The notes: generated by a model from the letters alone, not told the origin. Positions 1 through 64,000 are shown, numbered from the stretch's first letter. The stretch: 64,000 bases of DNA from an uncultured Desulfomonile sp. (GCA_903952205.1 CAJBEZ010000098.1:62001-126000), one strand, 5' to 3'. Translations and numbers: made by a program.

Positions 1-1384
1 AATAGTCACCATTGAATTTCACCACAATAGGCGCCTCGCCTTCTATGTGAAAGTTCTCCTGGATGTTTCTGTCTAGCGCCTCTGGATCTTCAATATTCAG
101 ATTGAACGTTCCGTTGCCTTTAAAGGCGAAATCTCTATACCCCAGGCGTCTGGTGTTTAGATTTACCAATGCTTTTTTAGTATTTATGCGGTATTTGAAG
201 AATGGTGATTCAAGGGACAAAGAGGGTTTTTTACAATCGATCTCCGTATCAATATTCAAGGAATCAAAAGCGCCTTTAATCCTGGCTTTAAGCGCTAATG
301 GACCGTTTACTCGGAAGCCGTTGTTTTCCGATGAAAATATACTTTCGGGCCAGTTTGGGTTCGAAAAGACTTTTACTGAAAGATCCAGATGGGTTGAGTC
401 TGAAAGAGGGGCTTTAACTGTTCCTCTCGTAGTTAATTTGAATTCCTGAGTCTTTGTGTCACCCACAAATATAGTCGCATCGAGCGACACGTCAAGGTCG
501 CTAGTCTCTTCCAATCTCAATCGAGCGGATAATTCCCACCTGTTAATTTTTATCATGACCGGGACATGGCTCAGATAATCACTGAAAACTCCTAATTGCT
601 GTGATTTGGATAAGATGTTAAGTTTTGCCGATCGCACTCTAGGAATAGTCCAATCGACATCGATTTGGCCGTGGAGCGATACGTTCGTAAAGTGATCGTG
701 CTTGCCGGTTAATGCGGAAGTCAGTTCAATAGAAACCATTTGATCCATGTTGGAATGCGCAAGTGAGCCGTGGATGTCCGAAAGAGAAATGACTGTTCGA
801 TCGTCGGGACTCCCTTGCCGGTCAATCCAGTCGACCCTCCCATTAGTGAATTTTATAGCTTGAACTTTCCATCCGACACTTTGAATCGGATGGTTTTCGA
901 TCTTTCCCCAACCAGAAATATTATTGTCTGCTGTAGAAGGTTTGTTTGTATCATCGTTTTCTCTGCCAGGATCAAGCGCCTTTGGCTCAAATGCGGAGAT
1001 AACCGGCACCGAAAGTTTTCCTTGCTGATCTCTAGAAATCAGAGTCCAAAAATTGGATACTGACACGGATTCTATGATCAATTCCTTTCTCAAAAGACTT
1101 CTCAAAGATGGATATAAGACAACGGCCTCGGCGGAGAACATCTGATTTAAGTGGTCATCCTTTATCTCAAGGCCGATAAGAGATATGGAAAGCACACTTG
1201 GAAAGGAATAAGATAGTCTGGAAGAAGCGATAGTGACTTTCAGTCCGAAGCTTCGAGTAAGAAAGTTTTCCACAGAGTTACTGAGCAGGCCGGACTCAGG
1301 CGCCAGTAGCCAGGCGCATGTTACAAAGAGTATCGTCAACGTTGCTAGGATCACAATCGTCGCACGCTTGACAACTCTTTTCAC
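1..1384 (-). CDS. AsmA-like membrane-anchored protein (3' end outside window)
   Basis: An open frame of 461 codons runs off the left edge. I start it at a GTG at 1384, preceded by AGGAGC about 7 nt upstream. Residues 8-28 form one hydrophobic helix, followed by a motif typical of AsmA/DUF748-type proteins (LLSNSVENFLTRSFG), then long beta-rich sequence with no catalytic motif. AsmA-like proteins are inner-membrane anchored, project into the periplasm and are linked to outer-membrane lipid transport or assembly. The gene lies 49 bp behind the YeiH-like gene on the same strand, so they may be co-transcribed. Family assignment rests on the N-terminal anchor and overall character only. Confidence 0.6.
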   Translation of the reverse strand, partial: MKRVVKRATIVILATLTILFVTCAWLLAPESGLLSNSVENFLTRSFGLKVTIASSRLSYSFPSVLSISLIGLEIKDDHLNQMFSAEAVVLYPSLRSLLRKELIIESVSVSNFWTLISRDQQGKLSVPVISAFEPKALDPGRENDDTNKPSTADNNISGWGKIENHPIQSVGWKVQAIKFTNGRVDWIDRQGSPDDRTVISLSDIHGSLAHSNMDQMVSIELTSALTGKHDHFTNVSLHGQIDVDWTIPRVRSAKLNILSKSQQLGVFSDYLSHVPVMIKINRWELSARLRLEETSDLDVSLDATIFVGDTKTQEFKLTTRGTVKAPLSDSTHLDLSVKVFSNPNWPESIFSSENNGFRVNGPLALKARIKGAFDSLNIDTEIDCKKPSLSLESPFFKYRINTKKALVNLNTRRLGYRDFAFKGNGTFNLNIEDPEALDRNIQENFHIEGEAPIVVKFNGDY

Positions 1385-1433
1385 GACCCAAGCTCCTGAT
1401 ATTTATTATGTGTCTTCATTGGCTCCAACTATT

Positions 1434-2912
1434 CTACTGGACTATTTCAGGAGGCATGACACCATGGTAAAAAACCCAGCAAATTAATAACCCTATCCAC
1501 AATATGAACCCGAACACACATAGTCCATAAACTGCGATTACGCGGCCAATCCCAACGACCCAGAGCTTTCGAAAGTTTGCGGCCAAACCGACAGAGAAAA
1601 AACAGAGACTAAAGAAGATGATCCTCAGAGCATTGGCATGGCTGGAGCCTGTTTCCGCCGCCTTGATCATCTGTGGATTAGCTAGCCCAATAGCAACAAT
1701 AGTCAAAAAGGTAAGAGAGAAACCTATTATGAATTTTGGAAATCGTTCCCAGATCTCCCTCGGAGAGACTTTACTTCGGTGGAGCCTCCCTTCTTCATTC
1801 AAGCGATAGGCCGACCAGATGAGAGCCGCTAGAAACGTCCAAACTCCTATGAACGCATCGATAAAGACCCTGGTAGTGGTGGCGGTCATTAGTGCCCACC
1901 CATCTTGCCACCTGATCCCGAGATTGGTAAGCGCATTGGCCCTGATGAGAGAGTCGGCTACGGCTCCACCACCAATAACACCTCCATCAGTTTTGATGGC
2001 AAGACCTATCCAGGCTCCGGCCACAACAGGTTCCCCGTAAAGGAAGGCTCCGGCAATCCTGGGTAAAATTTGAAGTTCAACTAGCGTAAATACGATAATA
2101 ACTGTGGACAGAATTGTCGCCACCTGAGGGTGAGCTCGAATAGCGCCTGCCGTGGCAATGGCAGCGGATGCGCCGGATGTTGAACAGCCGAAAGCGAGAG
2201 GTACCGCCCACTCAGGAGTGAAGTGGAAAAATCGTCGCGAAACAAAGTATACTATCGGCCAGTATATTAGTTGGGCTACAATAGCCAGGCATAATCCGCG
2301 AAAAATCACGGCTCCGGCAAGGCCAAAAGCCCCAACCGCCTTTATTCCAATCACCGCTCCCAGGACGACGATGCCCGTTCTAATGAACCATTCGGGTTTG
2401 GCCGCGTCCTTGAGGAATTCGGCGCCTGAAGGAAAGAAGTTACCGATAATTAAACCAATGATTATGGCGACAATGAACCCTTTTTCTCCCAGACTCAACG
2501 ACCAGGGAATATCAAAGGCTATGCGCATCTCGGGAGTAGCGGCGATATATGCGTAATTGCATGCAACCATGCATCCAAACACCACCCAGAATATGATGGT
2601 AAAGCCAACCGCGTATCTCAACAGGTTTTTCCCCATGGCTACCATTGCTAAGCCTGTGAGACCTAATATAAAAATATAAGTCAAAACTGCCGACATAATC
2701 CCGGACAAATGCTGGTAACCGTCAGAAATTGGTCTTACCGACTGTCCGATGTCTGTCCACACACGGTGCTGTACTGTCCAGCCGAGAAGATCTTTTTCGA
2801 AAATAGGTCCAAGGGCCAAAATAAAGACAAATAGGCCAATCCAGACCGCCCACCAGTCGTCACTTTTTAGAATAGACTGTCCAGTTGGGATAGGGGGATT
2901 ATCGCCCGGCAC
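1434..2912 (-). CDS. UPF0324/YeiH-family putative sulfate exporter
   Basis: A roughly 490-residue integral membrane protein with about a dozen hydrophobic segments. The conserved UPF0324 core is recognisable: FGCSTSGASAAIATAGAIRA in the middle and AIKTDGGVIGGGAVADSL further on. The family is annotated as putative sulfate exporter but the substrate is unproven. The open frame extends to a TTG at 2945. I prefer the GTG at 2912 because AGGAG sits 7 nt in front of it and nothing comparable precedes the TTG. The N-terminal third (residues about 20-130) is longer than in short YeiH proteins. In a sulfate reducer, efflux of sulfite, sulfate or taurine-derived anions would be plausible; that is inference. 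Confidence 0.85.
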   Translation of the reverse strand: MPGDNPPIPTGQSILKSDDWWAVWIGLFVFILALGPIFEKDLLGWTVQHRVWTDIGQSVRPISDGYQHLSGIMSAVLTYIFILGLTGLAMVAMGKNLLRYAVGFTIIFWVVFGCMVACNYAYIAATPEMRIAFDIPWSLSLGEKGFIVAIIIGLIIGNFFPSGAEFLKDAAKPEWFIRTGIVVLGAVIGIKAVGAFGLAGAVIFRGLCLAIVAQLIYWPIVYFVSRRFFHFTPEWAVPLAFGCSTSGASAAIATAGAIRAHPQVATILSTVIIVFTLVELQILPRIAGAFLYGEPVVAGAWIGLAIKTDGGVIGGGAVADSLIRANALTNLGIRWQDGWALMTATTTRVFIDAFIGVWTFLAALIWSAYRLNEEGRLHRSKVSPREIWERFPKFIIGFSLTFLTIVAIGLANPQMIKAAETGSSHANALRIIFFSLCFFSVGLAANFRKLWVVGIGRVIAVYGLCVFGFILWIGLLICWVFYHGVMPPEIVQ

Positions 2913-3218
2913 TTGGTGACTCCTCTCAAAATTAACATCAAACAACTACGGGAAATACCGCTATATTGACATCAGCACAACAATGTCCTTTGTACAGTTT
3001 TTCGATTGATAACCCAGGCATATCAAGTTCTATTCTGAGTAAGGGATTGAAAATACATCTAATTCAAAGACCTTGTCTTATGTCGAGAGTATCGCTGTTG
3101 AAATTTTTTGTAAACCGCTTCGAACAATTATGATAAATTGATTTCCTGAAACCCACTCTTTCTTTTCTATATCCCACAAAAAGGGAAATTTGAGCGACAT
3201 TCTTTAACTGGAGCAACC

Positions 3219-4514
3219 ATGAATAAACTTAAATCCCGCCACAATGATTCTGTGTTGCGCATTCCTCTTGAGCGAAAACAATGGGTACTCCTGCTGACAG
3301 AAATTGAGGCTCCAAAAGTCCTGACGAAGCGAATCCAATTTGCCCAAGTCGTTGAGGACCATTTTAACATGAGTCTGAAAAAAGAGCAGTGGGACGAGCT
3401 TATCGGCTGTGTCGAAATCCAGGCGAACCGGAGCAGGAAACCCAGAATTCAGAAAGAGTTACGTACACTACTCGATTATTTAAGGCAATTCCTACCTCAA
3501 AACGTCATCGATATTAATGTTTATCGTGGCCAGCAGAAGGGTCTGGATCAAACGGGAGATCAGGAAAATATGGCTTATTCCCATAAGTTTTCCGATCCAT
3601 ATTTTTCGATGGAAGAGGAGATTTTCTCGTCTATCGAAAATGATCATCCGGTTTTACCTCCGGGACTGGAGGAAGCGCTTTTGATGTCCCTTGACCCTCA
3701 TGCGTGGATTGCAAATTCTGAAGTCAGTGGCCTGACCTGGGACCAGCTCAAACAAATTCTTGACAGTGATTGGGATAATGACCTTGGAACAATAAGGTTC
3801 AACAAATCTCTAAGCCTGAAAGAATTGCAGGCTTCGTTTATACTAGAGAATGCCAGGATCATTCTCAGTGAGGTTGCTTCTTGTAGTGGAGTCAAAGCTA
3901 CAGTGACCGGGAGATTTAATCGAAAATTTGTATCGCATATTTTGACGCTGATGAAAATGCCGGACGATTTCCTGGAGGATCCATATTACCTAAACAAGGT
4001 CCTCAACGAACAGGATGTTTTTTATTTACACATCATTAGAACAATCCTGGACATTTCCCACCTTATGGCATTGAAAAAAGGGGTTTTAGTCGTTACAAAG
4101 AACGGAGAGCGGCTGCTCAAAGACGATAGAGCGGGACAACTCTTTCACCTTCTGTTCAAGACCTTTTTTACAGGATTCAATCTCGCTTACCTTGATCAAA
4201 TGGCCGAAACTAAAGGTTTGCAAGAGACGATCGCATATTCGCTGTTCATGGTTTCCAGGATGGACATGAAATGGAGAAGAAAAGATGAATTGACGACTTT
4301 TTTACTATTACCGCCGGTAATGTTGGAAATGCAGGAAACCATCACTGAACCATCCTACTATTTTTTTTCTCGGTTCCTGAGACCTTTGATTAATTTTGGA
4401 TTAATGGAATCTCGAACCGTAGACTTGGACAAGTCTCGTTATGGCGAGTTAGAGATTCGTAAAACTCCGCTTTTCGACAAGTTTATCTCTTTTCGTATGA
4501 ATTGCGAATGTTGA
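3219..4514 (+). CDS. Protein of unknown function, 431 aa
   Basis: I do not recognise a named family. The protein is soluble, with no signal peptide or membrane helix. Its last 170 residues contain a winged-helix-like stretch (GVLVVTKNGERLL at about 290-302) followed by hydrophobic helices. That arrangement is reminiscent of the C-terminal part of some pRiA4b ORF-3-like/SEC-C proteins, but the N-terminus does not show that domain. Start ATG has GGAG 8 nt upstream. It overlaps the convergent NRDE gene by 32 bp at the 3' ends, so the two transcripts would be complementary there. Confidence 0.7.
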   Translation: MNKLKSRHNDSVLRIPLERKQWVLLLTEIEAPKVLTKRIQFAQVVEDHFNMSLKKEQWDELIGCVEIQANRSRKPRIQKELRTLLDYLRQFLPQNVIDINVYRGQQKGLDQTGDQENMAYSHKFSDPYFSMEEEIFSSIENDHPVLPPGLEEALLMSLDPHAWIANSEVSGLTWDQLKQILDSDWDNDLGTIRFNKSLSLKELQASFILENARIILSEVASCSGVKATVTGRFNRKFVSHILTLMKMPDDFLEDPYYLNKVLNEQDVFYLHIIRTILDISHLMALKKGVLVVTKNGERLLKDDRAGQLFHLLFKTFFTGFNLAYLDQMAETKGLQETIAYSLFMVSRMDMKWRRKDELTTFLLLPPVMLEMQETITEPSYYFFSRFLRPLINFGLMESRTVDLDKSRYGELEIRKTPLFDKFISFRMNCEC

Positions 4515-5271
4515 ATTCAAACGTTTTTTCGTTGAAACGACTGGGATTGCAATTGTCATAGGTTCTTTCCGTAAAAGTCGCATTGTTCTCAAAATCGACC
4601 AGTAAGACAACCGAAGAACGAGTGCCATATGATTCGCTTGCGACAAATATTGGGGCAAGAATCCTTTCCCACTCCAGTCCTACTCCAGTGTTAGGGAGAA
4701 ATTCATCTTTGGGTTGAGTCCTATCAGCAAGAATCTCAAAAAGGACTTCTGAAGTGAGATTCTGTTCGCTTGAAAGTGTTTGCAGAAATGCGATCTTGCC
4801 TCGAACTACTTTTGGCCAGGGAGTATCGAGCAACTGATTACTAAGCCCATAGACTCCCGTTCCGAGGATTCTCGGCTCAGTCTCCCTGTTGGACAAAAAA
4901 TATAACTGACGGTGATCTCCAAACAGCAGGTTAAATTCATTGTAATTGTGGGAGCCACGAACCAAACTTTCTGCATATTTTGGGGGATCTCCTTCATTCC
5001 TAAGGAATTCGCTGACCAGGAAGCCTCTGGAGATGGCATTCTGTTTTCTACCGGAAGGATTGCGGAAGTTTGTCAAGGCTGCTAATCCACCCTGTGTTGT
5101 GATCCCCAACCATGTCCCCTTTTCACGTAAATCACGGCCTGCAAGAATATTGGGGGCGTCTTCCCAGAAATGAGCCGATGCTGTGGGCCTGTCAAGAAAC
5201 TCGTCACGATTGCCCATGAAAATGAGTCGATACTGAGGGTGGCGATTAATAGAGAGTAAAATTAGACACAT
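4483..5271 (-). CDS. NRDE/TANGO2-family protein
   Basis: A 262-residue protein with the signature of the NRDE (TANGO2) family: Met-Cys at the very N-terminus, the motif N21-R-D-E24, then WLGI and ALTNFR further on. The frame is open to 5367, but starting at 5271 puts Cys at position 2, as in the family, and leaves GGGAGG about 4 nt before the ATG. Family members resemble N-terminal nucleophile hydrolases; TANGO2 proteins have been tied to Golgi organisation and haem handling in eukaryotes, while bacterial roles are unsettled. Divergent from the Fsr-type transporter, with a 281-bp shared upstream region. Confidence 0.85.
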   Translation of the reverse strand: MCLILLSINRHPQYRLIFMGNRDEFLDRPTASAHFWEDAPNILAGRDLREKGTWLGITTQGGLAALTNFRNPSGRKQNAISRGFLVSEFLRNEGDPPKYAESLVRGSHNYNEFNLLFGDHRQLYFLSNRETEPRILGTGVYGLSNQLLDTPWPKVVRGKIAFLQTLSSEQNLTSEVLFEILADRTQPKDEFLPNTGVGLEWERILAPIFVASESYGTRSSVVLLVDFENNATFTERTYDNCNPSRFNEKTFEFNIRNSYEKR

Positions 5272-5552
5272 TCGGCCTCCCAAACGGATCTTGGTTTTCG
5301 GTTGTAGATCAGTTGTAAAGATAAAGCCTGTTAAGAATCTATTGGCAATTTCCGCGCATAATTTCAATTGAGTGGCTTATATTCAAGGCAAAGCAATTTG
5401 CTGAATCCTGGACGGCTCCAAAGACCGGTCCTTTAATATATGTGCGCATTGGGTTCAATAATGCTATAGAGTGCCCGGAGTAACAAGTATTTGTCAGTAA
5501 CCAGTCCATATTCACCGATTGCGCCGGGCAAACTCTTTGGAGAATACAAAGA

Positions 5553-6752
5553 ATGAGTGAAAAAACCACCATATACAACCCTTTTAATCTGAAGGTGCTG
5601 TGTGTCCTTTCTCTTGGACATTTGGCGACAGATATTTCTCAGAGCGCTCTTCCCGCTATTCTGCCATTCCTGAAAGCAAAATTGGCGTTGTCCTACGCTA
5701 TGTCGGGGGCAATCTTAATGGCCTCCAACATCACTTCGTCCGTTATACAGCCAATTTTCGGTTATCTTTCGGACCAAAAGGGCAAACCTGTCCTGCTTCC
5801 AATAGGATGTCTATTCGCAGGTCTTGGCTTGTCGTTTATCGCCGTTCCGGAAAGCTACTGGGCGGTCATGTTGCTGGTAATGGTCAGCGGTCTCGGAATA
5901 GCCTGCTACCATCCGGAAGGATTCAAAACGGCCAGTTTCTTTACCGGAAGCAGGATGGCGACTGGGATGGCGGTATTTACGATCGGTGGAAACATTGGCT
6001 TAGCGCTGGGCCCTTTAGCGCCAACATTTATAATATCTCATTTCGGGCTCGATTATCTTCCACTGATGTTGGTATTTTCAATGATTTTTCTTTTTAGTTT
6101 GTTTTTCGCATGGGGTTCCATAGGACACACTAGACGGTCCCTTGCGGCCAAAGGAAAGGCTAGGAAAGAAATTAAGAGGGGAACTCTTGTGTCTGTGGGG
6201 TTGATAATTGCCGCAGTCATAATGCGATCCTGGACACATTTTGGACTTATGGCATACATCCCGTTCTACTATATAGATTACGAAAAGGGTGATCCTCTTT
6301 ACGCTGGGACTCTCGTGTCGATGTTTCTTTTTGGCGGCGCAATTGGTACGCTCATAGGAGCTCCTCTGGCGGATCGATTCGGGCACAAGCGATATTTTAT
6401 ATTCTCCCTGGCATTGAGCACGATCCTCTTTCCTCTAATCTTGTTTACACATGGAATGATGTTATTCTTGAGCCTCGGCTTAGTGGGTATGGCTTTAATT
6501 TCGAGCTTCACAGTGACTATGGTCATGGCCCAGGAACTTCTTCCCAACAATTTAGGTGTCGCATCAGGATTGCTGGCGGGATTTGCAATTGGAACAGGCG
6601 GCATAGGGGTAACTCTTTTGGGCGTTATAGCCGACCACTTTGGAGTCCCAGCGGCTTTAAAATCGATAATGGCGCTTCCTGCAGTGGGTCTGGCGATAAG
6701 TTGTTTCATTCGATATCCTCCTGCTTTACCCTCTCTTGAACATGAAAAATAG
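5553..6752 (+). CDS. MFS transporter, Fsr (fosmidomycin resistance)-like
   Basis: A 399-residue major-facilitator protein with 12 predicted membrane helices. The N-terminal motif GHLATDISQSALPAILPFL and the later CYHPEGF match the Fsr/fosmidomycin-resistance subgroup (usual length about 400). GYLSDQKGKP is the MFS loop 2-3 motif. GGAG lies 10 nt before the ATG. Its stop overlaps the next start by 11 bp, so this exporter and the predicted outer-membrane protein behind it are translationally coupled. Natural substrate unknown. Confidence 0.88.
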   Translation: MSEKTTIYNPFNLKVLCVLSLGHLATDISQSALPAILPFLKAKLALSYAMSGAILMASNITSSVIQPIFGYLSDQKGKPVLLPIGCLFAGLGLSFIAVPESYWAVMLLVMVSGLGIACYHPEGFKTASFFTGSRMATGMAVFTIGGNIGLALGPLAPTFIISHFGLDYLPLMLVFSMIFLFSLFFAWGSIGHTRRSLAAKGKARKEIKRGTLVSVGLIIAAVIMRSWTHFGLMAYIPFYYIDYEKGDPLYAGTLVSMFLFGGAIGTLIGAPLADRFGHKRYFIFSLALSTILFPLILFTHGMMLFLSLGLVGMALISSFTVTMVMAQELLPNNLGVASGLLAGFAIGTGGIGVTLLGVIADHFGVPAALKSIMALPAVGLAISCFIRYPPALPSLEHEK

Positions 6753-7776
6753 GCTAATCCTTTGGTTGATAGTCTTTTTAGTGGCGGGTAACGCCCCTGT
6801 GGAATATCTGACCAGTTACGCAGGAGCAGATTGGCTATTGCCGAAAGCTAGGATCTTCAACGGTTTTAGAGAACTTCTGCCCGATATTGGGATTCCGAAC
6901 ATGGGCCGAGTGCAAATCAAACCTTCAGGTAAATTCGGTTACCGCAGAGTAGGTTGGAAAGCCGGAATTCCAATTCCATACAAGTTTCTTTTTAACGATT
7001 CAGCCGACGTGGTCGGAGATTATTACACCATCAAACCCAAAGAAGTTGACCTATGGGTCGGCGAAGCGTCAGTCCAGGCTGAGTTCAGTTCGGGCCTTGC
7101 GGTATTTACCACAGTTTCGGGGAACATTCTGCAGAGCGCTCTCAACAACTGGTTTCCTGAGACTCGCGAAGAGGCGGAACGCCTCCTCTGGAGACAACGA
7201 GAATTCTTATGGATGGAGGCTGATTTCGGTTTAATTCAACCAGTGTTGGGTCCCCTTTGCATGGAAGTTGGTCTCAGATACGATGATTTTCGATTGGTGT
7301 TCAAAGAGCCCTATGAGACACGAACTCTAGGTGGATCGAAAATTTCTTCGGTCAATCTAAGAGCCTATGAGGCTCAAAGCAGAACTTGGATTCCGTATAT
7401 AGGGATTGGATTCAATAGTTGGTCGTTGAAGGCTTTTATAATTGGCAGCCTGTTTGCGCCGTCAAAAACTAGACTGGAAACGAGAGTGTCCGCCAACTCT
7501 TCTCAATTGTTGGGTGTGTCATGTTTCACAGCTTTTGAAACTGATGAACCCGCCACATACATAGAGTTCAATGCGCAGTATCTCATGAATTGGATTCCCC
7601 TGGTTAACCTGAGCATTTGGGGAAAATCCGGTTGGTTGCAGGTGTCGGGCAGAGGCGAAATAGACAACTCCTGTTCATTTTCCCCCGGCTTTTCAGTCCA
7701 ACCATTCGAGGAGATAACTCTAACGGTTAACCGATACGATATTGCCGCTGGACTTTCCGTGAATATAGTTTTCTAA
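6742..7776 (+). CDS. Predicted outer-membrane beta-barrel protein
   Basis: About 344 residues. An N-terminal signal peptide is followed by alternating hydrophobic/polar strands rich in aromatic residues, and the chain ends in Phe (NIVF), as do many outer-membrane proteins. An ATG (6742) and an in-frame TTG two codons upstream are both possible; I use the ATG. The start lies inside the 3' end of the Fsr-like exporter gene. No family name recognised; the barrel call comes from composition and the C-terminal aromatic. A joint inner/outer membrane export route with the upstream MFS protein is a plausible reading. Confidence 0.6.
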   Translation: MKNRLILWLIVFLVAGNAPVEYLTSYAGADWLLPKARIFNGFRELLPDIGIPNMGRVQIKPSGKFGYRRVGWKAGIPIPYKFLFNDSADVVGDYYTIKPKEVDLWVGEASVQAEFSSGLAVFTTVSGNILQSALNNWFPETREEAERLLWRQREFLWMEADFGLIQPVLGPLCMEVGLRYDDFRLVFKEPYETRTLGGSKISSVNLRAYEAQSRTWIPYIGIGFNSWSLKAFIIGSLFAPSKTRLETRVSANSSQLLGVSCFTAFETDEPATYIEFNAQYLMNWIPLVNLSIWGKSGWLQVSGRGEIDNSCSFSPGFSVQPFEEITLTVNRYDIAAGLSVNIVF

Positions 7777-7839
7777 TTAACTTGAACCATGCTCGAAGAG
7801 CAGTTCAACATTTTAGTCAGGAAAGAGAGAAGCGCATTT

Positions 7840-8706
7840 ATGAATCTAACTGAGACCCTATTGGAAATCCGTGATGGAATCGCCACTGTAACCCTGAATC
7901 GACCAGATCAGATGAACGCTTTCACGCTGACTATGGGCAAGGAACTGGAGATGATCTTTGAGGAGGCCGACAGGGATGACTCAATCCGGGTGGTTGTAGT
8001 CACCGGCGCCGGCAAGGCTTTCTGCGCTGGGGCGGATCTTTCGTATGGGGTCCTAACCTTTGACGTGTCCAGACGGGAAGGGCGAGAAATTGCCGGAGAC
8101 GAACATAGAGATGAGGGAGGCAAAGTCGCGATGGCAATCTGGCGATGCCGTAAGCCCGTGATTGGCGCCATAAATGGTCATGCTGTAGGAGTGGGGATAA
8201 CCATGACGCTTCCCATGGATATGCGCATCGTAGCGGCGGACGCCAAGATAGGGTTTGTGTTTACCCGAAGAGGAGTGGTCCCTGAAGCTTGTTCATCATG
8301 GTTTCTGCCCCGGTTGATAGGAATGTCCAAGACAGCGGAACTCGTTTACACAGGCAGGGTATTTCGAGCTTCGGATGAAGCCGGCTCTGGTCTATTCAGC
8401 TATGTGCTGGACAAAGGCTCAGTGTTGGATAAAGCCTTAGATATTGCGGTGGAGATTGCCAAGAACACGTCAGCGGTGTCCGTCGCCTTGAGTAAAGGCC
8501 TTCTTTGGCATGGGCTCACCGAAAAAGATCCGGAGACAGTTCATTTGCTTGACTCTCGATGTTTCTACTGGAGTGGTTTTCAGAAAGACGCCTTTGAAGG
8601 TGTCATGAGTTTTCTTGAAAAAAGACCACCCAATTTCACAATGAGCCCAACGGCGGATATGCCTTCTTTCTATCCCTGGTGGACAAGTGACAACGAACAG
8701 GTGTGA
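7840..8706 (+). CDS. Enoyl-CoA hydratase/isomerase family protein
   Basis: Crotonase fold: VTLNRPDQMNAF near the N-terminus, the oxyanion-hole segment AGKAFCAGADLSYG, then GHAVGVGITMTLPMD and FTRRGVVPEACSSWFLPRLIG. These enzymes hydrate, isomerise or otherwise transform acyl-CoA thioesters in the cytoplasm. The frame opens at 7789, but the 17 extra residues lie outside the family, so I use the ATG at 7840 (weak GAGAG upstream). The acidic residue in VVPEACS fits one of the usual catalytic positions. It lies 63 bp after the beta-barrel gene on the same strand. Confidence 0.88.
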   Translation: MNLTETLLEIRDGIATVTLNRPDQMNAFTLTMGKELEMIFEEADRDDSIRVVVVTGAGKAFCAGADLSYGVLTFDVSRREGREIAGDEHRDEGGKVAMAIWRCRKPVIGAINGHAVGVGITMTLPMDMRIVAADAKIGFVFTRRGVVPEACSSWFLPRLIGMSKTAELVYTGRVFRASDEAGSGLFSYVLDKGSVLDKALDIAVEIAKNTSAVSVALSKGLLWHGLTEKDPETVHLLDSRCFYWSGFQKDAFEGVMSFLEKRPPNFTMSPTADMPSFYPWWTSDNEQV

Positions 8707-8778
8707 CCTCGATCCAAAGAAGCTCAATAGGACTTTTGAATCTCCGTTATTTTTGAGGTGACGTAATTTTGAGGGGCA

Positions 8779-9153
8779 TCATTGGGGTTCGTCAATGAAG
8801 TGGTCAAGTTGGTCCTGGGTTGTGTACCAAACTTCCCCTTCATCAGTCTCTATTTTGAGTAACGGACCTTCTATTCCAAGCAGTTTTACACGTTGTGTCC
8901 GCAAGGTGGTAACTTTGCCGGCTTTGATCAAGTCCGGCAACAGTGATTGTCGTTTTTTCGGCCCGTAGTCGGGATATTCCTCGACAATCTCCTGATAGGT
9001 CTCAACGCTGGGGAAAACAATTGCGCCATCACTGGCCTGATATACTTCGCTTTCGGGATTGCTGTCGTAGTCAATCAGTATCCATGACACACAAAATATG
9101 CTCAGAATTATGAGCATGATCACAGCCAATGGAATCAGTCTGTTCAAACTCAT
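8779..9153 (-). CDS. Small single-span membrane protein, unknown function
   Basis: 124 residues: one hydrophobic helix at about 4-27, then an acidic soluble domain ending near DQLDHFIDEPQ. Start chosen at the ATG at 9153 because AGGA lies 7 nt upstream; the frame continues to a TTG at 9171. The soluble part would face the periplasm if the helix is a signal anchor. No recognised domain. It is transcribed against both neighbouring crotonase genes. Confidence 0.6.
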   Translation of the reverse strand: MSLNRLIPLAVIMLIILSIFCVSWILIDYDSNPESEVYQASDGAIVFPSVETYQEIVEEYPDYGPKKRQSLLPDLIKAGKVTTLRTQRVKLLGIEGPLLKIETDEGEVWYTTQDQLDHFIDEPQ

Positions 9154-9393
9154 GGTTTGTTCCTTTGACAAAACCTTGTTGATTCTGTATCACAAGTTCG
9201 TTTTAAAAATATTTTCCGGCAGTCGTGTAGAGGTCAAATAGAATTTAGTTCAATGCACGGCATAGAGGCTGTACAATGATGATTTGTTAAGTCTGGAAAG
9301 CCTCTTTAATGGAGATTGTTCATCAATTCCAGGTTGAAAGTCAACAAAGCAACGCTATTGACAGGGTTCGTTTTAATATAACGAGGAGGATAT

Positions 9394-10176
9394 TTGAAGG
9401 CATATCAAACAATTCTAGTCGAGAAGTCAGGCAGCCACGTAGGGGCTATAACACTCAATAGGCCCGACCATCTAAACACTTTCAGCAGCCAAATGGCTCA
9501 TGAACTGAATGACGCATTGCTAAGCCTGGACAACGACCCAGAGGTCAGGGCAATCCTGATAAAGGGCGCAGGTAGGGGCTTTAGCGCTGGAATAGACGTC
9601 AATGAGATGTTTGGAAAGTCCACGACTGAGCATCGAGATTGGGTCCACAGCATGGAAAAGCCTTTGATTACATTGACGGAATTGAACAAGCCAGTTGTGG
9701 CGCAAGTCCATGGGGCAGCCGTTGCAAACGGAACAGGACTGGTTGCCGCCGCAGATCTGGCAGTCGCTTCCGATGACGCCCGATTCGGATTGACAGCGAT
9801 AAGAATAGGGCTGTCTTGCTTGGGGCCAATTATTCCGGTAATGCGCCTGGTTGGACGTAAACAGGCGCTGGAGCTTTTGCTCGGTGGGGATTTAATAGGG
9901 GCTCAGGAGGCACTGCAAATGGGACTGATAAATAAAGTAGTCCCTAGGGATGAGCTTGAAAAAGTATCCTGGAGAATGGTAGAGGGGCTGGCAAGCAAAA
10001 GCCCATGCGCCATGCAAATCAGCAAGAGATCTTTTTACGCCGCTGCGGAAATGGATTATCGCCAGGCCTTCGAATATATGAACGAAGCGTTTGCGCGGCT
10101 TTGTTCTACTGAGGATGCGCAAGAAGGAGTGAAAGCCTTTTTGGAGAAAAGAAAACCATCATGGAAAGGGTGTTGA
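9394..10176 (+). CDS. Enoyl-CoA hydratase/isomerase family protein
   Basis: A 260-residue crotonase of standard length: ITLNRPDHLNTFS, oxyanion-hole region GAGRGFSAGIDVNEMFG, GAAVANGTGLVAAADLAVAS and ALQMGLINKVV. TTG start with GAGGAGG 4-5 nt upstream. The usual first catalytic Glu position (in the ANGTG helix region) lacks an acid, so isomerase or other crotonase chemistry is as likely as hydratase. Separate transcription from the first crotonase because the small membrane-protein gene lies between on the other strand. Confidence 0.85.
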   Translation: MKAYQTILVEKSGSHVGAITLNRPDHLNTFSSQMAHELNDALLSLDNDPEVRAILIKGAGRGFSAGIDVNEMFGKSTTEHRDWVHSMEKPLITLTELNKPVVAQVHGAAVANGTGLVAAADLAVASDDARFGLTAIRIGLSCLGPIIPVMRLVGRKQALELLLGGDLIGAQEALQMGLINKVVPRDELEKVSWRMVEGLASKSPCAMQISKRSFYAAAEMDYRQAFEYMNEAFARLCSTEDAQEGVKAFLEKRKPSWKGC

Positions 10177-10238
10177 ATTTTATATCACTTCATTGTTAAC
10201 GCCATGTAAATTTCCTGACGATCTCGCTCTGGGAATAC

Positions 10239-11891
10239 TCATTTATTGGAAATCATGTGAACGTCACGCTGAGGGAAGGGCATTGAGACGCCTCTTTTCC
10301 TGAATTCTTCATAAATGTCCCTATTAAGTTGGGCCATAGCTCGACCCCTGAACTCAGGAAGACGAATCCAGCAGAGCAAAGAAAAATTTATAGCCGAATC
10401 TCCAAAACCAATGAGCCTGACCAATGGAGCCGGTTCTGACGAAACGTACTCGCTTCGGGCCGCCACCGCAAGGAGCGCATCCTCGACTACTTTGGGATCG
10501 GAGCCGTAGGCCACTCCAACTGGTACATGTATCCTGGATTTTGTAACCGGAGCGCTCTGGTTGACTATCTTCATGTTGGCGATGGTCGAGTTGGGAATTG
10601 AGATCAATATCCCATCGCGGGTTCGAATTCTTGTGCTCCTAAACCCTACCTCAGTGACAGTTCCGTGTTCACCGTCACCTACAACGATAAAATCACCAGG
10701 TTTAAATGGCTGATCCAGGATTATCATGATTGTTCCGATAAGATTGGACAACGCTTCCCTTCCCGCCAAAGCAACAGCGAGGCCGCTGATACCAAGGCCG
10801 GTAACCATGGAGTAGGTGGGCAGCCCCAGCCTGGCTCCGAAATCTATCGCCAGCATGCCTATAATAATTAAGCCAACGATTTGAAATCCTAGCCGAATGA
10901 GTTGAGTATCCATTCCTCCTTTGGCGAAACCCCCGAGGAAAATGACAGCTCCCGAAACCCTGTTAAGAATGGCGCTTGTGAACCATATCCCTCCGGCATA
11001 TAGCAGGATCAAGAAACCAAATGCGGTTGGCAAGTAAATGTCTGAGTTAAAAATGTGCAAACCGTAAACGACGAACCATAGCCCAATCTTAGGGAAAAAG
11101 ATTAGGCCTACCGGTAGAATCAATCCACCTATGACATGTTCGAGACCCGAGCCAATCCGCCTGTCCAGCGCCGCAAGAGCCTTGCGACCGTATATGTATG
11201 TCAATAAAGTCGACAGAACTGCGCTCAGGACAAAGATTGTCAAACCAATCCACTGCCAAAGTCGCAGCCCGAAAACACTTGCCATAGCCCAACCGGGATA
11301 TAGACTGATAAATCTTCTGGACAGAAATAGGCCACCATGTGAGGTCAAATCAGCATAAAGATCCATTTCCTGATCTCCCCACACATAAGGGAGATCCTTA
11401 GTCTTTCGATAGAATGCCGACGACTTACTCACCATTTCGGGTGTAAAAAGGAACTTAGTCTTAGATGGGCCATCTGTCCCAAGAGCTATAGTAATTTCAG
11501 TGTTAGGGATGGTCCAACTGGTAATTTTCTGCTCCTCAACTGCATTCTTATCGGGGATTTGTCCGTACGGCGGTATATCAATTCGGTGCAAAACTTCCAC
11601 CAGATAAAGCATGGATTCAAATCCGATAGCTTCCCTGAGATCCGGTAATTCCTGATCAAGATTGAGAGTTTGAAGAAGGCGCCTAGCAAATTTTTTCGCA
11701 TCATGATAATTCCCGGCTTTGTACGCTTCGGCCGCTTTACGGGAATTCTGAATGAATGATTCCAATGTGGCTCTAGGACTCGAGACGTCAACAGGTTCCA
11801 GAGGATGAATTTCCGACCCGGAAAAAGCCGACCCAGCTAGAATAACGAACATCAATCCGAGCAGCGCAATCCAGATGAAAGCTTTTCTCAT
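10239..11891 (-). CDS. Mechanosensitive ion channel, MscS family, with exported N-terminal domain
   Basis: About 550 residues. Signal peptide (1-25), a periplasmic region of about 190 residues, a group of membrane helices, then the MscS core: GLGISGLAVALAGREALSNLIG (pore helix TM3) and the beta domain FVVGDGEHGTVTEVGFRSTRIR. The C-terminal alpha/beta domain ends near FPQRDVHM. The family releases osmolytes when membrane tension rises. I use the ATG at 11891 (GAGG 9 nt upstream) because it places the signal peptide at the N-terminus; the frame is open to 11975. Longer than E. coli MscS (286 aa), like other large MscS-type proteins. Confidence 0.88.
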   Translation of the reverse strand: MRKAFIWIALLGLMFVILAGSAFSGSEIHPLEPVDVSSPRATLESFIQNSRKAAEAYKAGNYHDAKKFARRLLQTLNLDQELPDLREAIGFESMLYLVEVLHRIDIPPYGQIPDKNAVEEQKITSWTIPNTEITIALGTDGPSKTKFLFTPEMVSKSSAFYRKTKDLPYVWGDQEMDLYADLTSHGGLFLSRRFISLYPGWAMASVFGLRLWQWIGLTIFVLSAVLSTLLTYIYGRKALAALDRRIGSGLEHVIGGLILPVGLIFFPKIGLWFVVYGLHIFNSDIYLPTAFGFLILLYAGGIWFTSAILNRVSGAVIFLGGFAKGGMDTQLIRLGFQIVGLIIIGMLAIDFGARLGLPTYSMVTGLGISGLAVALAGREALSNLIGTIMIILDQPFKPGDFIVVGDGEHGTVTEVGFRSTRIRTRDGILISIPNSTIANMKIVNQSAPVTKSRIHVPVGVAYGSDPKVVEDALLAVAARSEYVSSEPAPLVRLIGFGDSAINFSLLCWIRLPEFRGRAMAQLNRDIYEEFRKRGVSMPFPQRDVHMISNK

Positions 11892-12228
11892 TTTTGTGAT
11901 CCTCAATCTTAACCTGCAAGGGCTGACTTTGTTGAGCCTAACCAGCCCATCATTCGATCGGACAAGAAAGTTCATAAGCGATTGAAATCCTCAAGCGAGA
12001 TTGTCATTATCTAATACGCTCTGATTAGTCCACTTTTTTTACTATTGATCAGCCAATTTTGTGGGGAATCCCTCAATTTATTTCAAGATAAAGGGAAAAG
12101 ATCGTCAAACCATCGACCACAAAGTGGAGCTGGAGTTTTCAGTCAGCGACACAAGGGTCGCAATCCTTTTGACCTCAAAACTTGATTCAGCTATATTACC
12201 TGAAAGTGATCGATGAAAGGGAATTGAA
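11892..12228. other. Intergenic region between divergent MscS and carbonic anhydrase genes
   Basis: No open frame of note. Besides the rightward promoter at 12169-12197, I see no clear repeat or RNA structure. Confidence 0.5.
12169..12197 (+). promoter_or_regulatory. Sigma-70-type promoter for the exported carbonic anhydrase
   Basis: TTGACC at 12169-12174, 17-nt spacer, TATATT at 12192-12197; transcription would start near 12204, about 25 nt before the ATG. Both boxes are close to consensus. Not tested experimentally. Confidence 0.6.
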
Positions 12229-12945
12229 ATGAAAAAACACCCCGTTTTATCTGTGGTAGTTGCGCTGATTTTTCTAGGTTTGCCTTTTGCGGCATCTTTT
12301 GGAAAAGGAACCGATGTCTCAGCCGACGCGGCGCTAAAGGCTTTGAAAGAAGGAAACGAGCGCTACACACAAGCTAAGCCGATCCATCCAAATGTGGGAA
12401 AGGATCGAAGAACAGCGACTACAGTCGACGGCCAGGCCCCCTTTGCAAGCATACTGTCGTGTTCGGATTCCCGAGTTCCGCTCGAGATCATTTTTGACCA
12501 AGGAATAGGAGATCTGTTCGTTGTGAGGGTAGCGGGAAACCAGGCAAATTCGATTGAGACAGCTTCCCTCGAGTTTGGAACCGCAGTCTTGGGAACACCT
12601 CTCATTCTGGTCCTAGGCCATACCCATTGTGGAGCCGTAGTGGGGGCCATTCAGACCGCTGAAGCCAAAGGCGAGGCTCCAGCCCTTCTCAAAAGTATCA
12701 TTCCCGCTGTCGCCCAGGCGAAGAAAAATGAACCCAGCGCCTCTGGAGAGGCTTTGGTTAAGGCGGCGACTGAAGCCAATGTATGGCAGGCAATAGCGGA
12801 TCTTCTTCAATCAAGTCCCACTATTTCAGGCAGAGTCAAAGCGGGTAAGTTGCAAATTCAGGGCGCCATGTACGACATTGAAACCGGTAAGGTGACATGG
12901 ATGGGCCCCCATCCGAAACAGGACGAAGTGACTTCATCGAAATGA
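12229..12945 (+). CDS. Beta-carbonic anhydrase with signal peptide (exported)
   Basis: Reversible hydration of CO2 to bicarbonate. Zinc ligands are visible as C78-S-D80-S-R and H131-T-H-C134; the rest of the beta-class core (FVVRVAGN, GTPLILVLGHTHCGAV) is intact. Residues 1-25 form a signal peptide with a cut site near ASFG, so the enzyme should work in the periplasm, unlike the second beta-carbonic anhydrase at 62045. A GGG-rich Shine-Dalgarno region precedes the ATG. Dedicated promoter upstream suggests it is a single-gene unit. Confidence 0.92.
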   Translation: MKKHPVLSVVVALIFLGLPFAASFGKGTDVSADAALKALKEGNERYTQAKPIHPNVGKDRRTATTVDGQAPFASILSCSDSRVPLEIIFDQGIGDLFVVRVAGNQANSIETASLEFGTAVLGTPLILVLGHTHCGAVVGAIQTAEAKGEAPALLKSIIPAVAQAKKNEPSASGEALVKAATEANVWQAIADLLQSSPTISGRVKAGKLQIQGAMYDIETGKVTWMGPHPKQDEVTSSK

Positions 12946-13073
12946 AGTAGCTGGAAAAACCGAAAAAGTTTCAGTCACAATCTGGAACACAGCGCCATAT
13001 TGAGACAAACTCACATATTTCATTCCAATTGTGCAAATTGTTTTGCGCCTGGACGCCTGCGCCAGCTTGAATA

Positions 13074-14348
13074 TCAATTGAATCGTTCAATTAGCGCCTC
13101 CAGGTATCGAGATTTTAACTGAGTGTTGGCAGCGGCCCGCTTGATCGGGGGCAGTTTCAGAATGGCGCCGAAGAACGCCGCCAAGGCTCTGTGACTGAGC
13201 ATTGTGTGATTGTCGAATATTAGGTTTTGGAGGGTTCCTCTCTCGATCGCCATTATTACGGTGCGATGCGTGGTGTCAACAGGGGTGATTACCCTGTTTG
13301 GCCTGGATTTGAGACTTAAGGCGCCAGTTGGACAGTTGTTTACACAGACCCCGCATCCCAAGCACATTTTCTCGTCGAGGAGCGCTCGTTTCTTTGGTTT
13401 ATTTTTCCCATTGGCTATGTTCTCAATGGTTATGGCTTTAACAGGACAAAGCTCGGAGCATTTCCCGCAACCTGCACAGAGGTCTTCCTTGATTTCCAAT
13501 ATGAAGTTTGAGTGAATGGGGCGAACCAGTCCGAATTTCTGGATTGCAAGCAGCGCTTCGCAACAACACCCGCAGCAATTACAAATAAAATTCACACCTT
13601 GGCGAACGTTTTCGCCGAACTGAACCAGATTGTTGGAATAGGCGGAACCGAGAAGATCCAGGCATTCAGACTTTTCTACGGATCTTGCGTGGCCATGCCT
13701 GACAAGTGAGGCTGCGGAGGTGTTAAAAGTCATGCATATGTCTAGGGGAGCGTCACATGCTCTGTTCATGTGAGACATTTTATGTCGGCAGTAGCATAAG
13801 CTGACGCCAATGTGACTGGCTGTTCGTATTACCTCTGAGGCGCGTTCGTAGTCCAGAACTTGCAACCCATTTTCTGTCGGTATCGCCTGTTCCTGGACAA
13901 AAACCCGACCAAGGGGAGTTTCCCCGTCCAGTATAAGCGCCCTGATGAAGTCCTCTTCAGTATTTATGTACTGATAAAACAATTCGCTCAAAGCTTTCTG
14001 GTTCACGTCGTTACGCAATCTCATCATGGAAAATTCAAAAAAACCCGCCATTGGAGGAGGAAGACAATAGAAATACTCGCCGTTTTTTTCGATGTCCACC
14101 AGAATCGCCCTGCTTGCAAGCTCGTCAAGTATTTTTCTGGCGGACTTAACGTCCATACTCCAAGCCTTTGCCGCCTTATCCGCCTTGAATGGCCGTATGG
14201 GTAAGAGAGACACCAACTCGGCTTCCTTTTCATCGAATAAAGTAGCCAATATTTTGTACAGAGTTTCTGAAGGCGGAGCCCCCTGCGGAAATCGGTTCAG
14301 TCTTTGTATGAGGTTTGAGTATGCTTTTCTGTCGAGATGGTGAGCCAT
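13074..14348 (-). CDS. 4Fe-4S dicluster protein with N-terminal winged-helix domain
   Basis: 424 residues. The N-terminal ~110 residues look like a winged helix (AAKAWSMDVKSARKILDELASR). A mid-section carries the Cys motif CYCRHKMSHMNRAC followed by C in DICMTF, and then NCCGCCC. Two classical ferredoxin clusters follow: CAGCGKCSELCP and CLGCGVCVNNCP. The architecture suggests a soluble electron-transfer or redox-responsive protein. Proteins with the CxCRH motif and C-terminal ferredoxin domains are common in Desulfobacterota and Clostridia but no member has a firm function known to me. Alone on its strand between two + genes. Confidence 0.82.
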   Translation of the reverse strand: MAHHLDRKAYSNLIQRLNRFPQGAPPSETLYKILATLFDEKEAELVSLLPIRPFKADKAAKAWSMDVKSARKILDELASRAILVDIEKNGEYFYCLPPPMAGFFEFSMMRLRNDVNQKALSELFYQYINTEEDFIRALILDGETPLGRVFVQEQAIPTENGLQVLDYERASEVIRTASHIGVSLCYCRHKMSHMNRACDAPLDICMTFNTSAASLVRHGHARSVEKSECLDLLGSAYSNNLVQFGENVRQGVNFICNCCGCCCEALLAIQKFGLVRPIHSNFILEIKEDLCAGCGKCSELCPVKAITIENIANGKNKPKKRALLDEKMCLGCGVCVNNCPTGALSLKSRPNRVITPVDTTHRTVIMAIERGTLQNLIFDNHTMLSHRALAAFFGAILKLPPIKRAAANTQLKSRYLEALIERFN

Positions 14349-14443
14349 TCTTCATCCCCACCTAGCGAAATAATGCGTAAGAATGTATCATATCCAAAGG
14401 TAAGGATGAACAGAAAATCTGATTTATTTAGGCGGTCTAAAAA

Positions 14444-14677
14444 ATGCCCCATATTATAGTAAAGCTTCTTCCTGGAAGAACTGAGGAACAGAAACGACTT
14501 CTGGCCGAAGCGATCACCAGTGATGTCGTGCGAATCGCAAAATGTGACGCGTCTTTAGTCTCTGTAGCCGTTGAGGAAGTCGAAGCCACAGAATGGCCGG
14601 AAAAGGTTTATAGGCCTGACATACTGAGTGCGGGAGCAAAGTTGTATAAGAAGCCAGGCTACAATCCTTTTGAATAA
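14444..14677 (+). CDS. 4-oxalocrotonate tautomerase-family protein
   Basis: 77 residues starting Met-Pro; Pro becomes the N-terminal catalytic base after Met removal, the hallmark of this superfamily. HIIVKLLPGRTEEQKRLLAEAI is the typical first strand-helix pair. The C-terminal part (WPEKVYRPDI, YKKPGYNPFE) resembles the PptA-like subgroup. Substrate unknown; such enzymes act on enol/keto acids and oligomerise. Confidence 0.85.
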   Translation: MPHIIVKLLPGRTEEQKRLLAEAITSDVVRIAKCDASLVSVAVEEVEATEWPEKVYRPDILSAGAKLYKKPGYNPFE

Positions 14678-14798
14678 ATTCAGATGTTTAATCGTAGTAT
14701 AATCAAAATGCGTTGGTTGACCTTATCTCCATAGCGTGTATAATCCAAGGCAGCTTCTTTGAATAAGCCCATTCGACACCGGGGTAGAGAGAAAAGTC

Positions 14799-14987
14799 AT
14801 GTCCAAGAAGAACAAAAATCACAAAAATCCTGCAAAAGTAAATAGCTCAGCCAAGATAGAATTCAGCGGCAGGAAACTGCACAAGGACTGGAGAGCATGG
14901 TTGGTCGTGGGATTTATGCTTGCGGCCATTCTGATGTATGTTCTCTCCCTGGACGATTCCGTAATTCCCGGCAGTTTTAGAAATTAA
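14799..14987 (+). CDS. Small basic membrane protein, 62 aa
   Basis: A lysine/asparagine-rich N-terminus, then one hydrophobic helix (about 33-50, WLVVGFMLAAILMYVLSL) and a short tail. AGAGAG lies upstream of the ATG. Composition fits a real small membrane protein with the N-terminus in the cytoplasm, but there is no family match from memory, so moderate confidence only. Confidence 0.5.
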   Translation: MSKKNKNHKNPAKVNSSAKIEFSGRKLHKDWRAWLVVGFMLAAILMYVLSLDDSVIPGSFRN

Positions 14988-15133
14988 TACCAGTTCAACT
15001 GGAAGCGCTTTGGGTTGGTTACAAGATTTAGAGCCGGAATTACCTATGATGTGGCACCGTTTCCCGGTTTAAGACTAGTAGGTCTCTCAACAAACAGTAG
15101 TTGGGACTCTCCCCAAAAGCCAATCTCATCCAA

Positions 15134-15997
15134 ATGGTTGTTGATAGTCATTGTCACATATTTTCTGATCAAATTGTGCGGAACACGGCGCAACGGCGCC
15201 GAATGATCGGAGAATTAAAACTGTGCGTTATTGGGTCAGAGGTCAGATTGTCTCCGGAATCCCTTGACATCTCGGCTCAGCGAAATGGCGTCGACATTTG
15301 CGTGATTCTGCCGACAGCCCCTCCCCATAGGGTTATGGAGGAAAATGACAGGTTCATGGAATTGGCTTCCACCTCAGGGAGACTGCGAACTCTAGCCACT
15401 CTGCACCCACTCATGTCGGGCCTCTCCAATGAAGTCAGACGCATGTTTGACGCCGGTATTCCCGGATTCAAGTTTTCAAGTTTCTCACAACGCTTTGACC
15501 CTTTGTCGATCGAAGTTTTTGAGATGTTGGATGAAATAGAAAAACTTGGGGTGAAAAATAGTATAGTCCCTGTTGCAATTTTCGATACATTCTGCATGGC
15601 CGACGTATACTACGACACTCATTCGGAACACGTCATGAGACCACAGAAAATGGCAATATTAGTCGCCAGATACCCTGGAATAAATTTTGTCGCAGCCCAT
15701 ATGGGCGGACTGCTTGCCTCTTATGATGAAATCCGTAGAGAATTGACCCCGTCCCCCAATTTGTATCTGGACACTTCAAACGCTGCGCATACTCTTAGAT
15801 CGGATCAGTTTATCGATTTGCTAAAAACCCACGGGTCGGACCGCATACTTTTCGGCACAGACTGGCCCTGGTTCATGCACGAAGAGGAGCTTTTGAAAAT
15901 ACGCGAACTAATACTTAGAGCCGGATTCGATGATTCGGATAGGGATGCTGTTTTTGGAGATAATGCTCTAAGACTTTTCCAATTTAGGATTGTTTAA
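15134..15997 (+). CDS. Amidohydrolase-family (TIM-barrel) metal-dependent hydrolase
   Basis: About 287 residues. The start VVDSHCHIF contains the metal-binding HxH of amidohydrolase-2/TatD-like barrels. Further metal or catalytic positions are visible as NFVAAHMGG and the terminal LFGTDWPW (Asp). Reactions of this group include decarboxylation or hydrolysis of ring and lactone substrates; the specific substrate is unknown. Start ATG at 15134 lacks a clear Shine-Dalgarno; a TTG at 15101 is the alternative. 28 bp ahead of the DUF3124 gene. Confidence 0.8.
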   Translation: MVVDSHCHIFSDQIVRNTAQRRRMIGELKLCVIGSEVRLSPESLDISAQRNGVDICVILPTAPPHRVMEENDRFMELASTSGRLRTLATLHPLMSGLSNEVRRMFDAGIPGFKFSSFSQRFDPLSIEVFEMLDEIEKLGVKNSIVPVAIFDTFCMADVYYDTHSEHVMRPQKMAILVARYPGINFVAAHMGGLLASYDEIRRELTPSPNLYLDTSNAAHTLRSDQFIDLLKTHGSDRILFGTDWPWFMHEEELLKIRELILRAGFDDSDRDAVFGDNALRLFQFRIV

Positions 15998-16025
15998 AAA
16001 ATTCCTGGAAAAGGAGGCTCACGCA

Positions 16026-16529
16026 ATGAACCTCGGCAGAAATTCTGTTATTGCGCCGTGTTTACTTATTGTCTCAGCTCTAATTCTGCAGATTCTTCCT
16101 GCCACATCTGATTCATGTTCAGCGGAAGAAAGCGGTTCTAACGGACAGACCATCTATGCTTCCGGCTATTCTGCGGCCAGGATAGGGGAACGAGGACTCT
16201 CCCTCGACCTGGTATCTACGCTGTTTGTCAGGAATACCGATCCCTCGCGACCCATAACTCTTTTGTCCGTAGACAGTTATGATTCAAGAGGAAAGAAACA
16301 CAGGTCCCATTTGAAGAAGAGTATGAATCTTAACCCCCTGGCTATCGCGAATTTTAATATCTCTCCACAAGACCCCCCTGATGGATTGGCTTCTTCTTTC
16401 CTTATCAAATGGCATTCCAAAGATCGGGTAGCGGAGCCCATTGTTGAAAACGTGATGGTGGGAACTCGAGGAGGGCAGGGTGTGGCTTTTGTATGTTTCG
16501 GCAAGGTGATCAAAAATACAGTAGACTAA
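16026..16529 (+). CDS. DUF3124-family exported protein
   Basis: 167 residues with a signal peptide and the DUF3124 core: GQTIYASGYSA, LVSTLFVRNTDPSRPI, SVDSYDSRGK, and GTRGGQGVAFVCFGKVI. The ATG at 16026 has GGAGG 8 nt upstream; the frame also opens at 15990. A Cys at about residue 31 in SDSCSAEES could be a lipid attachment site but the preceding residues are a poor lipobox. Function of the family is unknown. Same strand as the amidohydrolase. Confidence 0.85.
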   Translation: MNLGRNSVIAPCLLIVSALILQILPATSDSCSAEESGSNGQTIYASGYSAARIGERGLSLDLVSTLFVRNTDPSRPITLLSVDSYDSRGKKHRSHLKKSMNLNPLAIANFNISPQDPPDGLASSFLIKWHSKDRVAEPIVENVMVGTRGGQGVAFVCFGKVIKNTVD

Positions 16530-16591
16530 TTAAAGCTGATCTTCGAAAAGGCATACCGACGCCTCCGGCTTGTCGGACATGAACTAGGCCA

Positions 16592-17482
16592 CTATTTCAT
16601 TAGGAGCAAGCTTAAGGCCATGACAAGCATTCCAGCGACCAATCCCAGAAGGCTGTCGTGTCCCTTGCCGTAGGCCCTGCTTGTCGGAAGCAGTTCATCA
16701 AGGCTAATATATACCATGATGCCCGCTACACCACCGAAGAGCACGCCCATGACCTGAGGCGGAATCATGCCGTAATCACCTCCTACGAAGACATGAAGCG
16801 CCAAGAAGGCAATTACCGCCCCCACAGGTTCCGCTAATCCGCTGAGCATAGAGTATAGAAACGCTTTCTTACGGTCTCCGGTTGCGTAGAAAATGGGAAC
16901 GGAAACGCTTATCCCTTCAGGGATATTGTGTAGAGCAATCGCTACGGCGATTGCCACACCTAGGCTCGGGTTCTGCAAAGCGGCCAAAAACGTCGCCAAG
17001 CCCTCGGGAAAATTGTGGATTCCTATTGCCAACGCCGTAAATAAACCCATCCGCATAAGTTTTTGATGATCGCTGGTTGTTCCCCCTGATCCCATGTTTT
17101 TAGTTAAGGCGGTTACGCATTCCGGCAAAGGCGCTAATGAATTGTGCAGCGGCATGGTTTCCTCTTCGGTGTGCGTCTCGTGCGGGTTTTTTGCAGCCGG
17201 GATCAGGTTGTCGATCACTCCAATTATCAACATACCACCAAAGAACGACGCAGTGTTTATCCAGTGTCCCCAGTAGTCGCCATATCTTCCTGTCAGAGAT
17301 TCAACTCCCTTGAAGAAAATCTCTACGAACGAAACATATAGCATTACACCTGCAGAGAAGCCCGTCGCCACAGAGAGAAAACGATAGTTGGTCCTTTTGG
17401 CGGTAAATGCTATCACGCTTCCGATTCCGGTAGACAAGCCCGCAAGCGTGGTAAGACCCATAGCAATCCAAAAGTTCTCCAT
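16592..17482 (-). CDS. zupT: ZIP-family metal transporter (ZupT-like)
   Basis: 296 residues, about 8 membrane helices. The ZIP metal-site helices are clear: [12 protein letters not shown] and [13 protein letters not shown], with their His/Asn/Glu ligands. An acidic/His loop (HETHTEEE, about residue 100) lies between helices 3 and 4 as usual. Imports Zn2+ and other divalent metals across the inner membrane. AAGGAG 10 nt before the ATG. Converges with the DUF3124 gene. Confidence 0.92.
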
Positions 17483-17738
17483 TATGAAGTCACTCCTTGG
17501 TCACGGCTTAGTTTCAGATCGGCAGTTCGCCGCAAGATGGTTTTGTGATCCATGCTGAATGTCCTGGTTCAATTTCGCTAGATTTGCCGGTGTACAGTCG
17601 GTTTGTATTATTAACGGATCTTCCGCTTATCAATCACAAAAGCCGAGAACCGCTGATTGCGAACATCAGACTACTGGTTTCCCAAAATTGTGGGTTCGAT
17701 GAAAATTTACCTAAAGCTAGACGCTTAGTTTGGGAAAT

Positions 17739-18446
17739 CTAATGGTCCTGCTGTTTGTGAGCAATCACATACACTTCGCTCTTCGAAATCCATGACTTTA
17801 GGACCCTGCGAAGTTCAAGGTCATGAGACTCTTCAACGAGACCTAAAGTTGCCCGTCTAGGAACATAATCAGCGTCGATACCAAGGAGTAGAGTCCCTTT
17901 TGGTAGCAGGAAGCTGCCCACATTGTCCAGAATGGCTCGAGTGTGTTCCAGACCATCGTGACCACCATCCCATATCTCCGGATGCTCGTGGGAATGCTGA
18001 CTTGAAGCGCCTACGTCCGTAGGAATATAGGGAACATTTCCGAAAATCAAATCAAATGCTCCGTCAACATTTGAAAACCAATCGCTCTGCCGGAATTCAA
18101 TGGTAGGGGCGTCACTGGCCTGAGCCACTATCCTTGCGTTTTCGATAAATTCATCATTAACATCAACGGCTAAAACATGCACTTTACGTATGCGAGAGCA
18201 ATAAATCGCCAAAAGGCCTATGTGTCCGGTCCCAAGGTCAAGAACGCGATAGTCGTCTCTCAGATATTTACGAATGGCTTTGTGAAGGATAAGTGAAGTG
18301 CTGTCCCAAATGTGATCGTGAACGAAACTGGTTGCGTCAACCTGAAAGTGAAGACCTGCAACCGCCAACCTTAAGCATCGAAATCGCGGTATTCCATATA
18401 GCGGCCTCAACAAAGAATGCCACGTGTCCAATTCCGCCGTTCTCAT
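17739..18446 (-). CDS. SAM-dependent methyltransferase, HemK/PrmC-like fold
   Basis: 235 residues: motif I VLDLGTGHIGLLAI, acidic VDVND after strand 2, and NVPYIP, a variant of the (N/D)PPY motif used by enzymes that methylate planar nitrogens. The one-residue change (Val for Pro) leaves the exact target uncertain. GGAGG 7 nt before the ATG at 18446; the longer frame to 18482 lacks a site. Confidence 0.8.
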   Translation of the reverse strand: MRTAELDTWHSLLRPLYGIPRFRCLRLAVAGLHFQVDATSFVHDHIWDSTSLILHKAIRKYLRDDYRVLDLGTGHIGLLAIYCSRIRKVHVLAVDVNDEFIENARIVAQASDAPTIEFRQSDWFSNVDGAFDLIFGNVPYIPTDVGASSQHSHEHPEIWDGGHDGLEHTRAILDNVGSFLLPKGTLLLGIDADYVPRRATLGLVEESHDLELRRVLKSWISKSEVYVIAHKQQDH

Positions 18447-18986
18447 CTGATAGCCTCCGTTAATGGAAAAAAGAACTATCAAGAAAAAGACTATTTGGCG
18501 CCTATATCAAAATAGGGAGGCGGCTACTTGGCGGACTCAAAGAGCGTCAGGCGTTGCGCTTCCTCTTTATCCGAGGAGCCTTGCGGACCACACGGTCGCA
18601 GGGGATTATTGGGTGTGGCTGAATAAAACTTGCGAACACCCCGGATAGGATCGAAGCAGCGCGGAATGACCTATGATCCGAAAGCATATCCGGGATTACG
18701 CCAATATCTTACCGAGATACCACCACCACCATCATAAGACTAGGAGATTCAACTGTCAAAAACTTTCTGACATTTTCCCTTTCAAGTCTCTGTTTAACCC
18801 AATCCTGTGTCCAAAGAAACCGGGTTCGTCACAGACAGTCACATACAGTTTGAACTTCGAGAATAATAAGTACAACACGTTTTCACAAAACTTGACTTGA
18901 GATAGAGTGTTGAGATAGGTTCCACGCATCTTGGAAACCTAACTCCTTGACTCATCAAATACCATTTTCTAAGGGAGGACAGACAA
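18447..18986. other. Intergenic region, no gene recognised
   Basis: 540 bp between the divergent methyltransferase and peroxiredoxin genes. It contains a His-rich 75-codon frame (18673-18900) that I regard as chance, and a GGGTGT/ACACCC inverted pair near 18610-18640. No tRNA or convincing RNA fold found by eye. Confidence 0.4.
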
Positions 18987-19775
18987 ATGACAAAGAATAT
19001 CAAATTGATCGGCGCCACTGTTTTTCTTGTTGTTCTGATCACCGGCGTTACAGCGTTCTGCGCAGAAACGAAAGCGTCTGTTACGAGTTGTGTTCCGCTC
19101 ATCGGAGAAACGGCGCCTTCTTTTGTAGCGGAAACCACACAGGGTGAGATTAAATTCCCCGAAGATTTTAAGGGCAAATGGGTGATTTTATTTAGCCACC
19201 CCGCTGACTTCACCCCAGTTTGCACAACTGAATTCATGACGTTCGCAAACATGATGCCTGAATTTGAAGCTCTCAACTGCAAGCTGGTCGGTCTCTCAAT
19301 TGACGGTATTTACAGCCACATCGCATGGTTGAGAACTATTAAGGATAAGCTCGAATACAACGGAATGAAAAACATCGAAGTTACTTTTCCTTTAATTGCA
19401 GACATAAAAATGGATGTCGCAAAGAAATACGGAATGCTCCAGCCGTCGGCCAGTGATACCAAAGCTGTCAGGGCGGTCTTCTATATTGATCCTGAGAGCA
19501 AGATCCGGGCGATTCTGTACTACCCCCTTTCTAACGGCAGAAACTTTCAGGAAATCAAGAGGTTACTCATAGCAATGCAGACGTCTGACGCACATAAGGT
19601 TGCGACCCCAGCCGACTGGCAACCTGGTGACGACGTGATAGCGCCTCCGCCTGGGTCCTGCGGAGCGGCCAAAGATAGGATGGAAGAAAAAAGTAAAGAT
19701 ATAAAGTGTTACGATTGGTTCTTCTGCGTAAAGAAATTACCAAAAGAAGCTCTTTTCAAGAAGGAAAACAAGTAA
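18987..19775 (+). CDS. Exported peroxiredoxin (Prx6/AhpC-TSA family) with extra C-terminal cysteines
   Basis: 262 residues. Signal peptide 1-24 (cut near FCAE), then a complete Prx6-type domain: HPADFTPVC79TTE holds the peroxidatic Cys, and HIAWLRTIKDK and ADWQPGDD are typical of the archaeal/Prx6 group. After the normal end comes a tail with SCGAAK and C-x5-C (CYDWFFC), which could supply a resolving disulfide. Reduces H2O2 or organic peroxides, here predicted in the periplasm. Strong GGGAGG upstream of the ATG; a good terminator follows. Confidence 0.9.
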   Translation: MTKNIKLIGATVFLVVLITGVTAFCAETKASVTSCVPLIGETAPSFVAETTQGEIKFPEDFKGKWVILFSHPADFTPVCTTEFMTFANMMPEFEALNCKLVGLSIDGIYSHIAWLRTIKDKLEYNGMKNIEVTFPLIADIKMDVAKKYGMLQPSASDTKAVRAVFYIDPESKIRAILYYPLSNGRNFQEIKRLLIAMQTSDAHKVATPADWQPGDDVIAPPPGSCGAAKDRMEEKSKDIKCYDWFFCVKKLPKEALFKKENK

Positions 19776-19818
19776 ACTGAAGATATGCGTCCATTTGATT
19801 TAATAAGCCACGTTTATC

Positions 19819-19877
19819 AAAGGCCATGCGTCCCGGTTTTAAGAACCCGTCGTAAAGATGGGACGCTTTGGCCTTTT
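19819..19877 (+). terminator. Rho-independent terminator after peroxiredoxin gene
   Basis: Long interrupted stem: AAAGGCC (19819) plus GCGTCCC pairs with GGGACGC plus GGCCTTTT (end 19877), leaving a central loop of about 25 nt. The T run is short but on the + strand. It separates the gene from the convergent DUF362 gene. Confidence 0.65.
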
Positions 19878-19884
19878 GACGAGG

Positions 19885-20952
19885 CTAACTCAATGTCATT
19901 GCCTGTTCCGGGCAAATCTCCTGACAGCAAAAACATGTGATGCAAATTTCGGGGTCAGCCTCCGGAACAACGTCGGACATGGACAATGCCGACACGGGAC
20001 ATTGATCGACGCATGAACCGCAACCGGTGCAAAGGTTTGGGTCCGCATGAGGGCGAAGCATGGTTTTTGTTAGCATTGCATTCTGTATGGCCTGATTGTT
20101 GAATATCGCCTCTCCTCCCAATGGCGGGAGTTTGAAATCTAGCAGTGGCTTAAGATCTCCAACTACCTGAATTTTAGCCAGATCATAGTCACCTATCCCG
20201 AGTTCTTTGGCTTTTTGAAGGAAGCGCAACCGACCGGGATCACATCCCATCATAGTTGCGATTACAGCATCGAGAGCAACGGCGTTATTTGAGGCGAGCA
20301 CAAGTCCTATTTCCCTCAGGTCAGGGCCAGCGGGCCCATTGCCTTCCATTCCAACAATTGCGTCCACAATAAAGAAATCGGCGACGCGAAGATTGAAAAC
20401 ATCCACTATTACTTCATGGAAACGCAAAGGATTCCCCGCTGATTTGTGCAATCTGGCTTTTTGGGCCCCGGGCAAGAAACCATAACTATTCTTGATAGCC
20501 CCGGTCATCACGGTGAGACCGTGCGTCTTGAACTTGGGAAGGCTAATGATGACGTCCGATTCCATCACAGCTCGGGATACACTCACTGAAGGCGCAAAAG
20601 CAGGATTGAATTGAACGTTCACCGCATCGTTTCCAATGTTTCGATAATAACCCTTTGAGGCTTCCATCAGCCCAGTTTTCTCAAAGCTCTCTTCATTTGC
20701 GCCATAGCTGAAGATTCCCGGGTTGTCCCCTACAACGATTGAAGCCGGATTCATGGCTTCCACCTTTTCAACAACAGCCAAAAGCACGGCGGGATTTGTC
20801 ACGATGGATTCCCTGGCTTCAGAGGATCGCAGAACGTTGGGTTTTATAAGAACATTCTTGCCGTGGAGGTCCAGGGGGAAGAGTTCAAACGCCTTGTTTA
20901 CCGCCTTTGCCACGCTATCATATTTCGAAGGCTCAATCATGACTCGGAACAT
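19885..20952 (-). CDS. DUF362 domain protein with C-terminal 4Fe-4S dicluster
   Basis: 355 residues. The DUF362 domain occupies about 1-290 (NVLIKPNVL near the start, SLPKFKTHGLTVMTGAIKN in the middle, DAIVGMEGNGP later). Two ferredoxin motifs close the protein: CTGCGSCVDQCP and CITCFCCQEICP; the second has an unusual Cys-Phe-Cys-Cys spacing. Such proteins are frequent in anaerobes and presumed to handle electrons; no reaction is established. Start at the ATG at 20952 (GAGAGG 8 nt upstream); the frame opens at 21099 with a non-conserved extension. Confidence 0.85.
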   Translation of the reverse strand: MFRVMIEPSKYDSVAKAVNKAFELFPLDLHGKNVLIKPNVLRSSEARESIVTNPAVLLAVVEKVEAMNPASIVVGDNPGIFSYGANEESFEKTGLMEASKGYYRNIGNDAVNVQFNPAFAPSVSVSRAVMESDVIISLPKFKTHGLTVMTGAIKNSYGFLPGAQKARLHKSAGNPLRFHEVIVDVFNLRVADFFIVDAIVGMEGNGPAGPDLREIGLVLASNNAVALDAVIATMMGCDPGRLRFLQKAKELGIGDYDLAKIQVVGDLKPLLDFKLPPLGGEAIFNNQAIQNAMLTKTMLRPHADPNLCTGCGSCVDQCPVSALSMSDVVPEADPEICITCFCCQEICPEQAMTLS

Positions 20953-21267
20953 GTGGGACACCTCTCTTAAAGTGTATTGTGATCCGTTGGAAGTAATGAA
21001 ATAAGTTGCGTTTCGTGAACCGGTCAAAGCGGAAACATACAAAACTAATGTGGCGTCGGTCAAGCTAATGTAAATCAAAATGCGCCAGCTTATTTTCATG
21101 TGTGTGATTTCGCGGGTCCAATTCAGTTGATCAAGAATTACGGTGTGTGTTAAACTGCGACGGTAGCCTATTTATACGATCAGACGACGAAATCGGGTTG
21201 ATCCGCTAAGGTTGGTTTATGTTAGTGGGGCCGGGGGTTGGGTCCTTTACCACTGGAGGTATGGTAT
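20953..21267. other. Intergenic region between divergent DUF362 and lipoprotein genes
   Basis: About 315 bp without a convincing gene. The Shine-Dalgarno of the lipoprotein gene is at 21255. No clear promoter match picked. Confidence 0.35.
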
Positions 21268-21816
21268 ATGTCTATGAGATTGTCGACCATCGTATGCAAT
21301 TCCAGTTTTGTGATGATAGCCGGTCTGGTGTCGGTAACACTATTTGGATGTTCTTCGAATCCTTTGAACAAAATGCAAAATGTCATGGATTCCATGCGGG
21401 ATGACACCGGGATTATGGCCGCCAACACCTCACTCATGGGAAATAACACTGTCAGGATGGCTGAGAGCACTAGGGATATGTCCCAAATGACCGCAGGCAT
21501 GTCGGAGAACACCACGAAGATGGCGGCGTCCACTGCGGAAATGTCGAGGATGACGGAAAGGTTGGCCCTGGCAACAGAGGGGATGTCTGAATCAACCAGA
21601 AAGATGGCTGAGGCTACAGACAAAATGCAGCGTCATATGGGGATCATGACGCAGGCCATGATGCCGCTGGTCACGGTGGAAGAAAAACTAGATAGGGACT
21701 TGCACCCCGAAAAATTAATAAAGCAAAAATTGGAAAATGTCTCGTCCCGATTGGAAAGAATCAAGAGCGAGGTCGAAGAATTCTTCAAGAGGCCTGATGG
21801 AGCCAAGATCAAATAA
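21268..21816 (+). CDS. Lipoprotein with methionine-heptad coiled coil
   Basis: 182 residues. GGAGG lies 8 nt before the ATG. A hydrophobic signal ends in a lipobox, LFG-C, giving a lipidated Cys near residue 28. Residues about 35-125 carry Met every seven positions (MAANTSL-MGNNTVR-MAESTRD-M and so on), with Ser/Thr/Asn between, then a charged coiled coil (LERIKSEVEEFFKR). The repeat predicts a long Met-cored coiled coil outside the inner membrane. I do not recognise a family; methyl-accepting-like or metal-binding roles are only guesses. Confidence 0.7.
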   Translation: MSMRLSTIVCNSSFVMIAGLVSVTLFGCSSNPLNKMQNVMDSMRDDTGIMAANTSLMGNNTVRMAESTRDMSQMTAGMSENTTKMAASTAEMSRMTERLALATEGMSESTRKMAEATDKMQRHMGIMTQAMMPLVTVEEKLDRDLHPEKLIKQKLENVSSRLERIKSEVEEFFKRPDGAKIK

Positions 21817-21886
21817 AAAGCCGGCCTCACTATCAGGATGCGTTATAATTTATAGCTGGCCGAAATAGCGCCTTGGAATGGTCGAA

Positions 21887-22954
21887 CTAAAAAGAGTATC
21901 CAATCTTTCCTCCAAATATCCAATTCCTTCTCTCAAATGTGATGTCCGTTGGTGTATTGACGCCAGCCAAAGCAACCCCGATACTTCTTTCTACATGAAG
22001 GACGCTGAACCGGGCAAAAGCTCCCATGATGAATGAGTCGCGTCGCATTGAATACTCGCTCACACCTTCGGCGAAGTAACCAGTACCCATGTTGGCCTTG
22101 GCGGAAATCGAAGTGGACTGCTGGTTAATGAATGTTAGATTTTCAGAATACAAGAAGTCAGCAGGCAGAAATGGGCATCCGTACGCTCCAATCTTCAGGG
22201 CGCTTCGGCAATCTGGCTGGGTTTCGATCATGAGACCCGAGTATGGTATGTAGGCATTGGTGGTGAGTGACGCCTGGTTTGTGTTAGGTACGGGAAAGTC
22301 AAGTTGATTGGACGGATTGTTGAAAGTAACGGCGAACGATGACCATCTGAATCCAAGGATTCCGCTGACCGAAGGAATAAATTGATAGCTTCCAGCCGCG
22401 TTCACTTCCCACCATTGAATATCTGGATTCCAGTTCCTTGCGGCTGATGGAGAGTTTGAGAGAGTATAGGATTGTGCGGCTGTGGACTGGAGACCGAAAA
22501 GATGACTTCCGGAGATGAGCGCCGACATGTTTTCCTGGATGGTCATTGGCAAAGCAAACTCAAGCCATATACCTTGCAGATCGAAGTCATTGCGAGTGAA
22601 CGTGACCTGACCTACGGTCGCTGGACCGTTGAACAGCATTTGAATTCCTCCGCCATGGTCCTTATACAGATACCCCAAATAGACGGATGGGTCTGAAGAG
22701 GTTGTCTTGCATCCCATAGTGGGGATGGGCGGGAAGCCATAATTGACAGGATTGGGACTAACACTCGGCGAAGGCATAGCTGGACGATGAGCAGGGATAG
22801 AATTATTCCGCTTCAAATTATGATTAGCGGGAACTGCTGGAAAGTTTGGAGAAGTTGCCTGCTGGCCCCACTGGCTGTCCTGGGCCATAGCCGATGTCAG
22901 GGAGACGCCAATGATAGCGGTAATAACTGTCAGAAAAACTCTAATGGTCTTCAT
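21887..22954 (-). CDS. Predicted outer-membrane beta-barrel protein
   Basis: 355 residues: signal peptide with cut after AMA, a Pro/Asn-rich linker (about 25-70), then beta-rich sequence ending in Phe (KIGYSF), the usual outer-membrane signature. ATG at 22954 with AAGGA upstream; the frame opens at 22999. Conserved family not recognised. A very AT-rich segment lies upstream. Convergent with the lipoprotein gene. Confidence 0.65.
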   Translation of the reverse strand: MKTIRVFLTVITAIIGVSLTSAMAQDSQWGQQATSPNFPAVPANHNLKRNNSIPAHRPAMPSPSVSPNPVNYGFPPIPTMGCKTTSSDPSVYLGYLYKDHGGGIQMLFNGPATVGQVTFTRNDFDLQGIWLEFALPMTIQENMSALISGSHLFGLQSTAAQSYTLSNSPSAARNWNPDIQWWEVNAAGSYQFIPSVSGILGFRWSSFAVTFNNPSNQLDFPVPNTNQASLTTNAYIPYSGLMIETQPDCRSALKIGAYGCPFLPADFLYSENLTFINQQSTSISAKANMGTGYFAEGVSEYSMRRDSFIMGAFARFSVLHVERSIGVALAGVNTPTDITFERRNWIFGGKIGYSF

Positions 22955-22974
22955 GCCGCATCCTTCGATAGATA

Positions 22975-23100
22975 GGTTAATATATTGCAACAATAACAAT
23001 ACATATACATATTAGATAAAGTATAACATATTATTATTATAATAATCAATTGAAATATATATTTAAATCATGTATTAATAAATTTATATCCATGTCGGAT
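22975..23100. other. Very AT-rich intergenic segment
   Basis: This segment is almost free of G and C, with runs such as TTATTATTATAATAAT, between the divergent OM-protein and CRP/AAA/ferredoxin fusion genes. Likely a promoter or nucleoid-protein binding zone. Confidence 0.5.
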
Positions 23101-23206
23101 CCTTCTTGACGAGTTTGTTCAGGTGTGTTTATTTTAAGAGAGATGATTATTATCTTGTTTGAACGAAAACTCCTGATGACGCCCGCTCGAATCTTTAGGA
23201 AACCAA

Positions 23207-25822
23207 ATGCCGAACATCTCATTGTACGAGGATTTGCAATCATCTGTTCCCCAAATGGTATTGGAGTCCTTTCGTCCGTTATTTGCAGAAAAGATATCCG
23301 TTAGAGAAATCTCTTTGGGTGAAACCATTTCCGACGCGGATACCGGGCAAGCTAAAATTCTTTGCCTTCTTTCGGGAAAAGCAGAGGTAGTACTCGGATA
23401 TAGCGCAGCTCAAGAAGTCATACTTGAACTTGTCCTGCCTGGAGATGTTTTCGGTGACTTAACATTTTTGACAGGAAGGCCGTGGCCGTCAGACGCCAAA
23501 CTGGTTGCGCTGGATCAATGCAAAGTGCTTGAAATTTCTTTCGAGGTCTTTCAGAGAGTCCTCCGGGAAAATCCCGAATTCACTGTTTCCTTGTTGAAGT
23601 CTCTGGGGAAAAAGATAGTGAATGTTGGTCGAAGTGATTTTGCATGTCCTTCCAAGAATGACGGTTCCGATTCTCTGGCGGTATGCAATTATCCGGCTCA
23701 CCCAGGATTGCCCGACGATGTGCAATCAGTTTTCAGAAAGCTTGCTTTGTCGAACGATTCAGTGGTGATTGTTGGCGAAAATGGTGTGGGGAAAGAAATC
23801 CTGGCCTATGCGATTTTTGACGCCGCTGTTTTTCATAGCGAGGTTCTGGTTCCTTTGGATGTTATCCGAATCAAATCGAACGCATTGGTGTTTGGCCAAG
23901 GGACTGGAAAAGATTCCGGTAATTATTCGTCCACCATTGATCAACTACGTTTTCTTTTTGGGTATGAATCTGGAACTGAAAATGATTCAAGTAAGAGGGA
24001 TCGGGGATATATTGAGTTGGCCCAGAATGGCACTTTATTCATAAGGGGCGCCCACAGACTAACCTCAGTTACTCAGCAGAAACTGCTGGACGCACTCAAG
24101 ACTGGATATTACTGCCCGATTGGTGACAGCAAGTTGGTCAACGTGAATTTTCGGCTTATCTGCACGACGACTCTCGCTCCGCGCCATTACGAACCAGACC
24201 ACCACCCTCTATTATATGAACTACGCAACAGGGCTCTCATCATACCTCCCTTGCGGGAGAGACGTTCGTTCATTCCTGCTCTGGCTCATCATTATCTGGA
24301 ACATTATTCGAAAGAAATGAAAAGGATAACTCCGAAGCTCGATGATTTGACGCTACGGGCCATGATAGACTACTCATGGCCGGGGAACGACCTTGAACTG
24401 GCCAATGCAATGAGAAGGAGTGTCCTTGTCTCTCCCGGTGGCGTAGTAAGAAGGCAGGATCTAACACTCGAGAGCAGGAGGTCAGACTCCCAGGCCAGAT
24501 ACAATCTCTTGAAATTAAGGCCCATAAGGCAAGCCTTGCTGAGCCCGCTCTTCCCTGCGATCCTCCAAAGCGCATTCCTGCCAATCTTTTTAGGGATTGT
24601 GCTGATGCTTTTCCTGGGGCCCCCTGATCCATCCAGAAACCTCGGGGCGCTCATCATCTGGTCTCTTGCCTGGCCCGGCGTGATTATCGGCGCCTTTTTC
24701 GGGGCCAGGATATCTTGCAGTATCTGCGCTATCGGGGCCTTGAGCAACCTTGCCAAAAGAATCCTGGCATTGGAGATCCCTTTTCCCGAAATATTAAAAA
24801 GAAGGAGCGATTTCCTGATTGCCGGAGGTATTCTTTTCATTATATGGCTTGAATGTGTAACCGACATCAGGAGTTCGCCATTCAATCTCGGGCTCTTGCT
24901 CCTAACTATGTTCGTTTTGGCGTTTGTACTCAATACAGTCTGGTCCAGGCAGGCGTGGTGTCGTTATCTGTGCCCTCTGGGCGGTATGACGGGGCTAATG
25001 GCCAGGACTTCAGTCCTTGAACTCAGGGCGGACCAAGATGTGTGCCTCTCGAGTTGCGCTACTCAGGATTGCTACGTCGGAACTGAACACGCAGAGGGGT
25101 GCCCTTTCAGCCAAGTGGTCGCCACTCTTCACAGTAACCAGTTCTGCAAGATTTGCGGAAATTGCGTAAAGAATTGCAGCCAAGACGCCATAAAGCTCAA
25201 CCTGAGAATACCCGGATATGAATTAGGCGAGGTTCGCTATGTGAGAACAGGAACAGGATTCCTGGTTCTGGGACTGATTGGCGGGTTGCTGAGCGATACA
25301 CTGACACGAGTTCCGTGGTACGGGAGCCTGACCGGATGGATGCCCTTATCCCAAGGACTAAAATTCACTGTTCTATTCGTTGGATCCATATTGGTTGTGA
25401 ATTTGATTTTCATGTTGGCTGTTTTGGTTTCCCACAGATTTTACAGAGAGAAAATTTCCGAGAATTATTCACGTTTCGCTCTGGCGATGTTGCCCCTGAC
25501 CTGTATGCTATTTCTAGCTTTTCATATTTACTATCTTCTGACTCTAGGGCCTAATATGGTGGAGCTGGTCAGCCGGTATTTTGTTGGTTACGATGGCGGA
25601 ACGATTCATATCGCTACGGTTTCCAATGATTTCATTTTGTTGGCCCAGATCGTTCTGGTCGGCCTCGGGCTGATCTGGACGTTGATCACCGCCTATCGAG
25701 TAGGCCTTTCCACTCCAAGAGGAAAGTACGCCAGACGAATAGGCATCTTGCCTCACGCCGTCTTTTCAATTTGTGTAGCGGCCACATTTGTAATTGTGAT
25801 CAAGGCTGCATTTGGACTCTAG
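23207..25822 (+). CDS. Fusion: cyclic-nucleotide-binding domain + inactive sigma-54-type AAA+ + membrane polyferredoxin
   Basis: 871 residues in three parts. Residues 30-140: CRP-like sensor (LVLPGDVFGDLTFLTGRPW). Residues 165-425: AAA+ domain like NtrC-class activators; Walker A is GENGVGKE (190-197), but the GAFTGA loop is replaced (FGYESGTEND) and Walker B reads GTLFIRG, so the catalytic Asp-Glu are Arg280-Gly281. There is no C-terminal DNA-binding helix. Residues 445-870: several membrane helices around a NapH/CcoG-like ferredoxin part (C585RYLCPLGG, a Cys-rich loop, CKICGNCVKNC). I infer a membrane electron-transfer protein gated by a ligand- and perhaps ATP-binding head that cannot hydrolyse or drive sigma-54 polymerase. 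Confidence 0.85.
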   Translation: MPNISLYEDLQSSVPQMVLESFRPLFAEKISVREISLGETISDADTGQAKILCLLSGKAEVVLGYSAAQEVILELVLPGDVFGDLTFLTGRPWPSDAKLVALDQCKVLEISFEVFQRVLRENPEFTVSLLKSLGKKIVNVGRSDFACPSKNDGSDSLAVCNYPAHPGLPDDVQSVFRKLALSNDSVVIVGENGVGKEILAYAIFDAAVFHSEVLVPLDVIRIKSNALVFGQGTGKDSGNYSSTIDQLRFLFGYESGTENDSSKRDRGYIELAQNGTLFIRGAHRLTSVTQQKLLDALKTGYYCPIGDSKLVNVNFRLICTTTLAPRHYEPDHHPLLYELRNRALIIPPLRERRSFIPALAHHYLEHYSKEMKRITPKLDDLTLRAMIDYSWPGNDLELANAMRRSVLVSPGGVVRRQDLTLESRRSDSQARYNLLKLRPIRQALLSPLFPAILQSAFLPIFLGIVLMLFLGPPDPSRNLGALIIWSLAWPGVIIGAFFGARISCSICAIGALSNLAKRILALEIPFPEILKRRSDFLIAGGILFIIWLECVTDIRSSPFNLGLLLLTMFVLAFVLNTVWSRQAWCRYLCPLGGMTGLMARTSVLELRADQDVCLSSCATQDCYVGTEHAEGCPFSQVVATLHSNQFCKICGNCVKNCSQDAIKLNLRIPGYELGEVRYVRTGTGFLVLGLIGGLLSDTLTRVPWYGSLTGWMPLSQGLKFTVLFVGSILVVNLIFMLAVLVSHRFYREKISENYSRFALAMLPLTCMLFLAFHIYYLLTLGPNMVELVSRYFVGYDGGTIHIATVSNDFILLAQIVLVGLGLIWTLITAYRVGLSTPRGKYARRIGILPHAVFSICVAATFVIVIKAAFGL

Positions 25823-25885
25823 GTGGTTTTAGGTCCTGTCTGAAATTGCCATACTATTACGCTCATCCACCTTGGAAGCTTTTTA

Positions 25886-26212
25886 TTGGGGAGCCCTATC
25901 GGCAAGGAGGCTGAAATCGATTATACGATAAGCCGCCCCGGCGATATCTTCGGAATTTCCAGTATGGTCGAGCGCGAGTGCTATACCGCCGACGCAAGAT
26001 GTGTTACACCGACTAAAACAGCCAAAATAGACAAAGATAAACTCGATGAGATTCTCGAAAAATACCGTCGTGATGCGTCACTTTTCTTCAGACATCTTTC
26101 TACAGCGATCATGAAAAGACTTGTTGACAATTACGGGGCTTTTCTATGGCAGGGCAATCTTCAGGGGGTTTCTTACGGTTCTCGGCAGGTTGGAAGTAGC
26201 AATGAAGACTAG
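25886..26212 (+). pseudogene. CRP-like cyclic-nucleotide-binding domain fragment
   Basis: The frame covers only the second half of a CRP-like sensor: ISRPGDIFGISSMVERECYTADARC, then a helix ending near KRLVDNYGAF. The first strands (hydrophobic, with the LLSG turn) are absent; the in-frame upstream sequence hits a TGA without resembling them. It could start from a TTG at 25886. It lies 63 bp after the large CNBD fusion. Most likely a decayed remnant rather than a working gene, though a small expressed protein cannot be excluded. Confidence 0.6.
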
Positions 26213-26365
26213 CGGATTTGCGTAGTTTTTCCCGGAACGGGCCTCGAAGGATTCTTCGGGGCCGCCTCGCTCATATCTATAGATTATCCCTGTTCATAAG
26301 TAAGTAGCGATGCTCAATATATTGGGATATAATATTGAATAATCTTGGGCCATGGAGGAGTGTAA

Positions 26366-26764
26366 ATGCTTCGTCAACAAAGACTGGTTCTCTGCGCAAT
26401 TACGATACTTGTTTTGTTGATTTTTGAGGCACGGGGGACAGTTGAGGCGCAGAGTCCGGATACTGAAGCGCAATCAAAGGTGATCAAGCTTCTCAAGAGT
26501 ATCGAAAACAATCAATATGAAACTTTTCTGGAAGATGGTTCAGAATATTTCAGATCCAGAATATCAAAACAGCATTTCGACAATGTTTCTGAGAGGCTCG
26601 GCCAGCAACTCAAAAATGGTTTCGACGTCATTTACTTAACGAGTTTTAAACAGGCCGGACTTGTGGGAACCCTATGGAAAATAGAGTACAGAGATGGTTC
26701 TGACGACGCCCTTGCGAAGATCTTCACGGAGGACGGCAAGATAGCTGGTTTCTGGTTTCAGTAA
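26366..26764 (+). CDS. Small exported protein, unknown function
   Basis: 132 residues: signal peptide (cut near VEAQS), then an alpha+beta domain of NTF2/DUF3887-like appearance with DGSDDALAKIFTEDGKIAGFWFQ at the end. GGAGTG upstream of the ATG. Predicted periplasmic. A stem-loop (26240-26263, 10 bp, no T run) lies upstream. No specific function. Confidence 0.6.
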   Translation: MLRQQRLVLCAITILVLLIFEARGTVEAQSPDTEAQSKVIKLLKSIENNQYETFLEDGSEYFRSRISKQHFDNVSERLGQQLKNGFDVIYLTSFKQAGLVGTLWKIEYRDGSDDALAKIFTEDGKIAGFWFQ

Positions 26765-26772
26765 TACAATCT

Positions 26773-27648
26773 TCAGCTTGCGCCGGCCGTAAGAATAGAT
26801 TTTAAAGCCATGCCTGCGGTCCGTAGCTTTTCTAAGTTGACTCCAGTTGTAAATCCCGCTGTTTCCATGAACTCCACAACATATAACGTGTCAATATTTC
26901 CGCTTGCTCCGGGAATGAAAGGACACCCACCGAGTCCTCCTACTGAAGCGTCAAATTTACTAACACCGGCTTCCATGCCTGCTTTTAAATTGCTGATTCC
27001 CCTCCCTCGCGTATCGTGTAGGTGCAGGCTGACGCAGTCCACAGGAACCATTCGACCGACCAAATTTACAAGGGATTCCACATCAGCCGGCCCAGCCATA
27101 CCCGTTGTATCCGCCAATGCTATTTCGCTGGACCCCGATTCAAGAAATTCATGGACCATTTGTTGTACAATCTTTTGAGGAACAGCTCCTTCAAAGAAGC
27201 AGCCGAAAGCGCACATTACCCCCGTGGTTACATGAATGCCGGCGGTCTGGGAGCGACGAATCATTCGAGACGCTTTTTTAATGGCATCCGCAACGGAAAT
27301 GTTTGTATTTCTTCTACTGTGAGTATCAGAAGCTGAAACATAGATTTCAATATACCTAACGTCATGCTCTAGGGCGATTTCCAGTCCTTTTTCGCTCAGA
27401 ATGAGGACGCTCATAGCCACTCGCTCCTGCAAGTGGGATAATCCCTGAACGACGATCTCCGTTCCCGCCATCTGGGGAACCACTCGGGGGTTAACAAAGG
27501 AACCGATCTGGATATGGCTCAGACCGGCATTGGCTAGCGCCTCAATAACGTTGATGCGTTGCACGGGAGTCAAGATGACTGGTTCATTCTGAAGTCCGTC
27601 ACGCATGGATACTTCTTGAATAGTTACCGTTTTAAGATGTTGTTTCAT
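26773..27648 (-). CDS. Hydroxymethylglutaryl-CoA lyase-like (HMGL) enzyme
   Basis: TIM-barrel HMGL family: VSMRDGLQNEP at the N-terminus (R-D-G-LQNE carries catalytic Arg and metal Asp), LADTTGMAGPADV, SLHLHDTRGRGISN (metal His-x-His) and GGLGGCPFIPGASGN (active-site Cys). Matches HMG-CoA lyase, which splits HMG-CoA to acetyl-CoA and acetoacetate; closely related lyases act on other 3-hydroxyacyl-CoAs. I start at 27648 because family proteins begin a few residues before RDGLQNE; the frame is open to 27726. Converges on the small exported protein gene. Confidence 0.87.
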   Translation of the reverse strand: MKQHLKTVTIQEVSMRDGLQNEPVILTPVQRINVIEALANAGLSHIQIGSFVNPRVVPQMAGTEIVVQGLSHLQERVAMSVLILSEKGLEIALEHDVRYIEIYVSASDTHSRRNTNISVADAIKKASRMIRRSQTAGIHVTTGVMCAFGCFFEGAVPQKIVQQMVHEFLESGSSEIALADTTGMAGPADVESLVNLVGRMVPVDCVSLHLHDTRGRGISNLKAGMEAGVSKFDASVGGLGGCPFIPGASGNIDTLYVVEFMETAGFTTGVNLEKLRTAGMALKSILTAGAS

Positions 27649-27860
27649 TGGAGAAAAGACTTTGCTCAGATCAACTTTTGGAAATCCTGTTCGTGCTGGT
27701 TGTCCTCGTCCAATCCAGTATCGCATGTCACTTATAAGCGAAAAACTAGCCTGATCCTAATAATGTTCTAACACAGGGGGAGCAATATTACTTTAGCCTT
27801 ATAAGGCTTTTTACGCCGTGTCAAAATCTAAATTTGTATACCGTCGGAACCTAAACACAC

Positions 27861-27889
27861 TTGACATGTCAACACTAAGCAGGTAAATA
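27861..27889 (+). promoter_or_regulatory. Sigma-70-type promoter overlapping a palindrome
   Basis: TTGACA at 27861-27866, 17-nt spacer, TAAATA at 27884-27889. The -35 box is half of the perfect palindrome TTGACATGTCAA (27861-27872), a possible operator. Expected start near 27896, just before a leader hairpin. Confidence 0.55.
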
Positions 27890-27899
27890 CCTTGGCTGT

Positions 27900-27937
27900 G
27901 GCGGATATACTATGTAAAGTGTGTCCGCCGGACTTTT
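27900..27937 (+). promoter_or_regulatory. Leader hairpin with T run ahead of AAA+ gene
   Basis: An 11-bp stem (27900-27910 with 27919-27929, two G-T pairs, 8-nt loop) is followed by ACTTTTTT and then the Shine-Dalgarno GGAGGAG. It looks like an attenuator or a 5'-end stabilising hairpin. Confidence 0.4.
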
Positions 27938-27950
27938 TTAGGAGGAGATC

Positions 27951-29030
27951 ATGGACATCGTAGCAAATCTTCCGGCTGCGGAAGAATGCGCTTCCAAGAT
28001 ATTTAGATACACTGGACAAAAGTACGAACCAGAAATCGCAGAGGAGTTCTGGCCCAAGATTCTTCAACACAAGTGGATTCTCTCAGAAAAGCTGGGCCGA
28101 GACGCTGGGATCAAAGTAGCCTGTCTGGACTACATAGAAAACGTCGACATGATTACCGAAAAGCAGATCGATGAGGACAAGACCCTTACACTTAGGGAGC
28201 TGGGGGCCCAGTTGGTGGACAGAGCTGTTTGGGACACCATATCCGAGTCGCAGCCTCCCAAGCAGATCATTGAAAAGAGGGTCATTCTGCCTCTCACCGA
28301 AATCGAGTTGGCGGAAAAACACGGTGTCATACCACCGAAAACCATAATTTTCTTCGGTCCTCCCGGAACAGGGAAGACGCACTTTGTCAAGGCAACAGCG
28401 GGGGTCCTGGGCTGGTGGTTCATTGAGGCCAGTCCAAGCGATTTAATGGCCGATGGACAGGACCGTCTTGGAAAAAACTTGAGACACCTCATGGAAAAAG
28501 CGGGCCGTATCGAAGACGCTGTAATCTTTATTGATGAGTTTGAAGAAATTGCCGGAACCCGAGACCAGGCTTCCAGAATCGACAAATCAATCACTAATGA
28601 ATTTCTCAAGCAGGTCCCTGTTTTCAAAAGACAACCGGGCAAAAGACTTCTGGTTTGCGCTACCAACTATATCCGGGACCTAGACGCAGCATTGCTTAGA
28701 CCAGGTCGTTTCGACCTGATCATTCCCGTAGGTGGGCTTGACACTCAGGGACGCAAAACTATCTTCGATTTCTACCTCGCCAAGACCAACGCAGGGGAGG
28801 TGGATGTGGATAAAATAGTCGGCCTGACACCGTTATTTACCCCCGCTGATATCGAATATCTGTTCCAGAAGGTAACCCAAAAGGCCTTTGAGCTCGAACA
28901 CAAAGGAGGGACAGATTATCGCCTGACTACTGAGATATTTCTTGAAACCCTACTTGAGATTAAGCCATCACTGACGGAGGAAATCCTCGCAGGTTTTGAA
29001 AAAGACCTGAGGGAATTTTCCCGACATTAA
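27951..29030 (+). CDS. AAA+ ATPase with N-terminal DUF4032-like segment
   Basis: 359 residues. Residues 30-70 (FWPKILQHKWILSEKLGRD, then CLDYIENV) resemble a motif seen in DUF4032 proteins. The AAA domain is complete: Walker A FFGPPGTGKTHF (about 139-148), Walker B VIFIDEFEE, sensor-1 LLVCATNY, and LRPGRFD with the usual arginines. This is the classical (FtsH/p97/proteasomal) AAA clade rather than the sigma-54 type. No protease domain, so it may be an unfoldase or a remodelling partner. GGAGGAG precedes the ATG; own promoter upstream. Ends with no partner gene on its strand. Confidence 0.82.
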   Translation: MDIVANLPAAEECASKIFRYTGQKYEPEIAEEFWPKILQHKWILSEKLGRDAGIKVACLDYIENVDMITEKQIDEDKTLTLRELGAQLVDRAVWDTISESQPPKQIIEKRVILPLTEIELAEKHGVIPPKTIIFFGPPGTGKTHFVKATAGVLGWWFIEASPSDLMADGQDRLGKNLRHLMEKAGRIEDAVIFIDEFEEIAGTRDQASRIDKSITNEFLKQVPVFKRQPGKRLLVCATNYIRDLDAALLRPGRFDLIIPVGGLDTQGRKTIFDFYLAKTNAGEVDVDKIVGLTPLFTPADIEYLFQKVTQKAFELEHKGGTDYRLTTEIFLETLLEIKPSLTEEILAGFEKDLREFSRH

Positions 29031-29042
29031 GATGTTTTCTTA

Positions 29043-29079
29043 AAACAAAAACGGTAAGGCGTTTCAAACGCCTTACCGT
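29043..29079 (-). terminator. Terminator of the Cys-repeat protein gene
   Basis: A near-perfect 14-bp stem (29051-29064 with 29066-29079; effective loop formed by the central bases) is followed on the minus strand by TTTTTGTTTT. It lies between two convergent genes. Confidence 0.75.
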
Positions 29080-29121
29080 AAGAGATCCAACAGAGTTAAG
29101 CCAAAGATAATGAATAGTTAC

Positions 29122-29916
29122 TTATTGAGAAGTTACTTGAGAGCATTCTGTCTTGGTTCCCACAACTCCACCATCTTTTTCACATTCTCCACGGGTGAGA
29201 TCCACACATTGCCCATCTTTAGTTTTACACTTGAAAATTTCACATTCATACGCAGGATAATTAACTTCTTTGCCACCCGCTGAAGCGCAATCCGCTCTGG
29301 AGACTTGGGTCACAGTTCCAGCCTTGCAACAATTTATCTTTACACATTGCTGGTCACAATCGGCTACTTCCGTCCCGCCGGAGGACACACAGTCAGCTCT
29401 GGACTTTTGAGCGCACTCTCCGTTTATACAGCACTTAACTTGAATCAGCTTGTCCAGTTGCTGGTTCAAAGCGTTTATGCCTTGATCGAACTTCCCAGCC
29501 AGTTGAGCCTTTTCTTCGTTGAGTTTCTCAAGTTCGCTTTGATACTGGTTCCTGAGCCGCAACAGAAACGCTTCAGCGCCAGCTTTTTGCCTCAGAATAT
29601 TGTTCAGCCCCTGAGTAAGGCCGGCACGTTGCTGTTCAGAAGCGTTCATGATCTGTTCATCCAACCTGGAAATCTGTGTGTCGATGTTGGACAATTGAGA
29701 TTCCCAGTTTGTAATCTGCTGTGCGAGGTTTTGAACGCCCTGGCCTCCCACGCGATCCATTTCCTGGGCACCCAGATTCATGATGTTCTTTAGTCTCTCA
29801 ATCTGGCCTTGCAAGGCCGCAATCTCGGCGGCGTTATCCTGTGCCGGAGCCAATCCAGCCGAACAAACTATGATTATGAATGCGATGATCGCACAGACCA
29901 AGCCCTGAATTCTCAT
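29122..29916 (-). CDS. Secreted coiled-coil protein with three Cys-rich repeats
   Basis: 264 residues. Signal peptide (cut near APAQ), a long coiled coil (about 28-165, Gln/Leu/Glu-rich), then three repeats of about 35 residues of the form CC..G...Q.SRADC.SGG.EV (CCINGEC, CCKAGTV, CKTKDGQC starts). Each repeat carries 4-5 Cys, suggesting disulfide-locked units. GGAGG upstream of the ATG at 29916; the frame opens at 30033. No family recognised; a cell-surface or periplasmic structural or binding role is inferred. Confidence 0.7.
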   Translation of the reverse strand: MRIQGLVCAIIAFIIIVCSAGLAPAQDNAAEIAALQGQIERLKNIMNLGAQEMDRVGGQGVQNLAQQITNWESQLSNIDTQISRLDEQIMNASEQQRAGLTQGLNNILRQKAGAEAFLLRLRNQYQSELEKLNEEKAQLAGKFDQGINALNQQLDKLIQVKCCINGECAQKSRADCVSSGGTEVADCDQQCVKINCCKAGTVTQVSRADCASAGGKEVNYPAYECEIFKCKTKDGQCVDLTRGECEKDGGVVGTKTECSQVTSQ

Positions 29917-30136
29917 GCCGTTTCCTCCGAGAGCGTTTTGTTGGGTTTCAATGTCTGAACACCTTAAGCTGGGATAAATAGTGCGGTGATCTCCAGGGAT
30001 CTCCCAGAATTCACCTGAATAGCCGATTAGCATATTCCTGATTTATGTCAAGACAATTATCTCAATAAATCAAATAATAAGGATATTAAAGTAATAATAG
30101 GTATGAGATAAATGTGGGAAGTTGATTAGATAATTA

Positions 30137-31081
30137 CTAGAACATTCCGCATATCTGGTAATTATTACGGCCGGAATGCTTAGCATGATAAAGTGCGACA
30201 TCTGCCCGTTCAATCAATTTGTGCGGAGTCTTGGCGTCGTAAGGGAAGCAGGAAACCCCAATGGAAATACTTAACGCCTTGGAGTCAGGTCCCTTTGGAA
30301 GTTCCTGCGCCATGTTTCTCACCTCGCTCATGAGGCGTTCACACAAATTTTGCGCCATTTCCTTGGGGGCTCCGGGAAAGATTATGGCGAACTCTTCCCC
30401 GCCGTATCTGGTAACGATGTCATAGCCCCGGCAAACCTGCCGGAAAGCCTTTCCAAGTTTTACCAGAGCCTCATCGCCCATTTGGTGGCCGAAAGAATCA
30501 TTAAAACTCTTGAAATTATCTACATCGATCATAAAAAGACAAAAAGGTGTTTCCTGCCTGGTTGACTTTATGATCTCCAGCCTGAGGGCTTCATCAAAGA
30601 ATCGTCTGTTATAAACACCTGTCAGAGAGTCCTCGTAAGACATCTCCAGGAAATGTTCCCTCTCCTTGGCCAACGTTTTGAGTTCAATGTGACGGATTGT
30701 CTTAACTAGTGCAACTTGAATCTGTTCTACACTGAAAGGCTTGACCAAATAATCTACAGCCCCGGCGTTTATGCAATCCAGAGCGTTTTCCACAGACCCA
30801 TAGCCGGTGATGACAAGAATTTCGGTGTCATCATTAATGGTTTTTATCCTTCTCAGGAGAGAGAGACCGTCCATGTCCGGCATTTTTAGGTCCGTGACAA
30901 CAATGTCGTAGCTTTTCTTGGAAACGAGTTCCAGAGCCTCATACGGGTGTCCGCACCATTCGACTTGATGCCCCAAGTCCTCTACACAACTGAACATGAA
31001 GCGTCCCACCTCAGGATCGTCATCGACAACCAGAATCGAGAAACCGTTTTTCTTGATAGGGGAGCTGTCTATAATAGTCAA
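30137..31081 (-). CDS. Response regulator with GGDEF diguanylate cyclase output
   Basis: 314 residues. Receiver at 15-130 (VVDDDPEV acidic pair, phosphoacceptor in VVTDLKMPDMDG, Thr in LVITGYG, Lys in LVKPF). Linker helix, then GGDEF domain with RYGGEEFAIIFPG as active site. Makes c-di-GMP when phosphorylated. An I-site RxxD is not obvious five residues before GGEEF. Apparent TTG start with no strong Shine-Dalgarno; N-terminus uncertain by a few residues. No sensor kinase adjacent. Confidence 0.9.
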   Translation of the reverse strand: MTIIDSSPIKKNGFSILVVDDDPEVGRFMFSCVEDLGHQVEWCGHPYEALELVSKKSYDIVVTDLKMPDMDGLSLLRRIKTINDDTEILVITGYGSVENALDCINAGAVDYLVKPFSVEQIQVALVKTIRHIELKTLAKEREHFLEMSYEDSLTGVYNRRFFDEALRLEIIKSTRQETPFCLFMIDVDNFKSFNDSFGHQMGDEALVKLGKAFRQVCRGYDIVTRYGGEEFAIIFPGAPKEMAQNLCERLMSEVRNMAQELPKGPDSKALSISIGVSCFPYDAKTPHKLIERADVALYHAKHSGRNNYQICGMF

Positions 31082-31334
31082 ATTACAACACCATCAAGCG
31101 GAATGAGGAATTGTTCGCCGCCAAAGCGTCGGCGTTTACATTGGATATCTTCCAATAGATTTCGGTGATATGCTGGGAATGATATGCGGCGCCAGGCGGA
31201 AAAGATTTTCTCCGCCGGCGCCAACCACAAGAAAAGCCAGACAGCCATGAAAGTTATTTTAAACGCTCATTTCGAAAAAGCGTTGAGGTCCGGAAAAGCT
31301 GAGGAGCCTCACGCCCTACCAAACAACTGCTTCA

Positions 31335-32597
<1,263 letters not shown>

Positions 32598-32656
32598 TTA
32601 AACTATTATAAATTGTAGTTATAGTCAGTGGATTATAATAATGATCAGGTTCTGAA

Positions 32657-33826
32657 CTATATCTGCGCCAGTTTTCTTAGTTCGTCCACCCTATTGGTAA
32701 CTTCCCACGTGAAATCTGGGTCATTTCTACCAAAATGGCCATTGGCCGCTGTTTTGTAATAAATGGGACGCAACAGATCAAGATAGTCAATGATGGCCGC
32801 TGGTTTGAAACTAAAAGCGCCGGCGACTATTTCATTGAGTCTCTCGTCATCGATCCGGCCGGTGCCGTAGGTGTTTACCATTAACGATACAGGTTCCGGA
32901 TATCCGATTGCGTAAGCCACCTGAACAAGACATTTAGACGCAATGCCGGCCGCTACTATGTTCTTTGCCACATGCCGGGCCATATAAGAAGCGGATCTAT
33001 CAACTTTAGACGGGTCCTTTCCGGAAAAAGCTCCGCCTCCGTGCGCCCCGTAACCACCGTACGTGTCAACTATAATTTTGCGACCGGTAAGTCCACAGTC
33101 ACCCATTGGTCCACCAACCACAAAACGGCCGGTAGCGTTTATCAAATACTTAGTATCCCCGGTCAACATGGCGCTCGGGATGGCTTTCTTGACAACCTCC
33201 TCAATGATTCCCTCTTTCAGAACTTCGTACTTAACGTCTGGGGAATGTTGAGCCGCAACGACTACTGTGTCTACGCTGATAGGTTTGTCGCCCTCATACC
33301 GTACCGTCACCTGCGATTTACCATCTGGACGCAGAAAATCGAGTACCCCCGATTTACGAACTTCCGTAAGGCGAGAGGTTATTTTGTGAGCGCAACTGAT
33401 GGCCAATGGCATCAATTCCGGTGTCTCGTTGGAAGCGAAACCGAACATCAGGCCCTGGTCTCCAGCTCCCTGTTCCTTGAACAGACCTTCACCCGCAGTT
33501 ACGCCCATTGAGATGTCCGGCGACTGCTTGTCCAGTGAAACGAGTACAGCGCAAGTGCCACTGTCAAATCCCATCTCGCTATCCGTATATCCAATCGCTG
33601 ACACGGTTTTGCGAACCACGCTGGGAATATCCACTATAGCCTTAGTTGTTATTTCCCCTGCTACCATGACGAGACCGGTGGTCACCAAAGTTTCGCATGC
33701 TACTCGAGAGCGAGGATCCTGCTCTATCATGGAGTCAAGAACTGCGTCGGAAATTCTGTCGGCAACCTTGTCAGGATGCCCCTCGGTGACAGATTCGGAA
33801 GAAAACAAATAGCCTCGGACCCCCAT
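32657..33826 (-). CDS. metK: S-adenosylmethionine synthetase
   Basis: 389 residues. Joins ATP and methionine to make SAM. Signature motifs [10 protein letters not shown] and [16 protein letters not shown] are intact; [20 protein letters not shown] at the N-terminus binds ATP and Mg2+. Perfect AAAGGAGG ahead of the ATG. First gene of the metK-ahcY pair, with a strong promoter upstream; no SAM riboswitch fold was evident in the short leader. Confidence 0.97.
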
Positions 33827-33874
33827 CGCGAGCCCTCCTTTCAGATCGGAGTAAGTAATATGTCATAAACGTGC

Positions 33875-33904
33875 TATATAACCACACATGAACTACACGG
33901 TCAA
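33875..33904 (-). promoter_or_regulatory. Sigma-70-type promoter for metK-ahcY
   Basis: On the minus strand TTGACC (33904-33899), 17-nt spacer, TTATAT (33881-33876). Start expected near 33868, leaving a leader of about 40 nt. Confidence 0.6.
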
Positions 33905-33965
33905 GATTTAATTCTCGAGACCAGCAGGACCTCTGGAGGCAGGGGATTCGACAATTTCCCTGCGC

Positions 33966-34763
33966 TCACGAGACTAGCGATAAACAAACGGCCACCATCA
34001 CAACTGACATCGTGCAACAATCGACCCAGGTAAAAGTAAGAGTCACATATTCAGTCCTCTCTTCTCCAGGACGAAATCCCCGCGCGATCATGGCTGTGGA
34101 AAGCTCTTCGGATTTTCTAAAAACCATCATTATCGCAGGAATAAAAACAGACAATAATCTGCGGGAACGGACGGAAACACCGCCTGATCTGAAGTCTATA
34201 CCTCTCGATTCCTGGGCTTCGATCAACTGTCTCCATTCTTCCTGCAGAAGTGGAACAAACCTCAGAGCTAGAAACAACACCATGGAAGTTTCCTTCGTGG
34301 AAATTCCACACGAGTTCAGTGGCCTGATAAAGAATTCCAACCCACGAACCAGGTCCCAGGGAAGTGTCGTGAATGTCAACGCCAATGAGATGGTGACAGC
34401 CAACGCTATTTTGGCGGCCAGAAAGAGAGACCGCTCAAGGCCTTCATAACTGAATGGAGTCACATATCCCATGAACTGAATCGGCGCCCCGTCTGTGTCC
34501 ATGAAAAGATTGAGCAACAACGTGACCACGAGCATGAGTCTAAACCTGGAAAGGCCGTTTATCCAAACGCGCCAACCCAGGCGACTAGCTGCCATTGCGA
34601 CTCCTGACAACAATATCGGCGCAATGAGCGTATGAGGACGTGATGAGAAAAGAACAACCAGCAACAGAGTTAGAAAACAAAGTAATTTCGTTCTTGCATC
34701 CAGTCTGTGAAGAATTGAATCCCCCGGTAAATATCCGCCGATGGTAATTTCTTTGCCTAACAT
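33966..34763 (-). CDS. Energy-coupling factor transporter transmembrane (T) component
   Basis: 265 residues, 5-6 membrane helices, CbiQ/EcfT family. Two coupling motifs face the ATPases: EAQESRG (about 190) and AMIARGFRPG (about 230). In ECF importers this protein joins two ATPases to a substrate-binding S protein. No A or S subunit is in the window, so it must share partners or they lie elsewhere. It lies upstream of the metK promoter in the same direction. Confidence 0.88.
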   Translation of the reverse strand: MLGKEITIGGYLPGDSILHRLDARTKLLCFLTLLLVVLFSSRPHTLIAPILLSGVAMAASRLGWRVWINGLSRFRLMLVVTLLLNLFMDTDGAPIQFMGYVTPFSYEGLERSLFLAAKIALAVTISLALTFTTLPWDLVRGLEFFIRPLNSCGISTKETSMVLFLALRFVPLLQEEWRQLIEAQESRGIDFRSGGVSVRSRRLLSVFIPAIMMVFRKSEELSTAMIARGFRPGEERTEYVTLTFTWVDCCTMSVVMVAVCLSLVS

Positions 34764-34901
34764 TGCCCGGCCTGTTATTGATATAAAATGTTCGCACCGC
34801 CCACTACATTCGCAGTATCACTACTCACAGGGTGGAAGCGTTGCGAAATCTGGGCAACATAGATATGAATGATAACAAAATATACTTGGGGACTTCACTC
34901 C

Positions 34902-35348
34902 ATGTCCAATGAAGACATCAAGAATCTTACGCTACTAAAGGCCGGCAAACAGCAATATCCTTCGAGCCCGGATCAAACCCGGCTGGAAACATTCGAGAAC
35001 AAATACCCGGAGCGTAATTACATAATCAGGTTCGACTGTCCGGAATTCACCAGTCTATGTCCAGTCACGGGCCAGCCCGACTTTGCGAAGATCACCATCA
35101 CCTATGTGCCTGACAGGAAATGTGTTGAGTCCAAGTCATTGAAACTATACATGTTTAGTTACAGGAACGCAGGAATGTTTCACGAGGAGATAACCAACAA
35201 AATACTTGAGGACATTGTAAAAGCTTCATCTCCGAGATGGCTCAAGGTCTTGGGCGTGATGAATCCCAGAGGCGGCATAGGAATCGAGGTTCTTGCCGAA
35301 TTCCTGGCGCCCGGCTTCAAAAGGCCTCTGTCGCAATCATTTCGTTAG
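34902..35348 (+). CDS. queF: 7-cyano-7-deazaguanine (preQ0) reductase
   Basis: 148 residues, type I (short) QueF. Catalytic Cys53 in TSLCPVTGQPD and Asp60, then the family signature ESKSLKLYMFSYRN and FHE. Reduces preQ0 to preQ1 with NADPH for queuosine in tRNA. I use the ATG at 34902, which gives the usual N-terminus; the frame opens 11 codons earlier. No other queuosine gene nearby. Confidence 0.95.
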   Translation: MSNEDIKNLTLLKAGKQQYPSSPDQTRLETFENKYPERNYIIRFDCPEFTSLCPVTGQPDFAKITITYVPDRKCVESKSLKLYMFSYRNAGMFHEEITNKILEDIVKASSPRWLKVLGVMNPRGGIGIEVLAEFLAPGFKRPLSQSFR

Positions 35349-35388
35349 TCTTTTCATCAAGCAGGATAGCAAGAGGCAATCTCAAAAC

Positions 35389-35883
35389 TCACAGAACCAA
35401 CTCGTATTTCTGTTCCACGATTATTCCGCCCCATTGCTCAACTGATTCTTCCTGCGCAAGGGTAAAGCCGTTTTTCTCATATAGAACGCGCGCTGCCTCC
35501 AGACCTCTGAATGTCCAGAGAAAAATCCTTTTTTGACCACTTTCCCGACAGAATGTTATAGCGCGTGAAATAAGTATACTTCCTAACCCTTTACCCCTGA
35601 ACTCGGACGCCACTATGAACCACCTGAGACGCGCTCCGTCTGGATTCTCGGGATTGCCGTCGATGGCTATTGAACCTAATAATGATCCATCAAAACGCGC
35701 CGTCCAGAATCCGTCGCGGCCCGGATCATAACGACCCATAAACTCTCCCAACTCTCTGGCGACCTGGGACTCGAAGGACACATCGAATCCCCAATGTTCA
35801 CGGTAGTACATCGCGTGAGCCTGCACGACCTGTCCTATGGCGCCGGGGAAATACCCTCCAATCGTGAAACCATCCGGTATCAT
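35389..35883 (-). CDS. GNAT-family N-acetyltransferase
   Basis: 164 residues. Acetyl-CoA site visible as VASEFRGKGLGSILISRAI, and the C-terminal RVLYEKNGFTLAQEE. Resembles GNATs that often occur next to MarR regulators, but here it is free-standing. Start ATG at 35883 or the TTG two codons earlier. Substrate unknown. Converges with queF. Confidence 0.87.
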   Translation of the reverse strand: MIPDGFTIGGYFPGAIGQVVQAHAMYYREHWGFDVSFESQVARELGEFMGRYDPGRDGFWTARFDGSLLGSIAIDGNPENPDGARLRWFIVASEFRGKGLGSILISRAITFCRESGQKRIFLWTFRGLEAARVLYEKNGFTLAQEESVEQWGGIIVEQKYELVL

Positions 35884-35961
35884 GGCCAAGTCTTCTCCGG
35901 AAATCCGAGAATGTCTTTTTGAATTTGGATAACTTTATTACCAATAAACAGTATTAGGCGC

Positions 35962-36459
35962 CTAACCTTTAGCGCAATTCTGAGCCGCCTTTGCCTCGAT
36001 CCTGAATCTCTTTCGTTGAATAGCTTCGCAGTTCCTTGTGCGATCCTCGTCGGTTTCGGAAATCAATGGCGGAACCTCAACCGTTTTCCCATTTTTATCC
36101 AGGGCCACAAAAGTTAGATACGCTGAAGCTGTATGGCGAACTTCTCCAGTAAGTATATTCTCGGCTTCAACTCTAACTCCAACTTCCATTGATGATCTGC
36201 CCACCAGATTCAAACTGGCCTTTAATATGAGGAGATCTCCCACATAAACGGGGAAATGAAAGTCCAGCCTATCGATAGAAGCTGTAACCGCAATCTTTCT
36301 AGCGTGTCTTATCGCAACCACTCCCGCAGCGGTGTCGATATATTTCATGATTACTCCGCCATGAACGTTTCCCGCGGGATTGGCGTCCTCCGGATTCATT
36401 TGCATGGCCATTATTATCCTACTGTAACTAACTGTTTTACCTTCCACAATAGCCCCCAT
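35962..36459 (-). CDS. Acyl-CoA thioesterase, hotdog fold (YciA/BFIT type)
   Basis: 165 residues. MNPEDANPAGNVHGGVIMKYIDTAAG is the catalytic N-terminal region (shown here in part: Asn-Pro-x-GNVHGG), with the Asp at the start of the helix after GGVI. SIDRLDFHFPVYVGDLL is the usual second half. Hydrolyses acyl-CoA thioesters. 78 bp downstream of the GNAT in sequence order, but on the same strand and probably transcribed first. Confidence 0.9.
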   Translation of the reverse strand: MGAIVEGKTVSYSRIIMAMQMNPEDANPAGNVHGGVIMKYIDTAAGVVAIRHARKIAVTASIDRLDFHFPVYVGDLLILKASLNLVGRSSMEVGVRVEAENILTGEVRHTASAYLTFVALDKNGKTVEVPPLISETDEDRTRNCEAIQRKRFRIEAKAAQNCAKG

Positions 36460-36865
36460 TATGTCGCTGCTTTGATTGATCCGCCGCCTTTAAGTCATGT
36501 ATCCCAGAAAATCATCAGGATAGATAAATTATAAGGCGCCAAAACTATCGCTCCGTAAAAACAATCTTACAATCTACCTCAAAACACAGAAAGATGGGCC
36601 TATATTTCTTTGGCCCCGTAAAAATAAAGATCCCGCTCCATTTAGGATCTGTATAAGCATGACTGAAAGATGTAGATTGATATTAATCCACGCTATAAAC
36701 CAGCTAAATTACATTTTATCTCAGACCAGAAACGCTGATCGACCAAACCGAACCATCAGTAGCGTCATTAAACGAAAATGTCGTCCGGATATTATCGAGG
36801 GTCAATGGCCGTTCTGGTTTGATACAATCCTTAAAAAACAACTACATGGGAACGCTTCAAAAGTC

Positions 36866-36896
36866 TTGACAGCTAATATTACTGTAGCTAATATTA
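36866..36896 (+). promoter_or_regulatory. Consensus -35 promoter with paired 10-bp direct repeats
   Basis: TTGACA (36866-36871), 17-nt spacer, TAATAT (36889-36894). GCTAATATTA occurs at 36872-36881 and again at 36887-36896, 15 bp apart, each holding the palindrome TAATATTA. The copies overlap spacer and -10, the expected place for a repressor site. Start near 36901. Confidence 0.6.
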
Positions 36897-36906
36897 GTCG
36901 GCTCAT

Positions 36907-36990
36907 CAATTAGCCTCACTAACTAATTGGTCCCGCCAAATTCTTAAATCCATCAACCATGCGTCTGATTCTGATTAAAACAGAAAGACG
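36907..36990 (+). promoter_or_regulatory. Structured 5' leader: two hairpins
   Basis: Hairpin 1: CAATTAG (36907-36913) with CTAATTG (36923-36929), 9-nt loop. Hairpin 2: CGTCT+TTCTG (36962-36973, 2-nt bulge) with CAGAA+AGACG (36981-36990), 7-nt loop. The Shine-Dalgarno is 20 nt later. No known riboswitch consensus recognised. Confidence 0.45.
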
Positions 36991-37020
36991 TTCCACTCTC
37001 AATAATTTTGGAGGAAGAAG

Positions 37021-38589
37021 ATGTCGTACAGTAAGCCTAATAGGAGCTCGGCCACTAAAACAAAAACCCGGGTCGAGGCGGCCCCAATCTCTGGAATGTG
37101 TGTGACGTGCCTTGACGGCTGCCCAGGTCCTTGTGAGATTGGCCGATCCGCCCTCAGAGGGCGCGAGGTAATATACCCACAACCCTATGGGAAAGTTACC
37201 GCAGGAGCGGACAAAGATTACCCCATTGATTATTCACATTTCAATATTCAGGGTACCTGCGTGGGAGCCTGTGGTGTAGCGGCGGATTCAGATGTGGCGA
37301 CTTTCCCTGCCGTTGATTGTTCCACAAAAGTGGGCGCGGATGGTAGCATAGCAATGGATTTCCCCGTGTTCACAGGCGCCGTGGGGTCCACATATATCGC
37401 TAGAGTCAATTGGGAGGAGATTGCCATAGGCGCCGCCATCTCAGGAATCATAGTGGTCGCTGGTGAAAATATCTGCGGGATGGACAAGAACGCCGAATTC
37501 AAGAACGGCAGAATCGTAAAATCTCCCGAAATGGAGCGGCGTATCAGCGCATACAAAACTTGGTATGAGGGCAAAGGTGGGGTAATTGTTCAGGCCAATG
37601 TAGAAGACACCAAGTTAGGCGTGCCTGAATATGTTATAGAAAAACTTGGAGTTGAAATTTTTGAATTGAAATGGGGCCAGGGCGCTAAAGACATCGGCGG
37701 CGAAGTAAAGCTGAGTTCTCTGGAAAGGGCCCTGCAACTCAAGGAGCGTGGCTACATTGTGCTTCCGGACCCGTCAGCCTCTTCGGCTCAGACGGCGTTC
37801 AAACAAGGCGGAATATCTGAATTCGAGAGACACTCACGTCTTGGAATGGTAACCGAAGATGGGTTCTATTCGGAAGTGGAACGTCTCAGAAAAATAGGCG
37901 CAAAATATGTAACTCTTAAAACTGGGGCGTACAGGCCCGCGGACTTGGCCAGGGCGATAAAATTTGCGTCAAACGCCAAAATTGACATGCTTACGATTGA
38001 CGGCGCCGGAGGCGGAACAGGCATGAGTCCATGGCGGATGATGAACGAATGGGGAATTCCAACAGTTTATCTGGAGTGCCTAACTTACGATATGTGTGAG
38101 ACATTGAAGTCAAAAGGCGCGTACATCCCACCGATTGCCATAGCTGGCGGCCTGTCCCTGGAAGATCATATCTTCAAGGCCTTATCTTTGGGAGCGCCAT
38201 ATGTAAAGGCGATCTGCCTGGGAAGAGCGTTGATGGCGGCCGCCATGGTAGGAAAGACAAACGGAAAGTTAACGGCGGAAAAGATGGAAGCGGAAGGCAA
38301 GCCGGCGGAAGAGGGCTATTTAGGACTTTTTGCAGTTGGCAGCCATCTGAAAGAGCGTTTTGGGGACGATTTCAAGAAACTGCCGGCAGGCGCAATCGGT
38401 CTTTACTCTTATGTAGACAGACTGAAACAAGGACTGCAGCAACTGATGGCAGGGGCCAGGAAATTCGCTCTACCATACATCGACCGTAATGACCTGGTTT
38501 CCCTGACCCGAGAAGGCGCCGAAATCTCAGGGATCCCCTATGTTATGGATAGTGACAGACAGGAAATAGATAGAATTATGAACGCGTGA
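37021..38589 (+). CDS. FMN-binding glutamate synthase-family protein (archaeal-type GltB-like)
   Basis: 522 residues. Cys-rich N-terminus CVTCLDGCPGPC, and a further Cys pair CVGACGVAAD, probably ligating Fe-S. The FMN/Fe-S barrel of glutamate synthase follows: MLTIDGAGGGTGMSPW and PIAIAGGLSLEDHIFKALSLGAPYV. There is no glutaminase domain, so it could form glutamate from ammonia and 2-oxoglutarate with partners, or act on another substrate; related proteins exist across anaerobes without clear proof of activity. GGAGGAAG precedes the ATG. Single-gene unit: strong promoter before and strong terminator after. Confidence 0.85.
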   Translation: MSYSKPNRSSATKTKTRVEAAPISGMCVTCLDGCPGPCEIGRSALRGREVIYPQPYGKVTAGADKDYPIDYSHFNIQGTCVGACGVAADSDVATFPAVDCSTKVGADGSIAMDFPVFTGAVGSTYIARVNWEEIAIGAAISGIIVVAGENICGMDKNAEFKNGRIVKSPEMERRISAYKTWYEGKGGVIVQANVEDTKLGVPEYVIEKLGVEIFELKWGQGAKDIGGEVKLSSLERALQLKERGYIVLPDPSASSAQTAFKQGGISEFERHSRLGMVTEDGFYSEVERLRKIGAKYVTLKTGAYRPADLARAIKFASNAKIDMLTIDGAGGGTGMSPWRMMNEWGIPTVYLECLTYDMCETLKSKGAYIPPIAIAGGLSLEDHIFKALSLGAPYVKAICLGRALMAAAMVGKTNGKLTAEKMEAEGKPAEEGYLGLFAVGSHLKERFGDDFKKLPAGAIGLYSYVDRLKQGLQQLMAGARKFALPYIDRNDLVSLTREGAEISGIPYVMDSDRQEIDRIMNA

Positions 38590-38676
38590 TTCGGGACATG
38601 AATTGCCTGAATATACGAGGCGCGTATGGATAAGTAGCGCTAATTAAGCAGGTCAACCTGTCAGACAACGCAGCGA

Positions 38677-38715
38677 AAAGCCTGTGGTTTCAAAACTGAA
38701 ATCACAGGCTTTTTC
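38677..38715 (+). terminator. Rho-independent terminator
   Basis: 15-bp stem (38677-38691 with 38698-38712; one G-T pair), 6-nt loop, then T run continuing the 3' arm. Classical intrinsic terminator after the glutamate-synthase-like gene. Confidence 0.88.
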
Positions 38716-38809
38716 AATAGAGTCAAAACCGATTCCAACAATTGAATAACAGTTGTTGATTTGTTACCCTGTCTCCAGTTATTTAAGAGCCATAACCAGG
38801 AGCTCACCT

Positions 38810-39376
38810 ATGTTAAAGGATTACCCCAAGGCTATTGTGACGAAAGATGGAGACTCTGTCCTCTTGCGGCCTGTCACGGCCCAGGACGAACAAGAACTCA
38901 ACAAGTTCTTTTCGGAAATTCCTGATGACGAACAATGGTTTCTGAGGGAGAAGCTCGATGACCCTCACATCTTGAGCGAATTCCTGAGAAAGTTGGACTA
39001 TAAACGGATAATCCCAATTATCGCCGTCAGGGAGACCGACGGTAAAATTATCGCAAACGTGAGGCTGCATCTGTCGTCCGCTCCATGTATAGGCCACGTT
39101 GCTCACTTGAGAATCATGGTTCATCCTGACTTTCGTTCGTTGAAGATTGGGAGTTGGATGATACTCGACTGTGTTAAGACAGCAATGGATATCGGACTTG
39201 AAAAACTGTTCGCGGAGTTTATATCCGGTGTGGAGGACTCCGCTATTGGGGCCGCTCTGAAATTGGATTTCAGGCATGAAGGGACTCTCAAAGATTACAT
39301 CCGTGACTCTAAGGGGGGATACAGGGATTTGATAATCATGTCTCGTGACCTCCAAACAAGATGGAGCGATTTTTGA
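38810..39376 (+). CDS. GNAT-family acetyltransferase
   Basis: 188 residues. Starts at an ATG with CCAGGAG 7 nt upstream (frame opens at 38753). LLRPVTAQDEQEL opens the domain; LRIMVHPDFRSLKIGSWMILD is the acetyl-CoA loop, with the usual Gly-rich turn partly altered (RSLKIGS). It overlaps the AcuA-like gene by 32 bp, so the two are co-translated. Looks like the Pat-type GNATs that acetylate proteins, but without their nucleotide-binding domain. Confidence 0.85.
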   Translation: MLKDYPKAIVTKDGDSVLLRPVTAQDEQELNKFFSEIPDDEQWFLREKLDDPHILSEFLRKLDYKRIIPIIAVRETDGKIIANVRLHLSSAPCIGHVAHLRIMVHPDFRSLKIGSWMILDCVKTAMDIGLEKLFAEFISGVEDSAIGAALKLDFRHEGTLKDYIRDSKGGYRDLIIMSRDLQTRWSDF

Positions 39377-40073
39377 GTTGAAAGCGAGCCTCATTACCAA
39401 TTCTGACCTCGTTGGTCGAACTGAAATCGCTGAGACGAACTGTGGACCAATAGCAATTTGCGGGACCTGCAGACCGGCCCTGTTCAGGAACCTGCAAGTG
39501 GACCAAGGTCTGGGACACTTTTCTCACTATTCGTCGATCATACAGCGGCTTGAAGACTTCGAGACCATCGCCCTGCTACCGGGGGGACGAGTAACACTTG
39601 GCATAGAGGACCCAAACATCATCGTTGGCTATTGCGTTGGTTCGTATCCGGATTCAACAGACAGGTGGGCCGCATTGGGAGATCTCATGTACGAGTTGGC
39701 CGCTGTTGAGGTAAGCCGTAACTATAGAGGATGCAAGCTCGGGGAGAAGTTGCTCGGAACGACCATGAACGATGATTTCTTCGAAGATAAGATAGCGTAC
39801 ATGTGCGGTTATTCCTGGCATTGGGACCTGGAAGGGAAGGGTATGAGCGCCGCGCAGTATCGATCAATGATGAAGCATTTATACGGCAAGTTCGGGTTTA
39901 GGGAAGTCTATACAAATGAACCCAACATAACTCTTAGAGCGGAAAACATAATGATGATCCGGGTCGGGTTACGGGTTACACCGGAAGATCAAATGAAATT
40001 CAGGCATCTTCGTTTTGGGATGAAACCGATCGCCGATAAAAAACCTACCATACCAGCCGCCGCTAATACATAA
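39345..40073 (+). CDS. AcuA-like acetyltransferase
   Basis: 242 residues. The central part matches Bacillus AcuA in order: ALLPGGRVTLG, IVGYCVGSYPDSTDRW, LAAVEVSRNYRGCKLGEKLLG (acetyl-CoA loop), SWHWDLEGKGMSAAQYRSMM and FRHLRFGM near the end. AcuA acetylates and switches off acetyl-CoA synthetase. No acs gene is in the window. Start: GTG at 39345 inside the previous gene, or TTG at 39378 just after its stop; unresolved. Confidence 0.82.
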   Translation: MTSKQDGAIFELKASLITNSDLVGRTEIAETNCGPIAICGTCRPALFRNLQVDQGLGHFSHYSSIIQRLEDFETIALLPGGRVTLGIEDPNIIVGYCVGSYPDSTDRWAALGDLMYELAAVEVSRNYRGCKLGEKLLGTTMNDDFFEDKIAYMCGYSWHWDLEGKGMSAAQYRSMMKHLYGKFGFREVYTNEPNITLRAENIMMIRVGLRVTPEDQMKFRHLRFGMKPIADKKPTIPAAANT

Positions 40074-40149
40074 AAGCGACCGTTGAAAGATTTTGAACGC
40101 TCAATCATCAACAGGTTTCAAGAATCGACTTTTCTAATAATCGCCAAGC

Positions 40150-41445
40150 CTACTGAATATATCCCATAAGTTTAGGAAGATAAAGGACCGCACTGGGCCA
40201 ATAGGTTATCAGCATAAGCACAGCGATCTGGATGGCCAGGAACGGTAAACACGCCTTGGTTACCCATACTAGGTCCTTGTTCACCATAGCCCCGGTTATG
40301 TAAAGACTGACCCCGACCGGAGGCGTACAGTAACCGATGGCCAGGTTGACGGTCATCAACAGACCAAAATGCAACGGATCAATATTGAAGGCGCTGAGCA
40401 TGGGGATAAATACAGGCCCGAGGATCATCGTGGCGGAAATGACGTCCATGAACATGCCCACTATCAGCAGGAGCCCGTTCATGGCCAACAGGAAAACCCA
40501 TGGGGATTGAATAGTGGAGAGGACCGCCTCAGTGATTTTTGGAGGGATGTTTTCCAGGGTCAGCAGTCTACCAAAGCAGCTTGCGCCAGCGACTATTATC
40601 AGTAGGGTAGCTGAAGTGACCGCCGACGAAACGAAGACCTTCTTTACCTGGTTGAGATTCATGGAACGGTGGATGAACAGTTCAACGACAAGTGCGTAGA
40701 CACAGGCAACTACAGCGGCTTCATTGGCTGTAAACGCTCCGGAAAAGATGCCGACAAAGATGATTACCGGCAGCATCAACGACCAGAAACCCTCTTTAAA
40801 AACAGCGACTAACTCCCCCGCACTACCGATGGGAGTACGGACAATTGAGGTATTTTTGCGAAATAAAAGGTAGCTATAGACGCAAATTAGTAATGTGATC
40901 ACGATGCCCGGCAGATAGCCTGTCAAAAAAAGACCTTCAAGGGAAACATTGCTGATCATGCAATATAGGATCATTGAGATGCTTGGGGGAATGATTATTC
41001 CAAGATTTCCGGAAGTAGTCATGAGCCCAACCGCATAATTCTTGGGATACCCTTTCTCTATTAGCGCAGGAATCATGAAGCCGCCCAAAGCGACTACGGT
41101 GGCCACGGTAGACCCAGAGATAGCCCCAAACAGGGCGCACGCTATGACACCAGCCATCCCCAGTCCCCCGGGAAGCCAACTCACTAGGGCGTTAGCCATC
41201 TTGATGAGTTTTTCAACTATTGTGCCGGTAGTCATAATGTTGCCACAGAGGATAAAGAACAGAACAACCACAAGAGCAAAGTTATCGAGGCTCCTGAAAA
41301 GTGTCTGAGCCAGCAAAAGGAGCGGCAGATCGGTGAACAGGACGAACCCCAAAACCGCTGTAAAGAACAGGCACATGAACACTGGTATGTACGTGGCCAG
41401 GCCGCCTAACAGAATAAGAAGGATTATAACGTGACTCGACTCCAT
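40150..41445 (-). CDS. dctM: TRAP transporter large permease (DctM)
   Basis: 431 residues, about 12 helices of the DctM family. Typical: GGFMIPALIEKGYPKNYAVGLMTTSGNLGIIIPPSI and NLAIGYCTPPVGVSLYITG. Sodium- or proton-coupled uptake of a carboxylate delivered by the DctP-like protein. AGGAG 10 nt before the ATG. Third gene of dctP-dctQ-dctM. Confidence 0.95.
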   Translation of the reverse strand: MESSHVIILLILLGGLATYIPVFMCLFFTAVLGFVLFTDLPLLLLAQTLFRSLDNFALVVVLFFILCGNIMTTGTIVEKLIKMANALVSWLPGGLGMAGVIACALFGAISGSTVATVVALGGFMIPALIEKGYPKNYAVGLMTTSGNLGIIIPPSISMILYCMISNVSLEGLFLTGYLPGIVITLLICVYSYLLFRKNTSIVRTPIGSAGELVAVFKEGFWSLMLPVIIFVGIFSGAFTANEAAVVACVYALVVELFIHRSMNLNQVKKVFVSSAVTSATLLIIVAGASCFGRLLTLENIPPKITEAVLSTIQSPWVFLLAMNGLLLIVGMFMDVISATMILGPVFIPMLSAFNIDPLHFGLLMTVNLAIGYCTPPVGVSLYITGAMVNKDLVWVTKACLPFLAIQIAVLMLITYWPSAVLYLPKLMGYIQ

Positions 41446-41536
41446 GAGGTTGTGTCTCCTAAATCTTACTTCAGTACAAGATCTCTTGACCGGACAAAGG
41501 CCAAAAATTTGTCTGGCTCGACCAATATTCCACGAT

Positions 41537-42031
41537 TTAACGCGCCATTGCGCTTTCTTGAGAATCCTCGTACATAATTTGGATAGTACGTAGGATCATG
41601 GTCGTCCCCATGATCGGGAGCAACGCATACAGATACACCAGAGGAATCTGCATGATGATGGTTTTTTGTTGGGTGGCCACCTGAAGCGCTGCCATCTTCC
41701 ATCCGTAATAAAGCATCATCAGCCCAAAGATAATGGTGACCACGTTGCTGAACAGAGTCAAAGGAAACTTCAGCTTGGGGACCAACTGAATAACTGCGTC
41801 GATCTTGATCATAGAGCGATTCTTAACCGCGGCGCCACACCCGATCAAAGTAGTGTAAATGATCACTTCCCTTACCAATTCCTCGGACCAGGCCAAAGTG
41901 TAATTAAAACCGTATCGCAAAACCACATTTAAGAACAGTGCGAAAAGGCAACCAAGAACGCTAAGAAAAAGGGTCCAGTCCTCAAAAAAAGTGAGAATCT
42001 TGTCGATCACATCGAGGATTTTTCCGAACAT
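41537..42031 (-). CDS. dctQ: TRAP transporter small permease (DctQ)
   Basis: 164 residues with four membrane helices. NVVLRYGFNYTLAWSEELVRE is the family signature (shown in part: LRYGFN..LAWSEEL). ATG at 42031 with AAGGA 8 nt upstream. Lies between DctP and DctM genes; 91 bp from dctM. Confidence 0.92.
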   Translation of the reverse strand: MFGKILDVIDKILTFFEDWTLFLSVLGCLFALFLNVVLRYGFNYTLAWSEELVREVIIYTTLIGCGAAVKNRSMIKIDAVIQLVPKLKFPLTLFSNVVTIIFGLMMLYYGWKMAALQVATQQKTIIMQIPLVYLYALLPIMGTTMILRTIQIMYEDSQESAMAR

Positions 42032-42171
42032 GTTGGGATTCCTTGATATCGTTGATAAATCATTTGCCGGCTTTTTTAAACCGAACAGCGGCAAATCTGT
42101 CCGACACTCACGATATGGATAAAGTGATCAGTTCCTAAAGCCTCTCCCCATTATCGTTACTGTCTGAAACT

Positions 42172-42203
42172 AAAAAAGGAGAGGGCGCACGAATCCCTCT
42201 CCC
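42172..42203 (-). terminator. Terminator between dctP and dctQ
   Basis: On the minus strand GGGAGAGGG pairs with CCCTCTCC (42195-42203 and 42178-42185), 9-nt loop, then T6. Placed just after the dctP stop, it would let the binding protein be made in excess over the permease. Confidence 0.8.
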
Positions 42204-42219
42204 TTTACGTTTTATGAAT

Positions 42220-43302
42220 CTAAGGCTTGTAACCTAATAATCCATCAACTTCCTCGAGAAAGTTGGCTGGACGATAGGTGTCTCCAGGATACAACTTGTT
42301 TATTTCAGGGGCAAATTTCTTGTGAACCGAGTCTCCCAGCTTCTTTAGTGTGTCCATTTCTTCCTTTGAAAGGCTGATGAACTCGATCCCGTTTTGTTTC
42401 GCCGCCGCTATCTGGTCTGCTTCCTGCTGAACGGTTTCCTTACGAATCTTGGCGCATACCTCGTGCACAACTTCCTTGAAGGTCTTCTGCAGGTCAGCCG
42501 GCAAGGAATTGAACCATGCCTTGTTGAAGATCCAGATAAAGAGACCCTGGGCATAATTTATGTAGGTAAAATGTTTCGCGTCTTCAAATTTCTTGGAGAT
42601 ATTGCACACGATAGGCGTGTGATCCAAACCGGTGATAACGCCCTGCTTCAGGGCAATGGGCACATCCGGCCACGGCATGGCGACAGGGCTAAATCCCCAC
42701 GCCTGATAGAGCAACTGGTTGACGGCCGCTTCAGCAGTCCTAAACTTAATTGCCTTGGCGTCTTTAAGCGACCTGACGGGGATTGTGGTAGCCCAGCCGT
42801 AATTGCCATAACCAGTGATATCTAGTCCCATGATACCCTGATGGTCCATGGCCATGAGAAAATGGTCGAAGATTTGCCCGCTCGCCACAAACTTGTCAAG
42901 TTTCTCAAAAGAATCGACCAGGAATGGCAAGTTTACGATCCCAAACCTGGGTCCAAGGTTGGTTGCGGCGACTGAACTGCAACCCATTCCCTGTATGGCG
43001 CCCATCTGTAGCTGGTTGAGCACTTCTACCTCACCACCGAGCATGGAAAAGGGTTTGAAATCCAAAAAGATCTGCCCGTTGGTCCGTTTCCATAACTCAT
43101 CCCGGATGGCGAACCCGGTGTAGACTCCTTTGATATCCGGATGCGAGACGTTTGATACGACACATTTGTACTTGGCCCCCGAAGGATCGAAAGCGGGCTT
43201 CCACGCTTCCAGGGGCGGTGGGGCTCCAATGGCGGCGCCAACTAACAAGCCCACGCTGATCAAGCAGACTGTGAGCAGAAATGCCAATCTTTGAACTTTC
43301 AC
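42220..43302 (-). CDS. dctP: TRAP transporter substrate-binding protein (DctP)
   Basis: 360 residues, DctP family. Signal peptide cut near AIGAPP. AIKFRTAEAAVNQLLYQAWG carries the usual substrate-carboxylate Arg (KFRTAE), then GVITGLDHTPIVCNI. GTG start with AAGGAGG 5 nt upstream. Substrate not predictable; aromatic residues near the Arg suggest a larger carboxylate. First gene of the transporter operon. Confidence 0.93.
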   Translation of the reverse strand: MKVQRLAFLLTVCLISVGLLVGAAIGAPPPLEAWKPAFDPSGAKYKCVVSNVSHPDIKGVYTGFAIRDELWKRTNGQIFLDFKPFSMLGGEVEVLNQLQMGAIQGMGCSSVAATNLGPRFGIVNLPFLVDSFEKLDKFVASGQIFDHFLMAMDHQGIMGLDITGYGNYGWATTIPVRSLKDAKAIKFRTAEAAVNQLLYQAWGFSPVAMPWPDVPIALKQGVITGLDHTPIVCNISKKFEDAKHFTYINYAQGLFIWIFNKAWFNSLPADLQKTFKEVVHEVCAKIRKETVQQEADQIAAAKQNGIEFISLSKEEMDTLKKLGDSVHKKFAPEINKLYPGDTYRPANFLEEVDGLLGYKP

Positions 43303-43859
43303 CTCAACCTCCTTTTTATGTTAGGTCTACGTTACCAGATTCAGTACGCCTTTCCTTTGTCAAAATGATTATCGACCAAATTACCGTGAGTTTCCGTTTG
43401 AGTCAAGAGAAACTAGACCTCTAAGTTCAGTCTAATGAACAAGAATACGAAGTGATTGTGGCGCTTTTCTGAACGGCGGCAATTCCTGTATGAGTTTCCT
43501 GGAAAAGCATTTCCATGAATTTGCGCGGTTCACGGGAGAAATTCAAAAATTGTCACCTCAACACTATCCAGATGCTTTTGGTTGAGTGATAACTACCATT
43601 GCTATGACGCAGGTTTTTCCGAAAATACGGTTCTGTTATCAACCTTATGGATTATTCTCTAGGTTCAGAATGAAGAAAACATTCCACTCATAAAGCCTAA
43701 TAGCTTACAGAATACCAGCTTGGGTTTCCCTGATCAATAAGAATGCGAACAAAAAAGCTCCTTTGTGTTTCATCGTTCCGTCAAGCTTGACAATTCGCAG
43801 TGAATTGGTCTAGTTGTAGTTATTCAAATTTGGCGTCATAGGTCACGGGGTGTATAGCC
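43303..43859. other. Intergenic region, no gene recognised
   Basis: 557 bp between divergent dctP and a lone receiver. Apart from the possible dctP promoter, no convincing small gene, hairpin or repeat was found. Confidence 0.45.
43378..43406 (-). promoter_or_regulatory. Possible promoter of the TRAP operon
   Basis: Minus strand: TTGACT (43406-43401), 17-nt spacer, TAATTT (43383-43378). Good -35, weak -10. The lead to the GTG start is about 70 nt. Confidence 0.35.
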
Positions 43860-44414
43860 ATGCGAGAGAAATCCTATCTAGAGGGTAAACGTATCCTTGC
43901 TGTAGATGATGAACCCGACATACTGGAATCCATGCAAGATATTCTTGAAGATTCTAAACTCGATTGCGCAACCGATTATGCCAGCGCGTCGGAAAAAATC
44001 AAACAAAACAGATATGATCTGGTAATTCTCGATATCATGGGTGTTAACGGAATGAAACTACTCGAAGAATCGGTGAGTAGAAATTTCCCCACAGTGATGC
44101 TCACCGCACACGCCATCAGCCCTGAAACCCTTATGAGCGCTATTAGGAAAGGCGCCATTTCTTACCTGCCCAAGGAAACATTGCCCCGACTCGATACACT
44201 GTTAACAGCCATTTTCAAGGCCCATGAACAGGGAGAGCCACCATGGAAGATCCTTTTCGAGGAATTGGGTCAATTCTTTGATGAGCGTTTCGGCGCAACC
44301 TGGAAGGACAAGGATAAATCGTTCTGGACCGAATTTGAGATCACGTACCAGATCGGGAAGGGTATGGCGGAACGGCTGAAGCATGACGAGAGGGTCACCA
44401 GCCGGGGAATTTGA
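43860..44414 (+). CDS. Response regulator with short C-terminal extension
   Basis: 184 residues. Receiver at 10-125 with D16-D17, phosphoacceptor D58 (VILDIMGVNG), Thr in VMLTAHA and Lys in YLPKE. The segment after D58 (GVNGMKLL) lacks the usual Met-Pro. The final 60 residues (FFDERFGATWKDKDKSFW) form no known output domain. Single-gene unit; kinase partner may be the hybrid kinase 1.8 kb downstream. Confidence 0.85.
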   Translation: MREKSYLEGKRILAVDDEPDILESMQDILEDSKLDCATDYASASEKIKQNRYDLVILDIMGVNGMKLLEESVSRNFPTVMLTAHAISPETLMSAIRKGAISYLPKETLPRLDTLLTAIFKAHEQGEPPWKILFEELGQFFDERFGATWKDKDKSFWTEFEITYQIGKGMAERLKHDERVTSRGI

Positions 44415-44653
44415 AGAAACGCTTCGGTTAATTGAGCGTTGTAAGCCTGTCCACTTTCAAACGCCTTTTTTTCTCCTCAATATTGCATTAATGACCCTCG
44501 GCAGAGAGGGGGTTCACCTCTGTCGGTTATTAACCTAACGATATTACAGTGTATAATAACACCATCCCAAAAATGTTGCGCATGTGTCAACCTTTCAGGC
44601 GGCCCTGGAATTCTTGCGACGCAGGTTAAATATTACGGATAATAATAAAGAGT

Positions 44654-44680
44654 GTAGGGACGCTGAGGGGGCGTCCCTAC
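44654..44680. repeat. 10-bp perfect inverted repeat, REP-like
   Basis: GTAGGGACGC (44654-44663) and GCGTCCCTAC (44671-44680), 7-nt loop. No T run, so a poor terminator. Similar palindromes occur as scattered intergenic elements in some bacteria. Confidence 0.5.
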
Positions 44681-44897
44681 TTGGACGATGCGTCTGGCTT
44701 GGTTAACGCACCGGGGGAAGAGAATCGCATTGGCTTTGTAAGGAATAATCAATACGATTGACGCATAATGGTGAGCAACATCCGTGCCAGGGCCTGACAA
44801 AAAAAGTTTTCTACCAACCAACTGAATTTCAAGCAAAAGTAGATCTGTGGGATCGGCGGCTCAATAGGAACGCCCGTTTCTAGAACTGTCAATCTTT

Positions 44898-44933
44898 TTT
44901 ACAAACTGTAAAGACATTGATATCATATCAATG
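44898..44933 (+). promoter_or_regulatory. Promoter with two overlapping palindromes
   Basis: TTTACA (44898-44903), 17-nt spacer, TATCAT (44921-44926): one mismatch each from consensus. Palindrome A: TTTACA-AAC-TGTAAA (44898-44912). Palindrome B: CATTGATA-TCA-TATCAATG (44915-44933). They cover the -35 and -10, so two dimeric regulators or one cooperative one could bind. Confidence 0.55.
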
Positions 44934-44998
44934 GCGCCGGAAATAATGATTCGTTTAAACATAGGTCTTAAAAATAATAGCTGAACGGAACAACCTAA

Positions 44999-45955
44999 AT
45001 GAAAGCTCTCTTTTTCAATGGTTCAGATCTTGAACTTAAAGAAATGGCAATTCCCGTGATTAGCGAGGGGGAATCCCTCGTTCGAATAATCATGGCGGGA
45101 ATTTGCAAGACTGATCTGGAGATCATCAAAGGCTACATGAATTTCAGAGGGGTATTGGGTCACGAATTTGTTGGGCGGGTAATTGAGTCTGGTGATCCTT
45201 CTCTTGTGGGCAAGAAAGTTGTGGGTGAGATCAACTCAGGCTGCGGAAATTGCGATCTTTGTAGAAAAGGAATGGAGAGACACTGCCCGGATAGGACTAC
45301 ACTTGGGATCTCAGGGAGAGATGGAGTGTTTGCCGAATGCGTAGCCTTGCCGAATTCCAATCTGATTGAAGTCCCTGAATCTGTTTCGGACGAAATGGCG
45401 GTATTTGTAGAGCCTCTGGCAGCGGCCCTGGAAATAACTGAACAGGTTCATTTATTCCCTGACAGCCGAATTCTCATAGTTGGCGATGGCCGCCTTTCGG
45501 CCCTGATTTGTCTTGCGATCCGACTTACCGGGGCTGATATCACTGTATTGGGCAAGCATGACCGTAAGATGAAGGTCTTTACCCGACTTGGGGCGAGGAT
45601 TTGCAAACGAGACGAATTGGGAAATAATAACCGGGATTTCGACTTTGTAGTGGAGGCTTCGGGCAGTCCGTCCGGATGGGTCATGGCCACTCAGTTTGTC
45701 AAGCCCCGAGGCGTGATCATTCTCAAGAGCACTTATCACGGCAATCTGGAAATTAACGCAGCAGAATTGGTAATAAACGAGATCTGCGTTCAGGGGTCAA
45801 GATGTGGTCAATTCCGCCCGGCGTTGAGGCTTATGGAGTGTGGTTTGGTGGACCCATCCTTCCTGATCTCCGGTTCATTTCCCTTGGAGAGATTCAGAGA
45901 GGCTTTTTCCAACGCAGAGGGTCCGGGTATGTTCAAGACTCTATTGAGAATGTGA
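44999..45955 (+). CDS. Zinc-type medium-chain alcohol dehydrogenase family protein
   Basis: 318 residues, MDR superfamily. Catalytic zinc site: GICKTDLEI and GHEFVGRV (Cys, His-Glu). Structural zinc: CGNCDLCRKGMERHC. Cofactor fold ILIVGDGRLSALICLAIRL is a weak Rossmann motif (GDGRLS rather than GxGxxG). Shorter than most members (about 340-350). Substrate unknown. Poor Shine-Dalgarno but a good promoter. Confidence 0.87.
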   Translation: MKALFFNGSDLELKEMAIPVISEGESLVRIIMAGICKTDLEIIKGYMNFRGVLGHEFVGRVIESGDPSLVGKKVVGEINSGCGNCDLCRKGMERHCPDRTTLGISGRDGVFAECVALPNSNLIEVPESVSDEMAVFVEPLAAALEITEQVHLFPDSRILIVGDGRLSALICLAIRLTGADITVLGKHDRKMKVFTRLGARICKRDELGNNNRDFDFVVEASGSPSGWVMATQFVKPRGVIILKSTYHGNLEINAAELVINEICVQGSRCGQFRPALRLMECGLVDPSFLISGSFPLERFREAFSNAEGPGMFKTLLRM

Positions 45956-46206
45956 AGGTGTTGACAATGTCCATACGAGTCTCGTGCTTTGTAATATCGG
46001 AGTCCTTGCAAAGTTTGGAACCGTAAAATTGTTTTACTTGGCGTGAATTTCCTTTTTAACGAACAAAGATGCTAATATACTGACGATTAGAGAAGTAAAG
46101 AGTCGGCGGACGAATTTCAACGTTGGAATATTGATACATGAATTAGACTGAATCACCTGGAGAATAGTCTAGCCGCCACATGTGAAGAATCCAAAGGCGC
46201 CCCAAA

Positions 46207-49200
46207 TTGACTCAGAGCATCAACAATCAGGGCATATCATACAGGGCCGTGTGGCTGCTCATAGCCTTCTTTGTCATTCTGGGTGGAGCTTCGGCGTATC
46301 TATTGACGAGGCTCTACATCACGACATCCCTGCTGGCGGACACCAACCTGAAGGCCTTCACCGAAGAAACCGATTATAAAAAAGGGCTATTCGATGAACT
46401 TTTTAGACAGAGAATAGAGGAATTCCTGTCAATCAGGGAGGGAAGGAATTTCAAGGCGTTCTATCACAGCAGGGCAATTGGAATGACCCCGGAATATGGG
46501 CTTACATCGCTCATTTCCCAGATTAAATCCGATTTTCTCGATCGCCTGAAATCTACCATTGAAGGAGTTGATCGTGATTTTCTTGAAATCGCGTACTACG
46601 ATTTCGAGGACGACAAGGTATTGGTTGGGGCACGGAAAGACAACAGCTCCACTGTAATGGACAAGTCCTTTTTTAAGTCCGTTGAGACAGAAATGAGCGA
46701 ATCCTGGAATCTTTTTCATGTATGCAAGGATTCCGAATGCAAAATGTATCTGTATGGACCGGTTCTATTCAATTCTGCGCCCAAAGGCATTGTAGCCGCC
46801 GAGTTGTCGATAAAGTCACTTCTGGAAACAGCCAAATCCTTTGAGGTTTATGGTTTGAGTCAAACCACATGGGTAATAGGGAGGGAAGGATCTGTAATAA
46901 TAGGTCCTGATGCAGTCAAGGGCAAAAACATACAGGAAATCTTTGGCTCGCCGGTTTCCGATCTTGTCAGTGTTACCATTCGTAGGCCTCGCTACAGTGT
47001 TGCTGAACTCTCTCGAGATCGAATGCTGCTTCTGTCCAGATCGCTGGGGGTAGGGGATCTGTATATTCTGAAAGTCGCCCCGGAAGCGACTTTTGGAAAA
47101 GCCCCGTCTCTTTGGGCCTGGGTAGTGTTGGCCTCAACACTCATAGGAGGGTTGGGGCTTATGGTTATTTACGTCATTAGGAGTTTTAGGATTCAATCCC
47201 GAATGAATTATGAACTTCAGGAAGCCAAAAAGCTTCTGGAGTCAAGGGTTCAAGAACGCACCTCGGAACTGGAATCGACTAATCAGCAAATGCTGACCCA
47301 TATTATGGAACGCAATCAAGTCCAGAAAGATCTATACCAGCACTCGCAGATACTTGCGTCCATTACGGACACCATACTCATAGTTTCAAAAGAAAAGAAG
47401 ATTGTTTATGCAAATTCAACGGCCTGCGAAACTTACGGGGACGGCACGGAGGAATCTCTGATAGGTAAATCCTGCCATGAAGCGCTTAAAGGTTTTGCCA
47501 GCGCCTGTTCGGACTGTGTGATAGACAACGCGATTTCGCTCTCAAAACCAGACAAGGTAGTGACAACCTGGCTCGGAAAAGACGGTAAGGAGCTTTGGGT
47601 CTACAATACAGCTTTCCCCTATTATGACGATGAGGGTGGATTGGTCGGAGCAATAATACTCAGCACAGACTACTCAGCTCAAAAAGAAATAGAAAACGAG
47701 CTGAACAAGGCGAAACACGAGGCAGAGGCCGCCAGTCAGGCAAAGAGTGATTTCCTGGCGCGAATGAGTCACGAAATTCGAACCCCTATGTATGGAATAC
47801 TGGGAACTCTAGAATTGGTGCTTGATGGAGACCTGAAGCCGGAGCAAAGGGACCTGCTGTTAACAACCAAATTCTCGGCTGAGGCGCTACAGGGCATTCT
47901 GAACGATATCCTGGATTTCTCAAAGATAGAAGCGAGAAAAGTCGATCTCGAAAATAAGATATTCTCTCCGATATCAGTTGTGGAATCCATCCTGGCTACT
48001 ATAGCCGTAAAGGCTCACGAAAAAGGACTGGAACTGATTTCAGACATAAAACCGGATGTTCCCTCCGCCCTGGTGGGTGATCCATTCAGGTTGAGGCAAA
48101 TTCTGCTTAACCTGGTTGGTAACGCTGTCAAGTTTACAGAAAAGGGAGAAGTTGTAATTAGTGTTTTTCGAAGAAAATACTCGGAGAAAAAACTCTTCAT
48201 AGAATTTATCGTGTCCGACACTGGAATAGGAATTCGTCCGGAAAAGCTGGGAACCGTTTTTGATCCATTCGCCCAGGCGGAAGGTTTCATATCAAGGACA
48301 TTCGGGGGCACTGGTCTTGGACTGGCGATATGCAGCACTCTCGTAGAAATAATGGGGGGAAGGATTTGGGCCCAAAGCGAGGCGGAACGAGGGAGTTCAT
48401 TCCATTTTTCGATACCGTTCGGGTTCACTGAAGAACTCCAACCTCTGGAGGAAATCTATTGCCGGGAATCGGACTCCATCTTTGCTTTGGTTGTAGATGA
48501 CAACCGAACGAATCGTAGGATTCTGCTGGATAGTCTTACTCGTTGGGGTTTGTGCGCCGAAGAATGCCCGGATGCGGAGCGGGCGCTGGAAAAAATCTCG
48601 ATGGCAAATGCCGATAACCGGCCGTATGGCCTTATGCTTCTGGACTATCAACTGCCTGGAATGTCAGGGGTGGATCTACTCGAAAAAATTCAGGGGGAAA
48701 AAGGCCTGAAGGTCATTCTTATGACATCTTCGTCCGAGATGAATGAAAGAAAACGGGCCATCGAGTTAGGGGCAGAGGGCGTAATTTTAAAACCGGTGAA
48801 AATGGCCGACCTGAAACAGAGCGTTTGGAATGCGTTGGGCTGGGTCTCTCAGAAATCGTCACAAGGCCCTGAACGCACAGCCGAGACCCAGAACCATGAG
48901 CCTCCGAAGACAAGTAATCAATCCTTGAAAGTGCTCCTGGCCGAAGACAATCCAGTCAATCAAAAGCTTCTTTCCAAGGTTCTGGAAAGGACCGGATATA
49001 CGGTCCACGTTGTTGAGAACGGGAGATTAGCCGTCCATGCCGCTGCAGATGGTGATTTTGACCTGGTTCTGATGGACATCCAAATGCCTGTCATGGATGG
49101 ACTCACGGCAACCAAACTCATCCGGCGAAACGAGGAACGAACCGGTAAACACCTTCCTGTTTTCGCCATGACGGCTCACGCCTACCAGGAGGCTGAAAAC

Positions 49201-49323
49201 ATGTGCAGGGAATCAGGAATGGATGGATACCTCACCAAGCCGATTAGTGGAGCAAAGCTCACTAAAATACTCGGCAAAATATTAGCAAGAAGGACTCCTC
49301 CACAGGAGAACGACTTGAGCTGA
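46207..49323 (+). CDS. Hybrid sensor histidine kinase with two receivers
   Basis: 1038 residues. TM1 (14-34), extracytoplasmic sensor (35-295, Cache-like), TM2 (299-320), coiled coil, PAS (about 385-495, with a CHEALKG...CSDC cysteine group common in this phylum), HisKA with phospho-His522 (MSHEIRTPM), HATPase (about 625-750), receiver 1 with D813, receiver 2 with D957 (LMDIQMPVMDG). No HPt domain, so a separate phosphotransfer protein or direct use of receivers is needed. TTG start with AAAGG upstream. Unlinked to an obvious output gene. Confidence 0.93.
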   Translation: MTQSINNQGISYRAVWLLIAFFVILGGASAYLLTRLYITTSLLADTNLKAFTEETDYKKGLFDELFRQRIEEFLSIREGRNFKAFYHSRAIGMTPEYGLTSLISQIKSDFLDRLKSTIEGVDRDFLEIAYYDFEDDKVLVGARKDNSSTVMDKSFFKSVETEMSESWNLFHVCKDSECKMYLYGPVLFNSAPKGIVAAELSIKSLLETAKSFEVYGLSQTTWVIGREGSVIIGPDAVKGKNIQEIFGSPVSDLVSVTIRRPRYSVAELSRDRMLLLSRSLGVGDLYILKVAPEATFGKAPSLWAWVVLASTLIGGLGLMVIYVIRSFRIQSRMNYELQEAKKLLESRVQERTSELESTNQQMLTHIMERNQVQKDLYQHSQILASITDTILIVSKEKKIVYANSTACETYGDGTEESLIGKSCHEALKGFASACSDCVIDNAISLSKPDKVVTTWLGKDGKELWVYNTAFPYYDDEGGLVGAIILSTDYSAQKEIENELNKAKHEAEAASQAKSDFLARMSHEIRTPMYGILGTLELVLDGDLKPEQRDLLLTTKFSAEALQGILNDILDFSKIEARKVDLENKIFSPISVVESILATIAVKAHEKGLELISDIKPDVPSALVGDPFRLRQILLNLVGNAVKFTEKGEVVISVFRRKYSEKKLFIEFIVSDTGIGIRPEKLGTVFDPFAQAEGFISRTFGGTGLGLAICSTLVEIMGGRIWAQSEAERGSSFHFSIPFGFTEELQPLEEIYCRESDSIFALVVDDNRTNRRILLDSLTRWGLCAEECPDAERALEKISMANADNRPYGLMLLDYQLPGMSGVDLLEKIQGEKGLKVILMTSSSEMNERKRAIELGAEGVILKPVKMADLKQSVWNALGWVSQKSSQGPERTAETQNHEPPKTSNQSLKVLLAEDNPVNQKLLSKVLERTGYTVHVVENGRLAVHAAADGDFDLVLMDIQMPVMDGLTATKLIRRNEERTGKHLPVFAMTAHAYQEAENMCRESGMDGYLTKPISGAKLTKILGKILARRTPPQENDLS

Positions 49324-49377
49324 GAGAGACGCTTGTGACCGTCTCCATATGGACTACCACAGGAAGCCTCCCAACAG

Positions 49378-52029
49378 CTATTCCAAATAGGATCTCGCCT
49401 GCCGACTGACTGTTGGGCTGACATGGTCCGGGACCTGGTCTACAACACTTTGCAACGCATCTTGAACCAGTGGCTTGAGATTGGGTCTCATCCTCTTAAA
49501 GTCCTGAAAAACATTTAATAGCTTTGACGCTATATATGTATTGATAGAAGCCAGTTCCACCACGGTCCTGGAAGCCCATTCCACGCCGGCGGGACTCCAT
49601 ATCTTTTTGCTGTTTCCAGCCATTGTCATAAGAAGCGCTCTGGACAAAGTTGGATTGGTAATGTCAAAGGTAGGTCTGTTCCGTTCCTTTTCAATCATTT
49701 CAAAGACATCGTTTTTCCATCCGCTTGATATTATCCTAAGGTAGTTGGCGTAAGCGCTGACGTGCCCATTCCATTTGGTGTATGTTTCTTCCATTACAGC
49801 CAGTCGTTCGTCCATGGAACTGCGATTAATGGCGATCAACGCTCCAACCCTGTCTGTAGCGGTTGTGGAGGCGGAAAAATGGTTTCTGATCAAAACGTGA
49901 CTGTCCCCGGAATCATCGATTGAAATCATTTCCAGTAATATCTGCTTAAGTATTCTATCTTCAATGCCGTCTCGTGGCAATGATTTTGGTCTATAAGTGT
50001 CCAATGATTGGAATTGATGCGCTAGATCAGATCTGAATGCCTGATTTACCGCTTTCACAAGCCTGTCTTTCGCATGGACAAGTTCCAGACGCCAACTTGA
50101 GTAATCCCTGTCCAGAGGCTGTTCATCGATTCGCAACAGGAAAGACTTTACAGAGGACGCCAGGGATGTGTCGATCAGGATTTCCCCGAAAAGGTTGATC
50201 CAGGCCCCATCAATTTCGCAATCTGGGTCAGTGAGAAGCTTCACTCTCTGAAGATCAGTCAAACTCCTAAATGCCTCTATCCGGTTGAACAGGTTGTTGT
50301 CCAGTCTGGTTTGCAGAATGAGTTTGTTTGTGTCCTGATTTTTACACCTACATGTGCCGTAAAATGAGTAGTCACGATTTACCGATGCAAACGCCGGCTC
50401 TGGAGAGATATTCTCGAAAACAACCTCAGATTTTCTCGAATCCATTTTAACAATCCTGTTTGTCCCTGGAACAGTTTTCCCCTCATTGTCTATCAAGGCA
50501 ACCACCACCGGCGCAACGAAAGGAGCGTTTTCAGCATCGTTTTGTTCCTGGGACAATGCCAGGATATATCGTCCACTGGATGAATCGTAACTGGTATCAA
50601 ATTCCACTTTGGGATAACCGATCCTATAAAGCCAGCACTCCTTAAATCGCCCAAGATCCTGGCCTGAAACTTCCTCAAAACACTCGAAAAACTGGTCCGT
50701 ATTCGCGTTGGAATCTTTATATCGTGCGAAGTACAAGTCTTTTCCACGCAGGAAGCCGGTTTCTCCCACCATCAGCCTCAGCATCCGAATAACTTCCGCA
50801 GCCTTGACGTAGGTCACACTGTCGATGAGGTCATCGGGATCGTTGAAACCCGGCCGGACAATTATGCCGGCTTTTCCGGTATCTTCAATGGCCAAAGGTC
50901 CCAACAGAGGACTCCTTATCGAATCAACCTGATTGAGCCGAATAAATGAAGGGTCAAAGACATCCTGCAAAAATCTCCTTTCAACATCAACAGTGTAGGC
51001 TTCGTTCAGCCACACGTCGAATGGAGTCTCCATAGTGGTTTCGCTTCCGCATTGATTGTGTTCGAATTCATGAACGATCACTGCGTGGGCGTAAACCAAA
51101 GACGAGTCCAAAGTATGCTCGTCGATCACAGCGGCGTCTGTCACTATGGTAGTGTTCCCGACGTTTTCCATGCCGCCAAAATTCGATTTGGTCATACAAA
51201 TTGTTCGATAAACATCGGAAGTATATTCGTAGCCCTGGGTCTTGCTGATCCACAAGACCGATTCCTTCAATATTTGCATTGGAATCTCGGCGTTATCGAT
51301 CCTGCCCGGAGGGACCAAATATTCAAGTCGAACCGTTTTTCCCGAATCATAGATGACGTTATCGACCAATTCATCCCATGTGCCTGCACAAACCAGAAAA
51401 AGATAGGGCGCCATGGGAATGTCATTTCTATATGAGATATGTTGTCTTGAAGGATCTCCGGGTTTTAAAATTGGCTTGCCCGCGGGATTTGTGGTGAGAT
51501 CGATCGCTCCGTTAGACACCAGGCGCTTGTACCTGGAGTCGGCCTCCATTGTTGTATACATAAGACATTTGGCGCGGCAGTCGTCAAACACAGGGGCAAT
51601 GCGCTGAAAGCCCCACTGCTGGCATTGAGACATATATTGTTGCGGGGCTCCCTCGGGTGTGACATCCTTGTATATACCTTCAAGAATATGATCAGAGGGA
51701 ACGCATCGAGTTACAGTCCTGATCTTGAATCTCGATCCTTGCGCAATCCGTCTTTCGGGAAAAATTATTAGTTTGTTACGGTCCCTTTCGTACTCAAAGT
51801 TAATCTTTGACGCGTCGTGGCCCAATGGCTCTTGTTCCCAACTGACATCTATTATTTCAAGTTCCTTGGCGTCAAGCTCAACGCTGTCCATTTCCTTTTC
51901 CGCTGTTACATCAAGGATGTTCGTTACTTCAACAAAATCATCAAGGAAATTTATGTACAGTTTCATGTGATGAAGTCTCACTGAAAGAGGCGGGAAATCT
52001 TCTCTAACATATTTAAAAAGTTGTTCCAA
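49378..52029 (-). CDS. M1-family metallopeptidase (aminopeptidase N-like)
   Basis: 883 residues, close to PepN length. GGMENVG corresponds to the substrate-binding GAMEN motif; zinc site H320-E-F-E-H324 with third ligand E343 (WLNEAYT). Downstream TYVKAAEVIRML matches the PepN family Tyr-Lys region. Removes N-terminal amino acids from peptides in the cytoplasm (no signal peptide). TTG start with AAGGAG 8 nt upstream. Confidence 0.92.
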   Translation of the reverse strand: MEQLFKYVREDFPPLSVRLHHMKLYINFLDDFVEVTNILDVTAEKEMDSVELDAKELEIIDVSWEQEPLGHDASKINFEYERDRNKLIIFPERRIAQGSRFKIRTVTRCVPSDHILEGIYKDVTPEGAPQQYMSQCQQWGFQRIAPVFDDCRAKCLMYTTMEADSRYKRLVSNGAIDLTTNPAGKPILKPGDPSRQHISYRNDIPMAPYLFLVCAGTWDELVDNVIYDSGKTVRLEYLVPPGRIDNAEIPMQILKESVLWISKTQGYEYTSDVYRTICMTKSNFGGMENVGNTTIVTDAAVIDEHTLDSSLVYAHAVIVHEFEHNQCGSETTMETPFDVWLNEAYTVDVERRFLQDVFDPSFIRLNQVDSIRSPLLGPLAIEDTGKAGIIVRPGFNDPDDLIDSVTYVKAAEVIRMLRLMVGETGFLRGKDLYFARYKDSNANTDQFFECFEEVSGQDLGRFKECWLYRIGYPKVEFDTSYDSSSGRYILALSQEQNDAENAPFVAPVVVALIDNEGKTVPGTNRIVKMDSRKSEVVFENISPEPAFASVNRDYSFYGTCRCKNQDTNKLILQTRLDNNLFNRIEAFRSLTDLQRVKLLTDPDCEIDGAWINLFGEILIDTSLASSVKSFLLRIDEQPLDRDYSSWRLELVHAKDRLVKAVNQAFRSDLAHQFQSLDTYRPKSLPRDGIEDRILKQILLEMISIDDSGDSHVLIRNHFSASTTATDRVGALIAINRSSMDERLAVMEETYTKWNGHVSAYANYLRIISSGWKNDVFEMIEKERNRPTFDITNPTLSRALLMTMAGNSKKIWSPAGVEWASRTVVELASINTYIASKLLNVFQDFKRMRPNLKPLVQDALQSVVDQVPDHVSPTVSRQARSYLE

Positions 52030-52130
52030 TTTGAGGTCTCCTTACACGGGACTTGACTTACTCGTCCAGGTTTAGACCGAATCTTGTACATGGACTTTCT
52101 TCAAAATCTGATCGCCGATCGTCCTATTAC

Positions 52131-52147
52131 AATAGTATGGTACTATT
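52131..52147. promoter_or_regulatory. Palindromic operator-like site
   Basis: AATAGTA-TGG-TACTATT, perfect 7-bp arms. Further half sites CTATT (just upstream) and AATAG (downstream in GGAATAG) make an extended array between the divergent peptidase and pseudo-KaiC/HTH genes. Confidence 0.45.
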
Positions 52148-52238
52148 CTTTTTGGAATAGACTCTTTCGAAAAACCGGCCAGGTATCGTGGTGAAGTCAG
52201 GCCGATTCAAATTAGTTCAAGAAGGTGTCTGACTTAAC

Positions 52239-52267
52239 TTGACACAGAGTAATCTTTTTCATAGCTT
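52239..52267 (+). promoter_or_regulatory. Promoter for the pseudo-KaiC/HTH/cupin gene
   Basis: TTGACA (52239-52244), 17-nt spacer, TAGCTT (52262-52267). Perfect -35, weak -10. Start about 35 nt before the ATG. Confidence 0.45.
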
Positions 52268-52308
52268 CAGTCTTCAATGCTTTGACTCCATATTAAAAGG
52301 GGTGTGAC

Positions 52309-53613
52309 ATGTCCCTGGCTCAAAAACAGAGAGTCGCCTCGGGCGTTAGCCAGTTGGATCGTCTATTGGGAGGGCTGTTTATTGGCGATAATGTTGTATG
52401 GCATGATGACGCCGGCAGTCTTGCGTCAGTATTCTGCCTCAACTTTATCCAGTCATCTCAATCCCAGGGAAAACCAGTAATATATGTGAGCTTTGACAGG
52501 TCCCCGCGAAACCTGTTGGAAAAACTGGGGACTCTTGCGGAAAATCCCCATTTGACGATTCTCGACTGTTTCACATGGGGCAAGGGTTCAGGATCCGACA
52601 TTTTTTTAAAGTTCTACTACGAGTCCAAGACTGATTGGCCATGTAGAATCATTCGAGTGGACGATCCACGAAGACCTGAGCATGTGATGGAAATCCTTTA
52701 CGGCGTGCACGAGCCTATGGAGGGCGACGTGAGGCTGGTTTTTGAGAGCCTTACAGGGATGCAGGAGGTCTGGGGGGGTGAAGACAGCATCGTTAGCTTT
52801 TATACACATTCCTGCCCCCGGCTTTATGAACTTAACACCGTCGCATACTGGATGATGGAAAAAAACGCTCATTCCGCCCGGCTCAGGGCACAGATAAACC
52901 AGATCGCCCAGGTGGCCATTGAGTTATCAATCAAGCGCGGAGCGACATCACTCACAATTCTCAAAGCTGAAGAGCGCAGTTTTGAGAACCTGCATCGTCC
53001 ACATACATATTGGACAAAGGACCTCAATGTCAGATTTGAGGAAGAGCGAAGGACTTCCGGCAGGATAGAGCTGGGGTTAAGGTTGAAGCACGTAAGGACA
53101 AAGAGAGGACTTTCTCAGACGGAATTGGCGAAACTGGTAGGTGTAACCCCAAGCACAATTTCACAAATTGAGAGCAATCTCATATATCCATCTCTTCCCG
53201 CATTGCTGAAGATGGGTGAAGTGCTTTCGGTCGATGTAAGCTATTTTTTTCAGGATCGGGCCGACGTGGCGAGACGAATTGTTTTTTCGGCCTCCGAAGC
53301 ATTGGAGGTAAGACTCCCTGATATGCCAGAAGGGGTGCTTATGGCAAAACTGATGACACCAATAGATTTTGACGGCCAGGCCGAGCCTTATATGATCGAA
53401 CTGGCTCCTGAAGCAAAACTTCCGTGCCATTTTTTTGTCCACAAAGGGGAAGAAGTAGGTTATCTGCTTTCAGGTCGACTTCAAATGACGGTTGAAAAAG
53501 CTGTGTACAAATTGAAAACAGGGGACTTGGTATATCTAACGTCCGAAATACCCAATCAGTGGATCAATCCCGGCCCTGGGACGGCAAAGCTTATTTGGTT
53601 GAAATTAAAATAA
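52309..53613 (+). CDS. Fusion regulator: inactive KaiC/RecA-like domain + XRE helix-turn-helix + cupin
   Basis: 434 residues. Residues 8-235 follow the KaiC fold (SGVSQLDRLLGG, VIYVSFDRSP, VFESLTGM, QIAQVAIELSIKRG), but the Walker A is replaced by HDDAGSLAS and the Walker B Asp is Glu, so no ATP hydrolysis is expected. Residues 255-315 are an XRE helix-turn-helix (LRLKHVRTKRGLSQTELAKL). Residues 345-434 are a cupin (HFFVHKGEEVGYLLSGRL). HTH-cupin pairs are common regulators of small-molecule pathways; the KaiC-like head is unusual. The last 19 codons are duplicated at 63411. Confidence 0.85.
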   Translation: MSLAQKQRVASGVSQLDRLLGGLFIGDNVVWHDDAGSLASVFCLNFIQSSQSQGKPVIYVSFDRSPRNLLEKLGTLAENPHLTILDCFTWGKGSGSDIFLKFYYESKTDWPCRIIRVDDPRRPEHVMEILYGVHEPMEGDVRLVFESLTGMQEVWGGEDSIVSFYTHSCPRLYELNTVAYWMMEKNAHSARLRAQINQIAQVAIELSIKRGATSLTILKAEERSFENLHRPHTYWTKDLNVRFEEERRTSGRIELGLRLKHVRTKRGLSQTELAKLVGVTPSTISQIESNLIYPSLPALLKMGEVLSVDVSYFFQDRADVARRIVFSASEALEVRLPDMPEGVLMAKLMTPIDFDGQAEPYMIELAPEAKLPCHFFVHKGEEVGYLLSGRLQMTVEKAVYKLKTGDLVYLTSEIPNQWINPGPGTAKLIWLKLK

Positions 53614-53626
53614 GTTTCAGGAAAAT
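53557..53626 (+). repeat. 70-bp direct repeat, left copy
   Basis: Covers the last 19 codons of the pseudo-KaiC/HTH/cupin gene, its stop and 13 nt beyond. It matches 63411-63480 at 64 of 70 positions. Homology stops abruptly at both ends. Confidence 0.88.
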
Positions 53627-53714
53627 GTTGAATATCATGGCACTGGTAGTCTCGTGACTGGCGGGTTATTTATGTTTATGATGTGTATTGGTTGTGGATT
53701 AATGTAGAGAAGAT

Positions 53715-54003
53715 TCATCGCACGAAAAACGAGTCAGGAACCCCCACGTCCATAACTTCAAAATCTGCAGCAAGCGGAATGAAATCAAGTAAATTTGGGT
53801 TGATGATTTGCGCGGCTATTCGTTTTGCAGTTTCCCTCTCCGGAAAGATAGCCTCGGTAGCTCCTACGGCTTTTAGAATTCTGGCGCGTTGAACTTCATC
53901 CACTATTGAATTTACTCGAATTTCATCATTATCCAGAGCAATAACTTTAGCGAATTTTGCCAGTTCTCTGGCGAGTTCGCTTCCAAACTGGCCCAGGCCT
54001 GAT
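53715..54003 (-). pseudogene. TrkA/KtrA-like RCK-domain pseudogene
   Basis: Reading the minus strand gives SGLGQFGSELARELAKF and VIALDNDEIRVNSIVDEV, the start of an RCK nucleotide-binding domain. It then jumps to RILKAVGATEAIFPERETAK, the end of the domain. The middle (about 50-60 residues), the first strand's start and the C-terminal RCK half are missing; a TGA ends it at 53715. TrkA/KtrA proteins gate potassium channels. Not functional in this form; no potassium channel gene nearby. Confidence 0.7.
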
Positions 54004-54154
54004 CGTGATTTGAGCCAATGTCTCCGCTGTCCAACATTTCACATTGTCTCTATTAATTGCAATTTGTCGCGATTTGTCTCATATTGTGTTTCATGCCGAA
54101 AAAAGTCTAGCCCGTAGTTTGGCCAACATACCGTAATAATTAGTCTATACCGTG

Positions 54155-54170
54155 TGGCACGATACATGCT
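54155..54170 (+). promoter_or_regulatory. Sigma-54 promoter of the receiver/CBS/transporter cluster
   Basis: TGGCACGATACATGCT fits the -24/-12 consensus TGGCACG-N4-TTGCW with one mismatch; GG and GC are correctly spaced. Start near 54181, about 38 nt before the first ORF of the cluster. Requires a sigma-54 activator, none of which is intact in the window. Confidence 0.7.
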
Positions 54171-54218
54171 TATATAGTTGCGTCATTTCAATTAAAGAAT
54201 TTCACCGGAGTCAGACGC

Positions 54219-54590
54219 ATGCCGGAGAGCATTCTTCTGGTAGATCAGGAAGAGAAATTTCTTCAAGCCCTGTCCACACGCCTTAGAAGCGCTGGTTTTA
54301 CTGTTCAGGTATCACTGGATCTCAGTGACGCTCTGGTTTCGATAGAAACATCCGACATTGATGCGCTGGTAGTGGGGGATCCGGATGACTGGCCCAATTT
54401 TTTGGGATTGCTCGGAGAGATAAAGAGGCTGAAACCCCTGGTGGCAATAATCATGCTGACGCCGCATGTTTCGTCGGATTACGCCATAAAGGCCATGAAA
54501 CTGGGGATCTATGACTGTCTCCCCAAACCGACCAATATTGGTGAGTTGATTGAAAAAATCAAGGAAGCTGTGCCCAGAACAGTTTTGTAA
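54219..54590 (+). CDS. Degenerate receiver-domain protein
   Basis: 123 residues, a receiver alone. The acidic pair reads D9-Q10-E11 instead of D-D, and the phosphoacceptor strand is ALVVGDPDD, with Gly53 at the aligned position and Asp54 next to it. Thr (IIMLTPH) and Lys (CLPKP) are kept. It may bind partners without normal phosphorylation, or use the shifted Asp54. First gene after the sigma-54 promoter. Confidence 0.8.
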   Translation: MPESILLVDQEEKFLQALSTRLRSAGFTVQVSLDLSDALVSIETSDIDALVVGDPDDWPNFLGLLGEIKRLKPLVAIIMLTPHVSSDYAIKAMKLGIYDCLPKPTNIGELIEKIKEAVPRTVL

Positions 54591-54653
54591 ACATGGCGTC
54601 GTTAAGAAGGCGACGCCACGAATAATAATGAATTTCATCAGGAGGCGATGCTA

Positions 54654-55211
54654 ATGGAAAGTATCCGGGTCAAGGACCTAATGGTGCCGGTAGAGGAGTA
54701 CGTCACCATTTCGGCAACGGCTACACTCTACGAAGCGGTAATCAAACTGGAACAGGCCCAACGAGATTATGAACAAAAGAAATGTCCGCACAGGGCCCTA
54801 TTGGTCTTGGGAACTTCCGGCGAGGTAATCGGCAGGATGAACAAGATCGATGTGATCAGGAGTCTTGAACCAAAATATGTGGAGTTGGGAGACTTGAGAA
54901 AAGTTTCCGGTTTCGGTTTGGCTCCTGAATTTATGAAGGCGATGATGGACAAATTCGAACTATGGGAAACTCCGCTCAATGATCTTTGCCGAAAGTCGGC
55001 GGATGTGAAAGTGGGGGATTTGGTGGCCACGCCTCTCGAGGGGGAAATCATCGACTCCGAGGATACATTAAACAAGGCTGTTCATCAGATCATCGTAGGT
55101 CATAAACAGTCGTTGATTGTGAAATCTGGTGGAAAGATCGTGGGGATCTTACGCCTGACGGACGTTTTTGATGAAATCGCAAAGCGTATGAGGCTGTGCA
55201 AGATTCAATAA
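54654..55211 (+). CDS. CBS-domain pair protein
   Basis: 185 residues with two CBS modules (VKDLMVPVEEYVTISATATL...EVIGRMNKIDVIRSL and VGDLVATPLEGEIIDSEDTL...KIVGILRLTDVFDEI). CBS pairs bind adenine nucleotides and often gate transporters. AGGAGG lies 8 nt before the ATG at 54654. An insert of about 45 residues (EPKYVELGDLRKV...LNDLCRKS) separates the modules. 38 bp ahead of the DASS carrier, so control of that carrier is likely. Confidence 0.85.
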   Translation: MESIRVKDLMVPVEEYVTISATATLYEAVIKLEQAQRDYEQKKCPHRALLVLGTSGEVIGRMNKIDVIRSLEPKYVELGDLRKVSGFGLAPEFMKAMMDKFELWETPLNDLCRKSADVKVGDLVATPLEGEIIDSEDTLNKAVHQIIVGHKQSLIVKSGGKIVGILRLTDVFDEIAKRMRLCKIQ

Positions 55212-55248
55212 TTATAACAATGGCAGATAGTTAAGGAGGATTCCTTTT

Positions 55249-56730
55249 ATGAGCGCCGAAGCTGCAACCCTATCCAGTGGAATGAGGATTAACTGGACCC
55301 GTTTGATAGCGCTATTTACAGGCATAGGTCTGTTCATAGTGATCTACTATTCACCCCAATGGCCGGACGCGATTGATCCGGCAGGCAAAGCATTTTCCCT
55401 GTCCGTGCAAGGTAAGGGGGCAATAGCGGTTTTTATGCTGGCCGGTATTTGGTGGGTTTTTGAGGTGGTCCCTATCGGTGTGACCAGCCTTGTGATAGGC
55501 ATAACCCAGGCCCTGTTCATGATTCGGCCCGCGAAAGAGGCTTTTAACGATTTCATGGACCCGGCGGTCCTGTTCATCTTTAGCTGCCTTGTGATAGGCC
55601 TGGTTTTTACCAAGACAGGGCTTACAAAGCGTCTGGCCTACAAGATGCTGGGGGCCATAGGTGAGAAAACCACTACTATTTACCTCGGCATATATTTGCT
55701 GATCACTGTGTTGACACTAATAATGGCCCACACTGCGGTCGCTGCGACCATCTATCCCCTGCTGCTCGCTGTTATAAGCCTTTACGGAGAAGGCGACAAG
55801 CCAACCAGATTCGGTAAGGGCCTGTTCATGGGTATGGCTTATGTGTGCGGCGCGGGCAGTATCATAACCCTGTTGGGCTCAGCAAGGGCCATTGTCGCTC
55901 TCGGATTCTTCAAGGAAATGACTGGAGTGGACACTCCTTTTTTTACACTGACCTATTACATGGCGCCTGTAGGGTTGTTGATGGTGTTCCTACTCTGGGT
56001 ATTCTTTGTGGTCTTCTTTAAACCCGAAAAGTCAACCATTCCAGGATTAAGAGAGCGGGTAAAGGAATTAAGCGCGAACTTGGGGGCAATAACCAGGAAA
56101 GAAATCTTAAGTCTGGTCATAATATTCGCCGCCATAATCTTCATGTCTCTCCAGGTAACCATTCCAGCGCTGAGAAAGATAGACAAGACAGCGATAATTC
56201 TTGTGGCGACAGTGCTCTTCTTTGTGTTTAACATCCTGGATATCGAAGACCTCGAATTAATCCCATGGAACATCGTCCTGCTATTCTCCGGCGCGATGAG
56301 TATCGGTTTCTGTTTGTGGCAGACGGGAGCGGCTGAATGGATGGCCGTAAACTGGCTCGCCATGTTCAAGAACGCCCACTGGCTGGTATTCGTGGTTGGG
56401 GTGGCCTTTTTTGTCATGATACTCACCAACTTCATAATGAACGTGGCCGCAATAGCTATCGCGATGCCCGTCGCCCTGGTAATATCAAAGTACCTCGGTG
56501 TGGATCCCATGGTGGTAATGTACGCCTGCCTGGTGACAGCGGGTATGCCTTTCGTCCTGTTAGTTGGGGCTGCGCCAAACGCTATCGCTTACGATTCGAA
56601 ACAGTTTACGAGCGGCGAATTCTTCATGTACGGCTGTCTTGCGAGTGTCATCCTGATCGCTGTGACCACTCTTGCCTGCTACGTAATTTGGCCGCTAATG
56701 GGGATGGCGACACTGCTCAAAGCCATGTGA
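55249..56730 (+). CDS. DASS/SLC13-family anion symporter
   Basis: 493 residues, about 11-12 helices. WWVFEVVPIGVTSLVIG near the N-terminus and TNFIMNVAAIAIAMPVALV followed by GMPFVLLVGAAPNAIAYDS match the family's second and first substrate loops (the SNT-like repeats read MAHTAVAATI and TNFIMNVAA). Members carry dicarboxylates, sulfate or citrate with sodium. Sulfate reducers use DASS proteins among others for sulfate uptake, so sulfate is a real possibility. AAGGAGG precedes the ATG. Confidence 0.9.
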   Translation: MSAEAATLSSGMRINWTRLIALFTGIGLFIVIYYSPQWPDAIDPAGKAFSLSVQGKGAIAVFMLAGIWWVFEVVPIGVTSLVIGITQALFMIRPAKEAFNDFMDPAVLFIFSCLVIGLVFTKTGLTKRLAYKMLGAIGEKTTTIYLGIYLLITVLTLIMAHTAVAATIYPLLLAVISLYGEGDKPTRFGKGLFMGMAYVCGAGSIITLLGSARAIVALGFFKEMTGVDTPFFTLTYYMAPVGLLMVFLLWVFFVVFFKPEKSTIPGLRERVKELSANLGAITRKEILSLVIIFAAIIFMSLQVTIPALRKIDKTAIILVATVLFFVFNILDIEDLELIPWNIVLLFSGAMSIGFCLWQTGAAEWMAVNWLAMFKNAHWLVFVVGVAFFVMILTNFIMNVAAIAIAMPVALVISKYLGVDPMVVMYACLVTAGMPFVLLVGAAPNAIAYDSKQFTSGEFFMYGCLASVILIAVTTLACYVIWPLMGMATLLKAM

Positions 56731-56785
56731 AATAAATCTGATCGCGTGTATCAAGGTTTCAAAATGTAACAGAGAGGAAATGACA

Positions 56786-58525
56786 ATGAGGCGTCATTTA
56801 ATACTTTGCCTTATCTTAATATGCTCAATTGTATCCATTGCGGGTATAGCTTCGGCTGATAAAACCAACCCACCTAAAGACGTGCTGGTAATCCAGGGCA
56901 AGATACTCGATTCATCGGGAAGCGCCCTAAGTGACGCGAATATTTTGCCGTATCTAAATGGCAAGCCTTTCCTTGCGGCAGGTCATGGGGCTGACGCTGA
57001 AAAAGACTATACAACAGGGAAGAATGGACTTTTCCGGATCGAAATCCCAACAACCGAAGATAAAATCAAGTCGGGCAAATGGGAGATCAAAGTCACTAGG
57101 CCCAGTTTCAAACCTTCCCAGCTTACGACTTTAAAAATCTCGGATGGGGGCGTTTCAGAGGATGGCGCACGTATATCGGTCGCCAACGCCTCCGTTCAAT
57201 TAAAGAGATTCCAGGGAGCTGCATTCTGGATAGCGTTGATTGTGTTTGTCGCAGTCTATGTGCTCATAGCTTTTGAGATTCTGCACAGGACACTTGCAGC
57301 GTTTTTAGGCGCCGCTCTGGTGTTGCTGATTACTCATACTTTTGGACACTTTGACGAGGCTTACAACATCCTGACATGGGACCAGGCCCTACATGCAGTA
57401 GACTGGAACGTTATCTTCCTGTTGATGGGCATGATGATAATCGTGGGGGTCCTTAAGGGGTCGGGTGTATTTCAGTGGTTGGCGTACAAGTCCTTTCAGG
57501 TTGCCAAAGGTCAAATATTCCTCCTGGCTTCCATTCTATGCATAGTAACAGCATTTTGCAGCGCTTTCCTGGACAATGTCACAACCATGCTGCTGCTCAC
57601 GCCTGTGACAATGGAAATCGCCCTTGTCCTTAAGGTGTCGCCGTTTGTGTTCCTGCTCCCGGAAATCCTGGCGTCGAACTTCGGCGGCACCGCCACACTG
57701 ATCGGTGATCCACCCAACATCATGATTGGATCATTCGCTGGGATAACTTTCAATGATTTTGTCTTGAACCTAACTCCTGTAGTGATATTTGTGATAATCG
57801 CGCAGATCATATACAACAAATTCGTCTACGGCGCAGATTACCACCGAGCCAAAGTCGAAGATGCGCCCAAGATGATCGCGTTCCTGAAAGAAAAGTACAA
57901 AATCACGGACAGCAAACTGCTGTACCTTGGAGGATCAGTGCTCCTTGGGGTCATCGCCCTCTTCGTCCTGCATGGCATGTTCCACATGGAAGTTTCGGTT
58001 GCCGCGCTTTTTGGAGCGGCTCTAATAGTTCTCCTTTGCAAGATGGATATTGTGGAGATGCTTGAGAAAGAGATCGAATGGCCATCACTGGTTTTTTTCA
58101 TTATGCTCTTCATTGTGGTGGGCTCCGCTGAACAAACGGGTATACTCCAGGTTATCGCTGACTGGATAAAAGATGTCTGCCAGGGGAGACTGTGGGTGGC
58201 GGTGCTTGTCATTCTGTGGGTATCGGGTTTTGCTTCGGCGATTGTGGACAATATCCCTTACACCGCGACAATGCTCCCGATAGTATTGTTTCTGAACAAG
58301 TCCATCCCTGGAGCTGAATCAGGGGTCCTTTGGTGGGCGCTAGCTCTGGGGGCGTGTTTTGGAGGCAATGGCACCATCATTGGGGCATCAGCCAATGTTG
58401 TTACAACAGGGATAGCTGAAAAAGCGGGCTACAAGATAACCTTCGGCCAATTCGTGAAAGAGGCGGCGCCGATCACCATTATCAGTCTCATCATCTCTTC
58501 GGTTTTCCTGCTTCTGAGATATTGA
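56786..58525 (+). CDS. ArsB/P-protein-type (IT superfamily) carrier with extracytoplasmic N-terminal domain
   Basis: 579 residues. Signal peptide or anchor (cut near ASAD), a 120-residue carboxypeptidase-regulatory-like (Ig-type) domain (VIQGKILDSSGSALSDANI), one helix, then about 11 helices of the CitMHS/ArsB/P-protein family: AFLDNVTTMLLLTPVT, LIGDPPNIMIGS, ASAIVDNIPYTATMLPI and GGNGTIIGASANVV. The two DN(I/V)xxT loops are intact. The extracytoplasmic domain is not usual in this family. ATG at 56786 with GAGAGG 8 nt upstream. Substrate unknown (anion or Na+/H+). Confidence 0.87.
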   Translation: MRRHLILCLILICSIVSIAGIASADKTNPPKDVLVIQGKILDSSGSALSDANILPYLNGKPFLAAGHGADAEKDYTTGKNGLFRIEIPTTEDKIKSGKWEIKVTRPSFKPSQLTTLKISDGGVSEDGARISVANASVQLKRFQGAAFWIALIVFVAVYVLIAFEILHRTLAAFLGAALVLLITHTFGHFDEAYNILTWDQALHAVDWNVIFLLMGMMIIVGVLKGSGVFQWLAYKSFQVAKGQIFLLASILCIVTAFCSAFLDNVTTMLLLTPVTMEIALVLKVSPFVFLLPEILASNFGGTATLIGDPPNIMIGSFAGITFNDFVLNLTPVVIFVIIAQIIYNKFVYGADYHRAKVEDAPKMIAFLKEKYKITDSKLLYLGGSVLLGVIALFVLHGMFHMEVSVAALFGAALIVLLCKMDIVEMLEKEIEWPSLVFFIMLFIVVGSAEQTGILQVIADWIKDVCQGRLWVAVLVILWVSGFASAIVDNIPYTATMLPIVLFLNKSIPGAESGVLWWALALGACFGGNGTIIGASANVVTTGIAEKAGYKITFGQFVKEAAPITIISLIISSVFLLLRY

Positions 58526-58573
58526 GGCTAGGGTAAAAATGTTACGATTCTGTTAAGTGAAGGAGAATATACG

Positions 58574-59005
58574 ATGATTGCCAAGATATTGTTGGTTGAT
58601 GATGAGTCGCCTTTCGTAGAAGCCTTGTCCAAACGACTCACCATGCGTGAACTCCAGGTATCAATAGCCTTGAGTGGTCCGGAAGCTTTGGAAAAACTGG
58701 AACAAAACCCTTCAATAGATGTGGTTGTGCTCGACGTGAAAATGCCGGGAATGGACGGCATCGAAACCCTGAAGGCTATCAAGGCGCGATACCCACTTAT
58801 AGAAGTCATCATGCTCACTGGCCACGCTACAGTTGAATCAGCCATAGATGGAATGAAAGACGGCGCTCTGGACTATCTGATGAAACCATGTGACCTGGAC
58901 GTCTTGATGGCGAAAGTTCGCGAGGCAAAGAACAAGAAGGCCGCCCAGGAGGCCAAGATCGCCGAGGCTAGAGCTATGAATATATATCACCGCCGAGGCG
59001 ACTGA
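58574..59005 (+). CDS. Single-domain response regulator
   Basis: 143 residues. D9-D10, phosphoacceptor D54 (VLDVKMPGMDG), T82 (MLTGHAT), K104 (LMKPCD): fully intact. A short basic/alanine tail (AKNKKAAQEAKIAEARAM) follows. No output domain. It is probably phosphorylated by the sensor kinase at 59759. Sister of the receivers at 61550 and 62831 by sequence. Confidence 0.9.
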   Translation: MIAKILLVDDESPFVEALSKRLTMRELQVSIALSGPEALEKLEQNPSIDVVVLDVKMPGMDGIETLKAIKARYPLIEVIMLTGHATVESAIDGMKDGALDYLMKPCDLDVLMAKVREAKNKKAAQEAKIAEARAMNIYHRRGD

Positions 59006-59110
59006 ACGGTTGGCGCTTCCTTAAGGAGATCAAGACACACCGTTTGAAGTATTATTGGTCCTAATAGTAAGAGATTGTTTCGTATTTGAAGATTTAACTT
59101 GAGGTGAAAC

Positions 59111-59611
59111 ATGCCACACTCCGTATCCGTTTCTCAACTTATGATCAGCCCCAACGCATGGCCGTTGCTATCGGTTGAGGCCGACGTTGAGTCTGCTATT
59201 AAGATTCTGAGAATAAATACTGAAGACTCAAAGCTACTCCAGGGACACTCCACGCCTCTGGTGCTCGAAAGTGACTACAGCCTGCTGGGGTTTGTGCATC
59301 TTATCGATCTGTTGCGGGTCATCAAACCACTATGTAAGGTCTTGGACGCTCCCTGCGAGATCGACAAGGCCACCATGTCCATCAGGGAAATCGTGGTGTC
59401 TTTTGCCGCCACTGTCGAGGCTACTGACTCAATGATGACAGCCCTGGACATCATGATGGAACACAGGATTTCCTTAATTCCGGTTTTGAAAGAAAAGAAA
59501 CTGATCGGGATAATAAAACTTTCCGATATATTCAACGAAGTGGCGTCGCTTCTTTTTGATAAACAGATCTTAGATCAAAAAGAAGTCCTCATGCGACGAT
59601 TTCATCTATAA
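59111..59611 (+). CDS. CBS-domain pair protein
   Basis: 166 residues, two CBS modules: SQLMISPNAWPLLSVEADVESAI with LLGFVHLIDLLRVI, and SIREIVVSFAATVEATDSMM with LIGIIKLSDIFNEVASLL. Looks like a paralogue of the CBS protein at 54654 with a shorter linker. Sits between a receiver and the sensor kinase. Confidence 0.82.
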   Translation: MPHSVSVSQLMISPNAWPLLSVEADVESAIKILRINTEDSKLLQGHSTPLVLESDYSLLGFVHLIDLLRVIKPLCKVLDAPCEIDKATMSIREIVVSFAATVEATDSMMTALDIMMEHRISLIPVLKEKKLIGIIKLSDIFNEVASLLFDKQILDQKEVLMRRFHL

Positions 59612-59758
59612 CGGTGTCAGCAAGGGGAGGCGGCAGGAGATAACGATGATATCACGATTTAGTCGTGCCATTAATACAGGGACAAGTCTCCCCTTTCCCA
59701 AATTAATAATTTGATCTTCTCTCCCTGGAGTAGCTCAAGCGGTCGGCGGAGGCCGAAC

Positions 59759-61462
59759 ATGACAACAACCGAAAAAACGAGCGAGTCCTATTACAGGTCT
59801 CTAACTAGAAACATAATCTTTGTAATAGTCGGTGTTTCCGTAGTGCCTCTAATATTGATCACGTTCACTATCAGATATTTTTCCCAAACATCGTATCAGG
59901 ATAAGGTTATTGAACATCTCCAGGTACTCAACAAGAAACATAAACAGAATATCGACAGTTTCTTGAAGGAACGGCTCGCCGATATCTCCATTCTCAAGGA
60001 TTCCTACAGTTTTGATCAATTGGCGAACGATGATTTTCTCAAGGAGAAACTCCGGTCGCTGCAAAAGAATTCCAGTGATGCCCTAGTGGATTTGGGAGTA
60101 GTTGACGAGCATGGGAAACAGATCGCTTACGCCGGGCCATACGATCTCAAGGGAGCTAACTATGCGGAAGCTCCCTGGTTCAAGGCGGCTATCCAACAAC
60201 CTTTTTATGTCAGTGATGTTTTTCCCGGACTGAGAGGTATACCTCATTTTATAGTCTCAGTTCGGAGCGCAAATGGCTCGACATGGATACTGAGGGCCAC
60301 TGTTGATTTCGACAAATTCAATTCACTTGTTGAGAACATCCGCATAGGGGAAACAGGGTTCGCATTCATCCTGAACAGGAAAGGCGAGTTTCAGACTAAA
60401 CCGCGCACGGATGTCCCTCCCCAGAAGGACCCTTACCTGAGTTTTCTAACCCCGGGGACTAAAGATCTCGAACAGGAAGGAGTAGTTTCAAATTCCAAGA
60501 TTGATGGGCGAGATATTATCCACGTCATGTCCAGATTAAAAAATGGAGACTGGGTCCTCGCTTTTCAGCAAACCGAATCGGACGCTTACAAGGCCCTTTA
60601 CACTGTCAGGACCATCACCCTGTTAATATTCTTTTTGGGCGTAATTGGAATTGCTTTTGTTTCCGTGCTCCTTTCAAAGAGACTCGTAAAACGCATAAGA
60701 CAGGCGGACCAGGAAAAAGAGATGATGGACGAGAAGGTGATCGAAGCGGGCAAACTTGCTTCGGTAGGAGAACTGGCCGCAGGAATAGCCCACGAAATAA
60801 ATAACCCGGTCGCTGTTATGGTCGAGGAAGCCGGTTGGATGCAGGACCTCATTGCCGACGCCGGGCCGGGTTCCATCCCCATGGTGGATGAATTCGAACG
60901 ATCGCTTACTCAGATAAAAGCCCAGGGCCTTCGTTGCAAACAAATTACTCACAAGCTGCTGAGTTTCGCCAGGAAGACCGATCCTGTGCCAAAAAGGGTA
61001 AACATCAACGATATCCTGCGCGAAGCGATTTCGTTGTGTGAACAGCGAGTACATTCGGGCAGCGTCAAGATACAGGGACAATTTGCCGACGGTCTCCCGC
61101 CGATTCGTGTGTCACCCTCTGAGGCTCAACAGATTTTCATAAACTTGATCAACAATGCCATTGACGCCATCGAGCCAAAGGGAGGCATACTCAAGATATC
61201 CACCAGGAAAGAAGGCGACTTCATAGTCGCTGACGTGGCGGACAACGGGCCGGGAATCCCTAGTTATGTGCTGCCACGGGTTTTTGACCCTTTCTTTACT
61301 ACCAAACCTGTCGGCAAAGGCACCGGGCTCGGCCTGTCAATATGTTACGGCATCATGAAGAAGCTGGGCGGAGACATAACGGTCAACACCGCCGAAGGAC
61401 TGGGAACAACTTTTCATGTTAAATTCCCGGCATCTAAATTAATCGATAAAAAGGCGAGTTGA
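59759..61462 (+). CDS. Sensor histidine kinase with Cache-type sensor domain
   Basis: 567 residues. TM1 (about 19-40), a dCache-like sensor (41-285: GVVDEHGKQIAYAGPY, APWFKAA, FDKFNSLVENIRIGETGFAFILN), TM2 (about 293-315), then HisKA with phospho-His345 (GELAAGIAHEINNPVAV) and HATPase (INLINNAIDAIEPKGG, DNGPGIP, FTTKPVGKGTGLGLSI). Cache domains bind small ligands such as carboxylates or amino acids. The ATG at 59759 has GGAGG 6 nt upstream. Probably the input kinase of the cluster. Confidence 0.93.
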   Translation: MTTTEKTSESYYRSLTRNIIFVIVGVSVVPLILITFTIRYFSQTSYQDKVIEHLQVLNKKHKQNIDSFLKERLADISILKDSYSFDQLANDDFLKEKLRSLQKNSSDALVDLGVVDEHGKQIAYAGPYDLKGANYAEAPWFKAAIQQPFYVSDVFPGLRGIPHFIVSVRSANGSTWILRATVDFDKFNSLVENIRIGETGFAFILNRKGEFQTKPRTDVPPQKDPYLSFLTPGTKDLEQEGVVSNSKIDGRDIIHVMSRLKNGDWVLAFQQTESDAYKALYTVRTITLLIFFLGVIGIAFVSVLLSKRLVKRIRQADQEKEMMDEKVIEAGKLASVGELAAGIAHEINNPVAVMVEEAGWMQDLIADAGPGSIPMVDEFERSLTQIKAQGLRCKQITHKLLSFARKTDPVPKRVNINDILREAISLCEQRVHSGSVKIQGQFADGLPPIRVSPSEAQQIFINLINNAIDAIEPKGGILKISTRKEGDFIVADVADNGPGIPSYVLPRVFDPFFTTKPVGKGTGLGLSICYGIMKKLGGDITVNTAEGLGTTFHVKFPASKLIDKKAS

Positions 61463-61549
61463 GCTTATGGCAATATGGAAGATGTGGGAAACAATTTAAG
61501 AAAGTTTCTTCCTAAGTGAGAAATATCAGGTTTTTCTCAGAGGCGAAAA

Positions 61550-61960
61550 ATGAGTTCTGATCTTGTTCATGATTCAAATAAAATCAATCTATTATTGGTC
61601 GACGATGAGCAGGCTTACGTCAATATATTATCTAGAAGGCTGGAGAGAAAAGGCTTTCAGGTCAAAATAGCTAATAATGGGACCCAGGCCATTCAATTAG
61701 CAAGGATAGAGGATTTTGACGTTGCGGTGCTGGACCTAAAAATGGATGACATGGATGGTATTGAGGTCTTAAAGATATTCAAGAAAATGGTGCCTGATAT
61801 GATTGTAATCATGCTCACAGGACATGGTTCCGAACAGGCGGCCAGGGATGGAATGAAATTCGGAGCGTTTGATTATCTCACTAAGCCTTGTGATTTTGAA
61901 GACCTGGTAGCTAAGATTTGGGAAGCCTATGAAGACAAAAAAAACAAGATTCTGATTTAG
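61550..61960 (+). CDS. Single-domain response regulator
   Basis: 136 residues. D18-D19, phosphoacceptor D62, Thr in MLTGHGS and Lys in LTKPCD. The usual Pro after the phosphoacceptor (MPGMDG) is replaced (MDDMDG). No output domain. Begins 88 bp after the sensor kinase. Confidence 0.9.
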   Translation: MSSDLVHDSNKINLLLVDDEQAYVNILSRRLERKGFQVKIANNGTQAIQLARIEDFDVAVLDLKMDDMDGIEVLKIFKKMVPDMIVIMLTGHGSEQAARDGMKFGAFDYLTKPCDFEDLVAKIWEAYEDKKNKILI

Positions 61961-62044
61961 AGCTCCAATAACTTGCAGTCAGGGACACTAGGTTTCAAGT
62001 TCATATTTGCATGAAAATATTTTATTAATCGTGGGGAGAAGCCA

Positions 62045-62641
62045 ATGACCGCTCAAGAGTCACTGTCGTTGTTGAAAGATGGCAATATTCGGTTTAGCTC
62101 CGGCCGAGCCGAAAGACCGCACCAGGATGAAAGTAGAAGGATTTTCCTCGACGATAATGGCCAAAATCCTTTTTCTGCAGTGCTTTCATGCTCCGATTCC
62201 AGAGTGCCGGTCGAGATAATTTTTGACAGGGGTAAGGGTGATATTTTTGTTGTACGGACAGCGGGAAACCTCGATGGAGAGGGTGAAACCGGGAGCCTTG
62301 AGTATGCGGTTGAACACCTGAACGTCCCTCTAATAGTTATTTTGGGCCATTCAAACTGTGGGGCGGTCACTGCGGTTGTTGACCACTGCGAAGCGCATGG
62401 CCGCATAAAATCCATTGCCTGCAGAATCGCTGTTACGGTTGCAGAAACTGAACATGTCAAACCGAGCCTCAACCACAGAGATTTTATTGACGCCTGCTCG
62501 CGTGAAAATGTCCGAAAAGTAGTGGAACACCTTAGACTTGAAAGCGACATAATTCGGGAAGCCCTTGAAAAAGGTAACTTGAAAATAGCGGGCGCATATT
62601 ACCATATTCGTTCCGGCGTCGTGGAATGGTTGGACAGGTAA
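62045..62641 (+). CDS. Beta-carbonic anhydrase (cytoplasmic)
   Basis: 198 residues. Zinc ligands C49-S-D-S-R and H102-S-N-C105, plus FVVRTAGN. No signal peptide, in contrast to the paralogue at 12229. Interconverts CO2 and bicarbonate. It lies inside the receiver cluster, suggesting the cluster concerns bicarbonate or anion balance. GGGGAG upstream of the ATG. Confidence 0.93.
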   Translation: MTAQESLSLLKDGNIRFSSGRAERPHQDESRRIFLDDNGQNPFSAVLSCSDSRVPVEIIFDRGKGDIFVVRTAGNLDGEGETGSLEYAVEHLNVPLIVILGHSNCGAVTAVVDHCEAHGRIKSIACRIAVTVAETEHVKPSLNHRDFIDACSRENVRKVVEHLRLESDIIREALEKGNLKIAGAYYHIRSGVVEWLDR

Positions 62642-62830
62642 ATTGGGAATAGTGTCAGCCAGAGTAATTCATTAAATTTCAGTGTCTACTAATTTACCGG
62701 TGTGTGAAACGGTTCACAAGATCGTTAAAAGACATCGTGGCACCATTGCTGGATATTCCCGATGAGAGGACCACACCTGAGACAGCATAGAGCTAACTGA
62801 CAAAATAAAGAAATAAGAGGAGCTAATTTA

Positions 62831-63256
62831 ATGATCAGAGTTCTTATAGTGGATGATGAAAAAGATTTTACCGAACTGCTTTCTGAGCGTCTTGAAACGC
62901 GGGGATTCAAAACCAGGATTGCTTTTGATGGGAATGAAGCTATTTCGAGACTCAAGGAAGAAAACGCTGACGTAGTTTTATTGGACGTTATGATGCCTGG
63001 GAAGAGTGGTGTGGAAACTCTCAAAGAGATCAAGAACTCATGGCCCATCACGGAGGTTATCATGTTGACAGGCCATGGCACCGTAGAAACAGCGATAGAA
63101 GGAATGAAGCTGGGGGCTTACGACTATCTGATTAAACCAACGGAGACCGAGGATCTATCTCAAAAGATCACGAGCGCCTACCAGCGAAAATCAGACCATG
63201 AGGAAAGGATCAGACAGGCTGAAATAAATAAAATAATTGAACATAAGGGATGGTAG
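62831..63256 (+). CDS. Single-domain response regulator
   Basis: 141 residues. D8-D9, phosphoacceptor D52 (LLDVMMPGKSG), Thr in MLTGHGT and Lys in LIKPTE. Charged helical tail (KSDHEERIRQAEINK). No output domain. AGGAG precedes the ATG. Last gene of the cluster. Confidence 0.9.
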   Translation: MIRVLIVDDEKDFTELLSERLETRGFKTRIAFDGNEAISRLKEENADVVLLDVMMPGKSGVETLKEIKNSWPITEVIMLTGHGTVETAIEGMKLGAYDYLIKPTETEDLSQKITSAYQRKSDHEERIRQAEINKIIEHKGW

Positions 63257-63410
63257 TGGTTGAAACAGCCTAGAATACTGATTTGATTATGCCTGTTCTT
63301 GAAGAAGTTCTACGGCCAACATAGAACTCCGCCAGAATCCAAGGGGGTTGGTTCGCTCAAACGTAAAGATTGGCATGACGGACATCGTCTACAACTTGAA
63401 TCGTTTGATC

Positions 63411-63480
63411 CAGTGGATCAATCCTGGCCCTGGGACGGCAAAGCCAATTTGCCTTAAATTAAAATAAGTTTCAGGAAAAT
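63411..63480 (+). repeat. 70-bp direct repeat, right copy (remnant of cupin-gene 3' end)
   Basis: Frame reads QWINPGPGTAKPICLKLK and a stop, against QWINPGPGTAKLIWLKLK in the intact gene. 64 of 70 bases agree with 53557-53626. Upstream sequence has no similarity to the gene. Confidence 0.88.
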
Positions 63481-63500
63481 CATTCTACCTGAAACTAATT
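63467..63500 (+). terminator. Terminator-like inverted repeat after the remnant
   Basis: AGTTTCAGG (63467-63475) pairs with CCTGAAACT (63488-63496), 12-nt loop, followed by AATTT. The left copy at 53.6 kb keeps only the first arm, so the break there cut through this hairpin. Confidence 0.5.
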
Positions 63501-63679
63501 TGGGTTTTCCCGGTCGATGTACCTGAGACACTGGATCAGGTCCGTTGGAGCAAGGATTTTCTTGACCGTGGGAGCCTAATGAGCTATTGGTAAAAAGTTT
63601 AGGCTGATCGATGTAACCAGCGAGCAACGGCCTGAGAAAGTTAATAAGGATTGAGACTTATCTTGGAGAAAGCAAAAAA

Positions 63680-64000
63680 ATGATACCTGTTTGCGAACCA
63701 GCGCTCGAAGGTCGTGAACTACAATACGTCCGCGACTGTCTAGAAACAAATTGGATTTCCTCAGCCGGAAAATACATAAACCTGTTTGAAGAAAAATTCG
63801 CCGCCTATTGTGGAGCGCGTTATGGAATCGCCTGCAGTAGCGGGACAACAGCCATTCATTTGGCGATGGTCGCGTTGGGGATAGGCCCGGGTGACGAAGT
63901 AATTATTCCGGATTTCACTCTTATAGTGTCGGCCAACATGGTTATACTCGCTGGCGCTCGACCGGTGCTTGTGGATGTGGATAACAAAACCTGGTGTATT
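63680..64000 (+). CDS. DegT/DnrJ/EryC1/StrS-type aminotransferase (5' part)
   Basis: First 107 residues, running off the right edge. CSSGTTAIHLAMVALGIGPGDEVIIPDFT is the PLP-enzyme N-terminal core (in part: SSGTTAIHLA and GDEVIIPDFT), preceded by ETNWISSAGKY, typical of sugar aminotransferases. Uses PLP to aminate a sugar nucleotide for surface polysaccharide. GGAG 11 nt upstream of the ATG. May begin a polysaccharide gene group outside the window. Confidence 0.88.
   Translation, partial: MIPVCEPALEGRELQYVRDCLETNWISSAGKYINLFEEKFAAYCGARYGIACSSGTTAIHLAMVALGIGPGDEVIIPDFTLIVSANMVILAGARPVLVDVDNKTWCI

Follow-up and report, generated by a model that had tools for sequence, protein, structure and literature searches.

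The window (the whole stretch of DNA analysed, 64,000 nucleotides) carries at 54155–63256 ten open reading frames on the same strand, with intergenic gaps of 37–189 bp. The genes and the control features before them are as follows.

54045–54093, minus strand: putative upstream activating element, about 60–110 bp before the −24 box
54155–54170, plus strand: sigma-54 (−24/−12) promoter TGGCACGATACATGCT, 11/12 match, 48 bp before the first ATG
54219–54590, plus strand: RR1, pseudo-receiver with Gly at the phospho-Asp position (PF00072, 55 bits; signature DQ/G/T/K)
54648–55211, plus strand: CBS1, CBS-pair protein (PF00571; model pLDDT 90)
55249–56730, plus strand: DASS carrier, probable Na+/sulfate symporter (PF00939, 154 bits, well above cut-off; TIGR00785, 194.2 bits against a curated cut-off of 198.6)
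56780–58525, plus strand: carrier of the P-protein/ArsB/MamN type, extended at the N-terminus by an additional domain of ~140 aa (PF03600, 289 bits)
58574–59005, plus strand: RR2, single-domain receiver with an intact phosphorylation site (PF00072, 100 bits; DD/D/T/K)
59111–59611, plus strand: CBS2, second CBS-domain protein (PF00571, 51 bits)
59711–61462, plus strand: dCache histidine kinase (dCache_1, HisKA, HATPase_c)
61550–61960, plus strand: RR3, single-domain receiver (PF00072, 103 bits; DD/D/T/K)
62045–62641, plus strand: beta-carbonic anhydrase (PF00484, 139 bits; SCSDSR and HSNC ligand motifs in the sequence)
62831–63256, plus strand: RR4, single-domain receiver (PF00072, 107 bits; DD/D/T/K)

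Each of the ten genes is supported by Pfam (Response_reg in four, CBS in two, Na_sulph_symp, CitMHS, dCache_1 with HisKA and HATPase_c, and Pro_CA). The ten-gene cluster of signalling proteins and anion carriers described in the first-pass annotation is thus present as placed, and it is conserved in relatives. The kinase more likely starts at the ATG at 59759 than at the listed TTG at 59711. In both CBS proteins, Pfam detects the second CBS motif alone, although the CBS1 model shows a complete CBS pair. The P-protein carrier reaches neither the curated NCBIfam cut-off for ArsB (about 94 of 457 bits) nor the curated cut-off for MamN (175 of 500 bits). The remnant of a TrkA-like NAD-binding protein (GLGQFGSELARELAKFAKVIALDNDE..., 53720–54040, minus strand), which has lost its start, separates the cluster from the gene upstream. 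An unusual 434-aa fusion at 52309–53613 combines a weak KaiC-like ATPase stretch with HTH_3 and Cupin_2. The host genome has two beta-carbonic anhydrases, both on the contig of the window, the other one at window positions 12229–12945.

The gene set and its order recur in other genera of the host's family (L037, L038, L039, L040, and L056), indicating that the cluster is not a product of chance. The family order is RR-CBS1-DASS-P-protein-RR2-CBS2-(RR)-kinase-RR3-(carbonic anhydrase), and CBS2 occupies the corresponding place in L037–L041, L049, and L056. RR4 is most similar to the operon-leading receiver of L037 and L039. Gaps of up to 189 bp, together with the changing place of RR4 and the anhydrase between relatives, would fit neighbouring units that are functionally separate. 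That explanation is very improbable, given that the order RR-CBS-DASS-(P-protein)-RR-CBS-kinase-RR is kept across genera at 55–90% identity and that the CBS–DASS pair is conserved across the phylum.

Searching named genomes with the DASS alignment yields 80 loci, all from Desulfobacterota or from metagenome-assembled genomes named as Deltaproteobacteria or Proteobacteria. The DASS relatives are 64–84% identical. A CBS protein adjoins the DASS gene in most of these loci, directly upstream in 61/80 and directly downstream in 14/80, with some loci having both. The stretches fetched around the 80 DASS genes also contain receivers (55), kinases (45), sigma-54 activators (38), a 473-aa hexapeptide protein (28), a NifX-like protein (23), SulP (8), P-protein (8), NhaB (5), and carbonic anhydrase (1). 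A frequent order in relatives is PAS-sigma-54 activator, NifX-like protein, receiver, CBS1, DASS, and then the hexapeptide protein, a kinase, or a P-protein carrier. Homologous genes therefore co-occur widely in other genomes; the first-pass annotation would have been refuted had they never done so.

Several neighbours in these loci deserve mention. The hexapeptide protein beside CBS–DASS (L090:1957-3375 and 27 other named loci) corresponds to PDB 3c8v, a putative acetyltransferase of D. desulfuricans G20 that distantly resembles gamma-carbonic anhydrases; its model is of low confidence (pLDDT 69). PPDK/PEP-synthase-like proteins recur beside these kinases, DASS, and TSUP carriers (L089, L177, L181, L182, L213, and L220). 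On contig G326:C15 (L178), the receivers-CBS1-DASS-P-protein unit is present as a tandem duplicate.

The four receivers of the window are 123–143 aa long and single-domain, consistent with the first-pass statement that none has a DNA-binding output. The canonical DD, D, T, and K residues are present in RR2, RR3, and RR4, and the kinase has HisKA and HATPase domains, as expected of a two-component phosphorelay. RR1 was called a pseudo-receiver from the outset, and its residues bear this out: Gly replaces the phospho-acceptor Asp, and Gln replaces one acid of the pocket, which leaves no phosphorylatable site. The same signature is common to its two orthologues, L040 and L120. Among relatives, about half of the 32 receivers directly before CBS1 miss canonical residues, as do 12/14 receivers that stand before CBS1 and after a NifX-like gene, whereas 38/41 receivers after kinases are canonical. 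By these counts, an inactive receiver leading the operon is a conserved trait, seen in Desulfovibrio-like and Desulfobacterales-like genomes and in the window.

Receivers in relatives are mostly single-domain as well (95/127 are under 175 aa). The output-less receivers beside the carriers suggest control at the protein level. Fusions of a receiver with a cytidylate-kinase-like domain (PF13189) also occur (404–436 aa, e.g., L090:8270-9493); they are often the first gene past the sigma-54 promoter of DASS, or stand beside SulP. Proteins of 218–261 aa between receivers (e.g., L090:7400-8053) match the kinase profile weakly and are perhaps phosphotransfer proteins; no Pfam domain is found in the one examined, L090:7400-8053.

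The first gene of the window's cluster is preceded by the sigma-54 site. For relatives, we scored 89 CBS/receiver-DASS operons, counting sites within 300 bp that match at 9/12 or better and have the GG and GC fixed. A site is present in 31/49 operons led by a receiver and in 2/40 operons without a leading receiver, against about 8 expected by chance in all 89 operons (dinucleotide-based shuffles); 27 sites score at least 10. Sites of 9/12 are unspecific by themselves, with 17 expected in 85 kb, and therefore the case for the promoter rests on its position, its co-occurrence with a receiver leader, and the repeats upstream of it. Elsewhere in the window, a 12/12 site (TGGCACGGATGTTGCT, position 44789, minus strand) precedes the minus-strand genes at 40150–43302 by some 1.5 kb.

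The upstream motif was discovered by k-mer enrichment in the relatives. The heptamer TGAAACA occurs 28 times upstream of sigma-54 sites, mostly on the minus strand, compared with 1.5 expected, and belongs to GRRACA units that repeat every 10 bp. Phased GRRACA repeats (11 of 12) are present in 21/65 upstream regions of sigma-54 sites and in 9/737 regions before other gene starts. Because the motif was discovered on the sequences in which it was counted, held-out operons from other genomes weigh more; a sigma-54 site with repeats is found in 4/6 comparable ones, of which three reach only the looser cut-off of 10 of 12. Few of the loci L141–L164, taken with 1.5 kb flanks, show a sigma-54 site, which makes this set uninformative for the upstream element. 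The element of the window has GAGACA-type units in 10-bp phase at 54080, 54070, and 54050, and one off-phase TGAAACA at 54093–54087 on the minus strand.

In many relatives, a gene for a sigma-54 activator with a PAS domain, not a receiver domain, adjoins the cluster. The window contains no adjacent activator gene. The nearest activator of the host (C71:100412-101785) is 62% identical to that of L037 and stands beside a CysP/PiT-like carrier. From this co-location, the PAS-type activator is the obvious candidate to bind the phased element. The conserved sigma-54 promoter and the 10-bp-phased GRRACA repeats before receiver-led operons, with a PAS-type activator as neighbour in many relatives, speak against the first-pass view that control is probably not on transcription, and indicate that transcription is controlled too. 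Transcription might even be the only level: the activator would set the amount of carrier, the kinase and receivers would relay to other targets or simply take up phosphate, and the CBS proteins would not contact the carriers. Such an account draws on the conservation of the promoter with its phased element and on the activator gene that adjoins many of the operons. We regard it as unlikely, since a PAS-type activator leaves the kinase and receivers without a visible DNA output, and since CBS proteins still adjoin DASS in operons that lack a leading receiver or promoter.

The folds nearest to the CBS1 model are CBS proteins solved with AMP, ADP, or ATP (CBSX2, AcuB, DarB, and MgtE). In the second nucleotide motif, the usual Thr/Ser is replaced by an almost invariant Arg (R169), and Asp172 is retained. 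CBS1 may thus sense an adenine nucleotide and regulate the carrier encoded beside it.

The DASS carrier links the cluster to sulfate respiration. In one set of 395 Desulfobacterota genomes searched with DASS, dsrA, and the P-protein carrier, DASS is present in 73, and dsrA scores above the cut-off in 71 of these. Overall, dsrA is present in 188/395 genomes and in 117/322 genomes without DASS (Fisher p = 5e-24 for the association, from cross-tables compiled by hand from listings; the genomes are related, and the p value overstates the independent evidence). The two DASS genomes without dsrA are 67% (G082) and 62% (G117) complete. The relation runs one way, in that 117 dsrA genomes are without this DASS. 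The host carries dsrA (G000:C36:122418-123653), and SulP was not found in its genome. DASS is near-exclusive to dsrA genomes; therefore, the cluster is a sulfate-respiration module.

The same link favours sulfate over bicarbonate or a carboxylate as the substrate, and DASS most likely performs Na+-coupled sulfate uptake. Characterised DASS carriers offer no guide to the substrate. In VcINDY, the SNT motifs bind the substrate; in nearly all of 95 DASS relatives they are replaced by AHT and MNV, and we rejected an assignment from these motifs. Expression of the DASS genes of D. autotrophicum according to sulfate level has been described (PMC5840216). The first-pass annotation had left the choice between bicarbonate, sulfate, and a carboxylate; of these, sulfate gains and the other two are less favoured. 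If the carriers moved another small anion (a C4-dicarboxylate, sulfite/thiosulfate, or bicarbonate fed by the carbonic anhydrase), then the breadth of the DASS and P-protein families, the departure of the SNT motifs from characterised members, and the presence of an anhydrase in several clusters of the family would all be accommodated. The near-restriction of DASS to dsrA genomes speaks against this, as do the scarcity of the anhydrase, which is missing from most DASS clusters (1/80 named loci has one), and the occurrence of the same kinase family beside SulP, TSUP, and CysP-like carriers. A substrate other than sulfate seems unlikely.

The P-protein carrier shows the same association. In the 395 genomes, dsrA accompanies it in 63/72 (p = 1e-14), and both carriers are present in 32 (p = 8e-9), with the two genes within about 3.5 kb of each other in 26 of these. 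It is also found alone, and in some dsrA-negative genomes, and the host has a second one on C65. In the window it follows DASS, and in five Desulfovibrio-like loci NhaB lies in the operon, mostly after the hexapeptide protein. The relatives L088 and L099 exemplify the pseudo-receiver-CBS-DASS-hexapeptide-NhaB type of module. A reasonable guess from these positions is that the P-protein carrier and NhaB have a common role in Na+ or charge balance.

The Cache kinase is re-used beside other anion carriers. In six genomes, 19/23 full-length relatives of the kinase lie near a DASS, SulP, TSUP, CysP-like, P-protein, or ClC carrier. This total combines all five in the host with 14/18 in the other five genomes, where the carriers are of the DASS-family, SulP, TSUP, P-protein, or ClC kinds; these counts include homologous loci more than once, and we estimate chance proximity at about 4% (about eleven such carriers per 4.8 Mb). 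The host's five kinases that match over the sensor and kinase domains are spread over four loci, and a candidate anion carrier is present at every one: DASS and P-protein in the window, a PHO4/PiT-family carrier on C71, and TSUP on C36 and C37. The C71 carrier scores higher against the CysP sulfate-permease model (145 bits) than against PitA (56 bits), both below cut-off. According to PMC11887813, the Cache kinase of Desulfosarcina variabilis is common to its DASS cluster and a SulP cluster; the TSUP and CysP-like loci extend this reported sharing of the sensor. Solved structures were tried as a guide to the sensor's ligand and set aside, giving weak matches only and no close solved sensor. 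The same ABC-transporter genes flank different carrier clusters in the host (L175) and in G005 (L186), with activator-NifX-kinases-PiT/CysP between them in the former and DASS-receiver-kinase-anhydrase in the latter; the carrier has apparently been swapped at one site.

Parts of this design are familiar from other systems. In PhoR/PhoB-PhoU-Pst, as in the window, a kinase, a small regulator, and an ion importer are encoded together and import is matched to supply; there, the output is the DNA-binding PhoB and the importer is of the ABC type, with no CBS proteins or single-domain receivers. In MgtE and ClC channels, the CBS pair is fused to the carrier and gates ions on Mg2+ or nucleotides, whereas in the window it is a separate protein beside the DASS carrier. 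DctB/DctD likewise combines sigma-54 control with a Cache-type kinase encoded next to a carrier; sigma-54 activation there falls to DctD, whereas the candidate activator of the present cluster is a PAS protein distinct from the receivers.

The closest counterpart is published. The first-pass annotation knew of no described system with such a make-up, and a related one appears in PMC11887813 (2025): a DASS/CBS/Cache-kinase cluster in 26 sulfate-reducing species, in Desulfobacteraceae and 14 other sulfate reducers, with abundant DASS carriers in the D. variabilis cluster Dvar_38230–38430. The D. variabilis cluster and that of the window share DASS, CBS proteins, Cache kinases, receivers, and a sulfate-reducing host; the window has the PF00939 carrier, CBS proteins, and Cache kinase in a dsrA-bearing genome, and its cluster is a variant of the published kind. 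The paper proposes that sulfate is sensed outside, and APS, ATP, or sulfate inside. The regulators are called WalR-type in the paper and are drawn acting on promoters, whereas the four receivers of the window are single-domain, one of them a pseudo-receiver, and no WalR-type DNA-binding regulator is found among them. In its available part, the paper mentions neither a sigma-54 promoter nor a phased element or a pseudo-receiver for the D. variabilis cluster; a P-protein carrier, NhaB, and carbonic anhydrase are likewise not named for it. In the D. vulgaris sigma-54 regulome (PMC4641369, available part), TSUP and putative sulfate-export operons are under sigma-54, and no CBS protein is mentioned. 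The open-access literature that we searched describes neither a make-up of single-domain receivers with a pseudo-receiver nor a sigma-54 promoter with a phased element for such a cluster, nor P-protein, NhaB, and carbonic anhydrase partners or the spread over TSUP and CysP-like carriers. The apparently new elements are the pseudo-receiver, the promoter with its phased element, the re-use of the kinase, and the P-protein–DASS neighbourhood.

We propose that the cluster is a two-layer control unit for dissimilatory sulfate uptake, and give this reading as a whole a probability of about 0.6. DASS would import sulfate with Na+, and the P-protein carrier would be its ion partner, perhaps exchanging Na+ for H+ and so rebuilding the Na+ gradient. 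In the transcriptional layer, a PAS-type activator, encoded on another contig in the host, would bind the 10-bp-phased element and fire the sigma-54 promoter. In the activity layer, the membrane Cache kinase would sense an outside anion or metabolite and phosphorylate the single-domain receivers, and the CBS pair would read intracellular adenine nucleotides (energy or APS state). The CBS proteins, the receivers, and the non-phosphorylatable pseudo-receiver would then bind the carriers and throttle import. More tentatively, at somewhat less than even odds, the output of such a two-component/CBS system may be a membrane carrier rather than DNA, with phosphorylated single-domain receivers, a conserved pseudo-receiver, and a nucleotide-sensing CBS protein binding and gating secondary anion carriers in a unit that is swapped among sulfate/sulfur carriers of the DASS, SulP, TSUP, and CysP-like kinds.

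Dissimilatory sulfate reduction begins with sulfate uptake, which bears on the rate of the process and on its isotope signal, yet little is known of how cells restrain this step. Specific candidates come from the cluster: a CBS protein tied to a carrier, a pseudo-receiver that is conserved between classes, a sigma-54 promoter whose upstream element can be defined, and a sensor kinase that recurs with at least four carrier families. A genetically tractable Desulfovibrio with the same module makes each of them testable.
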